Shown here: one piece after another, positions 1-43,113 of the stretch
Position numbering within the stretch: the first letter of the stretch is position 1
Layout of the letters: each line of letters begins with the position of its first letter
Source: Bdellovibrio sp. ZAP7
GTDB lineage: Bacteria > Bdellovibrionota > UBA1018 > CAIMNF01
Assembly: GCA_945874535.1 (NCBI GenBank)
Contig: CAMCGZ010000020.1
Coordinates: 1 to 43,113, forward strand
Direction: 5' to 3'
DNA length: 43,113 nucleotides
The notes under the pieces: generated by a model
Told to the model about the DNA's origin: nothing
Database searches by the model: none
The model's input: only the letters and a program-made list of their open reading frames with translations
Made by a program: the position numbers and the translations under genes

Positions 1-336
1 AACCGTCTCAATGCTCTTCTGGCATAAAAAAGTATTTCTTATGACTCAAAATTGAATTGAATTCAGGTGACCTTGAAGATTACTCCCCAAAATCATAGGC
101 CCGTCTTCTCTTTCAAATATTTCATCGTCAGAAAGTATCTCTCGCCAGAAAAAATCCCGGCGAAATACTTTCATCTAAACAGATTGTCAAAGAACAGCCG
201 CAACCTCTGAAAAAACATCTCAATTGCAACGGCTGGACAGGAATATCCGAGGTCCGGCTGGATTTCAAGCTAGCTGGTGGAGCAAAAAAACACATGAATC
301 GGTCAAAAAGTCAAACCATTGAAAATACGATGTTTT
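1..336. other. AT-rich stretch without a recognisable gene
   Basis: No open frame of convincing length or composition is visible on either strand. The base composition is clearly more AT-rich than the operons that follow. The only structured element I see is the inverted repeat at 131-172. The stretch lies downstream of the thioesterase gene, which is read leftward and stops at 337, so it may hold that gene's 3' untranslated region or the promoter of something outside the window. Confidence 0.5.
131..172. repeat. Interrupted hairpin (8 bp + 5 bp arms)
   Basis: GAAAGTAT at 131-138 is an exact reverse complement of ATACTTTC at 165-172. Inside it, TCGCC (142-146) pairs with GGCGA (159-163) around a 12-base loop. 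No T-run follows on the plus strand, so it is not a canonical intrinsic terminator. It could be a regulatory RNA hairpin, a protein-binding palindrome or one copy of a dispersed intergenic repeat. Confidence 0.55.
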
Positions 337-762
337 TTAGACTGACTCGGAAGGCTTTCCTGCTAACGCATTGAGCCAAAACGGATCCGGAGTGATCAAC
401 TTCCTCTCCCGAAGATCGAAACAACCCAGCGTAAATTCCGCCTCAGCCGCGATTTCGCCGGACTCATTCACCAAATCGTGCACAAGAAAAATGATTTTCT
501 TCCGGATCTCGCGAATTCGGGTCCGGATCGTGATTTCTTCGCGCAATTTCAATTCACGCATGAAGCGCACCTTGCACTCAAGCACCACCGTACCGACTTG
601 GCGTGCGTGAACCTGGTCGATTCCATAGCCACGGGAAGTGATCATCTCCCATCGGGCCTCTTCGAAAAGCACCAAATACTGGGCATTGTTGACGTGTCCG
701 AAAGTGTCGAGATGACGCTCGCGGATCAAGGTCCTGTATTCGTGCTGAGGCCATTGATTCAT
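337..762 (-). CDS. Hotdog-fold acyl-CoA thioesterase (YbgC/4HBT type)
   Basis: This 141-residue protein is probably a thioester hydrolase of the 4-hydroxybenzoyl-CoA thioesterase family. Near the N-terminus it has DTFGHVNNAQYL (about residues 19-30), matching the family active-site pattern D-x-x-G-H-V-N-N, followed by a helix with FEEARWE. Its length is typical of single-hotdog enzymes. I chose the ATG at 760-762 because GAGGAAT sits directly before it on the minus strand; the open frame extends further upstream only as antisense of argS. A possible -10 (TATCCT, 778-773) lies just ahead. It diverges from argS across a 60-base gap. The acyl substrate cannot be told from sequence. Confidence 0.85.
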   Translation of the reverse strand: MNQWPQHEYRTLIRERHLDTFGHVNNAQYLVLFEEARWEMITSRGYGIDQVHARQVGTVVLECKVRFMRELKLREEITIRTRIREIRKKIIFLVHDLVNESGEIAAEAEFTLGCFDLRERKLITPDPFWLNALAGKPSESV

Positions 763-822
763 ATTCCTCAAAAGGATACCCGACCGCCCGAAAATGTGAG
801 AGAACTTTCGGTCTGATCGACC

Positions 823-2568
823 ATGGAAAAATTCAAATTCGAAATTGCCAAAATTCTGAGTGAAACCCTGGAAACAACGGTGACTCCCGCCGAATTGGAG
901 ACCCCGAAGGACCGTGCACTCGGGGACTTCGCCTTCCCTTGCTTCAAACTGGCCAAGAATCTCCGCAAAGCCCCTCCTTTGTTGGCACAAGAAACCGCCC
1001 ATCAACTTGCCACTCGACTGGATTCTGAACGGTATTCGGTGAAGCCGGCTGGGCCTTACGTGAACATCACTCTCACTCGCAAGGCGGTGGTCACCGGAAT
1101 TCTGGACCCCATCCTGAAGGAAGGCCACCAGGCCGGCTCCGCTCCTGCGGACTCCAAAGAGCGCTGGGTGTTCGAATTCAGCTCGCCGAATGTGGCCAAA
1201 CCATTCCAGATCTACCACCTGCGTACCACCATCGTGGGGGCATCACTTTCACGGATCGCACGTCATCGCGGTTTCCGGGTCACAACGATCAATCACCTGG
1301 GAGATTGGGGAACCCAGTACGGAAAGCTCGCCATCGCACTCAAGCGCTACGAAAAGGAGCTCCCTTCGGAACTGACCCTCAAGAACCTGGTTGATATTTA
1401 TGTCCGGATTCATAAGGACATGGAGACCGATACGACCATCGAAAAAGACGGCCAAGCCGCGTTCAAACGCCTGGAGCAGGGCGATCCGGAGATGCGTGCC
1501 ATCTGGAAAAAGTGCGTCGACATCTCCATGAAGGAATTCGCCAAGACCTACCAGCGGTATCAGGTCGATTTCGACCACTATTGGGGTGAGTCCTTCTACG
1601 AGGACCAACTGAAGCCCTTGATCTCCGACCTGAAACAAAGAGGAATCCTGGTAGAAGACCAAGGGGCGCAGGTCGTTCGGGTCACCTCGCGAGACGGACA
1701 GGAAATTCCGCCGTGCATTCTCGAAAAAAGCGATGGAACTTCCATCTATGCCACTCGTGATGTCGCGGCTGCTGTTTACCGGCATGAAAAGCTGGGCTTT
1801 GATCGCATGAGCTATGTGGTGGGCAAAGAGCAAAAACTCCATTTCGAGCAAGTGTTCGGAGTCCTGAGAGCCATGGGCTGCGCTTGGGAACAGGCCTGCG
1901 AACACATCGCAACCGGACTGTACCGGTTCAAAGATGCCAAAATGTCCACGCGAAAAGGCAATTTCATCACCCTCGAGGAAGTGAACGACCTCTGCATGGC
2001 GAAATCTCTGGCACTCATGACCGAGCGGAATGCCTCCCAAGAAGATCCGGATCTCCGCCTGCCTGAGGCTGAAATTCAGACCATCGCAGAACAAGTCGCG
2101 GTAGGTGCACTGGTATTCGCCGATTTGAGCACTGATCCGACCCGGGATCTCGAATTCGATGTCGATCGGGTGATCTCCTTCGAAGGGGAAACCGGTCCCT
2201 ACATCCAATACGCCCACACCCGTTGCCTGAGCATCCTCAAGAAGGCGGGCATGCAGACCGGATCTGCGCCTGACGCCACCCTACTCGAGGCACGGCTCAC
2301 GGCTCCTGAGGAAATTCTCCTGATCCGCACCCTCGGGCGCTTCCCGGAAGCACTCGACCGGACCCTCGATCAGCGCAAACCAAGCCAGCTCACCACCTAC
2401 CTGATCGACCTGACCCGTGATTTCGGACAGTTCTACAGGGAGTGCAAGGTGATGAACCCCGAGGATCCTGAGTTGACCCGGGTTCGCCTCGCTTTGGTGG
2501 ATGCGACCCGGATCGTTCTCGGCCTCGGACTCGAGCTTCTCGGCATTCCGAAGCCGGAACGGATGTGA
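823..2568 (+). CDS. argS: Arginyl-tRNA synthetase
   Basis: This 581-residue class I synthetase charges tRNA-Arg with arginine in the cytosol, and its length is normal for ArgRS. An N-terminal tRNA-recognition domain (residues about 1-90) precedes the Rossmann catalytic domain, which begins at FSSPNVAKPF. The KMSKS loop is KMSTRKG at residues 373-379, a form known in other ArgRS. The C-terminal helical anticodon-binding domain ends in a characteristic LGLGLELLGI segment. The HIGH motif is unusual: residues 129-132 read QIYH, so the first His and the Gly are both replaced while the last His and the following LR are kept. No strong Shine-Dalgarno sequence precedes the ATG. The stop overlaps the start of the next gene. 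Confidence 0.95.
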   Translation: MEKFKFEIAKILSETLETTVTPAELETPKDRALGDFAFPCFKLAKNLRKAPPLLAQETAHQLATRLDSERYSVKPAGPYVNITLTRKAVVTGILDPILKEGHQAGSAPADSKERWVFEFSSPNVAKPFQIYHLRTTIVGASLSRIARHRGFRVTTINHLGDWGTQYGKLAIALKRYEKELPSELTLKNLVDIYVRIHKDMETDTTIEKDGQAAFKRLEQGDPEMRAIWKKCVDISMKEFAKTYQRYQVDFDHYWGESFYEDQLKPLISDLKQRGILVEDQGAQVVRVTSRDGQEIPPCILEKSDGTSIYATRDVAAAVYRHEKLGFDRMSYVVGKEQKLHFEQVFGVLRAMGCAWEQACEHIATGLYRFKDAKMSTRKGNFITLEEVNDLCMAKSLALMTERNASQEDPDLRLPEAEIQTIAEQVAVGALVFADLSTDPTRDLEFDVDRVISFEGETGPYIQYAHTRCLSILKKAGMQTGSAPDATLLEARLTAPEEILLIRTLGRFPEALDRTLDQRKPSQLTTYLIDLTRDFGQFYRECKVMNPEDPELTRVRLALVDATRIVLGLGLELLGIPKPERM

Positions 2569-3464
2569 GTGGAATGCAAGACCCCTTGACCCCTTACCTC
2601 CTCGCGATCGGTGCGAACCTTTGCTTCGGAACGGCCAGCATCGCCTTTTCGGACTACGCCCGGAGATTTTCGGCGACTTGGGTGAATCAGTTGAAGGTGA
2701 GCATCGCTTTCTTCGGATTTTTGCTGACCTTCTTCGCCTTCGAATCCTTCATCTCCCTGCCTCCGGCCGGTCATGCTTACCTTCTGGCCAGCGGATTTGT
2801 GGGGCTTTTTTTCGGTGATTTCTTTTTATTCCGGTCATTGGCCGAGCTGGGCCCTTCCCGGACGCTGGTTCTGTACACCTTCGAGCCGCTTCTGGTGGGT
2901 CTCTACGGTTATTTCTTTCTTCGACAGGGACTGAGCCCTTACCAGGTTCTCGCAGTCCTTTGCATGATCGGCTGCGTGTTGACTTTCATGCTGGAGCGGA
3001 ACCGCCAGACCGGATCCTTCGGCATCCGCTCTTTCGCCTTCGCTTTCCTGGGTGTCTTCCTGGATGCCGTGGGAGTGATGCTTTCACGACAGGCGTATGA
3101 GCAAGATGCCGGGCTCGGCCCCTTCCAAGTGAACCTGACCAGGACGGTCGGAGCGCTGGCCGGATTTTTCTTCATGAGCCCGAAGTTTCCACTGCTTCTG
3201 GTGAGAGATCTGAAAAATCTCGCGCCCCGGGGAAGGTGGACCGCCCTCGGCGCCTGTGTGCTCGGGACTTTCATCTCTCTCTCTCTTTATCTGACAGCTC
3301 TCAAGACCGCTCATGTGGCGACCCTCACCGCTATTTCCATCACTTCTCCAGTTTGGGTTTCCCTGATCGAGCATGCTCGGGCCCGGGAATGGCCCAACCG
3401 GTACCTATGGGCTGCTTTCTCGCTTTTCCTTTGTGGATTCATCCTGATGCAGGTCCCGGGCTGA
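2565..3464 (+). CDS. EamA/DMT-family membrane transporter
   Basis: A 299-residue integral membrane protein with about ten hydrophobic helices in two homologous halves, as in the EamA (drug/metabolite transporter) family. The second half opens near FGIRSFAFAFLGVFLDAVGV and ends in a helix rich in F and L. The likely role is export or exchange of a small metabolite through the inner membrane; the substrate cannot be predicted. The GTG at 2565 overlaps the argS stop (GTGA), suggesting translational coupling; an ATG at 2574 is an alternative start three codons in. No charged insertion or truncation is visible. Confidence 0.85.
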   Translation: MSGMQDPLTPYLLAIGANLCFGTASIAFSDYARRFSATWVNQLKVSIAFFGFLLTFFAFESFISLPPAGHAYLLASGFVGLFFGDFFLFRSLAELGPSRTLVLYTFEPLLVGLYGYFFLRQGLSPYQVLAVLCMIGCVLTFMLERNRQTGSFGIRSFAFAFLGVFLDAVGVMLSRQAYEQDAGLGPFQVNLTRTVGALAGFFFMSPKFPLLLVRDLKNLAPRGRWTALGACVLGTFISLSLYLTALKTAHVATLTAISITSPVWVSLIEHARAREWPNRYLWAAFSLFLCGFILMQVPG

Positions 3465-3549
3465 TCCTGAATCGTCAGATTTTTTCTCGACTTCAAGGGC
3501 CCCACACCTTATGAAATGAGGACGGTTCCGAAATTTTGAAGGAGATTCC

Positions 3550-5076
3550 ATGTCCCAGAACAACGCTGCAGTGATCGCACCCGAACAACAGAAAACCTTC
3601 TTCGGCCACCCGGCCGGTTTGTTCGTATTGTTCTTTACCGAAATGTGGGAGCGATTCTCTTATTACGGGATGCGCGCCTTGCTCGTGCTGTACATGACCT
3701 CGTACCTGATCAAGGACCCTGAAAAGGCGAATGCGGTGTTCGGCTTCGACGCCTTGAGAAAACTTCTCGAGACCGGTTTTGGCCCGCTCGAGTCACAACC
3801 CCTGGCTTCGCAGATTTACGGGCTCTACACCGGCTTCGTGTACCTCTCCCCATTCTTCGGAGGCATCCTGGCTGACAAAGTCTGGGGCCAGCGCAAGACG
3901 GTGTACATCGGCGGAGTCCTGATGGCCATCGGTCACTTCTTGATGGCGTTCGAGAACATGTTTCTTTTCGCCCTTTTCTTCCTGATCCTCGGCAATGGCG
4001 CATTCAAGCCGAATATCTCCACCCAAGTCGGCAATCTCTACCCTGCGGGCGACCCACGCCGTGACGGAGCCTTCACCATCTTTTACATGGGCATCAACCT
4101 CGGTGCCTTCTTCTCTCCGCTCGTTTGCGGCAGCCTGGGCCAGGTGTACGGATGGCATTATGGATTCTCCGCGGCCGGATTCGGGATGTTGGCAGGCCTG
4201 ATGGTTTATCATTTCGGCCGTCGTCTGCTTCCGCTCGACAAGCACGCAGCAGTGCGCGCCGCTGGCGGGACTCCCGAAACCAAGGGGGCATCGTTTGCTG
4301 CGATGACCATTCTGGGCTTCCTGAGCATTGCCACGCTATTCTTCGTCATCCTCATTCTACCAGCCGCTCTCAAGGCTTTGATCGCGGGCGGCATGATTGC
4401 CGGCGTGCTGTTCGCACTCCGGAAATTGGACGCCGAGGACCGGAGCCGTGTGGTCGCACTCCTGTTTCTCTGCATGGGGACGATCGTTTTCTGGTCGATC
4501 TACGAGCAACAAGGAAATACCCTTCAGCTCTGGGCAGACGAGAAAACCGACTGGACCTTCTTCGGATTGAACATCCCCTCGACCTGGTACCAGTCTTTCA
4601 ATCCGGCCATGATCTTCGCATTCGCTCCCCTGCTCGACATGATCTGGAACCGCCGGGCCAAGCAAGGAAAGGCTTCGAGTTCTGTTCGGAAGATGGGAAT
4701 CGGGTCGATGCTTTGCGGAGTCGCATTCATCATCATGATCCTCGCCGCCAAAGTGGTCGGAGAAGGTGCCGAGAAAGGCAGCCTGATGTGGCTTGCCCTC
4801 ACGACCTGGATTTTCACCATGGGTGAACTCTATCTGTCTCCGATCGGGCTTTCGCTCGTGACCAAGGTCGCTCCTGCAAAAATGCTGTCGATGATGATGG
4901 GCATGTGGTTCCTGTCATCATTCTTCGGAAATTACCTGGCGGGATACATCGGAACCTTCTATGAGAAGATGCCGAAGGACGCCTTCTTCATGCTCCTGTG
5001 CGTGATGGGAGTGGTGGTCGGCCTCTTCTTTTTCGCAGCCGAGAAACGCCTGCGCCGGGTGATCGGCGACGCCTGA
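3550..5076 (+). CDS. POT/PTR2-family proton-dependent oligopeptide transporter
   Basis: A 508-residue inner-membrane symporter that takes up di- and tripeptides using the proton gradient. The N-terminal helix carries the POT signature ExxERFSYYGMRALLVLYM (E, E and R about residues 31-35), needed for proton coupling and peptide binding. The downstream PTR2 pattern KPNISTQVGNLY lies in helix 4-5. About 12-14 hydrophobic helices are visible, and the length is typical of bacterial members such as DtpA or YdgR. A good ribosome-binding site, AAGGAGA, is placed 5-6 bases before the ATG. An 85-base gap separates it from the EamA gene, so it may have its own promoter. It converges with the next gene with only 9 bases between the stops. 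Confidence 0.95.
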   Translation: MSQNNAAVIAPEQQKTFFGHPAGLFVLFFTEMWERFSYYGMRALLVLYMTSYLIKDPEKANAVFGFDALRKLLETGFGPLESQPLASQIYGLYTGFVYLSPFFGGILADKVWGQRKTVYIGGVLMAIGHFLMAFENMFLFALFFLILGNGAFKPNISTQVGNLYPAGDPRRDGAFTIFYMGINLGAFFSPLVCGSLGQVYGWHYGFSAAGFGMLAGLMVYHFGRRLLPLDKHAAVRAAGGTPETKGASFAAMTILGFLSIATLFFVILILPAALKALIAGGMIAGVLFALRKLDAEDRSRVVALLFLCMGTIVFWSIYEQQGNTLQLWADEKTDWTFFGLNIPSTWYQSFNPAMIFAFAPLLDMIWNRRAKQGKASSSVRKMGIGSMLCGVAFIIMILAAKVVGEGAEKGSLMWLALTTWIFTMGELYLSPIGLSLVTKVAPAKMLSMMMGMWFLSSFFGNYLAGYIGTFYEKMPKDAFFMLLCVMGVVVGLFFFAAEKRLRRVIGDA

Positions 5077-5085
5077 GTCCGGAAT

Positions 5086-6171
5086 TCAAATCGGAAGATT
5101 GAAATCCACGTGCAGGACATAACGTCTGGATGTGTTTTGATGGAAGGCCACCCCCAGTTCCTCGGCGTAGGACAGGGCGGTAATCCGCAGAACCCAGATG
5201 TCGAATGCTGCTCCGTAGGTGAGATTCAACTGGTTCATCCCCGCATAGATGTCGAATAAGGGGAGTGAGGTTTCAGTACCGAAGTGAAGCTTGTTCGAGA
5301 ATCTTGTTTCTTGATCGAGATTACGAAGATCGAGTCCGGCCTTGAATCTGAGGAAGTCGCTGTTCTTGACCCACCCCACCCCGATCGAGGGGTTCATCGG
5401 TACCGCACGCGCAGTCGATACGTCAAAGCGGGTTCCACCGATGTCGGTCAGGCTCGCCCCGAAGTACAGATCGCTTCCCTTGCTGTCGAGATGACGAACA
5501 TACTGCACACCCACGTCGGCTCCGAATCCCATTCCGTAGTCCCCCACCAGATTGGCGATGTATCCTTCCGCATCGTTGGCGAGACTGAGGAATTCCGGGG
5601 TGCTGAGATCGTAGATCCCCCCCTTTCTCCAAAGCATTTTCCCGGCGAGCCCGAATCGCCACTCGTCGACCGGTCTGCGTCCCGACTTGAAACTCCACCC
5701 CATACCCGCCTGAAATCCGTAGGTCAGCATGTTCCCGATCCGATAAGTGGGATTGGCCTGGTTCCTGATGAGGAGCGAGCCCTGGGCATCGCCGATAAAT
5801 GCCACTGTGAAATTCGGGAGCGTAATGAGAGGTGCGGTACTGGCCCGAAGGTAAATGTCTTGACCCATCAGCTCGTTCAAAGTCCCGAGTCCGAAGTTGC
5901 TCAGGGCATCGGTCACGGTCGAGAGAGAACTGTAAATATCGAGCGACCCCTCGAGCGCCACATTCACTGGCCGGAACTGCCTCGTTTTTTGTCCCGCGAG
6001 CCCTGCCGGATTGTTGAACAAGGCATATTCATCGTCGGCAAGACCCACACCGATCCCGCCCATGGCCATCTGCCGGGGCTGACGAACCAGGGTCACCAAT
6101 GCACTTGAAGAGGTGCTCGACAAGACCCCTGCAAGGATCAGGAATATCGGGAGGATCCGGATCACTGCCAT
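5086..6171 (-). CDS. Outer-membrane beta-barrel protein (PorV/FadL-like)
   Basis: A 361-residue protein with an N-terminal signal peptide (residues 1 to about 25, charged start then a long hydrophobic core ending SSTSSSA). It is followed by RQMAMGGIGVGLADDEYALFNNPAGLA, split here only for reading: the MGG-x-GVGLADD and NNPAGLA segments are typical of the plug region of PorV and FadL-type barrels. The rest alternates polar and hydrophobic residues with many G, Y and F, as in beta-strands. I start it at the ATG at 6169-6171, which overlaps the last 10 bases of the upstream lipoprotein gene; the same frame is open further upstream, but a signal peptide fits only this start. It is the last gene of the coaD operon. 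Ligand or cargo is unknown. Confidence 0.75.
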   Translation of the reverse strand: MAVIRILPIFLILAGVLSSTSSSALVTLVRQPRQMAMGGIGVGLADDEYALFNNPAGLAGQKTRQFRPVNVALEGSLDIYSSLSTVTDALSNFGLGTLNELMGQDIYLRASTAPLITLPNFTVAFIGDAQGSLLIRNQANPTYRIGNMLTYGFQAGMGWSFKSGRRPVDEWRFGLAGKMLWRKGGIYDLSTPEFLSLANDAEGYIANLVGDYGMGFGADVGVQYVRHLDSKGSDLYFGASLTDIGGTRFDVSTARAVPMNPSIGVGWVKNSDFLRFKAGLDLRNLDQETRFSNKLHFGTETSLPLFDIYAGMNQLNLTYGAAFDIWVLRITALSYAEELGVAFHQNTSRRYVLHVDFNLPI

Positions 6172-7205
6172 GCTTGATCCACTCCGTACAGAATACCAGT
6201 AGCGATCATCGAAATGACGGGCGATTCCGAACACGAAGCCCTGTAGCGGAGTCTTCTCAAGGCCTCCGTACATTGTAAGGCCGTATAAACCGGCGACGCT
6301 GCGGCTCCCGGCTTTGCGACACCCGTCGTGCAAAAGACCGTTCCTGCGGTTTCGACTGCAGACAGAGCCGTCACCGCGAGCGAAACAGCTGAACCCGCAG
6401 CGGAAGGCAAGAGGGGCTGTACCGCAGCAGCGGAATCGAGAAACATGAGGTAAGCGGATGCGATCGAACAAGCCGCCTCACTCGTATCGTTCAAGACATT
6501 GTTGAATCGGACCTGATTGCTGACGACTCCATTATTCACCCAAGTCAACTCGGTCGTTGCAAGACTCCCTTTCCGGTTCAGGGTCGTTCCCAAGGCTGCC
6601 ATTGACAGAAACAGCCCGTAAACCTTCGCATCACTAGTGAGGTCCTGATAGTTGACTGAACCCGGGTTGTGAACCTGTGAAAGCGTTTGATCCGGAACCG
6701 ATACGACTGTTCCTGGAGCCAGCACGGACTGGAGCGCATCCATAGCGGACCAAGTGCTTTGCATTTTCGTATCCGAAGGAAGGGAGGAAAAGATCCTCAC
6801 AAAGTCGGCGATCGGATTCAAAGGGCTCAGACTGGTCAGTTCCTGGTACACCTCGTACATGTTGATTCCGGCACTGCATCCCTGAGCCGAGACATAAAGC
6901 ATGCGGATCCGGTTGTCGCTGTACTGGGATTCGTAGAGACGTGTCGAGAGGATGAGCGCGGTCGTGCAATCTTCGCGAGTGAGGGCGTTCTCGATTTCGT
7001 TCACCATCTCCGCACGGTCGAGCGCATCCGAAAGGTCGTAGGGGCCGCCGCCGCAACCGCTCAGCAGTTCAAGCAGGAAGACGATCGAGAAAATCGACGA
7101 TGCGCTGGCACGCTTCCACCAGGGTTTTCTCGTCGACCGCGAAGCTGAGGCGGATACACGTGGGCGCGCCGAAGTCCACTCCCGAGACCACCGCCACTTG
7201 TGCAT
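6162..7205 (-). CDS. Putative lipoprotein of unknown function, start uncertain
   Basis: The mature part is clear: a hydrophobic stretch SIFSIVFLLELLSGC ends in a lipobox-like Cys followed by GGG, and about 295 residues follow with alternating helices. I do not recognise the family. The start is a problem. The first in-frame ATG upstream of the lipobox is at 7203-7205, inside the aminotransferase gene in another frame, which gives a 137-base overlap and an Arg/Trp-rich n-region of about 35 residues. No GTG or TTG lies closer to the lipobox; only ATT or CTG codons do. Translation may therefore begin at a non-standard codon near the aminotransferase stop (7069). The downstream barrel gene overlaps its 3' end, so the two probably work together in the envelope. 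Confidence 0.6.
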   Translation of the reverse strand: MHKWRWSREWTSARPRVSASASRSTRKPWWKRASASSIFSIVFLLELLSGCGGGPYDLSDALDRAEMVNEIENALTREDCTTALILSTRLYESQYSDNRIRMLYVSAQGCSAGINMYEVYQELTSLSPLNPIADFVRIFSSLPSDTKMQSTWSAMDALQSVLAPGTVVSVPDQTLSQVHNPGSVNYQDLTSDAKVYGLFLSMAALGTTLNRKGSLATTELTWVNNGVVSNQVRFNNVLNDTSEAACSIASAYLMFLDSAAAVQPLLPSAAGSAVSLAVTALSAVETAGTVFCTTGVAKPGAAASPVYTALQCTEALRRLRYRASCSESPVISMIATGILYGVDQAWQ

Positions 7206-8259
7206 CCTGCAAAAGGCGTTCAGCAAATCCATTCGCATCCTGATTCTGCCCGAGCGCCCGTTTGCAATCGACAAACAGGTAAAAGGCGCCACGGGGCACA
7301 CACACTTCGATTTTCTCTGATTTTCCGAGGACTTCCAATGCTAAATTGCGCCTGTGTAAATATTGAAGGCGCTGGGGTTCGAACTCGGACTCAGGAAGTG
7401 AAAGAGCGGCAATCGCGGCATACTGAGAGAGCGAACAAATTCCAGAGGTTGAGTGCCCCTGCAGAGCGATCAGGGCCCGGGTGAGCTCGATCGGGGCCAC
7501 GGTCCAACCGATGCGCCAGCCGGTCATCGATCCGCTTTTTGACAAACCGTTGACGGTCACAGTCCGGTCTCTCAAAACGGGATTGGCCTCGAGAAAGGAA
7601 CACCAGCTCCCCTTTTCGAATTCGATCCGGTCATAAATCTCGTCACTCAGGATCCAAACATCCGGATGCCGTTCGAGCACCTTGCCCAACTCCCGGAGTT
7701 CCTCACGAGTGTACAGGGCTCCGGTGGGATTCGAAGGAGAGTTGATCAGAAGGAGACGGGTTTTGGGTGTGATTGCGGCCTCGAGTGCTGCCGGATCAAG
7801 CCGGTAGCCTTGCGAGGCGGAGGTCGGAAGACCGATCGGGCTTCCGCCGGCTGCGCGGACCATTTCGGGATAACTGAGCCAGAATGGCGACGGAAACAAA
7901 ACTTCGTCTCCCGAATCGATCAGGGCAAACACTGAATTGAAAATCGCCTGTTTGCCTCCGTTCGAAACCACCACTTCCTGAGACGTCCACGGGGTGGAAA
8001 GGGAAGGCTGACGCCGATTGGTGTGGGCGGCCACGGCCTCACGAAGCTCGGGAAGCCCCGGAGTGGGCGTGTAACGCGAAAGATTTTTCCGGACCGCTTC
8101 GATCACGGCCTGTTTGGCCACCTCGGGCGGAGGGGAATCCGGCTCACCCGCCGTGAGATTGTAAATCGGCTTACCCTCTTGCTTCAGCCGGTTGACGATC
8201 GCATTGATTTTCAGCGTGGCGCTTTCACGGAGTCCGGCAACCCGGCTCGAGAGCCTCAT
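7069..8259 (-). CDS. PLP-dependent class I aminotransferase (AspC-like)
   Basis: A 396-residue fold-type I aminotransferase that moves an amino group between an amino acid and a 2-oxoacid. The pyridoxal-phosphate lysine lies in the pattern GLSKSGSMTGWRIGW. The upstream NSPSNPTGALY segment supplies the conserved Asn, and ILSDEIYDRI the Asp that binds the pyridine nitrogen. The Y-x-P-x-x-G-x-x-x-LR motif near residue 65 is also present. Length and motifs match subgroup I-gamma aspartate/aromatic aminotransferases, so aspartate or an aromatic amino acid is a reasonable but unproven donor. It is coupled to coaD by an ATGA overlap, and its 3' end is overlapped by the lipoprotein gene. Confidence 0.9.
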   Translation of the reverse strand: MRLSSRVAGLRESATLKINAIVNRLKQEGKPIYNLTAGEPDSPPPEVAKQAVIEAVRKNLSRYTPTPGLPELREAVAAHTNRRQPSLSTPWTSQEVVVSNGGKQAIFNSVFALIDSGDEVLFPSPFWLSYPEMVRAAGGSPIGLPTSASQGYRLDPAALEAAITPKTRLLLINSPSNPTGALYTREELRELGKVLERHPDVWILSDEIYDRIEFEKGSWCSFLEANPVLRDRTVTVNGLSKSGSMTGWRIGWTVAPIELTRALIALQGHSTSGICSLSQYAAIAALSLPESEFEPQRLQYLHRRNLALEVLGKSEKIEVCVPRGAFYLFVDCKRALGQNQDANGFAERLLQDAQVAVVSGVDFGAPTCIRLSFAVDEKTLVEACQRIVDFLDRLPA

Positions 8260-8750
8260 GAGCGCACCTTCCCCGCGACCGGAAGTTTTTCGCGCATCTT
8301 GTGCAGTACGGGTGTCGGAACATAGGGAGAAATGTCCCCGCCATAAGAATGGAGCTCCTTGATCATGGTCGAGCTCACAAAATAAAGACCCTGCGAGGTC
8401 ATCATGAATACGGTCTCGATCTGCGGATGGATGTTCTTGTTCATCGTGGCCATCATGTATTCGTACTCGAAATCACTGGGCGTCCGGAGCCCCCGGATCA
8501 CCGCATTGATTCCATGAGAACGCGCATAATCCATGGTGAGGCCGGTCGTGGACTCGACCCGAACACCGGGCATGTTCTTCACCACCTCGCGAATGAGGTC
8601 CACCCGTTCTTCCACGGTGAGGACGGCGGTTTTCTTGGCTGATCCTGCGATCAGAATGGTGATTTCAGGAAACAACTTGAGACTGCGTTCGAGAATGTCG
8701 AGATGTCCGTTCGTGAACGGATCGAAAGATCCTGGGTAGATCGCCTTCAT
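8256..8750 (-). CDS. coaD: Phosphopantetheine adenylyltransferase
   Basis: A 164-residue enzyme that transfers AMP from ATP to 4'-phosphopantetheine, the fourth step of coenzyme A synthesis. The N-terminus YPGSFDPFTNGHLDILERS carries the nucleotidyltransferase T/H-x-G-H motif (TNGH). The C-terminal FVSSTMIKE corresponds to the ISSTxIR motif that binds ATP phosphates. Length is normal for the hexameric bacterial enzyme. It sits between rsmD and the aminotransferase, coupled to both by 4-base ATGA overlaps; rsmD-coaD adjacency is common in bacteria, which supports both calls. Confidence 0.97.
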   Translation of the reverse strand: MKAIYPGSFDPFTNGHLDILERSLKLFPEITILIAGSAKKTAVLTVEERVDLIREVVKNMPGVRVESTTGLTMDYARSHGINAVIRGLRTPSDFEYEYMMATMNKNIHPQIETVFMMTSQGLYFVSSTMIKELHSYGGDISPYVPTPVLHKMREKLPVAGKVRS

Positions 8751-9325
8751 GATGTCGGGGTTCCTTCCTCTTCCTGGCGTGCGTAAAAAGTGAGCTGACT
8801 GTCTCCGTACCGTTCGTCACGGACGATTTTCAATCCCGGTGGAGGCGGATAAGCCCCCTCTTTTCTCCAGGCGCTCTCCAGACAAAACCAACCGTCTTCT
8901 TTGAGCATCTGGGACCAGGGCCACTCCTTCAAAAGCAGTTCCTCGTATCCGCTGTCGTAGGGGGGATCGGCAAAAATAAAATCGAAAGGCGGTTCTTCCT
9001 TCAACCAGCTCTGGACCTGCTCCACCTTCTTGTTGAGCACCAGGATCTGGTCTTGGAATCCGAGGGTCTTCGCATTTTCACGGATCAACTGCGCTGCTTT
9101 GGGGTTCTCTTCGACGAATACGACCCGGTCGGACCCTCGCGAAAGCGACTCGAGGCCGAGGGCACCGCTTCCGGCAAAAAGTTCGAGAATGCTCGCCTCC
9201 GGAAGGCGCATGTGAAGACTGTTCAACCAGGACTGCCGGAGGCGTTCCGTGGTCGGACGGGTCGTAAGGCCGGGAAGCGTCTTGATCATTCGGCCGCGAT
9301 GGGATCCGGAAGTGATTCTGAGCAC
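8747..9325 (-). CDS. rsmD: 16S rRNA (guanine-966 N2)-methyltransferase
   Basis: A 192-residue SAM-dependent methyltransferase that modifies G966 of 16S rRNA. Visible motifs are the RsmD N-terminal RITSGSHRGR and RPTTERLRQSW, the SAM-binding LELFAGSGALGLE (motif I), VFVEENPKA, and the catalytic DPPY in FIFADPPYD (motif IV). I chose the GTG at 9323-9325 because the family starts at (V/M)LRI-x-G and because the frame further upstream overlaps the preceding gene. GGAG lies just before the GTG at short spacing. The stop overlaps the coaD start by ATGA. Confidence 0.93.
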   Translation of the reverse strand: MLRITSGSHRGRMIKTLPGLTTRPTTERLRQSWLNSLHMRLPEASILELFAGSGALGLESLSRGSDRVVFVEENPKAAQLIRENAKTLGFQDQILVLNKKVEQVQSWLKEEPPFDFIFADPPYDSGYEELLLKEWPWSQMLKEDGWFCLESAWRKEGAYPPPPGLKIVRDERYGDSQLTFYARQEEEGTPTS

Positions 9326-9332
9326 GGCTCCA

Positions 9333-9674
9333 TTATGCCACGGCTCGAAAAGGGATGTGAACCGCTTTTCCGTCACTGAATCGGATCTCGATCGCATCAC
9401 CCACCCGACGCAACTCGACTCGCTCGTTGGAATCCTCCACCTGGAGGTCGAGTACTACGGCTCCCGACAACTTCACCGAGACCCGTCCCGGATCAATCCG
9501 CCCGAGAGGAAGAGGAATCACTTCCGCCTCTTCCTGGGTTTCAACGGGCGGATTCGTGGGCGCCGCCTCTGTATTGCGATGCGTTATTCCCAGCGAATCC
9601 CCGAGCTGACCCCTCTTCTGGATTTGCTCGATTTCGGAAACAAGACTGCGGATCCGGTTCAAGGAACGAGACAT
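9333..9674 (-). CDS. Small protein of unknown function at the head of the rsmD-coaD operon
   Basis: A 113-residue protein I do not recognise. The N-terminal third is a probable amphipathic helix (RIRSLVSEIEQIQKRGQ), followed by a Pro/Glu/Thr-rich linker and a C-terminal all-beta section of about 50 residues (VVLDLQVEDSNERVELRR, then DAIEIRFSDG). There is no signal peptide or membrane segment. Only 7 bases separate it from rsmD, so it is probably co-transcribed. TAGGCT (minus strand, 9686-9681), six bases before the ATG, may be its -10 element, which would give an almost leaderless message. The call rests on operon position and coding-like composition. Confidence 0.6.
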   Translation of the reverse strand: MSRSLNRIRSLVSEIEQIQKRGQLGDSLGITHRNTEAAPTNPPVETQEEAEVIPLPLGRIDPGRVSVKLSGAVVLDLQVEDSNERVELRRVGDAIEIRFSDGKAVHIPFRAVA

Positions 9675-9836
9675 GGCAAAAGCCTATCGGAAGGGGGTCT
9701 GGAAAACTTGAGGATTGACTCTCTGCAAAAAGAGCTTTTAAGTGATTGAAATGAATAGAAAAAACATCATCAGACTTGGGGCTTTACGAATTGGGCTTTC
9801 CACTGGTAAAGTTCCGCGCTCGGGAGCTTTACACAC
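9675..9836. promoter_or_regulatory. Divergent intergenic region with GCTTTAC repeats
   Basis: This 162-base AT-rich gap separates two divergent operons. GCTTTAC occurs at 9781-9787 and again at 9826-9832, with its inverse GTAAAG at 9806-9811 between them, an arrangement that could be regulator-binding sites. A possible weak sigma-70 promoter is TTGACT (9715-9720) with a 17-base spacer to TTAAGT. The second repeat would overlap the ribosome-binding region (GGGAGC) of the 890-residue gene. This is pattern only, with no known regulator attached. Confidence 0.35.
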
Positions 9837-12509
9837 ATGGGATCATCACCGATGGATGGCAACAACATAGATCTCTCCAAATGGATTCTCAAAGACCGGC
9901 TCAGCCGTGCGCTCGGATCTGAGCCTGCACGCGGTTTGGAGGAGATGCTTTTTGGCTCTCCCACGCCCGCTCCCACCCCGGAGGTGGCCAACCAGTTCGA
10001 GTCTCTCGAGATCTTTTTTCAGGATCTCGTCAGCGAGCAATTGAAGCGGCCCTCTGACTTGCTGACTCTGAATCCATCACGCAGGGAAAGTCTCGGACGG
10101 TTTCTTTCCGAATTGTCACGGCTACCCGAGCCGGAAAGTCCTCAGGATGCTCTCCGGAGCTTTGTCCGGAACGATCGGACCGGTTCCGAGCAGGAAGCCC
10201 TGAGACAGTTATTCAAACAAATTGCCATTGTCCAGATCGCCAAATCACTGCTAGTTCTTTCTTGGCGCCGTAAGGCCGGGTTGGAATTGGCCAAGGCCGA
10301 TCTGAAGGATCTGACCGCGGCGATTTCACGCGAGCTCGGAAAATACATCCACCTCCAGACTTCGTCCTGTCAGCTGATTCAGCGCAATTTTTACTCCTGG
10401 TACAAAATGAGCGATGAGCCCCAGCAGCGTCTGATGTCCATCCTTCAGACCGTCTCCTGTGTGGAGGATGCCCGCAATTGGTTACTGGAACGGGCCCGCT
10501 GCCTTTCTGCCGAGACTCTGGGTGAGCGCGAGCGCTACAGCAATGCGGTTTATGCCCATTTGTGGAAATCGGCACGGAAGCACGAGTTGTTGAACACCCG
10601 TTCCGATTCGCTGATCGGATTCAGCCCCACGCTCCGTGATGGAAGCATGATGGAATCGGCACCGTCCAATATCGAGTGGATCGGTTTCGAACCCCTCTCG
10701 TTCGAGCTCCTGTTTTGCGAGCTTCGTTATCTGTGGAACGAACCGAAATGTCCGCCCCTCTGGATGAAGGGGACCGGTATCGAGATGAGCATGGAACAGC
10801 AAAAGGATCTGCTGCTCACCGCATCGGGCAAACAGAATATCTTGAAGCAGATGGACTCGGTGACTTGTGCGGATGTGGCCCTGATCGCAGAGGAAAGCCT
10901 GATCCGGACCCAAGGAAGGAGCCTCGCAGCGCAGGCTCTCCGCAAGTCGGTGGATCAGCACCCCGTTCTGAAAAAACTGAAACAACCTTCCACTACCCGG
11001 GGCATGTACCAGGCATGTCAGGCGGTCGACAAACTCCGCCAGGGTGGCACTTTGATTTGGATGCGTGAAGAACTCCTGACCGAAGCCTCCGGGAAACCCG
11101 CGCTCCAATTCCTACTCGACCAAGCGAGCATTCTTCTGATCGCGGATCTGAGCGGTTTACAGTCGAGTTCTGAACGATTGAAGCGTGACATCCCTAAGGC
11201 GCTTTATGTTCTCCGGAAAGAGAACCGCCTCGAAGAGCGAAAGGGCCATCGCCCCATTCTGATCAAGGCCTTCGGTGCGATCGAGTCCGATCAGGACGCA
11301 TCGCTGCTATTCGATCGTCTGATCAGCCTGATCCGGAAACCGGAGCAAGTGTTTCCTCCCGAGCCCTTCCACCTCCGGTCCCGTGTGAGCCCGATGGATC
11401 AGCGCGAATGGGAGCAGCATTGGTTCAATCCGAACGACGACCAGATGGTGGCCCAGATCGAAAACCTGAAACGCAACTCGGATCCCTTCGGTCAGTTCGC
11501 GACCATCCGGACGCTGCCCCTCCCCGGAATCGGATCCTCTTCGGCCTGGTACGAGCAGGCTAACGGAGGGCGCACGCCAGGCGGCTTCTATGTTTGGGTG
11601 GAAAGCAGCAAAAACGGTAACGAGCTCTTCACCGCGACGGAGGCCCGCCTCCCCGCTTATGTGAAGGGCATGCACTCTTTGTTTTTCGTCTCTCCTCTCC
11701 GCCAGGAGTGGGGACTCGCGCTCCAGTCCATCCTGAGGTCCCCCTTGGCCCGCGACTGGTTCGAGTACTCGATTGAACGCAAAAAAGGCGTCTGGATTTT
11801 GAAAGAAGCAGACCTGAAGGCGGTACCGATTCCACGCCACCTGACCCAGGCACTGGTCGCGGAGCGCCCGGAGCTTTCCGAACTCGATCCCAAAGAAGCG
11901 AAGGTTCTGGGCAGGATTTCGACCGAGCCCCACCAGGCTTTGAAGGCGATCGAGAATGAGCCCGTTCTGAAGGCGCGCGCCTTCATCCATGCGGCATCGG
12001 TGCTCGAACACCTCGATGAACAACAGGGAAGCCTCTTCAAGATGATTTCTCCGGACGAGCAGCTGATCTATCCGCGTCTGTTCGACACCGTCCTGACCGA
12101 GCAGGATCTCTGTACCATCCATCAGCATCCGAACATCCGTTACACGCCGACCTTCAGCGTGCACCAGGCCATCCGTCAGATCTCGGTGATCAAAGCGCCG
12201 GCACCCGGCATCCTTTTGACCACACCACGGGGATTGACCCAGATGCTTTACGTCCAAGACTCCTGGTTGCTCGAACGTTGCCTGGAAGCGATCGAGGAAC
12301 TCCGTCTCGGTGACAATGAACCCACCTGGGGCGAAATCATGAAAATGGTGCGTCTGCCACGGAATCCGGAACAAGCCCGGACCATGGGGAATCAGATCCT
12401 GAAGGCCTATTCCACCGAAAAGATGCGTCGAAAAGAGCTCATTCACCTGATGGGGGTCTGCTTGATGCCCGAACAGGAAAGCGCCGGAAAAGTCGGACTC
12501 CTTCAATGA
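9837..12509 (+). CDS. Unrecognised 890-residue protein with N6-methylase-like C-terminal half lacking catalytic motifs
   Basis: I cannot assign a function. Residues about 1-250 are mostly helical and charged. Residues about 401-470 (from RQGGTLIWMREELL through SGKPALQFLLDQASILLIADL to IPKALYVLRKE) read like the strand 6-7 region of type I/IIG N6-adenine DNA methylases, where a GGR-x-x-x-I-x-P strand is followed by LR-x-x-L and a PTAILVL strand. Residues about 605-668, ending LKEADLKAVPIPRHL, resemble the end of their target-recognition domain. I find no SAM-binding FxGxG or DPACGSG motif and no NPPY/DPPY motif, so it would be catalytically inactive if related. There is no signal peptide. It overlaps the next gene by 4 bases (ATGA), so the two probably act together. 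An alternative ATG lies at 9852. Confidence 0.7.
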   Translation: MGSSPMDGNNIDLSKWILKDRLSRALGSEPARGLEEMLFGSPTPAPTPEVANQFESLEIFFQDLVSEQLKRPSDLLTLNPSRRESLGRFLSELSRLPEPESPQDALRSFVRNDRTGSEQEALRQLFKQIAIVQIAKSLLVLSWRRKAGLELAKADLKDLTAAISRELGKYIHLQTSSCQLIQRNFYSWYKMSDEPQQRLMSILQTVSCVEDARNWLLERARCLSAETLGERERYSNAVYAHLWKSARKHELLNTRSDSLIGFSPTLRDGSMMESAPSNIEWIGFEPLSFELLFCELRYLWNEPKCPPLWMKGTGIEMSMEQQKDLLLTASGKQNILKQMDSVTCADVALIAEESLIRTQGRSLAAQALRKSVDQHPVLKKLKQPSTTRGMYQACQAVDKLRQGGTLIWMREELLTEASGKPALQFLLDQASILLIADLSGLQSSSERLKRDIPKALYVLRKENRLEERKGHRPILIKAFGAIESDQDASLLFDRLISLIRKPEQVFPPEPFHLRSRVSPMDQREWEQHWFNPNDDQMVAQIENLKRNSDPFGQFATIRTLPLPGIGSSSAWYEQANGGRTPGGFYVWVESSKNGNELFTATEARLPAYVKGMHSLFFVSPLRQEWGLALQSILRSPLARDWFEYSIERKKGVWILKEADLKAVPIPRHLTQALVAERPELSELDPKEAKVLGRISTEPHQALKAIENEPVLKARAFIHAASVLEHLDEQQGSLFKMISPDEQLIYPRLFDTVLTEQDLCTIHQHPNIRYTPTFSVHQAIRQISVIKAPAPGILLTTPRGLTQMLYVQDSWLLERCLEAIEELRLGDNEPTWGEIMKMVRLPRNPEQARTMGNQILKAYSTEKMRRKELIHLMGVCLMPEQESAGKVGLLQ

Positions 12510-13216
12510 TCGGCACCGGGCCTTGGCATTTACGGGAACCTTCGATCGAACAGGAACACCGTTTCCAGCGGGCGATCACGCTACATTCCCTCACCGATGC
12601 CTGGATCCGCGAGCTGAATGGCAAACAGGAGCGCCCCTTTGCGATCGAGCGGATGACCCGCATCACCCTGAATCCCAACCTCTGGCTCTTCGAGAAAAAG
12701 CGTCTCGATGATCTTCCTCTCGATCTTGGAAAGCTGGTCGGATCGCAGAATATCGAGGAGTTCCTGTATGATCTCGAGACCACCATCCAGGTGATCCAGA
12801 TCTCCACTCTCGAAAACGCGACTCAGGCCATGAGTCAAACCCAGGAACTGAAAAGCGTCCTCCAGAAAGCCTCTTGGAATCACGGAAAACTCCGTGCCGA
12901 GGTGATCTGGAAAGGGGGATGGATGGAGGATGCGGAGACCGCATTCCATGCGTTTCTCGAGGGGTGTCCATTCGCTCCCGGCTCCTTCATGCCTGAAAGA
13001 ACCTCGAAGACCGAGTTCACTTTCTTGTGGACCCAGCCCCCCGGGCGGCTCCCGATGCTCAAAGACTCACCCTGTGTCCACTTGATGGAAAGCCTGTTTG
13101 AAGAGTGGATCCGCGGATACTTCTACACACTCGGCCGGACCCTGCGCCTCGAGACCCGGGCCATCGAGATTCCTTCCGGACGCGCGATCCGATTCACCCT
13201 TCTTTCGTCTTCGTGA
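12506..13216 (+). CDS. Unrecognised 236-residue partner protein
   Basis: This protein is coupled by an ATGA overlap to the 890-residue protein and is probably its functional partner. It looks cytosolic, mixed alpha/beta, with no signal peptide, membrane span or motif I know. The first part is helical (QEHRFQRAITLHSLTDAW). The middle contains several T-Q-x-x-x-x-x-L-Q repeats that could be a short coiled coil. The C-terminal third (SLFEEWIRGYFYTLGRTL followed by two beta-strands) faintly recalls small ligand-binding V4R-type domains, but I would not rely on that. Its 3' end overlaps the convergent response-regulator gene by 23 bases. Confidence 0.65.
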   Translation: MIGTGPWHLREPSIEQEHRFQRAITLHSLTDAWIRELNGKQERPFAIERMTRITLNPNLWLFEKKRLDDLPLDLGKLVGSQNIEEFLYDLETTIQVIQISTLENATQAMSQTQELKSVLQKASWNHGKLRAEVIWKGGWMEDAETAFHAFLEGCPFAPGSFMPERTSKTEFTFLWTQPPGRLPMLKDSPCVHLMESLFEEWIRGYFYTLGRTLRLETRAIEIPSGRAIRFTLLSSS

Positions 13217-14525
13217 TCCACCGGTAAATCGTCCGCTCCGCGACTCCGAGCATACGTGCGGCTTCTGCCCGATCTCCGCCACTGGCCTCGAGGGCACGAC
13301 GGAACATGAGATCTTCCATCTCTTTCAGGCTCATTCCGAGAGGAATGACGATCTTGCCGGACGGATCCTGAACCGGATCGGCATTGCGACCGAGATGGGG
13401 AGGCAAATCATTGCAAGCGATCAATCCACTTTGATTCAAAACCACCGCTCTCTCCAGAGCATTGGACAGTTCCCGGACGTTTCCGGGCCAGTGGTGTCCG
13501 AGCAACAGTGCCTGCGCCTCGGTATCGATCCCGGTGATGGGTTTTCCGTGGGCTTTCGAAAAACGCTGCAAAAAATATTGAGTCAGTTCGGGAATGTCTT
13601 CCAATCGGTCGCGGAGTGCCGGGAGTCCGAGGGTCATCACATCCAGACGGTAAAAAAGGTCCTGGCGGAAACGCCCTTCCTGGACCAATTTTGCCAGATT
13701 CTGATGGGTGGCAGCGATGATCCGAACCTCGACCTTCCGCTCGAGGTTCGATCCGAGTCTCCGGATCTGCTGCTCTTCGAGCACCCGCAGGAGCTTCGGC
13801 TGGAGGGAGAGCGGCATGTCTCCGATCTCATCGAGCAAAAGGGTTCCGCCATTCGCAGACTCGATCAATCCGGTCTTGGCTCTTCCCGCCCCTGTGAACG
13901 CTCCCGCCTCGAAACCGAACAACTCACTTTCAATCAGATCGGCGGGAATGGCGGCGCAGTTCACCGCCACAAATGGACCCTTGGCACTCCGGCTCTTCTC
14001 GTGAATCAAACGCGACACTTGCTCTTTACCGGTACCACTCTCACCGGTGAGCAAAACCGAGGCCTCCGTGCGACCGATTTGATCGATCAGCATCCGGAGC
14101 TCGGCCATCACCCGCGAAGAGCCCACGAGGCTGTTCGATCCGGATCCCGAGCTTGCGATCCTCACCCGCTTTCCGACTTGTTCCACTCCGTCCAACAAGG
14201 CCTGCCGCTTGAAGGGTTTCTCCAAAAAATCGACAGCACCGAGTTTCATGGCCCACACCGCGTCCTGCCAGCCCGCATGAGCCGTCATGACAATGAACGG
14301 AATCCGGTGACCGCGCCTGTTGCATGCCTCCATGAACTCCATTCCGGTCATCCCGGGCATCCGGACATCGGTGACAATGAGATCCGGCTTCACCGATTCG
14401 ATCATACCAAGGGCTTGGAGTCCCGACTCGGCTTGCACCACCTCATGACCCGCGAATCCGAGGATCTTCCCGGTGGACTGGAGCGCCTCATGATCGTCGT
14501 CGACGAGCAGGACTTTGAGACTCAC
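13194..14525 (-). CDS. NtrC-family sigma-54-dependent response regulator
   Basis: A 443-residue transcription activator with three domains. An N-terminal receiver (residues 1 to about 120) has the acidic pair DDD near residue 10, the phospho-accepting Asp at 53 (VTDVRMPGMTG) and the Lys in EKPFK. A central AAA+ domain has Walker A GESGTGKE, the sigma-54 contact loop GAFTGA, and Walker B LLLDEIGDM. A C-terminal Fis-type helix-turn-helix (GDRAEAARMLGVAERTIYRW) binds DNA. It is coupled to the histidine kinase gene by an ATGA overlap, so the two form a cognate pair acting on sigma-54 promoters. Confidence 0.95.
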   Translation of the reverse strand: MSLKVLLVDDDHEALQSTGKILGFAGHEVVQAESGLQALGMIESVKPDLIVTDVRMPGMTGMEFMEACNRRGHRIPFIVMTAHAGWQDAVWAMKLGAVDFLEKPFKRQALLDGVEQVGKRVRIASSGSGSNSLVGSSRVMAELRMLIDQIGRTEASVLLTGESGTGKEQVSRLIHEKSRSAKGPFVAVNCAAIPADLIESELFGFEAGAFTGAGRAKTGLIESANGGTLLLDEIGDMPLSLQPKLLRVLEEQQIRRLGSNLERKVEVRIIAATHQNLAKLVQEGRFRQDLFYRLDVMTLGLPALRDRLEDIPELTQYFLQRFSKAHGKPITGIDTEAQALLLGHHWPGNVRELSNALERAVVLNQSGLIACNDLPPHLGRNADPVQDPSGKIVIPLGMSLKEMEDLMFRRALEASGGDRAEAARMLGVAERTIYRWITKTKEG

Positions 14526-16150
14526 GCCATGGCCTCCGGAGAAACCCCGATTTGCTCCAGTGGAAGCTCGCCTTCAAAAGCCGCGCCCTGGTCCTGTCCC
14601 CGCGTGACGCGGAAATCACCGCCCAAATCCGTAAACACCTTTTTCACAAATGAGAGTCCGAGTCCGGTCCCCTGGGCCTTGGTGGTGTAGAAGGGCTTGA
14701 AGAGATGCTGTCGGACCTCTTCCGGAATTCCCGGACCGGTATCACTGAACCCGAGCACCACACCCGACCGGCCGGAGGGTTCGAGCAGAATGGAAATCCC
14801 TCGCGATCCGGGAGGAGACTTCTCGAGTGCCTGAAGTGAATTCCGGATCAGATTGCCGAGAGCGTACTCCAGCAACTCGGCGTCCGCCAGCACCCGTGCC
14901 CCGCCAGAAAATGCGGAATCGAAATGCCAGGTCACCTTGACCTTCATGGACTCGAAGGCATTGGCATAGGTGGCCAGGGCCGCTTCGATCACCTCTTTGA
15001 GATCCACACTCTTCCGGACCCCCGGCGTGAGACGCGTCAGTTTCAAATAATTCTGAATAATCTTCTGGAGGCGCTCCACGCTGCCTTCAATCGAATTCAA
15101 GGACTGACGGAGAGAGATGTGGGTCTTCGAGGAGGGTGCTTCCGGAGAAGCGAGCAGCGCCAAGGCATGCTCGGCCTCGAGACCGATCGAATGAAGCGGA
15201 TTTCCGACCTCGTGTGCGACCTGGGCCGACATCCGTCCGACAGCCGCCAAGTGTTCGGCCTGTTGGAGCCGTCGCTCGAGCTCGCCCATTTCCATCAGTG
15301 TTTTGTTCTGTTCTTCGAGACGCGCCTTCTGGTGCTCGATCATTTTTTCGCGCTCGATGAGGGTGGTTGCCATCTGATGGAATTCCCGGGCCAGAGTGCT
15401 CACCTCATCGGTCTGATACAAAGAGGCCGAAGGAATCCCGGCGCGGGTTTGCTCGTCGAGACTGCCCTGGTCGACAATGCGTCGGACGATGCCTCGCAAA
15501 TGCGCGATCGGACGGAGCGCGCGCTCCCCCATCCAGATCATGGTCAGTGCCGATGCGATCACCACCAAAACGAGAATCCGGAGTGCGGCACGGAGATTCT
15601 GGACATGCTCCTGCGCCTCGCGGAAGGCATTCCGGGTCTCCTGGTCGATTTCCCGTTTGGCCCACTCGACCTCTTTCACGAGCATCTCGATGGTCTTCAA
15701 CCATTCCGGATACAGCTCTCCTGCACGTTCGATCCGTTTTTCCTGGAGCTCGAGATACAGCGACTCGGCAAGATTCGACAGATTGCTGTTCAAGCGGTTC
15801 AGACGCTGATGCCAGTCCTTCCACGGCCCGGTCAGAAGGAATTCGGGCTTCACCCGTTCGAGTGTGCTCCGGTGGACCTCCAAGGCCCAATGGGGAACCC
15901 GCCTCGGCTTCCAACGGGGATCACTCCAATGCGAGAACCCGAGACTGCGATCGAGTTCGCGCCCCAGAAGTTCGGTATCGGAAGCCAGACGGGTCAGTTC
16001 CCGCTGCATGGGGACCGAACGGAGATTGATCTCGGTGAGACGTTGATTCACGCGCTGGGTGATGACAAAACTGACCCCGACACCAGCCAGGCTCACCAGC
16101 ATCAGAAAAGACAGGAATGCGAAGACCTTGGATCGCAAACTTTGAAGCAC
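14522..16150 (-). CDS. Membrane sensor histidine kinase (NtrB/AtoS-like)
   Basis: A 542-residue kinase with one transmembrane helix at residues about 8-31, a helical periplasmic sensor of about 155 residues, and a second helix at about 190-207. A HAMP linker and a coiled coil (IEHQKARLEEQNKTLMEMGE) follow. The phospho-accepting His is 313 in QVAHEVGNPLHSI. The ATPase domain has the N box LGNLIRNSLQAL, the G1 box DTGPGIPEE and the G2 box GTGLGLSFVKK. It should phosphorylate the regulator encoded immediately downstream. The start is the GTG at 16148-16150, preceded by a strong GGGGGA ribosome-binding site. The sensor domain has no recognised fold, so the stimulus is unknown. Confidence 0.93.
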   Translation of the reverse strand: MLQSLRSKVFAFLSFLMLVSLAGVGVSFVITQRVNQRLTEINLRSVPMQRELTRLASDTELLGRELDRSLGFSHWSDPRWKPRRVPHWALEVHRSTLERVKPEFLLTGPWKDWHQRLNRLNSNLSNLAESLYLELQEKRIERAGELYPEWLKTIEMLVKEVEWAKREIDQETRNAFREAQEHVQNLRAALRILVLVVIASALTMIWMGERALRPIAHLRGIVRRIVDQGSLDEQTRAGIPSASLYQTDEVSTLAREFHQMATTLIEREKMIEHQKARLEEQNKTLMEMGELERRLQQAEHLAAVGRMSAQVAHEVGNPLHSIGLEAEHALALLASPEAPSSKTHISLRQSLNSIEGSVERLQKIIQNYLKLTRLTPGVRKSVDLKEVIEAALATYANAFESMKVKVTWHFDSAFSGGARVLADAELLEYALGNLIRNSLQALEKSPPGSRGISILLEPSGRSGVVLGFSDTGPGIPEEVRQHLFKPFYTTKAQGTGLGLSFVKKVFTDLGGDFRVTRGQDQGAAFEGELPLEQIGVSPEAMA

Positions 16151-16166
16151 GTTTCCCCCGCTGGGC

Positions 16167-18779
16167 TCAGGCTAGCACGGCCCGATCCCTCCCACAAACC
16201 CCCGAATACCGGCATCGTTTACAATCTTCGGGGTCGGCCGGCTGAGCGCTGAAATCGCCGGATTTCAGGCGTTCGATCAAAGTCGTGACCTTCCGGTCCA
16301 TCTCAGCCCAAACCTCCGCCGGCTCTGCCCGGACCAGCGAACCGCTGATGCTCCGGGCGGTCGACACCGGGAATGCCACCGGGTCGGCCTTTTTGCTCTT
16401 ATTCCAACGCTCGAACAGGAACCCGAGGTTCCGGTTGGTCTTCCGGGGGGTGATCTGGACATACTGTGCGGAGATCACTTCCCGTCCGTGGACCTCGCGG
16501 AGAGCAAGCGCATAGGCCGGAAGCTGGAGCCCTTTTCCGGAGCCCAGGGTCTGGGCGGCATTGGGCAATGAACTCCCGGTCTTGTAATCCATGAGCACCA
16601 GCCCATCGGCATGGGTATCGACCCGGTCCATCCGTCCCAGGAATGAAATCCCTCCCCGGGTCAGGCGGATGTCCTCTTCTTGCGAGAACACAGTGGTCGC
16701 CGACCTTTCCCGGTATTCCCGCTCCGACTCCAGGAAGGATTCGAGCATGGCGATGGTTTTCTTCCGGAGGGCGACAAACAGCCGCTCCGAGCGGATCCAG
16801 GCCGGTTTGGCCGTCCGGACAAAGGCTTGGTCAAAAGCATCCCTCGCCAAAAGGGTTCCGTCAGAAGAAACCAGAAGCTCGATCGCATGGTGGAGGAGAT
16901 TCCCGTGGGCATCCCCGCTCAAATCAAAATCCGGATCCCGCTCGTCCCGAAGCTCCAAAAGGTAGCGGGCATAGGCCGTGAACGGGCAGTCCCCGAGGGA
17001 ATTCAAAAAACTGATTGGAAACTCAGTGCGCTCCACCGGAAGCATGACCTCAACCGGAGGCGCCTTGAGCGTGGAGTTCAAGGAAGGAAGGATTTTAGGA
17101 TGGACCGGTAACGGTACGGCGGGGCTTTTCCGGATCCCCTCGATGCGGGATAAAACCAACTCGAGCGATTCCATTTCCATTCCCGCCCCGTCGTGAAGGA
17201 ACTCATGGAACACCGGAACCGGCCCGGAGGCCCGGGCCCAGGCCAAAAATGAACTCCGGGCAGCCGCTACTCTCTCCCGACGGGATGCCAGGCCGAATTC
17301 ACCGGCGAGCACCTCGAGGTCACGGGCGGAGAACCACTCCGTCCCTTCCTCATCCGGCTCAAAAAATGACGTCGAAATACCGAAAAAATGGACCTTTGCA
17401 CCCGGCAGGAGCGAGAGGCTCACCGCCTGATCGACCCGGTAAATCCGAAGGCCCGACTCGTGCTTGAAACGGGGAACCGTGGGAGGCGCCTGCTTGAGAC
17501 GCTCTGAGATTTCTTTGTGCCAGATTCTGAGGGGCCGACGGCCGCCTTCCCGTTCGATCAGCGAAAGCGAATCGACCCACCCCTCCATCAATCGCTCGAG
17601 CAGACTTCCAACCCAAGACGGCAACCGTAGGGCTGCAGCACTTTGAAGCAAGGCCGTCTTGAGCTCCGGAAGGCTCATGCGGGACGGGTAGCGTTCACGG
17701 ACTTTCACCAAAGATTCCGAAAGAGCCGGAAGGAATCCGTAAGCGTCGATGCCCCGGAGCGAGCCCCTTTCGATCAGAGCCTTACGTGTTGCCGAGTCGC
17801 CCGGGTGCCGGGCCGTCCACCAGGCCAGAACGTTCTCGCCCTCGAAGCTCCGGGCCGACATCTCGAGTTCGAGCAAAGCGGTTTTGAGTTCCTCGGATTG
17901 CGGGAGGCCCGAAGGGTCTCTTAAATCCTGAAGGGGGACCCCTCTCTCCGCGGCGATGCGGGACAGGGTTCTGCGAATCTCCGGCCGGTCCTCGATCACG
18001 AGCGGGTGCAGATCCGGACTCCCGGAACCGATCAGCTCGTCCATCAGGTGCTGGGCTCCGTCCTCGAGCGAATGAGCGAGAATGTGCTCGAGCTGCCCGG
18101 GTTCGGGCGACGCTTCGCCCCCCTCCCCGATCCGGCCCGGCTGGTGGAGGTTCACCTCATGAGCACCCCGGAGCGCCTCGATGAAGGCTCGCACCCGGGG
18201 CTTCGGCTCGAAATGCTCCAGCAGATGAAAGGTTTTGATCGGGAACAGGAATCCCTCGTCGCGCAGTCGTTCGGTGGCCACCTCGAAGATCCGGGACTCA
18301 TCCCAAAGATCCCGTGCCCGAAGAACGGCCTCCCAAAGCCGGTTCAACTCGAAAAACTCGGATCTCAGGTCGGACACTCCCCGCCTTTCGTCCAAGCGCT
18401 CCCGGAAGATCCGGGCCTCTTCGGCGTGGACAAATTGGGCCCGCCCTTTTTGAAGCGTTCGATCCAGGCTCTCATAAAACCGGGGACGGTAACGATGCTC
18501 GAGCAAGGTCGACAGGGCCTCCCGGAGCCCGGGAGCTTTAAATGTGACGCGCAACAGCTCAACCCTTGCACCCGGGTCCAAAACCCGACCTTTTGACTCG
18601 GGAACCACTTGGGAAGCCAGGTCCAGAGGGCTCTGGATCGCTGCGGCACTCAAAGAAATTCCATTTTGAAAACAAAGAGATTTCCACTCCTCCCGGACAA
18701 AACCTTCGGGGAGGATCAGGATGGCCTGGGGCTTCAAACCCCTCAATGATTTCACTATCTTGGACTCAACGGTGTCCAT
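16167..18779 (-). CDS. AddB-like PD-(D/E)XK nuclease with iron-sulfur cluster motif
   Basis: An 870-residue protein built like AddB, the second subunit of AddAB-type DNA-end processing enzymes. The N-terminal two thirds resemble a degenerate helicase: long and helical, with no intact Walker A motif visible. The C-terminal part is a RecB-family nuclease: the conserved His region GNLLHHAIELL (about residue 624), GRMDRVD with the catalytic Asp, and LMDYKTG with the D-x-K pair (about 730), then GKGLQLPAYALAL (QxxxY). Cys at about 597 together with C853, C856 and C862 (C-x2-C-x5-C) match the four ligands of the AddB 4Fe-4S cluster. No AddA-like helicase is in this window. Probable role: recombination repair of double-strand breaks. 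Confidence 0.8.
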   Translation of the reverse strand: MDTVESKIVKSLRGLKPQAILILPEGFVREEWKSLCFQNGISLSAAAIQSPLDLASQVVPESKGRVLDPGARVELLRVTFKAPGLREALSTLLEHRYRPRFYESLDRTLQKGRAQFVHAEEARIFRERLDERRGVSDLRSEFFELNRLWEAVLRARDLWDESRIFEVATERLRDEGFLFPIKTFHLLEHFEPKPRVRAFIEALRGAHEVNLHQPGRIGEGGEASPEPGQLEHILAHSLEDGAQHLMDELIGSGSPDLHPLVIEDRPEIRRTLSRIAAERGVPLQDLRDPSGLPQSEELKTALLELEMSARSFEGENVLAWWTARHPGDSATRKALIERGSLRGIDAYGFLPALSESLVKVRERYPSRMSLPELKTALLQSAAALRLPSWVGSLLERLMEGWVDSLSLIEREGGRRPLRIWHKEISERLKQAPPTVPRFKHESGLRIYRVDQAVSLSLLPGAKVHFFGISTSFFEPDEEGTEWFSARDLEVLAGEFGLASRRERVAAARSSFLAWARASGPVPVFHEFLHDGAGMEMESLELVLSRIEGIRKSPAVPLPVHPKILPSLNSTLKAPPVEVMLPVERTEFPISFLNSLGDCPFTAYARYLLELRDERDPDFDLSGDAHGNLLHHAIELLVSSDGTLLARDAFDQAFVRTAKPAWIRSERLFVALRKKTIAMLESFLESEREYRERSATTVFSQEEDIRLTRGGISFLGRMDRVDTHADGLVLMDYKTGSSLPNAAQTLGSGKGLQLPAYALALREVHGREVISAQYVQITPRKTNRNLGFLFERWNKSKKADPVAFPVSTARSISGSLVRAEPAEVWAEMDRKVTTLIERLKSGDFSAQPADPEDCKRCRYSGVCGRDRAVLA
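16169..16177 (-). promoter_or_regulatory. Possible extended -10 promoter for the kinase operon
   Basis: On the minus strand this reads TGCTAGCCT, matching the TGCTANNCT pattern found ahead of other operon-first genes in the window. It overlaps the last codons and stop of the nuclease gene and would give a leader of roughly 10-12 bases containing the GGGGGA ribosome-binding site. There is no clear -35 element. It could equally be chance within coding sequence. Confidence 0.35.
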
Positions 18780-18789
18780 GGATTCTTCA

Positions 18790-18798
18790 ATCCTAGCA
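18790..18798 (-). promoter_or_regulatory. Possible extended -10 promoter for the nuclease gene
   Basis: The minus strand reads TGCTAGGAT, an extended -10 (TG-N-TAGGAT) ending 10 bases before the nuclease ATG, so the leader would be only a few bases. It faces away from the plus-strand promoter at 18807-18835 in the same 67-base gap. Confidence 0.4.
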
Positions 18799-18806
18799 TA
18801 AGATTT

Positions 18807-18835
18807 TTGACAGGAAGGGATTTCTATGGTCTAAT
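18807..18835 (+). promoter_or_regulatory. Strong sigma-70-type promoter
   Basis: TTGACA at 18807-18812 is a perfect -35 box. After exactly 17 bases comes TCTAAT at 18830-18835, one mismatch from TATAAT, and it is preceded by TGG, giving an extended -10. Transcription should start near 18842, about five bases ahead of the ATG at 18847, so the message would be nearly leaderless. Confidence 0.75.
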
Positions 18836-18846
18836 TCGCTGCGTCA

Positions 18847-20232
18847 ATGATGTCTGATTTGCGACCTTCACCCTCTGCATTTCTCGCTACAGGACTCCTC
18901 TTGGGACTGTCGCAGCCGAGCCACGCTTTGAAGCCGGACGTGGACTTCGGGCTCGAGAACCAGATCCACTCGCAGACCGCCACTCCCTCTTACTTCCCTG
19001 TACTCAGCGCAGGCGCACGTTATGATTCAAAAAACGGTCCGGACTCCCTCTCCTCAGAGAGTGAATTCGTTGGAGACGCCAAGTTCCGGATCAGCCCGCT
19101 CCACCCCCGTGCTTTTGCGATCACCTCGAAGAACCTCTACTACGGCATCAAGGACCACTCCGACCGCTACCGTTTGCGCTTGAGCGCCGGACGCCGTCAC
19201 ATCGGCTGGTCCAGCCTCGACAGCCTCTGGGGACTCGGCCAAGTCGAGCCCTACGACAGCTGGGACCGTCTCCGTCCGACCTCCCAAGGACTGACCGGCA
19301 TCTTTGCCCATGCAGAGACCGCCTTTTTCGATTTCCGCTTTTTCGCCTCCTACCTGATGCTCCCCGAGATCATGCCGAACGTCGTGATCGACGACCAAAA
19401 GCAGATCCTGAGCGAACACCCCCAGTCAGTGAACTCGGCTCCGAAGAGCTTCACCCTCCTCAACACGCCGGTTCCGATCGGTTACAATCTCGAGCTGCCC
19501 TCGATCTCGAGCATCCTGCTCCGCCCGGCCATCATGGGCCAGATGGAGACGAAGCGTGAACTCCCCTACTTTGCCAAATTGGGATTCGGTTACCTCCCGA
19601 TGAATCACTTCCCGATCGCCCTGGTCGCTTCGCTTCCGACAGAAGTGAACAGCGTGGTGGCCACCCTGACCCCGAGACTCCTCAGCCACCGGGTCTATAT
19701 CGGTGAGGCGGGATACCGTTTCAGCCGGAAGGTCGAGGCGGGCGTTGCCATGCTCATCGACGAGCCCTTGCGCGACTCACTTCCGGCGAACTACACCACT
19801 ACCGAACTCACCCCTTCGGTGAGCACTTCTCCTTGGATCAAGATGGAGTTCAAGCGCATCAAGCTTCAACTTGCTCATCTCATCGTCAAGGGTGGAGTCG
19901 GTGCCGACTTCGGTCCCCTGGCCCAGAACGGCCAGAATTTCCTGAGCTCGCGTTTGCTCTACCGCAATGCGAGCCAATTGGCCTTGAAGTGGGCCCTCGA
20001 AGGCCAATTCCGCGGTTCCGAGATCCAGTTCAAGTACATCCACGATTACAGCGTCCGGGGTGATTGGTTTGCCGGAGACTTTTTATACCCGGTCAACCCA
20101 CGCATGGGCCTCGTGGCAGGGGGCGACCTGATTTCAGCCTACGAGTCTGCCGCCCCCGATCGGGGTGCCGAATTCCTGTCCGATATGAGAACCCTCGGTC
20201 GGATCCGTTTGGGAGTGAATTATGCGCTTTAA
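18847..20232 (+). CDS. Secreted, probably outer-membrane beta-barrel protein of unknown function
   Basis: A 461-residue protein with a signal peptide (residues 1 to about 27, hydrophobic core ATGLLLGL, ending PSHA). The mature part is rich in alternating polar and hydrophobic residues with many Y, F, R and G, suggesting a beta-barrel. The C-terminus (LGRIRLGVNYAL) has a strand pattern but lacks the usual terminal aromatic residue. I do not recognise the family. It is the first gene of a two-gene unit with a strong promoter, and its last 11 bases overlap the start of the large lipoprotein gene. A second ATG at 18850 is an equally possible start. A role in an envelope complex with the downstream lipoprotein is inferred from the coupling. 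Confidence 0.7.
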   Translation: MMSDLRPSPSAFLATGLLLGLSQPSHALKPDVDFGLENQIHSQTATPSYFPVLSAGARYDSKNGPDSLSSESEFVGDAKFRISPLHPRAFAITSKNLYYGIKDHSDRYRLRLSAGRRHIGWSSLDSLWGLGQVEPYDSWDRLRPTSQGLTGIFAHAETAFFDFRFFASYLMLPEIMPNVVIDDQKQILSEHPQSVNSAPKSFTLLNTPVPIGYNLELPSISSILLRPAIMGQMETKRELPYFAKLGFGYLPMNHFPIALVASLPTEVNSVVATLTPRLLSHRVYIGEAGYRFSRKVEAGVAMLIDEPLRDSLPANYTTTELTPSVSTSPWIKMEFKRIKLQLAHLIVKGGVGADFGPLAQNGQNFLSSRLLYRNASQLALKWALEGQFRGSEIQFKYIHDYSVRGDWFAGDFLYPVNPRMGLVAGGDLISAYESAAPDRGAEFLSDMRTLGRIRLGVNYAL

Positions 20233-23200
20233 GAGTCTCATCCTGACCCTCTCCCTGCTTTCGCTCTCCGCCTGCGGCTGGATCAAGAACACGCCGAAAG
20301 CGGCACGTCCGTTCGAGTCCGAAAGTCTCGATCTTTCTTGCGTTCAGAAGGTTCCGGCCCAGCTTCAAAACCTGTTCTCGGGCAGCTACATCACCGGCTC
20401 TTCGGTCGAGCGCAATGAAATCCAGGGCTCCTTTCAGTGCATGAGCCGGGCGCTCAACGTCTTCACTCAGTTCGTGAAAGGTTCTGAAAAAGACGTTTAT
20501 ACCGCGGTCGAGCTTCAAACCTTCGCCAATCGCTACCTTCCTTCCGGCAACCCGATCTCGGATCCGTTCATCCAGTCCATCTTCAAGCTGAAAGCCGACA
20601 TTGTCGGCGGGAATACCGAACGCCTGACTTCGCAAGAAATCGAAGGAATCCGGGACATCCTCGAGCGATTCGGAGCCATCATTTCTCCGCTCTCTCCGTA
20701 CATGAAGATCCTGACCGAACCCCGGAACGCGAATCCGGAAGCACGGCGCGAGGCCGGCAAAGCACTGAACCGATTTGTCAAAGAACTTGCCGAGCTCCTC
20801 TCAACATCCAAGAACTCACTCCAGTGGAACGATTTGCACAGTTTTGTCCGCGAGCTCGACTTCTACACCGCCAAGCCGAACGAAGTGAACTCACTCACCG
20901 TCGTCCGTGAACAATTGCCGATCTATCAGTACGCCAAGCTCCTGATTGTGGGAGGCGACGCCGCCTCCATCGAAAAAGCCAAGTGGCGCCCCATTTTTGA
21001 TGCGATCTGGCACTTTTTCGACGCGCTCTTCCTGACCGCGAATACGACCGAACTGCTCGACCAGCTCAGCATCGAGGTCCAATCGACCGAAGCGGAACAG
21101 GCCCAGGCCGTATCGGCATTGACCACGCTTCTGAAGACCCTGAAGCGGGACACCACCCTCCAATCGCGCGAGACCATTCTCACTCTCAGCGACCGTTTCG
21201 GGAAGGCCTTGATCCTGAATGCGGCGCTGTTCCCCAGAAACCAGGGGTCCCTCGCCCTGAAGCCCTTCCTCGAGACTCCGGCCCTCCGTAAGCTCGCAGG
21301 AGTCATTATCGAGCTGGTTCTCAAGATTGATCCGGCCCGTATCGATGCCGACCTGCTGAAGTCGCTTGCCGGGAATGTCGGTGAGTTCATCGAACAGGCA
21401 GCCAAAGCCAACGTTCCAGCTGGGGAATCTGCCACTCCTTTGAATCTGAATCGACTCAAGGAGTACGCCACTTCTCTTGAGCCCCTGCTCGACAAGCCGG
21501 AACAGATCCAAGCGATTCAATCATCGGTCTCGATCGCCAGAACGATCCTGCCGATCCTGATGGGTCGTGACGGAACCAGCCTCACTCCGAGCGATCTGCG
21601 CCAGCTTCTTTCCAAGGGCGTCGACCTTTACGCCCTGTACGATCAGCGCGAAAAACTCGGTCTGAAGGACATGGTCGGCGTCGCCCTCGAGGTGCTCCTC
21701 CGCGAACCGGCGTTCTATTCGATTTCAGTGCCGCAGCTCGACGCCGCCCTCGCTGAAGTCAAAAAGCTCGCAGACCAGTTCATGCCCGGAAACACCATCC
21801 CCTGGGAAACAGTCCGCACCAACATGAAGCGGGCGTTCCGGGTGAAGTCCGTGCTCTTCCAGAGCAACGAAAACACCATCACCCATTATGAACTCGGGCA
21901 ATTGGCTTATCTGTACGAGCCGTTCCGCCGTACCGACGATATGATCAGTGCGCTCGACTCGCTCTCGGCGCTCCTTCAGATCAAAAGCTTTGCCAGCGTC
22001 AAGATCGACGACCTCCTCACCCTCGCCAAAGAGTTTCTCCCGAATGGCGAACTCGATCTCGAGCGTTACGGGATCACCCGTGAGTTGCTCGGTAGCATCA
22101 AGTCGATCCTGATCGGCGGCAATCCCGAACAGATCGCATCGGCTGAATACGCCGAACTCATCCGGGTCGGAAAGAGCCTCTATTCGCGCATTCTGCCAAA
22201 AATCGAGGCCCTGCCGAAGGGTTTCAAACCCGGCGTCAATTCGACCACCTTTGGAATCATCGCCGATGTGCTTCAAGTGGTGGGCGAAGCCAAGAAACTT
22301 CCGATCAGCGCCAAAGACCTGAAGGTTCTAATCCGCGATCAAACTGCCGCAGCCGGATTCAATGTCCGTTCCCGGACAATCGATTTGGCTCTCTCCGGTC
22401 TCATCACCCGAGTCTTCAAAAACTCGAAAGGTCCGAAGCCCCAGTCGATCGAAGGGCTCACTTTCCCGGCATCCTCTCTCATCCAGGCTGCCAAGCTTTG
22501 CGCCAATATCGCTGCCGACCAAAAAGAGCTCGAGTCGGTATACCAGGGCATGAACCCCGATACCGCCCGGATGGAAAAGTCCGAGCTTTTGGGGAAAATC
22601 AAGAGCCCCACGCTCCGGAAGATCCTGAGCGGAATCCAGCCACTCGTCGAAGGCCCGGTAGGAGCTCTTCGCTTCCCTCGCAAGGGAGAGATCAACACCC
22701 GCTACACCTTCTATGACCTGAACTACAAGGCCTTCGTGTTCCACGCGGTCGAGTTCGTATTACCGAAATACAAGTTCGGTGATGACGCAGACCTGAGCCG
22801 AATCGATCAGAACGACCTGATGGACCTCCTGACGGACTTCAACGATCTGATCCTCGATCTGAGACTCTCCTTCTCCCTGACCAGCGTGGCGGAATCCGCC
22901 AAGTCCCGCATGCGCAGCATCAACATCTTCACCTCCACCGGAAACGGGGACGATTACATCGATTCGATCGAAACCACCGAATTCCTGACCATCACTTTCG
23001 GTGGCAAGCTCATCCTGAATGAGGCCAGCAAGGAGATTTTCTCGATCTGTAATCCTGGCGTGACGGATACCAACACCATCCAGACCATTCCAACGGCGTG
23101 TTTGTCGCGGGTCTTCTTCAACAAAGACTTCATCACCCGTCATTATGGAACCGTAATCCCCCAGTTCATCGAACAGGCGATCCGTTGGGATGCCGAAGGC

Positions 23201-23734
23201 ATGGATAACTTCCGCAGGTCGGCTCTCACCACCGCTGTCCCGAACTGGGAACAGACTCCGCTCTTCCCGCGGGGCGAACTCGAAACCCTGACCTCGGTTC
23301 CCTATTACACCGAGAATCTTTTCGAACGTTTCGATCGCAATTCGGATGATCTCCTTCAGTTCTCCGAAGCGATGAACGGGTTCCCGATCTTCTGCGGTGA
23401 GATCAAGAAGATAGCAGGATCCTTCGTCCGCGGATCTTGCGTGCCTGGCGAGAAGCCCAAGCAGGTTGAAGCGATCTTCGGATACTTGCTTTTCAAGGGC
23501 AAACCACCCCGCGGGATCGAGCCGGGCGACAGCCTCGGTCAAAAGCTGAAAGTCATCTGGGACCTGCTCCAGTGGTTCCGTGAATGGAAACGCCTCGATA
23601 AGAATCCGGCAGTCCGCGATTCCCAGCCACCCCTCCTCGACCGGAAACAGCTGCTCAAGATCATGTCGAACTTGGCCGCTCCATCAGGAGGTCAGCTTCC
23701 GTCAGTTCCTGAAGATCCCCAGAGCGAACGTTGA
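20222..23734 (+). CDS. Large repeat lipoprotein with EF-hand-like loop
   Basis: A 1170-residue predicted lipoprotein: signal peptide with lipobox LSAC and lipid-bearing Cys at 18. Most of the rest is helical. A degenerate unit recurs in which a helix ending in h-x-GG or similar is followed by a polar turn, T-x-x-E-L/I and a second helix. I see it near residues 75-105, 118-155, 235-268, 437-474, 533-570 and 623-658 (clearest: LKADIVGG...LTSQEIEG and IKSILIGG...IASAEYAE). Near the C-terminus, DRNSDDLLQFSE (1038-1049) fits a calcium-binding EF-hand loop, except that the usual Gly at position 6 is Asp; a weaker candidate lies at about 905-916. No family recognised. It probably sits in the outer membrane facing the periplasm or surface, paired with the upstream barrel. 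Its 3' end overlaps the convergent ABC gene by 74 bases. Confidence 0.8.
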   Translation: MRFKSLILTLSLLSLSACGWIKNTPKAARPFESESLDLSCVQKVPAQLQNLFSGSYITGSSVERNEIQGSFQCMSRALNVFTQFVKGSEKDVYTAVELQTFANRYLPSGNPISDPFIQSIFKLKADIVGGNTERLTSQEIEGIRDILERFGAIISPLSPYMKILTEPRNANPEARREAGKALNRFVKELAELLSTSKNSLQWNDLHSFVRELDFYTAKPNEVNSLTVVREQLPIYQYAKLLIVGGDAASIEKAKWRPIFDAIWHFFDALFLTANTTELLDQLSIEVQSTEAEQAQAVSALTTLLKTLKRDTTLQSRETILTLSDRFGKALILNAALFPRNQGSLALKPFLETPALRKLAGVIIELVLKIDPARIDADLLKSLAGNVGEFIEQAAKANVPAGESATPLNLNRLKEYATSLEPLLDKPEQIQAIQSSVSIARTILPILMGRDGTSLTPSDLRQLLSKGVDLYALYDQREKLGLKDMVGVALEVLLREPAFYSISVPQLDAALAEVKKLADQFMPGNTIPWETVRTNMKRAFRVKSVLFQSNENTITHYELGQLAYLYEPFRRTDDMISALDSLSALLQIKSFASVKIDDLLTLAKEFLPNGELDLERYGITRELLGSIKSILIGGNPEQIASAEYAELIRVGKSLYSRILPKIEALPKGFKPGVNSTTFGIIADVLQVVGEAKKLPISAKDLKVLIRDQTAAAGFNVRSRTIDLALSGLITRVFKNSKGPKPQSIEGLTFPASSLIQAAKLCANIAADQKELESVYQGMNPDTARMEKSELLGKIKSPTLRKILSGIQPLVEGPVGALRFPRKGEINTRYTFYDLNYKAFVFHAVEFVLPKYKFGDDADLSRIDQNDLMDLLTDFNDLILDLRLSFSLTSVAESAKSRMRSINIFTSTGNGDDYIDSIETTEFLTITFGGKLILNEASKEIFSICNPGVTDTNTIQTIPTACLSRVFFNKDFITRHYGTVIPQFIEQAIRWDAEGMDNFRRSALTTAVPNWEQTPLFPRGELETLTSVPYYTENLFERFDRNSDDLLQFSEAMNGFPIFCGEIKKIAGSFVRGSCVPGEKPKQVEAIFGYLLFKGKPPRGIEPGDSLGQKLKVIWDLLQWFREWKRLDKNPAVRDSQPPLLDRKQLLKIMSNLAAPSGGQLPSVPEDPQSER

Positions 23735-25343
23735 TCCAACGGTTCATTCTGCGAAGCGCCTCGGGACGATGGGCAACCTGAATTACCGTGACACCCCGAT
23801 TCCGTTCAGATTCCAAAACTGCAATGAGTTCGGCCTCGGCATCGGGATCGAAAAAGGCCGTGGCTTCGTCAAGGATCCAGATCTCCGGTCCGGCCAGCCA
23901 CGACCTGAGAAAAGTGATCATTTGCTTCTCTCCGAGTGAAAGATTCGAACCCCGCTCGGCTACGGGATCCTCGAGCCGGACCAATAGAGACGTGATCAGC
24001 CCATGCCCTTGAAAACGCCGCAAAAGGGCCTCACGATCCAAAGCGTGTTTCCCGAACCAGGTGATGTTGTCGCCGATGGTTCCAGAAAACAAAAAAGGAA
24101 ACTGTTCGACCACGCCGAAGTGCCGCCTCACAGCTGAAGGATCGACCTGCCTTAAGTCCCGTCCGTTCCACAGCACCGTTCCCCGGGTCGGATCGATAAA
24201 TGCGATGGCAAGCTGCAAGAAGGTACTCTTCCCCGATCCACTCTCCCCGAAGATTCCGATCCAATCACCCCGATTGATTTCAAGATCCACACCTGTGAGA
24301 GCGGGCTTACCCGAACCTTCGTAGACGAAATCCACGCCCCGGAATTGCATTCGCTCGAAGGGGCCCTCCGCAATCTCTCCCCCGCGTTCCTGTGGCGACT
24401 CGAGCACCTCCCGGACCCGCCCGATCGATGTGATCCCGGCCAAGAAAAAGTTCCAACGGTCAGAGATTTCCGTCATCGGCTGCTGCATCATCAACACGTA
24501 ACTGAGCCCGGCGATCCAACCCCCGACCTTCAATTCCCCTGAACCGACGAGCTTCAAGCCGGCGCCGATCCAGATCAAAAGAAATACGCCTGTCGCAAAG
24601 GTGATCGTCGGATGGAACAAGGCGTAGGTCCGGATCATGCCTCTTTGAGAAATCGCGTAATCTTCGACCTTGATGCTCAGCTTGGCGTGGCTGCTCAAAT
24701 TCAAACCGAGCGAACGGAGTGTGCGCATCCCGAAAAGCATGTCTGCAAGTGTGGAATTCAAATCCGACAGACGGGATCGCATCTCTTCATAGACCTGCCT
24801 CAATTGCCGTGAGAAAATCGAAGTCACCCACACAAAGGGAATGAATACGGCAAAGAGAACCAGCCCCAAGCGCGGGCTCAAAGATAAGAGTCCGACGAAC
24901 GCCGCCACCAGACTTCCGATATTCCCGAGTACCGAAACAAAGCCCGATTGAAAAAAATCAGTGAGGGAGTTGGCATCATTCACCACGCGGGTCATCATTC
25001 CCCCGCTGGTCACCCGGTCGAAATACGGTATCGGCAGTGAAACCAAGTGGCGGACCATCCGCTGTCTCACACGCTCGATCACATTCTGGCCGAGTACGGC
25101 ATAGACGAATTGCCCTCCGGCAGAGGAAGCCAGACGGAGGAGCTCGGCCAGTGCCAACAGCCCCACGCCGAAAAGCACACGCTCGCGATCACCGGGCACC
25201 AGACCTTCGTCAATGATGCCGGCAATCACCACCGGTCCCGCCCAGACCATCAGTGCACCGAGCAGGGTGAGGAGCAATCCCCCTGTCAGAGTTTTCCATT
25301 CGATCAGGATCTCGCTCAGAATAAACCGGAGTGAGGCCTTCAT
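23661..25343 (-). CDS. ABC exporter half-transporter, subunit with non-canonical signature
   Basis: A 560-residue fusion of a six-helix exporter membrane domain (residues 1 to about 310) and a nucleotide-binding domain. The Walker A motif is GESGSGKST, the Walker B end is ILDEAT with the catalytic Glu, and the H-loop is AHR. The signature motif is LSLGE instead of LSGGQ. With the partner encoded just upstream (canonical LSGGQ, Asp after Walker B), this matches the asymmetric heterodimeric exporters such as TM287/288, BmrCD and LmrCD; this subunit corresponds to the TM288 side. The ATG at 25341-25343 overlaps the partner's stop (ATGA) and has GGAGAG before it. Substrate unknown. Confidence 0.93.
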   Translation of the reverse strand: MKASLRFILSEILIEWKTLTGGLLLTLLGALMVWAGPVVIAGIIDEGLVPGDRERVLFGVGLLALAELLRLASSAGGQFVYAVLGQNVIERVRQRMVRHLVSLPIPYFDRVTSGGMMTRVVNDANSLTDFFQSGFVSVLGNIGSLVAAFVGLLSLSPRLGLVLFAVFIPFVWVTSIFSRQLRQVYEEMRSRLSDLNSTLADMLFGMRTLRSLGLNLSSHAKLSIKVEDYAISQRGMIRTYALFHPTITFATGVFLLIWIGAGLKLVGSGELKVGGWIAGLSYVLMMQQPMTEISDRWNFFLAGITSIGRVREVLESPQERGGEIAEGPFERMQFRGVDFVYEGSGKPALTGVDLEINRGDWIGIFGESGSGKSTFLQLAIAFIDPTRGTVLWNGRDLRQVDPSAVRRHFGVVEQFPFLFSGTIGDNITWFGKHALDREALLRRFQGHGLITSLLVRLEDPVAERGSNLSLGEKQMITFLRSWLAGPEIWILDEATAFFDPDAEAELIAVLESERNRGVTVIQVAHRPEALRRMNRWINVRSGDLQELTEADLLMERPSST

Positions 25344-26965
25344 ACCTGGTCTCTCCTGGCATCCAGATCCACCAAACGATCGCAAAATCCGAGGTGCTCG
25401 GGTCGGTGCGAAACGTAGATCACCGTCTTCTTTCCGGCCTTCCACACGCGCCTCAGATCGAGGAGTACCTGTCGTGACGTCAGCTCGTCCACCGACGACA
25501 GTGGATCATCGAGCAAGAAAAGGGACGCAGGCTTGCGGAGCACGCGGGCGATCGCCACCCGTTGTTTCTGCCCCCCCGAAAGCGACATCCCTTTTTCGCC
25601 GAGTTCATCATCAACCCGATGCAGAATCCCCTGACTGTCGAGGCCCGAAACCTGCAGAGCCTGCTCAATGGGGAGCTCGTCACCGGTATCCAGATTCGAG
25701 CGGATACTCCCCTGAAACAGATAGGGTTCCTGCAGCACTGAACCGAGCTCTTTTCTGAGAGCCGGTGGGTCCCAATCGAGAACATCCACACCCCGATAGA
25801 AAAGGGTACCGCGAGGTGGATCCTGGAAACGAAGAATCAAGCCGAGCAAAGTGGATTTCCCGCTCGCGACCGGTCCCTTCAACCCCAACCACTCTCCCTC
25901 ATGCACCGAGAAACTCAAACGATCGATCGGGCCAAGACTGAGACTCCGGCACTCGAGCAAAGGGCTCCCTTGGCTGACATTCTGGGGTTCTTCGGGAGTG
26001 CCCTCGAGAGATTCCACTCGAAGCTCTTCCAGAAACCGGTAAAAATCCTTTCCGCTGGCGCGTGCTTTCTGGAAGTACACCACCGCCATTCCGATCGCAG
26101 TCATGGGCCACATCAACTTTTGAACCAGGCGCTGCAAGGCCACGAGGACACCGATCGGAACTCCGGGGCTCGATGCAAACAACAAGACAAGCGAAGTACT
26201 CAGTAAAAACTCCAGAGTCGGGCCCATCGAAGACTGGAGCGCCTGAAGACCCACCTGTCGGCGATTCAACTCGTGGCTCTTCCGTCCGATCCGCTCCGAC
26301 AGTGCCGGGCCGGAGCCGGCCTGCTTCAAAGGCCGCACCCCTGCCACCATTTCCTGAGTCAAGGTTCCGAGCTCGCCATTCAAAGATTGGACCCTGGCAG
26401 ACTGATCGAAGATCCTCCTGTGGAACACAATCACCAATACCGGAATCAGGAGCAAGGGGAGCAAAATCCAGAGCACGCGGGCCGGGGCGATCCACACCAT
26501 GGCTATCGGAACCGTCACGCAATAAAACAGGGCGTCCGTGAGTGAAATGATGCCGGGACCGAGGGCCATCCTCATGTTCTCGACGTCGCTCGTGGCGAGA
26601 GTCATGAGTTCGCCCACTTTTCGACGCTCGATCGAGCCGAAGGCCACCTCGAAAATCTGTCTCGAAAAGAGCGACCTGAAATCAGCACCCGCACTCATGG
26701 CCGAACGTGCCAGGGTGACCCGCCACACATAACGTCCGAGAACCTGGCAGACGACAATTCCGGCAGTCCAAAAGAGTGCTTGTTGGAGCGAACCCGAAGG
26801 ATCGCCCTTTTCGACCGCCTCCACGAGGGACTTCAGGATCATCGGGAGGATCAACTCCCCGACGTCGATGATCATGATCGTGAGACACCCTGCCAGGATC
26901 GAAGCCCAGTACTTCCTGAAGAAAAAACCGAGAAGTCGCCTAAGCGGCCTTTCGGAGTCTTTCAT
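25340..26965 (-). CDS. ABC exporter half-transporter, subunit with degenerate ATPase site
   Basis: A 541-residue inner-membrane half-transporter with an N-terminal exporter domain of about six helices (first at about 17-38) and a C-terminal nucleotide-binding domain. It shows Walker A GPVASGKST, Q-loop LQEPYLF, signature LSGGQKQRVAIARVL and H-loop SHR. The residue after Walker B is Asp rather than Glu (LLDDPLSSVD), the mark of the weakly hydrolysing site in heterodimeric exporters. It is coupled by ATGA overlaps to the pseudouridine synthase gene before it and to its partner after it. The start at 26965 was chosen for that overlap; the frame is open further upstream. Confidence 0.93.
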   Translation of the reverse strand: MKDSERPLRRLLGFFFRKYWASILAGCLTIMIIDVGELILPMILKSLVEAVEKGDPSGSLQQALFWTAGIVVCQVLGRYVWRVTLARSAMSAGADFRSLFSRQIFEVAFGSIERRKVGELMTLATSDVENMRMALGPGIISLTDALFYCVTVPIAMVWIAPARVLWILLPLLLIPVLVIVFHRRIFDQSARVQSLNGELGTLTQEMVAGVRPLKQAGSGPALSERIGRKSHELNRRQVGLQALQSSMGPTLEFLLSTSLVLLFASSPGVPIGVLVALQRLVQKLMWPMTAIGMAVVYFQKARASGKDFYRFLEELRVESLEGTPEEPQNVSQGSPLLECRSLSLGPIDRLSFSVHEGEWLGLKGPVASGKSTLLGLILRFQDPPRGTLFYRGVDVLDWDPPALRKELGSVLQEPYLFQGSIRSNLDTGDELPIEQALQVSGLDSQGILHRVDDELGEKGMSLSGGQKQRVAIARVLRKPASLFLLDDPLSSVDELTSRQVLLDLRRVWKAGKKTVIYVSHRPEHLGFCDRLVDLDARRDQV

Positions 26966-27936
26966 TCTTTTCCCTGAGAGAGCGTGCTGATGAACTCCTT
27001 CGGAAGCGCACACTCGATCTTGACCGGAGCCCCGGTCATCGGGTGTTCGAACTCCAGCGATGCCGCATGAAGCAGCAAGCGGGGTACGGCAATCAGAGGG
27101 TGCAAGTTTTCGGGGAAATACAAGGAATCACCGAGAATCGGCAATCCGTTCTCCGAACAATGCACGCGGATCTGATGGGTTCGCCCCGTTTCAGGCATGG
27201 CGGTCAACCAAACCATGTCACGGAACAACTGGATGGTCCGGTAACGGGTCAGCGCGAAGTCGCCCCCGGAACTCACCGCGCCGAATTTCTTTTTCCCCTG
27301 GCTCTCGGAGACTTTCCCGAGAAAATTCTTGATCTCGAACCCGCCATGAACCTCGAGGGCCGGAGCACTTGGCGACCTCCAACACAGGCAGTGGTAGGTC
27401 TTCCGGATCCGGTGCTCTGCGAACAACTGGGAAACCCCTTTGTTCGCTTCTTCTTTTTTGGTGAACAGGACCAACCCGGAGGTGTCCTTATCCAAGCGAT
27501 GGTGGAGCCCGACATAGGCATTCCCTGACGGATGCCGCCCGGAAAGGTATTTTCCCATCAAATCATAAAGATTGGCACGGCCCGGATCGACCGTAGGTTG
27601 AGTCGGAAGGCCGGAAGGCTTGTTCACCACAATCAGCCATTCGTCTTCGAACACGATCCACTCGGGATCGACCCGCGCATCGATCAGACGGGTACCGCCC
27701 TTCTCGGCAACTTTGTCAGAATCGTAATAAACCTCGATGACGGCTCCCGCATACACCTCCGTGAGCGGTTTCTTCTGCCGGTGGCGATTCACATACACGC
27801 TTCCCGAAAAAAACAGCGTCCGGAGAGTCGTCCGACTCAGGGGTTTGCCCATGGCTTGCGGGAGCCACTCGAGGATGAACTGATCGAGCCTCACCTTCCG
27901 TAATGCAGCCGGAATCCGAGTGTGATACCGCTTCAT
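26962..27936 (-). CDS. RluA-family pseudouridine synthase with S4 domain
   Basis: A 324-residue RNA-modifying enzyme that converts uridine to pseudouridine, most likely in 23S rRNA. An N-terminal S4 RNA-binding domain (residues about 15-75) precedes the catalytic domain. The signature HRLDKDTSGLVLF contains the catalytic Asp 149, and RTHQIRVH near the C-terminal third is the conserved RluA motif. The exact target site (RluC- or RluD-like) cannot be assigned from sequence. It starts only 4 bases after the rsh stop and runs into the ABC genes. Confidence 0.93.
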   Translation of the reverse strand: MKRYHTRIPAALRKVRLDQFILEWLPQAMGKPLSRTTLRTLFFSGSVYVNRHRQKKPLTEVYAGAVIEVYYDSDKVAEKGGTRLIDARVDPEWIVFEDEWLIVVNKPSGLPTQPTVDPGRANLYDLMGKYLSGRHPSGNAYVGLHHRLDKDTSGLVLFTKKEEANKGVSQLFAEHRIRKTYHCLCWRSPSAPALEVHGGFEIKNFLGKVSESQGKKKFGAVSSGGDFALTRYRTIQLFRDMVWLTAMPETGRTHQIRVHCSENGLPILGDSLYFPENLHPLIAVPRLLLHAASLEFEHPMTGAPVKIECALPKEFISTLSQGKE

Positions 27937-27940
27937 CTTC

Positions 27941-30124
27941 CTAACTCCGCTCGACCGAAATCACGCCCTTTTTCGACTCGAGCGCGCTCATCACCTTGTT
28001 GAGTTGCTCCATGTTCCCGACCTCGACCTCGAACAAGGCAATGGCCTTCTTGTCCTTGGTGGTCCGGATGTTGGCAGAAGCGATGTTCACCCCGCAGCCG
28101 GTGATGGTCTGGGACATGAGCGCCAGCAAGCCCGTATCGTCGTTTGAAAACACACGAATCCTCACAGCACGCTTGACCGGGGCGGTCAGAGTCTTGTTCC
28201 ACGATACGGTGATCCGGCGCTCGGAATCGGTATCGAGGGCCCGGGGGCAATTGGCCTGATGGATGGTCACCCCGCGTCCACGCGTGATCGAGCCCACAAT
28301 GCTCTCACCGGGAACCGGATTGCAACACCGGGCATAGCGGACCAGCAGATCATCCACCCCTTCGACCACAACGGCATTCCGTGCCTCACTCTTTTTCGAG
28401 GCAGACTTGACCGCGCGTTTGAGAAAGCTCTCCTCTTCTTCGGCCTTCCATTTGGCTTTTTGGGCATCGAGCTCTTCCTTGGGAATGAGCTTCAGGATGA
28501 GCGAATCCATCTGGTACCGGCCATAACCGAGCCCCACCATGAGATCCTCGAGGTCATGCACTCCGCACTCCTTCAGGATCTCGTTCATTTTTCCGGATTT
28601 CTCGAGCTTGGGAAGAGACAATTCGAAACGCTTGAGCCCGCGCTCGAAAATCGCCTGTCCCTCGAGCTTGGCGAGCTCTCGCTCCCTGAGTTTGATGAAG
28701 GCGCGGATTTTGGCTTTGGCACGCGAAGATTTGACGATCTTGAGCCAGTCTTTGGAGGGATTCTGGGTCGGTGAAGTGATGATCTCGATCGCATCACCCG
28801 ATTTGAGCCGGTGTTTCAGCGATACGATCCTTCCGTTCACCTTCGCGCCCACACAGCGGTGCCCCACATCGGTGTGGACGGCGTAAGCGAAATCGAGCGG
28901 CGTGGCCCCGTGCGGGAGCTCTTTCACCTCACCGCGCGGCGTGAAGACAAACACATCCTCCGAAAACAAGTCCACTTTGACGGTTTCCAGGAACTCATTC
29001 GGGTCGGAAAGATCCTTCTGCCATTCGAGCAAGCGGTTCACCCAGGTCACGTTCTCGCGGGTGCCGCTATCGAACTTCCCTTCCTTGTACTTCCAGTGGG
29101 CGGCGATCCCCCGCTCGGCCACCATGTGCATTTCGTGGGTACGGATCTGGATCTCGGTCCGGTCGCCCGAGACCCCGATCACGGTGGTGTGGAGCGACTG
29201 GTAATTGTTCGCCTTCGGCATGGCGATATAATCTTTGAATCGACCGGGAACCGGACGGAACGCGGAGTGAATCACACCGAGCGCCTTGTAGCATTCGGTG
29301 ATGTTCTCGACGATGATCCGGAAGGCGAGCAAATCATGGACTTCGTCGAAGTTCACCTGCCGACGTTCCATTTTTTTATAGATCGAGTAGAAGTGCTTGG
29401 CCCGTCCGGTGACCTGGGCCTTCACATCGTACTCCACCAGCTTTTCCTGGATGAGATTGGAGGTTTCTTCGATGTACTTCTCGCGTTCGCCTTTGTTCTG
29501 GGCGATCAGCTCGGCCAGCTTGTAATACACATCCGGGTGGATGAACCTCAAACAAAGGTCCTCGAGCTCCACCTTGATGTCACTCATACCGAGACGGTTG
29601 GCCAGAGGCGCGTAAATGTCGAGCGTCTCTTGTGAAATGGTTTTCTGCTTGTGCGGAGCAAGGTATTGGAGCGTCCGCATATTGCTCAAGCGGTCGGCGA
29701 GCTTGACAATGATCACACGGATGTCCTTCGACATGGCAATGACCATCTTCCGGAAGTTCTCGGCCTGCTTCTCTTCGGTGGTCCGGAAGGACATCTTGTT
29801 CAGTTTGGTGACTCCGTCCACGAGCACGGCCACGTCTTTCCCGAACTCGCGTTCGATGTCTTCGAGCTTGGCAGGAGTGTCCTCGACGGTGTCATGAAGA
29901 AACCCGGCAATGATGGAAGAGATATCGAGGCGCATTTCGGCCAGCACCTGGGCCACCTCGGTCGGGTGGATGATGTAGGGGTCCCCGCTCGATCGTTTTT
30001 GCTCGCCGTGAGCTTTCTCGGCGAATGCAAATGCCTTCCGGACGAGCTCGATATTGGCATCCGGGAAATACCCCTGGATGGTCTTGCAGACGGTGTCGAT
30101 GGTCGCTACGGGGCCTTTTGCCAT
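27941..30124 (-). CDS. rsh: Bifunctional (p)ppGpp synthetase/hydrolase (RelA/SpoT homologue)
   Basis: A 727-residue long RSH enzyme controlling the stringent-response alarmone. The N-terminal hydrolase domain has intact HD-type residues: H53 in IIHPTEVAQ and H77-D78 with ED in FLHDTVEDT, so hydrolysis should be active. The synthetase domain has YSIYKKMERR, DLLAFRIIV, NNYQSLHTTV and EIQIRT. A TGS domain (VFTPRGEVKELP) follows, then the Cys-containing zinc-finger-like segment (YARCCNPVPGE ... QANCPRA) and a C-terminal ACT domain. Length and order are standard. GGAGAG precedes the ATG. The start lies 19 bases inside the end of gmk. No rpoZ lies between them, unlike many proteobacteria. Confidence 0.96.
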   Translation of the reverse strand: MAKGPVATIDTVCKTIQGYFPDANIELVRKAFAFAEKAHGEQKRSSGDPYIIHPTEVAQVLAEMRLDISSIIAGFLHDTVEDTPAKLEDIEREFGKDVAVLVDGVTKLNKMSFRTTEEKQAENFRKMVIAMSKDIRVIIVKLADRLSNMRTLQYLAPHKQKTISQETLDIYAPLANRLGMSDIKVELEDLCLRFIHPDVYYKLAELIAQNKGEREKYIEETSNLIQEKLVEYDVKAQVTGRAKHFYSIYKKMERRQVNFDEVHDLLAFRIIVENITECYKALGVIHSAFRPVPGRFKDYIAMPKANNYQSLHTTVIGVSGDRTEIQIRTHEMHMVAERGIAAHWKYKEGKFDSGTRENVTWVNRLLEWQKDLSDPNEFLETVKVDLFSEDVFVFTPRGEVKELPHGATPLDFAYAVHTDVGHRCVGAKVNGRIVSLKHRLKSGDAIEIITSPTQNPSKDWLKIVKSSRAKAKIRAFIKLRERELAKLEGQAIFERGLKRFELSLPKLEKSGKMNEILKECGVHDLEDLMVGLGYGRYQMDSLILKLIPKEELDAQKAKWKAEEEESFLKRAVKSASKKSEARNAVVVEGVDDLLVRYARCCNPVPGESIVGSITRGRGVTIHQANCPRALDTDSERRITVSWNKTLTAPVKRAVRIRVFSNDDTGLLALMSQTITGCGVNIASANIRTTKDKKAIALFEVEVGNMEQLNKVMSALESKKGVISVERS

Positions 30125-30717
30125 TTACCACTCTCCTGACCGTCCATGAACTCCCTGACAGCCTGATCCAATTCGGCCCGAGCCCGGGCGAAGTCTTCAT
30201 TCACAATGATGCGGTCGAACTCACCCTGGCGGGCCATTTCACCCGCGGCATTGGCCATGCGTTTCTGGATGGTCTCTTCAGAATCCGTTCCCCGTCCGCG
30301 AAGACGGCGCTCGAGCTCCTCCATGCCGGGAGGTGCGATGAACACCGTGAAGCAGCGATCTCCGTAAAGCTGTTTCAAGCTCGCAGCACCCTGGACATCG
30401 ATATCGAGGAGCACATGCCGCCCCGAAGACCAGAAACGCTCGAGCGTGGACTTCTGGGTCCCGTAATAATTCCCGTGGACGAGCGCCCACTCGGCAAACT
30501 CATCGGCACCGATCCGACTCTGGAAATCCTGCGGGTCGGTGAAAAAATATTCTTTTCCGTGTTGTTCCTGCCCACGGGGCGCCCTCGAGGTGGTGGAGAT
30601 AGAAAGCGCCAGACGCGAAGGGAAATCCTCAAGCAGCTTGCCGCACAGGGTGCTCTTCCCGGCCCCGCTCGGAGCCGAAATGACGATCAATCCGTATCTG
30701 GCAGATGATTCATTCAT
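30106..30717 (-). CDS. gmk: Guanylate kinase
   Basis: A 203-residue enzyme that phosphorylates GMP to GDP with ATP. The P-loop is SAPSGAGKST near residue 15; the GMP-binding region shows STTSRAPRGQEQHGKEYFF and DPQDFQSRI, and VLLDIDVQGA is the Walker B-like strand. Length is normal. It starts 4 bases after the yicC stop, and its end overlaps rsh by 19 bases. The yicC-gmk-spoT order is common in bacteria. Placing GMP kinase next to the (p)ppGpp enzyme couples two steps of guanine nucleotide metabolism. Confidence 0.96.
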   Translation of the reverse strand: MNESSARYGLIVISAPSGAGKSTLCGKLLEDFPSRLALSISTTSRAPRGQEQHGKEYFFTDPQDFQSRIGADEFAEWALVHGNYYGTQKSTLERFWSSGRHVLLDIDVQGAASLKQLYGDRCFTVFIAPPGMEELERRLRGRGTDSEETIQKRMANAAGEMARQGEFDRIIVNEDFARARAELDQAVREFMDGQESGKWQKAP

Positions 30718-30721
30718 GACA

Positions 30722-31648
30722 TCACTCCAGATTCAGGCTTTGTTCGCGCATCTGCTCGATGCGGGTCTTCAGCTCGATCACCTCGCCACTGACTCCGAGG
30801 TCTTGAGATTTGTTACCTAGGGTATTGATCTCACGATTCAATTCCTGGAAAAGAAAGTCGAGTTTCTTGCCAACGGCTCCGCCGTTCTTCAAAAGGGTTT
30901 CAATGGCATCGATGTGGCCTTTGAACCGGGTCAGTTCTTCTTCCACATCCAGGCGGTCCAGCGCAGCGCTGATTTCCTGGGCGATCCGGGTCTCCATCAG
31001 GGCACGGAGGCGCTCATCCGAGGTGGGATAGGCCTCAAAACACTGTTCGATCCGCTTCTTCACCTTGTCACGGGCACGGTTCCGGATCTCGTCGCGCAGC
31101 ATGAGGAATTTTCCGTGAGACTCACGGAATCCGGCAACGATCGCGAGGAGCGCTTCCTGCAAGCGTCCGCCTTCGGACTTTCTCATGTCGGTGAGATCGC
31201 GGATCAGTTGCCCGAGCTCAGCCAAAAGTCTGGATTCGAGTGCTGCGAGCTGTGCCGAATCACGTTCCTCGGCTCCGGCACGGATCACCACTTCAGGAAA
31301 TGAGATCACATCCCGGAGGGTCACCGGTTCTTGAAGACCCAAACGCACCCGAAGCGACTCGAGCGAAGCATGGGCCGACCGGGCACGTTCTTCGTCCACA
31401 CGGAACCCGGCGTCGCTTCTGCCGTCGCCTTTGGTGCCGGATTGCCGCTCGATCCAGAGGTCGATGCTCCCCCGCTTGATACCGGCTTCGAGTGCGGCTT
31501 TGACAGGAGTCTCGAAAGGCGCCAGATCCCGGGGAATCCTCACCTTCAGATCCAGAAAGCGGTGATTGAGAGATTTCAATTCCATTTTGTAGGTCTCTTC
31601 ACCGTGGGTGAAGATCCGGGACGCGAAGCCCGTCATCGAAACGATCAT
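30722..31648 (-). CDS. yicC: YicC-family endoribonuclease
   Basis: A 308-residue protein of the YicC/YloC family, reported as RNA endonucleases. The family N-terminus is clear (MTGFA, then ELKSLNHRFLDLKVRIPRDL). The C-terminal DUF1732 region has RFKGHIDAIETLLKNGGAVG and KLDFLFQELNREINTLGNKS, a highly conserved block. It is coupled to accA by an ATGA overlap and followed at once by gmk, the usual neighbour. Confidence 0.93.
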   Translation of the reverse strand: MIVSMTGFASRIFTHGEETYKMELKSLNHRFLDLKVRIPRDLAPFETPVKAALEAGIKRGSIDLWIERQSGTKGDGRSDAGFRVDEERARSAHASLESLRVRLGLQEPVTLRDVISFPEVVIRAGAEERDSAQLAALESRLLAELGQLIRDLTDMRKSEGGRLQEALLAIVAGFRESHGKFLMLRDEIRNRARDKVKKRIEQCFEAYPTSDERLRALMETRIAQEISAALDRLDVEEELTRFKGHIDAIETLLKNGGAVGKKLDFLFQELNREINTLGNKSQDLGVSGEVIELKTRIEQMREQSLNLE

Positions 31649-32664
31649 GACTTCTGGCCTTTCGGTGAAACAGGTTCGAGAGCAAATCGGCCCATTTCAC
31701 GGAATTTCTTGAACCGATCCTCACGGATCTTCTGACTCTCCTTCGATTCCGGATTCTTGAAGTTCCGGTCCACCCACGGCCCGAAAACCCGGTCGAGGGT
31801 GTTCTTCAGTGATGCGATGGAAGCCGCCTTGTCCCGGTGCGCCCCGCCCTTGGGTTCGGGGATGATGGCATCGAGAAGCTCCATGCGTTCGAGGTCATTG
31901 GCGGTGATTTTGAGTCGATCAGCGGCCCGCTCGGCCTGGGTGGAATCGCTCCAAAGGATCGAAGCACAGCTCTCGGGACTGATCACCGAGTAGGTCGAGA
32001 ATTCTTGCATCAACACACAATTGCCGATACCGATCGCGAGCGCACCGCCCGATCCGCCCTCTCCGATCACCACGGCACAGGTCGGAACCGTGAGTCCGAA
32101 CATGGCGCGGATGCTCTCGGCGATGGCCTGACTCTGGCCGCGCTCTTCGGCGTCCATTCCCGGATAAGCACCGGGAGTGTCAATGAAGGTGATCACCGGC
32201 ATGCGGAATCGTTCGGCCATTTCAAACAGACGGATGGCCTTCCGGTACCCTTCCGGCCGGGCCATGCCGAAGTTCCGTTCGACCTTCTGCTTGGTGGTGC
32301 GTCCCTTCTGATGTCCGAGGATCACCACCGGAATTCGCTTTCCGTCGCGTTCGTAAAAAGCGGTGCCTCCGATCAAAGCAGCATCATCGCCGTAAGCACG
32401 GTCCCCATGGAGTTCCATGAAGTCTGGAAACAAGGCCTCGAGGTAGTCCTGGGTGTAGGGGCGATTCGGATGCCGCGAAAGCTGGACCCGTTGCCAGGTC
32501 GACAGTTTGGAATAAGTATCACGGATCAGGGTCTCCAATTTACCCTCGAGGGTGGCGATCTCGCGACTGAGATCGACCCCGTCTCCGCCGCTGATTTCGC
32601 GGAGCTCCTCGAGTTTCTTTTCAAGACTGATGATCGGCTTTTCGAAGTCGAAAAAAAGTTCCAT
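31645..32664 (-). CDS. accA: Acetyl-CoA carboxylase carboxyltransferase, alpha subunit
   Basis: A 339-residue subunit of the carboxyltransferase that moves CO2 from biotin to acetyl-CoA in the first step of fatty acid synthesis; it works with AccD, which is not in this window. Diagnostic segments are FDFEKPIISLEKKLEEL at the N-terminus, HPNRPYTQDY, DRAYGDDAALIGG, FIDTPGAYPG and the crotonase-fold GEGGSGGALAIG. The ATG at 32662-32664 is at the family start position. It is first in a seven-gene minus-strand operon. A TGCTAAACT extended -10 lies 10 bases upstream. Confidence 0.96.
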   Translation of the reverse strand: MELFFDFEKPIISLEKKLEELREISGGDGVDLSREIATLEGKLETLIRDTYSKLSTWQRVQLSRHPNRPYTQDYLEALFPDFMELHGDRAYGDDAALIGGTAFYERDGKRIPVVILGHQKGRTTKQKVERNFGMARPEGYRKAIRLFEMAERFRMPVITFIDTPGAYPGMDAEERGQSQAIAESIRAMFGLTVPTCAVVIGEGGSGGALAIGIGNCVLMQEFSTYSVISPESCASILWSDSTQAERAADRLKITANDLERMELLDAIIPEPKGGAHRDKAASIASLKNTLDRVFGPWVDRNFKNPESKESQKIREDRFKKFREMGRFALEPVSPKGQKS

Positions 32665-32674
32665 CGGTTTCGAA

Positions 32675-32683
32675 AGTTTAGCA
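32675..32683 (-). promoter_or_regulatory. Extended -10 promoter for the accA operon
   Basis: The minus strand reads TGCTAAACT, with TG one base before the hexamer TAAACT, ending 10 bases before the accA ATG. No clear -35 box lies 17 bases upstream. It is back to back with the plus-strand element at 32701-32709. Confidence 0.5.
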
Positions 32684-32700
32684 CAAATCCGGCCCTTCGA

Positions 32701-32709
32701 TGCTATTCT
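32701..32709 (+). promoter_or_regulatory. Extended -10 promoter for the FliL-like gene
   Basis: TGCTATTCT is TG-N followed by TATTCT, an extended -10. Seven bases separate its end from the GTG at 32717, so transcription would start at or next to the start codon and the message would be leaderless. Confidence 0.5.
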
Positions 32710-32716
32710 AAAGGCC

Positions 32717-33343
32717 GTGTCAGAGCATCCACACCCCGAAGCCGAACCCACCCCAGAAGCCATACCGGAACCCGAGATTTCCAACGCAGGGGGTCTGAAG
32801 CCGACCCTGAAGGACTTGCTTCACTCTTCTGACTCGCCGAGTAAATACCTTACGGTTCTTTCCCTGGTTTTTGCAGGCCTCGCCCTGATCTGTAGCGGCA
32901 TTCTGGTGGTCCAGTACCTGAAGTACCGGTCGAACGCCAAGAACGAAGCGGCACGCAAAGAAGAAGAAGCCAAACTCTATGGCGGCTGGCTCTCGGGCCA
33001 GCACAAATTCAAGTACAAGAGCGAGACCGGCGACGACCTGATCACCCAGTCTCTCGGCGAATTCAGGGCCTCTTGGAAGAACATCGAACTCCGGGTGGAC
33101 CTCGTTGCGGAGTGTTCCGACGAGGAGACCTGCAAGAGCCTGAAGGATCAGGAGCTGAAAGTCAGGGATCTCCTGATGCCGCTCATCCAAGGCAGTTCAC
33201 AAGATGAAGTGATGAATCCAACGAGGAAGCTCGCCTTCCGTCGTCGATTGGCCGAGAAACTGAACGAACTCGAGCTCAAGGGGCGCGTGATCCAGATCGA
33301 CTTCACCGACATGACCCTCGAGCCGAACTCCCACGGAGAATGA
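32717..33343 (+). CDS. FliL-like single-pass membrane protein
   Basis: A 208-residue protein with a short Pro/Glu-rich cytosolic N-terminus, one transmembrane helix at residues about 44-68 (LTVLSLVFAGLALICSGILV) and a periplasmic domain. The domain pattern (SLGEFRASWKN, a strand, then LKVRDLLMPLIQGSS and KLNELELKGRVIQIDFTDM) resembles FliL, which stabilises flagellar stators, but no flagellar gene is nearby. It may be a stand-alone FliL paralogue supporting another motor or envelope complex. I start it at GTG 32717, in frame and just after a -10-like element, because the frame upstream is antisense to accA. Only 4 bases separate it from the Nudix gene. Confidence 0.7.
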   Translation: MSEHPHPEAEPTPEAIPEPEISNAGGLKPTLKDLLHSSDSPSKYLTVLSLVFAGLALICSGILVVQYLKYRSNAKNEAARKEEEAKLYGGWLSGQHKFKYKSETGDDLITQSLGEFRASWKNIELRVDLVAECSDEETCKSLKDQELKVRDLLMPLIQGSSQDEVMNPTRKLAFRRRLAEKLNELELKGRVIQIDFTDMTLEPNSHGE

Positions 33344-33347
33344 TCGG

Positions 33348-33848
33348 GTGAACGCGTACGAGAGCGGTACCCAAAAAGTGATCCCGGCCGTGTTGCTTTA
33401 TGCATTCCGAGGGCACGAGCTATTGATGATCCACGGCAAGAAAAAGTGGAACGGTCTCGGAGGCAAGCTCGAACCAGGCGAAACCATGGCCGAGGCAGCC
33501 GTGAGGGAATTCCAGGAAGAGTCTGATTGCACGACCGTTCCGGTACAATGGCGGCGCTTGGGAGAACTCTACTTCCCGAACTTCAAGGCCGATAAAAAAG
33601 AAGACTGGTGGGTCACGGTGTTTGTGACTGACTTGAGCGATGAACAAGTGTCGCAAATTCCGCTCGAAGACCCGCTCCGTCCCGAAGGCAGTCTTCATTT
33701 GGTTCCCCTGTCGAGAGTCGACTGCCTGGACCTCTGGGAGGGCGACCGGCTGTTTCTTCCTTATGTATTCGAGCGAAAGCCCTTTCAAGGGACCCTCTTC
33801 TACCGCGACGGAAAATGCGTCCGTCATGAGCTTTCCGCCATCATCTGA
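33348..33848 (+). CDS. Nudix hydrolase, MTH1/MutT-like
   Basis: A 166-residue pyrophosphohydrolase resembling oxidised-purine nucleotide diphosphatases (MTH1 type), which remove 8-oxo-dGTP and related nucleotides. The Nudix box runs from GKLEPGE through REFQEESDC; the metal-binding R-E-x-x-E-E core is complete, but the Gly near its end is Asp. The C-terminal FERKPFQGTLFYRDG resembles the MTH1 C-terminal strand pair. It starts with GTG at 33348, with GGAG nine bases before it. Its last 25 bases overlap the convergent FHA regulator gene. Substrate preference is inferred from overall similarity only. Confidence 0.85.
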   Translation: MNAYESGTQKVIPAVLLYAFRGHELLMIHGKKKWNGLGGKLEPGETMAEAAVREFQEESDCTTVPVQWRRLGELYFPNFKADKKEDWWVTVFVTDLSDEQVSQIPLEDPLRPEGSLHLVPLSRVDCLDLWEGDRLFLPYVFERKPFQGTLFYRDGKCVRHELSAII

Positions 33849-35125
33849 AATCGCGTGCGTTCCAAGGCCCGAGTGCCCGGGATTCCATGACGCTTCATCA
33901 TTTCAAAGAGCGTGCTCCGTGCGACCCCGAGGACGCGGGCAGCATCGCTGCGATTGCCATTGGCGAGCTTGAGCGAGCGAAGGAGCATCCACTTCTCCAT
34001 GTCCTTCAGTGACGAGATCCCGGGCAAACTCACCTCGAATTCTGTGCGCGAGTCCGACTCGGGAGAGAGAAACTCGAAATCCCCGGCCTGAATCAGCGTC
34101 TCAAAGGGGCCGAGCAATCCGGCTGCCCGCTCGATGGCATGACGGAGCTCACGCACATTACCGGGCCAGGTATGAATGCGGAGTCGCAGCAGGGCTTCTT
34201 CGCTCAGGCTCTTGCCGAACCCGCTCGCAAAGCGCTCCGCCAGCAACTTCACGTCTTCCGGCCTTTGGCGAAGGGCCGGGATCGCGACTGGAATGGAGGC
34301 CAGCCGGAAGTACAAGTCTTGCCGGAATTTCCCCTCTTCGACCAGGGCCTTCAGGGGCTTGTGGGTGGCGCACACGATCCGGACATCCGCATGGAGTACC
34401 CGTTCGGAACCCACCGGACGGATCTCGCCGTTTTCTAAAAACCGGAGCAGCTTGACCTGCAACTCCGGGGGCAAGTCTCCGACCTCATCCAAAAAAAGGG
34501 TTCCGCCGTGTGCCTGAAGGAGCGCCCCCGGACGATCCCGCACGGCTCCTGTAAAAGCCCCCTTCACGTGCCCGAAGAGTTCGCTCTCGGCCAAACTGAG
34601 CGCCAAGGCCCCGCAATTGAGTGGCACAAAGGGCCGCGCCGCCCGGTCGGACCAGGCATGGACCAGTCGCGCGAGCACCTCCTTGCCGGTGCCGGTCTCG
34701 CCACTCAGGTAGATGGAGAGTCGGGTCGCGGCACTCCTTCGGACCGCACTCACTAAGGCCTCGCCCTCCTCAGAAGCCGTATGCCAACCCGCCACTCCTT
34801 CGGGAAACTGATGGGTCTCATTGCGGAGGGGCTCATCGCGAAAGCAGAGCTCGGTGTCCCCGATGCGGATCGGGGTGCCGAAGGGAATCTCAAAGGCCTG
34901 GAGTTTCAGGTCGCCCACCCGGGCCGTGAGGCCGGGCTCAAGCACCAACAGTACAGGATTCCGTCCCTCGTGGTGTTCGATGATCATCGACTCGGGCCCG
35001 AGTTTCGGATCCCGGAGGCCTTCCTTCTTGATGTAGTCCGTGCCGAGCACGAAGGGGTACTCGCTCGTTTTGAGGTGTCGCTGATGTCCGCCCGGGTCAC
35101 GTATCGATAGGTAGAGTGTTTTCAT
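33824..35125 (-). CDS. Sigma-54-dependent activator with N-terminal FHA-like domain
   Basis: A protein of about 433 residues. Residues about 1-95 have an FHA-like beta-sandwich pattern (FVLGTDYIKKEGL, a strand, then IRIGDTELCF), which would replace the usual receiver as a phosphothreonine-sensing or protein-binding input. The AAA+ domain has Walker A GETGTGKE, the GAFTGA loop and Walker B LFLDEVGDL. The C-terminal Fis-type helix-turn-helix is NRSDAARVLGVARSTLFEMM. I start at ATG 35123-35125; a GTG one codon earlier is also possible. A near-perfect sigma-54 promoter lies directly upstream, so it probably activates itself. It is divergent from engB and convergent with the Nudix gene. Confidence 0.9.
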   Translation of the reverse strand: MKTLYLSIRDPGGHQRHLKTSEYPFVLGTDYIKKEGLRDPKLGPESMIIEHHEGRNPVLLVLEPGLTARVGDLKLQAFEIPFGTPIRIGDTELCFRDEPLRNETHQFPEGVAGWHTASEEGEALVSAVRRSAATRLSIYLSGETGTGKEVLARLVHAWSDRAARPFVPLNCGALALSLAESELFGHVKGAFTGAVRDRPGALLQAHGGTLFLDEVGDLPPELQVKLLRFLENGEIRPVGSERVLHADVRIVCATHKPLKALVEEGKFRQDLYFRLASIPVAIPALRQRPEDVKLLAERFASGFGKSLSEEALLRLRIHTWPGNVRELRHAIERAAGLLGPFETLIQAGDFEFLSPESDSRTEFEVSLPGISSLKDMEKWMLLRSLKLANGNRSDAARVLGVARSTLFEMMKRHGIPGTRALERTRFQMMAESS

Positions 35126-35139
35126 CACTCGGAGCTATC

Positions 35140-35154
35140 GCAACCCTTGTGCCA
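35140..35154 (-). promoter_or_regulatory. Sigma-54 (-24/-12) promoter
   Basis: The minus strand reads TGGCAC-AAGGG-TTGC, an exact fit to the sigma-54 consensus TGGCAC-N5-TTGC. Transcription should start about 12 bases beyond the -12 GC, near 35128, which is next to the start codon of the FHA/sigma-54 activator gene. This suggests autoregulation or control by another sigma-54 activator, such as the NtrC-like protein at 13194-14525. Confidence 0.8.
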
Positions 35155-35205
35155 GAGCCAAAGTCCAATAGACCGCATTTCAGACGGGGTTCCGGAGGGA
35201 CTTAT

Positions 35206-35214
35206 GCTACACTG
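35206..35214 (+). promoter_or_regulatory. Extended -10 promoter for engB
   Basis: TGCTACACT is TG-N followed by TACACT. Seven bases separate it from the engB ATG at 35222, the same spacing as at the FliL-like gene, again predicting a leaderless transcript. No convincing -35 box is seen. Confidence 0.5.
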
Positions 35215-35221
35215 TTGGCAA

Positions 35222-35821
35222 ATGGCCTCAGAATACCTCATCACGCTCGCCGACCCGGCCCAGCTTCCCACCCTGATCAAGCGGGGCTTCTTGCAAGGAC
35301 ACTCCGAGCCCCGGATTGCTTTTGTCGGGCGCTCGAATGTCGGCAAGAGCTCGCTCATCAATGCTCTTCTGGGCCAGAGGATCGCACGGGTCTCGGCCAC
35401 TCCCGGTAAGACCAAGGCGATTCATTTCTTTTTGTGGGGAGGCCAGAAAAAGATTGTGGCCGATTTACCGGGTTATGGCTTTGCCAAGGTGGCTAAAGAC
35501 GAAATGAAAAGCTGGTCGCGCCTGATGGACGCCTACTTTGCGGCCGACACGGGTCTCATGGCCGTGCTCATGCTGTTTGACAGCCGCCATGGCCCGACCG
35601 ATCAGGACCTCGAGGCGCTCGAGTTCTTTGCCACCAAGGGAACGCCGATTCAAATTGTGATGACCAAGACCGACCAGCTCAAGACGCAGTCCGATCGCGC
35701 CAAGAGAAAGCGTGAAGTCTCGGCCCTGCTCTCGCCTTATGGCATCGAGGACGCAGATCTCGCCTGGGTCTCGGTCAAAGACCAACGCGCACTTGAGGCT
35801 CTCCGGGAGAAGCTCGGATGA
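35222..35821 (+). CDS. engB: Ribosome biogenesis GTPase EngB (YihA/YsxC)
   Basis: A 199-residue essential-type GTPase that helps assemble the large ribosomal subunit. G1 is GRSNVGKSS (residues about 36-44), G2 lies near SATPGKT, G3 is DLPGYGFAK and G4 is TKTDQ, all intact. I start at ATG 35222, since the family begins shortly before the first strand; in-frame ATGs at 35147 and 35204 lie before or inside the putative promoter. It lacks a Shine-Dalgarno sequence, which fits a leaderless start. It is coupled to the next gene by ATGA. Confidence 0.95.
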   Translation: MASEYLITLADPAQLPTLIKRGFLQGHSEPRIAFVGRSNVGKSSLINALLGQRIARVSATPGKTKAIHFFLWGGQKKIVADLPGYGFAKVAKDEMKSWSRLMDAYFAADTGLMAVLMLFDSRHGPTDQDLEALEFFATKGTPIQIVMTKTDQLKTQSDRAKRKREVSALLSPYGIEDADLAWVSVKDQRALEALREKLG

Positions 35822-36819
35822 TCCGGATCGGGATCGTGGCCACCTCTTCGGTGGTGCCGAAGGTGGAGTTCGAAATCGGTGTGAATTTTTTGAAATCGAA
35901 GGGCTTCGAGATCGACGTGCACCCGAAGGTGCTCGGTGAGTCGATGTTCTACCCTGCCCCTGACGCCGAACGGGCCGAAGCCCTGATCGAAATGGCGCTT
36001 CGAAAAGATCTGAACGCGATCTGGTGCGCGCGGGGCGGTTACGGCGCCACTCATTTGCTCCCGATGCTGAATCGGGCCAAGAACAAACTGAAACGGGCTC
36101 CGAAAAAGACCCTCCTCGGATATTCGGATGCCACGGCTCTGCTTGAATGGTTCAGGGTGAACCTCGGTTGGCAGACGATCCACGCCCCCATGCCTTCGCT
36201 CCGCACCTTTTCGCTTTTGCCCGAGAACGAGTGGCACAGTGTCGAGTCGCTCCTCCAGTATTCGGTGAAGCAAGCCAAAGCCCCGAAGGCCGAGTTCAAA
36301 CTCGAGCCGCTCCATGTGCCCAAAGGCTTTGCCCAAGTGGAAGCCCCACTCGTGGGCGGAAATCTGTTTGTGTGGAATAGCTTGCTCGGCACGCCCGATC
36401 AGGGCCAGGCCCGGGGTAAGATTCTGTTCTTAGAAGAAATCTCGGAGAACCTGGGCCGCGTGAACCGCATGATGCATCACCTCGAGCAAGCCGGCGGACT
36501 CAAGGGTGTGAAGGCACTCGTACTCGGAGAATTTTTAGATTGTGTCGATACGGTACCCTCGTGCTTGATGACCGGCCCGGAGCCGGGAGTGGATCTCGAG
36601 AGCTTTTTGTGCCAGCCCCCAAAAGACGCCATGGGCCCGCTCCGGACCCTCCATTCGCCCGAGGTGGCGTTTGATTTCATCTTCAAGGGTGTGGGCGAGC
36701 GGAACCGGATCCCGGTCTTCAAGGGGGTTCCCGTGGGCCATGGGCCGCATCACCATTCGCTGTACCTCGGAAAGAAGCACCGGCTCACGAAAAAGGGCGG
36801 ATTCAACCTGAAGGGCTAA
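35818..36819 (+). CDS. LD-carboxypeptidase (peptidase family S66, LdcA-like)
   Basis: A 333-residue serine peptidase expected to remove the terminal D-Ala from murein tetrapeptides during cell-wall recycling. The nucleophile is Ser 103 in LLGYSDATALL, and the upstream ARGGYGATHLLP is the conserved glycine turn. The catalytic Glu is in LFLEEISE, and the His is probably the one in GVPVGHGPHHH. There is no signal peptide, so it is probably cytosolic. It overlaps engB by ATGA and is followed by a 93-base gap before the tRNA gene; I see no clear terminator there. Confidence 0.9.
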   Translation: MIRIGIVATSSVVPKVEFEIGVNFLKSKGFEIDVHPKVLGESMFYPAPDAERAEALIEMALRKDLNAIWCARGGYGATHLLPMLNRAKNKLKRAPKKTLLGYSDATALLEWFRVNLGWQTIHAPMPSLRTFSLLPENEWHSVESLLQYSVKQAKAPKAEFKLEPLHVPKGFAQVEAPLVGGNLFVWNSLLGTPDQGQARGKILFLEEISENLGRVNRMMHHLEQAGGLKGVKALVLGEFLDCVDTVPSCLMTGPEPGVDLESFLCQPPKDAMGPLRTLHSPEVAFDFIFKGVGERNRIPVFKGVPVGHGPHHHSLYLGKKHRLTKKGGFNLKG

Positions 36820-36867
36820 CTTCATTCACCCAGGCTCATGACGTGCGCACCGCATTATGCAGAGCAG

Positions 36868-36896
36868 TTGCCACACCCTTATACCGGTGCTAGGCT
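36868..36896 (+). promoter_or_regulatory. Promoter of the tRNA-Leu gene
   Basis: TTGCCA (36868-36873) is a good -35 box. Seventeen bases later TAGGCT (36891-36896) is preceded by TGC, forming TGCTAGGCT. The predicted start, near 36903, gives a 10-base leader ahead of the tRNA at 36913. Confidence 0.7.
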
Positions 36897-36912
36897 AAGA
36901 TTTCGATTTGAA

Positions 36913-37000
36913 GGCTCAGTGGCGGAATTGGTAGACGCGCTCGATTCAAAATCGTGTTTCCCTCGGGGAAGTGCCGGTTCGATTCCGGCCTGAGCCACCA
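36913..37000 (+). tRNA. tRNA-Leu (anticodon CAA)
   Basis: The 88-base sequence folds as a class II tRNA. The acceptor stem GGCTCAG (36913-36919) pairs with CTGAGCC (36990-36996), discriminator A, encoded CCA at 36998-37000. The anticodon stem CGATT/AATCG encloses TTCAAAA with CAA at 36947-36949, which reads UUG. A long variable arm (TTCCC-TCG-GGGAA) and the T arm CCGGTTCGATTCCGG complete it. The 3' half is repeated at 38693-38756. Confidence 0.97.
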
Positions 37001-37014
37001 CTCTACTCGTTCAT

Positions 37015-37045
37015 GTGCACTTATTCGGGACTTGGGAAAGTGCAC
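37015..37045. repeat. 8-bp inverted repeat beside the tRNA 3' end
   Basis: GTGCACTT at 37015-37022 and AAGTGCAC at 37038-37045 are exact inverted copies with a 15-base loop. They lie 15 bases past the tRNA end and are not followed by a T-run, though the structure could still help end the transcript. In an island context it could also be an arm site for a recombinase. Confidence 0.45.
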
Positions 37046-37195
37046 TCCCCCTTGAAAAACTGTAAAACATTTAGGAATTCGTGGACTCCTATAAACGGTA
37101 ATCCCGACCCTTAGTGGTAGTTATATGACTAGTAATATTCCTATATCTTAGTTCAGGACCAGGTGGTCCGGTCTAAATAGGGGCTACTACACCCA
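37046..37195. other. AT-rich gap within the candidate island
   Basis: No coding sequence is visible. The only motif noted is GGACCA-GG-TGGTCC at 37156-37169, a 6-bp inverted repeat lying 27 bases beyond the stop of the BamE-like gene, in a position where a hairpin could act at the 3' end of that operon. Confidence 0.35.
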
Positions 37196-37723
37196 TTATT
37201 TGGTGTACTCAGAAGAAACTCTGCGCTTGATATCAGGTAAATTGAAACCAATTGCATTCACAATCTGATCTCTTCCAGAGGTCGTGAACAAAATTCCCCG
37301 TCCTGGATCATAATAACTTACATCCTCAGAATAAGAATGGCCCTGATTGTCCCATCCTTTTACCTTGCGAATAAAATTTGCTCCCCTAAAGTGCTCCTGA
37401 ACAGCTTGTACACTTTCAAGAGGATCCGACTCATAGGGCATCCAAAGCGCGCCAACCAGGATTTCACCATCAAATGAAAAAGATGCTTTTTGTCCTATTG
37501 CTCCAGTACTCAGCATTTCATTGTAAATCCAAGCTTCTTGTGTGGCAGAACGAGGTGATACTTTGACTGGCTTCCCAAAAAGCGTGCGCACTTGGTCCTT
37601 TGTGGATTTCCCTGGTTCCAGTTTTTCAACGTCAGCAAAAGAAACGATCCTGGCTGAGGGAAGTGAAAAGCTCGCGCAGGAGGTGAGACCGAGGATCAGT
37701 AATAAGTTTAAAGCTAGTTTCAT
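37196..37723 (-). CDS. BamE/SmpA-like lipoprotein
   Basis: A 175-residue predicted lipoprotein with signal peptide LNLLLILGLTSC and the lipid-bearing Cys at about 16. Residues about 35-70 (LEPGKSTKDQVRTLFGKP, then AWIYNE) match the BamE/SmpA fold, where G-x-S/T-x-x-x-V-x-x-x-x-G-x-P precedes a W-x-Y strand. The C-terminal 90 residues extend beyond standard BamE and are not recognised. It is coupled to the upstream gene by an ATGA overlap, so the two secreted proteins probably function together. The DNA is AT-richer than the core genes. Confidence 0.75.
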   Translation of the reverse strand: MKLALNLLLILGLTSCASFSLPSARIVSFADVEKLEPGKSTKDQVRTLFGKPVKVSPRSATQEAWIYNEMLSTGAIGQKASFSFDGEILVGALWMPYESDPLESVQAVQEHFRGANFIRKVKGWDNQGHSYSEDVSYYDPGRGILFTTSGRDQIVNAIGFNLPDIKRRVSSEYTK

Positions 37724-38499
37724 TTCACAATCCTCAGTTTAAAGTTACCACCGAATTTTTTTGAAATCCAATCATACACTTTTGGGCTTTTTTCTTTCAA
37801 CGTCTTTGGATTAAATAGAAAATACTCAATATTATTGGCAAAATCCTCTTCAGGGTTATTTTGGGAGTCATCCTCAACAAAGCCTTTACGATTGAGCGTC
37901 AATTCCTTGTCTCTTAACCCATTCCAAAGTGTCGCCTCCCACTCAGCTGCGATCGCGTAGTCCACTTGCTCTGGCTTTTCCATGCCTTGAAAATAGATGT
38001 GCGAAAACTCATAGCCTAACACACGTGCAACATTCCGCTTGCTCTCGAAAGCCTTATCGTAGAGCGCAATTTGATTTTGAAAGTTTGCAGCAGGGTTTTC
38101 TGGCAGCTGCGCCGAAGTCTTTAACCGGTAGATCCCCGAAACGATCTTATTAACCAACAATGGTGGCAACGCAGATATAGCCTCCAGAACTTTTTCTTTT
38201 TCATCTTCGGTCCAGACTTTTGATTTTTCGTTTTTGAACTCCCATTTCGGAGGCAAACGAGCCTTCAGACGATTATTCCAAAATGCATAAGATGCAGGGT
38301 TTTTTTTGCAGCCTGCTCGATGGTTGGAGCCGGAAACCGGCGTTCCATCACTACGGACATAAGCGCTTTGTATGTGCGCTTGCACCCAATGCTCTCCCGG
38401 AGGACATGAATTAGAAGCTGTGCCTTCTTGAACAGTCGCGAAGCTTATGGGCGAAAACATGAACGCAAAAAGTAATGTGAAAAAAGCAGTCTTGACCAT
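37720..38499 (-). CDS. Secreted metallopeptidase-like protein with altered zinc motif
   Basis: A 259-residue protein with a signal peptide (residues 1-21, ending SFA). A Cys-flanked N-terminal module (CPPGEHWVQAHI ... YVRSDGTPV ... AGC, residues 32-64) is followed by a helical domain. In that domain, LGYEFSHIYF (161-170) is placed like a zinc-metallopeptidase helix, and NPEEDFANNIEYFLFNP near 219-235 resembles the third-ligand helix of the same proteins. The first zinc-binding His is Tyr 163, encoded TAT, one transition from CAT. The protein may therefore be inactive or use another ligand. It is the first gene of the island operon; a TATAAT box lies 29 bases upstream. Confidence 0.65.
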   Translation of the reverse strand: MVKTAFFTLLFAFMFSPISFATVQEGTASNSCPPGEHWVQAHIQSAYVRSDGTPVSGSNHRAGCKKNPASYAFWNNRLKARLPPKWEFKNEKSKVWTEDEKEKVLEAISALPPLLVNKIVSGIYRLKTSAQLPENPAANFQNQIALYDKAFESKRNVARVLGYEFSHIYFQGMEKPEQVDYAIAAEWEATLWNGLRDKELTLNRKGFVEDDSQNNPEEDFANNIEYFLFNPKTLKEKSPKVYDWISKKFGGNFKLRIVK

Positions 38500-38528
38500 C
38501 TGGGCTGTCTATCACAAGACTTTTAGAA

Positions 38529-38534
38529 ATTATA
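38529..38534 (-). promoter_or_regulatory. -10 box for the island operon
   Basis: The minus strand reads TATAAT, a perfect -10 hexamer inside GGCTAATATAATTTC, with no convincing -35 box. It predicts a start near 38522 and a leader of about 22 bases before the ATG at 38499. Confidence 0.5.
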
Positions 38535-38692
38535 TTAGCCTTCGATACTTCAAGAAAATAATCGAAGACCATGTTCGATTTTCGGACCACAGCCTTGGTT
38601 ACGCCAGACTTCTCATTTCACTCTCTACGAAATATCAAAGTAACCCCTAAAAATTTCGCATTTTCAGTATTGTTCCACTGGCACACAAACAG

Positions 38693-38756
38693 GATTCAAA
38701 ATCGTGTCTCCTTACGGGTGTTCCGGTTCGATTCCGGCCTGAGCCACCACTCTACT
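38693..38756 (+). repeat. Partial tRNA-Leu copy (possible attachment site or decayed tRNA)
   Basis: GATTCAAAATCGTGT (38693-38707) equals 36943-36957 of the tRNA gene, including the CAA anticodon, and 38723-38756 equals 36974-37007, with CCA. The variable arm between them differs (CTCCTTACGGG against TTCCCTCGGGG). Upstream only scattered D-arm identity remains (TGGCACAC against TGGTAGAC), and the 5' acceptor strand is gone, so it cannot fold into a full tRNA. It marks the far end of the candidate island. Confidence 0.85.
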
Positions 38757-38915
38757 TCCAAATAGACACTCAAATTCCCACTTTTCGTGATGACCTCGAT
38801 TTCACTCCTTCGGCAATGGATGGTTCCATGAAAGTCAAAATCGAAAAAATAAAGAATTGTTCCCATTGCAATGTCAAAACTCCGGCGGAACCTGGAAGTC
38901 CAGATAGCCCGACCG
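38757..38915. other. Gap after the tRNA fragment
   Basis: AT-rich sequence with no convincing gene. A 59-codon plus-strand frame (38816-38995) with a CxxC pair lacks a ribosome-binding site and runs into the antisense of the next gene, so I do not call it. Confidence 0.4.
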
Positions 38916-39362
38916 CTAATTCACCGATCCGAATACCTTTCGATAAATCGGTGCTCTTCCCGCAAACACCACCCACAAAGGTGCATAAAGCATGACATCG
39001 AGGAGCCGACTCCCTGATGAGTATTCGATCTGATCCAGAATCTCCGATGTGCCAGAAGCGGTCACCCTCACCTCATGGCGATGTTTCCATTTTCGCAAAG
39101 GAAACGGGAGTGACGCCCCGACATCGACAAAGGACCAGGAGTTCTCGGTAAAAGAATCCTCGACGATATGACTGATCCAGGGCTGAAGGAACCCGGGCAC
39201 TCCCGTACGCAGGTGAACTTCATTTCCCCGCTCGCAGCCATCGAAACGGTCTAATTCCAATTTAAGGAAAAAGGGTTTCAATTGCAGAAAGAGGTCCCGG
39301 TTGAACCCTACCTTGACTTCCCTTAATGAAGACCTGACCTCGGTGCTAAATTTAAGCTGCAT
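38916..39362 (-). CDS. SRPBCC-like (START/cyclase fold) protein
   Basis: A 148-residue protein probably of the SRPBCC ligand-binding superfamily, as suggested by its N-terminal strand MQLKFSTEV, the following helix with FNRDLFLQLKPF, several beta-strands, and a long C-terminal helix (SGSRLLDVMLYAPLWVVFAG). There is no signal peptide. The ATG at 39360-39362 is preceded by AGGGGGA, a strong ribosome-binding site, which decides the start over upstream options. Ligand unknown. It lies just outside the candidate island. Confidence 0.65.
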   Translation of the reverse strand: MQLKFSTEVRSSLREVKVGFNRDLFLQLKPFFLKLELDRFDGCERGNEVHLRTGVPGFLQPWISHIVEDSFTENSWSFVDVGASLPFPLRKWKHRHEVRVTASGTSEILDQIEYSSGSRLLDVMLYAPLWVVFAGRAPIYRKVFGSVN

Positions 39363-39435
39363 GAATCCCCCTGAAGCGGACGTCAAGAACCCGTCGGTAC
39401 ATTTTGATGCCTCCCCATAGTAAACTGGAAGTGGG

Positions 39436-39855
39436 ATGAAAGTACTATTTTTTAGCCTATTGGCTCTCAGCAGTATCCATGCCGCGAACAAAAAGATTCC
39501 AGGGTGCGGGGATCAATCCTTTTTTGTAGTAGAGGGTAAAAAGATTGAATTCTGTTGGCTCCCTAAAATCGAAGCTTGGGTCAGCATCCATTGTGTTCAG
39601 AAGAAAAAACCTGACTGTAAAGCATTAACCCTGTATCAGTCGCTTCTGAAGCCAGTCGTCGTGATGGAGAGCGAAGAGCTCAACGGGGGCAAGAATCCAG
39701 GCAGCGTCCTGTGCGGAAAAATCGGGGGGACCCTGCAATACGCGATTCTTGAAGGGGGCAGTCAGCAGACCTTTTGTTCGGCCGCCGACGGTAGCTTGAT
39801 TGACTCCAATGCCCTCAGCAATGCGTACTATGCCGGCGAGAAAATCAAAAAATGA
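39436..39855 (+). CDS. Secreted DUF333-like small protein
   Basis: A 139-residue protein with a cleavable signal peptide (MKVLFFSLLALSSIHAA). The C-terminal half has NPGSVLCGKIGGTLQYAI and QQTFCSAADGSLID, matching the DUF333 pattern (N-P-A-x-x-x-C-x-x-x-G-G, then C-x-x-x-D-G), a family loosely annotated as putative haemolysin or inhibitor. It contains six Cys in the mature part, consistent with disulfides outside the cytosol. It is coupled by ATGA to a papain-like protease, so it could be its inhibitor, chaperone or substrate. TAAACT nine bases before the ATG may be the -10 box. Confidence 0.7.
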   Translation: MKVLFFSLLALSSIHAANKKIPGCGDQSFFVVEGKKIEFCWLPKIEAWVSIHCVQKKKPDCKALTLYQSLLKPVVVMESEELNGGKNPGSVLCGKIGGTLQYAILEGGSQQTFCSAADGSLIDSNALSNAYYAGEKIKK

Positions 39856-40913
39856 AGATCAAGGGCTTCATTCTTCTGCCTCTTACACTGCTTTTGGGAA
39901 TGGGTTCAGTATCCCATGCGGATGACTGCGAAGCACTCAACCTGAATGACGACTACAATTCTCCGTTTCGAAGCATGCCGGTTTATGACCAGGATGGCAG
40001 CGGAACCTGCTACGCCCATGCTGCAGCACAAATGGTGAATTACTGGAGAATCAAAAAGGGCGAAAAAGATCTCATCAGCCCGATCTATGCAGCTTGGCAG
40101 ATGTCTAACAACACTGGCGCTAAAGATACTTATGCCGGATTCTCAAAAACTGTGGTGAGCGATCTGAAAAAAAACGGTTATTGTCCATCCAAACAGGTAG
40201 AGACCTGTTTAAAGGCCTGGAAAAAGACCGGTGGAAATCTGACCGATGCTCAACTGATTCACTTCTTTGAGAAACTTTATAAAAACAAACATATCTTCAA
40301 TCCACTTTGGCTGACTGATGTGGACGTAAGCCAGGACGGCTATTTGGGAAGTCGCTGCGAGCCCTTGATGAATCATGTTCGAAAAAATGAAATCTCTTTC
40401 AGCTATTTCCAAACTTCAAATGAAATCCTGAAATCGATCTTCAAGGACTGCAAGCCAATCACCAGCCTAGCAAGCATCCCCGATCCCAAAGTTTACGAAT
40501 TTGCCACCTTCAAGGTGAAAGAACAAAGAATCGATGAATCCCTCGCGAAGGGCTTCCCTGTCGCCATCGATATGTGTAACACCATTAGGACCAATCAAAA
40601 ATTCCGTCCCATGAATGAAAAAAATCAGGTGGGAGGACACAAAAATGCCAAAGGCGAAAAAGATTGCAACTATCATGCGGTTTTGGTGACTGCCCGAAAG
40701 AAAATCGGTAATTCCTGTTCGTACCTGGTCCGTAACTCTTGGGGAGCTTTTGACAGCCCCAAGGGAATTCAATGCGCCTGCTATTTAAAGAGCGGCTACT
40801 ACAACTCAAACTGTACCCATCCGAGTCGAGCAAAGGAGATCAAAGAGATTGTGGGGTGTTGGTATTCGAAAGAGGATCTTCTTTCGAATACTGACCGGGT
40901 CACCACTCTTTGA
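39852..40913 (+). CDS. Secreted papain-like cysteine protease (C1 family)
   Basis: A 353-residue protein with a signal peptide (residues 1-23, ending SHA). The catalytic Cys is 53 in VYDQDGSGTCYAHAAAQM, the papain Q-x-G-x-C arrangement with Gln as QD. His 275 is in CNYHAVLVTA, and Asn 295 is in YLVRNSWGAF. All three are intact, so it should be active. There is no papain-type propeptide: the catalytic domain begins about 25 residues after the signal peptide. An insert of about 100 residues with several Cys sits between the Cys and His regions. The coupled DUF333-like gene upstream may supply control that a propeptide normally gives. It converges with the XRE gene with 10 bases between. Confidence 0.85.
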   Translation: MKIKGFILLPLTLLLGMGSVSHADDCEALNLNDDYNSPFRSMPVYDQDGSGTCYAHAAAQMVNYWRIKKGEKDLISPIYAAWQMSNNTGAKDTYAGFSKTVVSDLKKNGYCPSKQVETCLKAWKKTGGNLTDAQLIHFFEKLYKNKHIFNPLWLTDVDVSQDGYLGSRCEPLMNHVRKNEISFSYFQTSNEILKSIFKDCKPITSLASIPDPKVYEFATFKVKEQRIDESLAKGFPVAIDMCNTIRTNQKFRPMNEKNQVGGHKNAKGEKDCNYHAVLVTARKKIGNSCSYLVRNSWGAFDSPKGIQCACYLKSGYYNSNCTHPSRAKEIKEIVGCWYSKEDLLSNTDRVTTL

Positions 40914-40923
40914 ATCCTCGTAC

Positions 40924-41253
40924 TCACCCCTTCGGCATGAGTCTCACGATTTTGATCTCGCAGAGGGCATCGAGGATGTGCTCCCGATGAAAATCGAGGC
41001 TTGGTGGTCCTGCATCCACCTCTCCCGTCAGCACCTGGGTCAGGGTCTTTCCGAACCGGTTCGAAAAAGTCCGAAGTTTTGACAACTGTTCAGAGGCCGG
41101 ATAACTCCCTTGCCTCCACGCACTCAAAACTGAGGGAGAAACACCGATCTCAGCCGCAATTTGTTTCGCCGAATAACGGTGTTCTTCAATGATTCCCTCG
41201 ATAAACTGGGCCAAGGGGGACTGGTGATCGGTCTTTCGGGGTTGGCGTGGCAT
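40924..41253 (-). CDS. XRE-family transcriptional regulator
   Basis: A 109-residue DNA-binding protein. The helix-turn-helix is RYSAKQIAAEIGVSPSVLSA (residues about 26-45), followed by WRQGSYPASEQLSKL, the usual end of an XRE domain. The C-terminal 45 residues could be a dimerisation or ligand segment. A 10-bp imperfect inverted repeat lies 5 bases upstream of the ATG, which suggests that the protein represses its own gene. It is transcribed toward the protease gene. Confidence 0.85.
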   Translation of the reverse strand: MPRQPRKTDHQSPLAQFIEGIIEEHRYSAKQIAAEIGVSPSVLSAWRQGSYPASEQLSKLRTFSNRFGKTLTQVLTGEVDAGPPSLDFHREHILDALCEIKIVRLMPKG

Positions 41254-41257
41254 TCCA

Positions 41258-41297
41258 AAATGGTATTCAAAACTCGTACCATTTCGAACAAGGTTCG
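41258..41297. promoter_or_regulatory. Operator-like inverted repeats upstream of the XRE gene
   Basis: AAATGGTA (41258-41265) and TACCATTT (41277-41284) are exact inverted copies separated by 11 bases; extended to ten bases they differ at one position. Immediately beside them CGAAC-AAG-GTTCG (41285-41297) is a second 5-bp palindrome. On the minus strand TACCAT also lies where a -10 box would be, so a bound regulator would block transcription or translation start. Confidence 0.7.
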
Positions 41298-41298
41298 T

Positions 41299-41844
41299 TT
41301 AATCGAATTTAATTGAGCCTAAAACGAATCGGTTTGTCCGCTTCCGGTACCCCTCGAACTCCGGCCGCCCCTCCCACTTCGCCTCAAGGAGGGGCACCCC
41401 GGATACCTTAAGGAGCAGCCAGTTCATGAATCCCGCCGTCAAGAGCCCGATCCCCCACCAGAACACCGCCTCGCCAAAGTAATTGGGATGACGTGAGTAA
41501 CGCCAGAGCCCGGTCATGATGAGGCGATCGCCGTTCTCAGGCTTGCGTTTAAATTTCGCTTTCTGCGCATCGGCCACCGTTTCGAGAACCAGGCCAAACA
41601 AAGCCACGACCGACCCCATGACTTCGATCCAACCCAAAGCTGCGGGACCTGCTCGAAACACGAGCAATGCCGGAAGCGCGATCACGAGCTGCAAGCACCC
41701 TTGCAGTACGTAAACCTGAAAAAAACTCTTCCACCACCAGCGACTTCCCCACCGCCGGCGCCATTCGGCGTAACGGAAGTCTTCGGGCTTACCCCAATTT
41801 CGCAAAAACAAATAACCCGAGAGCCTGAGGCTCCAAAGCACCAT
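41299..41844 (-). CDS. DUF1295/steroid-reductase-like membrane protein, short at the N-terminus
   Basis: A 181-residue membrane protein matching the C-terminal two thirds of DUF1295 proteins: [18 protein letters not shown], then helices, then [19 protein letters not shown], the family's most conserved block. Full DUF1295 proteins are about 250-260 residues with extra N-terminal helices that are absent here. The start ATG overlaps the upstream stop (TGATG), so it is translated in tandem. It may be a short functional form or a truncated copy. Enzymatic role (reductase or methyltransferase-like) unknown. Confidence 0.7.
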
Positions 41845-42642
41845 CAGCCCGGACCTCCAAAGACTTTCACGAACCGGACCTTCAAATTCTCCAGACGCGA
41901 CGATGGGCCCATCAGTGTGCTTTGTTCGAGCTGGTGGATCTGATCTCGCAAGACCGTCTTCAATCGATTCTGCATCGAAGACTCTATCACCGCATTCGCA
42001 CCCAATTGAGCTGCCAACAGAACACCACCCAATCCTGTCAGCACCAGCGGATTCTTATAGGGGACTATCCGTGAATCGCTCAGGTACAGTTCCCAGACTC
42101 GAAGTGAGATTTCCGCCAACTGAAGGCCCGCCTCCTCGCGCGAGAGCTCTGGAAGTCCAAGAATAAACTCTTCCTCGATCTGCCGAATCATCGAAAACAG
42201 AATCACACTCGGAACGAAAAGCTTCTCGTAGAATACCGCCCGTTGATCCACTGTGAGATAAGAATGAGGATCGGCCTTCAAAGTTTCGGACCATTGATTG
42301 ATCTGGGTAGCGGCCTCTCGCTCTTGGTTGAAGGAAACCGAGATCGGGTTCAAGCTCCACCGATCGAAAGGAATCGATTCGGTGATCAGAAAGAACATCA
42401 TCGGAAGACCCGCAACTAGCGCAATCCGCATGCCTCGCATCCAATGTGGAGAAAGAAAAAGCCCAATCACCAGTGGAATCCAATTCAGGATCCCGCTCCA
42501 ACACCTCAAACAGAACCAGCTGGAGAGTCACGAACAAAAGCGCCCCGATTGTCGGAGAAACCCCGCCTCCCCAGCGCAGGTAAGCGAGACTGAGCCCGAG
42601 ATCAAGAAGAAACCAGAGTAGAACTATCCCCGCGATTTTCAT
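41844..42642 (-). pseudogene. Membrane protein gene split by an apparent frameshift
   Basis: Two overlapping frames look like one protein. The first part starts at ATG 42640-42642 and encodes two hydrophobic helices (KIAGIVLLWFLLDLGLSLAY, then LLFVTLQLVLFEVLE). After about 42495 that frame turns into unlikely Ser/Asp/Arg-rich sequence. The frame shifted by +1 continues with NWIPLVIGLFLS and two more helices, then a soluble helical domain to 41844. The second frame is closed by a TGA near 42528 and has only a TTG start at 42509. A single-base insertion, a sequencing error or programmed +1 frameshifting could explain it. Intact, it would be a protein of about 265 residues with four membrane helices. 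Family not recognised. Confidence 0.6.
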
Positions 42643-42648
42643 CCCTGA

Positions 42649-43113
42649 TTAGGGCGCCGGCTTTCCGAGCTTGTCACAACGCTGGGAGCGCTTGGCGTTT
42701 AGGCGCTCTTCAATGGTTGGACTCATACAACCCGCATACTTCAGTTCGTTGAAGAGTTTATCGAACATGGTGCTGCAATAAGACCAGGTTCTTCTCATGC
42801 CGATCTGCTGATCGAAGTTGTCCATGATCTCGGTGCACTGGGAGTTCATAAACGCCGGGTGACTCGAGCCGTTCACCATGGTTCCAAAGATGGCCGAAAG
42901 CGAAATGTGAGGCGTGATCTCGAGCGCCTTCGGACTGATGTGTCCCTTGACCTTCTTTTGCAGCTCCGGAGAGAGATCCGAAAACTTGTAGTACTGACAC
43001 TCGACCGGCACCGGCTTCTGCTCGACCTTTTCGTCGATGAGCCTGGTCAAAGCCTCTTCAAAAGGCTTCAAACACTTTTCGGTGATGGACGCGGCTGGCG
43101 CGGGTGAAGGAAT
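42649..43113 (-). CDS. Cys-rich protein of unknown function, 5' end beyond the window
   Basis: The frame is open from the right edge to the stop at 42649. The first visible residues are IPSPAPAASITEKCLKPFEE, a Pro/Ala linker, so the real start probably lies outside. The visible part has six Cys spread through helical sequence (KC, ECQ, SQC, SYC, AGC, QRC), suggesting disulfides and an exported protein. An in-frame TTG at 43069-43071 is a less likely start. It ends 6 bases before the frameshifted membrane gene and is probably in the same operon. No family recognised. Confidence 0.65.
   Translation of the reverse strand: MPSPAPAASITEKCLKPFEEALTRLIDEKVEQKPVPVECQYYKFSDLSPELQKKVKGHISPKALEITPHISLSAIFGTMVNGSSHPAFMNSQCTEIMDNFDQQIGMRRTWSYCSTMFDKLFNELKYAGCMSPTIEERLNAKRSQRCDKLGKPAP

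Follow-up and report, generated by a model that had tools for sequence, protein, structure and literature searches.

An intact tRNA gene with a 3' fragment of it in the same orientation downstream is the signature used for mapping tRNA islands (PMC4383910). In the Islander collection, the islands have a length range of 2-200 kb, and 2083 of 3919 are anticodon-centred (PMC4383910). Here, we analysed a window of 43,113 nucleotides, which makes up a complete contig in a draft genome of 2.42 Mb and 39 contigs (96% complete), and found this signature at its tRNA-Leu(CAA) gene. The intact gene is followed on the same strand by a 3' fragment. Islander breaks fall at known sub-sites (anticodon loop, T loop, T/acceptor junction), and the break at this locus falls exactly at the anticodon stem. 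When the outer flanks are joined, a tRNA gene is restored, as called by ARAGORN.

The locus is like the Islander islands in its anticodon-centred attachment, its odd composition and its variable content beside a conserved flank. However, there is no integrase inside or overlapping the bracketed block, its length (1749-1750 bp, from repeat start to repeat start) is below 2 kb, and its 3' copies have different variable arms. The locus is probably a remnant. As a kind, we regard it as a fairly ordinary relic of tRNA-gene insertion.

The tRNA-Leu(CAA) gene and its displaced 3' copy

ARAGORN called one tRNA in the whole window, tRNA-Leu(CAA). The features of the gene and of its repeated 3' part are as follows.

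36913-37000, plus strand: tRNA-Leu(CAA), complete with encoded CCA (ARAGORN, Rfam RF00005, alignment with relatives)
36943-37007, plus strand: tRNA-proximal repeat, attL-like, running from the anticodon stem to 7 nt past CCA and regenerating the tRNA (repeat search, BLAST)
38693-38756, plus strand: displaced tRNA-Leu(CAA) 3' fragment, attR-like, with the standard variable arm of the order

The first identical block, GATTCAAAATCGTGT (15 nt, anticodon stem-loop), occurs at 36943-36957 and 38693-38707, and the second, CCGGTTCGATTCCGGCCTGAGCCACCACTCTACT (34 nt, from the T-stem to 7 nt past CCA), at 36974-37007 and 38723-38756. Between these blocks lies the variable arm, which differs in the two copies. 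A first-pass annotation of this DNA had described just these repeats of 15 and 34 bases, 1.75 kb apart with a different variable arm between them, and we confirmed them exactly. It had also noted that the repeat runs seven bases beyond CCA; indeed, both 34-nt blocks include the 7 nt CTCTACT after CCA, beyond which the sequences following the two copies are unrelated. The homology starts at the 5' strand of the anticodon stem, as placed by repeat search and alignment with relatives.

In a BLAST comparison of the tRNA 3' part with its own 6.1 kb downstream, 65 nt matched at 89% identity (E = 6e-17), which excludes chance. The fragment search covered the stretches downstream of each tRNA gene in the genome, where 35 are called. 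Among those with enough downstream sequence, no comparably long fragment of another tRNA was found, excepting neighbouring tRNAs and a separate short RNA family described below.

Across the order, the variable arm of tRNA-Leu(CAA) is mostly TATCCTTACGGGTGT or a close variant. The displaced copy carries a standard arm of the TATCCTTACGGGTGT type, and the tRNA now in place has the unusual arm TTTCCCTCGGGGAAGTG. A degenerate form of the TTTCCCTCGGGGAAGTG arm was scanned over 84,980 species, a set that may leave out the window's own genome, and was found only in Bdellovibrionales bacterium SZAS-1 (G010).

Flanks, composition and cargo

Upstream of the tRNA (flank 33824-36819) lie three genes, and a further stretch of low GC follows the displaced fragment.

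33824-35128, minus strand: sigma-54 activator (Pfam)
35147-35821, plus strand: EngB-type GTPase (named by eye)
35818-36819, plus strand: S66 LD-carboxypeptidase (Pfam)
38757-40930, no strand: further low-GC variable stretch after the fragment (composition; BLAST against the contigs of G006 and G009)

The order of sigma-54 activator, EngB-type GTPase, S66 peptidase and tRNA-Leu(CAA) is kept in five congeners (G003, G011, G008, G001, G010). In the stretches retrieved from congeners, the tRNA is followed by nothing that lies downstream of it in the window. Since the upstream order is conserved and the downstream content is not shared, tRNA-Leu(CAA) marks the edge of a variable region. We also compared the sequence after each 3' copy with the sequence after the tRNA in ten relatives as a search for an empty site, and the matches were not significant apart from marginal values.

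The GC content falls from 58% upstream of the tRNA to 43% in the block, and is 47% at 38757-40900. The value for comparison is 55% GC, and 1.2% of 1082 same-size windows from the genome are as GC-poor as the block. The enclosed block is thus AT-rich, as the first-pass annotation stated, but low GC persists past the second copy as far as about 40.9 kb, and the anomaly in composition therefore extends outside the bracketed block. BLAST against the contigs of G006 and G009, the closest relatives, showed that sequence which the window shares with them resumes at 40.93-40.96 kb.

Directly after the displaced fragment, low-GC secreted-protein genes at 39436-40913 comprise a DUF333-like protein and a 353-aa ORF; the latter has cysteine-peptidase-like motifs by eye and is without a Pfam match. 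The contigs of G006 and G009 break before that shared sequence resumes, and there is no tRNA-Leu(CAA) on them, which possibly reflects a contig gap or another insertion at the hot spot. In G009 (L124:5240-8762; the G006 locus is L125), a BNR-repeat gene and a FecR-domain gene come after the S66 gene instead, and tRNA-Leu(CAA) was not found.

The block itself contains two genes, overlapping by 4 nt.

37196-37723, minus strand: 175-aa lipoprotein with BamE-like domain (ORF; Pfam BamE 26.6 bits, cut-off 23.2)
37720-38499, minus strand: 259-aa secreted metallopeptidase-like protein (ORF; Pfam Mx1/M90 and NCBIfam LP_HExxH, all below cut-off)

With a BamE domain above and a metallopeptidase-like match below the cut-off, the earlier label of envelope genes is a fair one. 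In the metallopeptidase-like protein, HExxH is replaced by YEFSH at residues 163-167 (YExxH). All homologues aligned over that site retain HExxH, so that the window protein is probably inactive as a peptidase. The BamE-like lipoprotein gene has a 61% identical partner gene in G012, and the cargo gene pair recurs in G012, G039, G045, G005 and others, where it does not adjoin tRNA-Leu.

No integrase was found in the block, and PF00589 had no match on the window contig. Two matches were identified in the whole genome, tyrosine recombinases that are Xer-like in length, both on other contigs. Within the genus, no contig with tRNA-Leu(CAA) carries a PF00589 match. A phage or plasmid origin of the cargo was considered and rejected, as the cargo had no DNA or protein match in phage or plasmid records or viral contigs. 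The sole PHROG match of the cargo is a family of unknown function, and no viral contig carried either tRNA-Leu(CAA) 3' half or variable arm. Defence-system cargo was likewise rejected, with no PADLOC match.

Other elements at tRNA genes

We found comparable blocks at tRNA-Leu genes of relatives. In SZAS-1 (L034:4146-5211), a 45-bp repeat (98%) brackets about 1.0 kb after tRNA-Leu(CAA). The repeat consists of the last 7 nt of the tRNA (GCCACCA) and 38 nt beyond, and the block holds a BrnA-like antitoxin, below the NCBIfam cut-off. This block shares with the window block the same tRNA with the same unusual arm, its small size, its AT-rich composition, the absence of an integrase and the bracketing by a tRNA-end repeat. 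It differs in the extent of its repeat, GCCACCA plus 38 nt past the tRNA, and in its cargo, an antitoxin remnant. In G030, the end of tRNA-Leu(CAA) and the following sequence recur 3.6 kb downstream (81% over 57 nt), and no integrase was noticed among the ORFs of this block.

In G016, which belongs to the same order (L161, G016:C2:14000-29300), tRNA-Leu(UAA) is followed by about 9.6 kb that ends beside the tRNA-end fragment GGCACCAAA. A tyrosine-recombinase-like ORF, named by eye, adjoins the far end. This region is likely a complete integrative element. As in the window, the target is a tRNA-Leu and a tRNA-end fragment lies at the far end; unlike the window block, it is about 9.6 kb long, has an integrase-like ORF, and uses a different tRNA and attachment sequence.

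Two candidate repeats were discarded. A 9.7-kb repeat at the same tRNA-Leu(UAA) is mostly an insertion-sequence end with only a short tRNA-end match, and a 45-nt sequence after the SZAS-1 block and near G016 tRNAs, considered as an attachment site, looks like an insertion-sequence end. A conserved sequence, TTCTACTCACACAATRGTGRGAAGCCCCACATCAA, was observed near tRNA genes at L164-L174 (G010, G005, G016, G039, G019); G016 has seven copies. It resembles the end of an insertion sequence whose transposase is ISL3-like (by eye) and that may favour sites after tRNAs.

While checking the genome's other tRNAs, we met a family of structured elements of about 150 nt directly 3' of tRNA genes, which is a separate matter from the tRNA-Leu(CAA) block.

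G000:C13:30928-31070, minus strand: structured RNA copy in this genome
G000:C2:74331-74474, minus strand: structured RNA copy in this genome
G000:C11:62547-62690, minus strand: structured RNA copy in this genome
L175:13048-13202, minus strand: divergent structured RNA copy (relatives' copies, L202-L230)

The three genome copies follow tRNA-Val, tRNA-Cys and tRNA-Arg, and across the family the preceding tRNAs are Val, Cys, Arg, Ser, Asp, Leu, Pro, Met and Lys. Compensatory changes among the three copies affect 16 of 45 predicted pairs. At the Val, Cys and Leu copy loci, no Rfam family other than tRNA matched. A model of the 144-position structured core (R1) matched 19 of 58 related genomes, with best E between 1e-41 and 1e-12, and had no match in the window. 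Of the R1 matches examined, most (22/29) have a same-strand tRNA within 1.2 kb upstream. About half of those 22 contain an exact 21-nt copy of their own tRNA 3' end, from the T loop to CCA, and most others a shorter copy. The 5' strand of the elements tends to be complementary to the same tRNA end (mean alignment score 10.5 for the own tRNA versus 5.9 for other tRNAs). We found no description of such an RNA in the literature searched, which is a weak test. Apparently, these tRNA-tail elements are an undescribed tRNA-linked RNA or mini-element family.

Origin of the two 3' halves

In a tree of three neighbouring proteins, SZAS-1 falls outside the clade formed by the window's genome (G000), G006, G009, G003, G011, G008 and G001, and all other clade members with a known arm (4/4) have the standard arm. 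The displaced half is 92% identical to the corresponding part in G003 and G011, 90% to that in G008 and G001, and 89% to the local copy. Because these differences (92/90 versus 89%) are small, we can only infer from them that the displaced copy is the native 3' half. When joined in silico to the native 5' half, it gives an 87-nt tRNA-Leu(CAA) in ARAGORN, with one T-stem mismatch. The simplest reading of these sequences is that the unusual arm was imported into the present tRNA, which would fit a crossover in the anticodon stem-loop with displacement of the native half.

We propose, with a probability of roughly three in four, that the locus is the scar of a site-specific integration in the anticodon region of tRNA-Leu(CAA), which moved the native 3' half 1.75 kb downstream. 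An element whose attachment site contained the 3' part of a tRNA-Leu(CAA) gene would have recombined with the chromosomal gene in the anticodon stem-loop, in the style of tyrosine integrases. The present tRNA would then be a chimera of the native 5' half and the element's 3' part with the unusual arm, and the original 3' half would have been pushed to the far end, where it was free to mutate. What remains would be a two-gene secreted-protein cassette of 1.75 kb without an integrase, either because the rest of the element was deleted or because an enzyme encoded elsewhere inserted the piece in trans.

The anticodon-stem break, the displaced arm of native type, the restored tRNA, the SZAS-1 parallel, the unshared downstream gene content and the AT-rich composition support an integrated element; the lack of an integrase, the size below 2 kb and the low GC running past the second copy count against it, and no empty site was seen in the relatives compared. 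A further point against it is the 34 nt common to both 3' copies, which require that the element end came from this lineage or that the ends were homogenised. The first-pass annotation had suggested an integrated element that lost its integrase. Our results agree with integration and with the missing integrase, and they fit loss as well as original absence of the enzyme.

Alternatively, the crossover may have taken place in the T-arm/CCA block, so that the present tRNA is wholly native and an element from a standard-arm congener brought in 38693-38756. The core could then be the 34-nt block, the longest stretch of perfect identity, and the left part of the fragment has one difference over 39 nt from the tRNA of G011, G008 and G001, including the T before CCGG. 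However, two events would be needed, in which the host gains the odd arm and then the element, the standard arm occurs in relatives inside and outside the clade, and the homology extends to the anticodon stem, beyond such a core. We consider this course unlikely. Somewhat less likely again is a non-autonomous cassette of 1-4 kb that uses tRNA-Leu 3' ends as attachment sites and an integrase in trans, and that did not decay from a larger element. Three integrase-free tRNA-Leu(CAA) blocks in the order (1.75 kb here, about 1.0 kb in G010, 3.6 kb in G030) would be expected from it, as would the lack of integrase matches on the tRNA-Leu(CAA) contigs of the genus. Yet the three blocks have no common genes or ends, deletion remnants would appear identical, no partner integrase was identified, and the cargo peptidase minus its first active-site His suggests decay.

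The other suggestion of the first-pass annotation was a tandem tRNA-Leu that decayed, with a gene pair captured in between. In its favour, the variable arm of the fragment is its own, as expected of a second gene, and an ungapped comparison of the adjacent 30 nt gave a marginal match (11/30, P = 0.045). But local alignment of the 60 nt before the fragment detected no 5' half (P = 0.58), a perfect 34-nt 3' block would stand beside an unrecognisable 5' half, and none of the relatives examined has two tandem tRNA-Leu(CAA) genes here, the arrangement that the annotation had named as a sign of simple tRNA decay. This origin is very improbable. We give equally little credence to a duplication that was not site-specific, to homologous recombination or to an assembly artefact. 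The window is a single contig of a draft assembly and GC is low on both sides of the fragment, but a simple duplication fits as poorly as a repeat collapse: past the first 7 nt, what follows one copy is unrelated to what follows the other, the break falls at a functionally meaningful point, and the copies have different variable arms.

Going beyond the proposed integration scar, one could imagine that tRNA-Leu(CAA) of this order is a dock for tiny integrase-free cassettes moved in trans, whose attachment sites swap in a foreign arm, with the tRNA gene exchanged between species (here with SZAS-1); we regard this as a doubtful conjecture. Islander-type searches would miss the window locus, since an integrase and a length of 2 kb or more are among their requirements. 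Taken together, the locus documents tRNA-Leu(CAA) as a hot spot for insertion in an uncultured Bdellovibrionales group. As its two 3' copies are distinguishable, the direction of exchange can be argued. The locus also shows that the variable arm of a functional tRNA may have been acquired horizontally.
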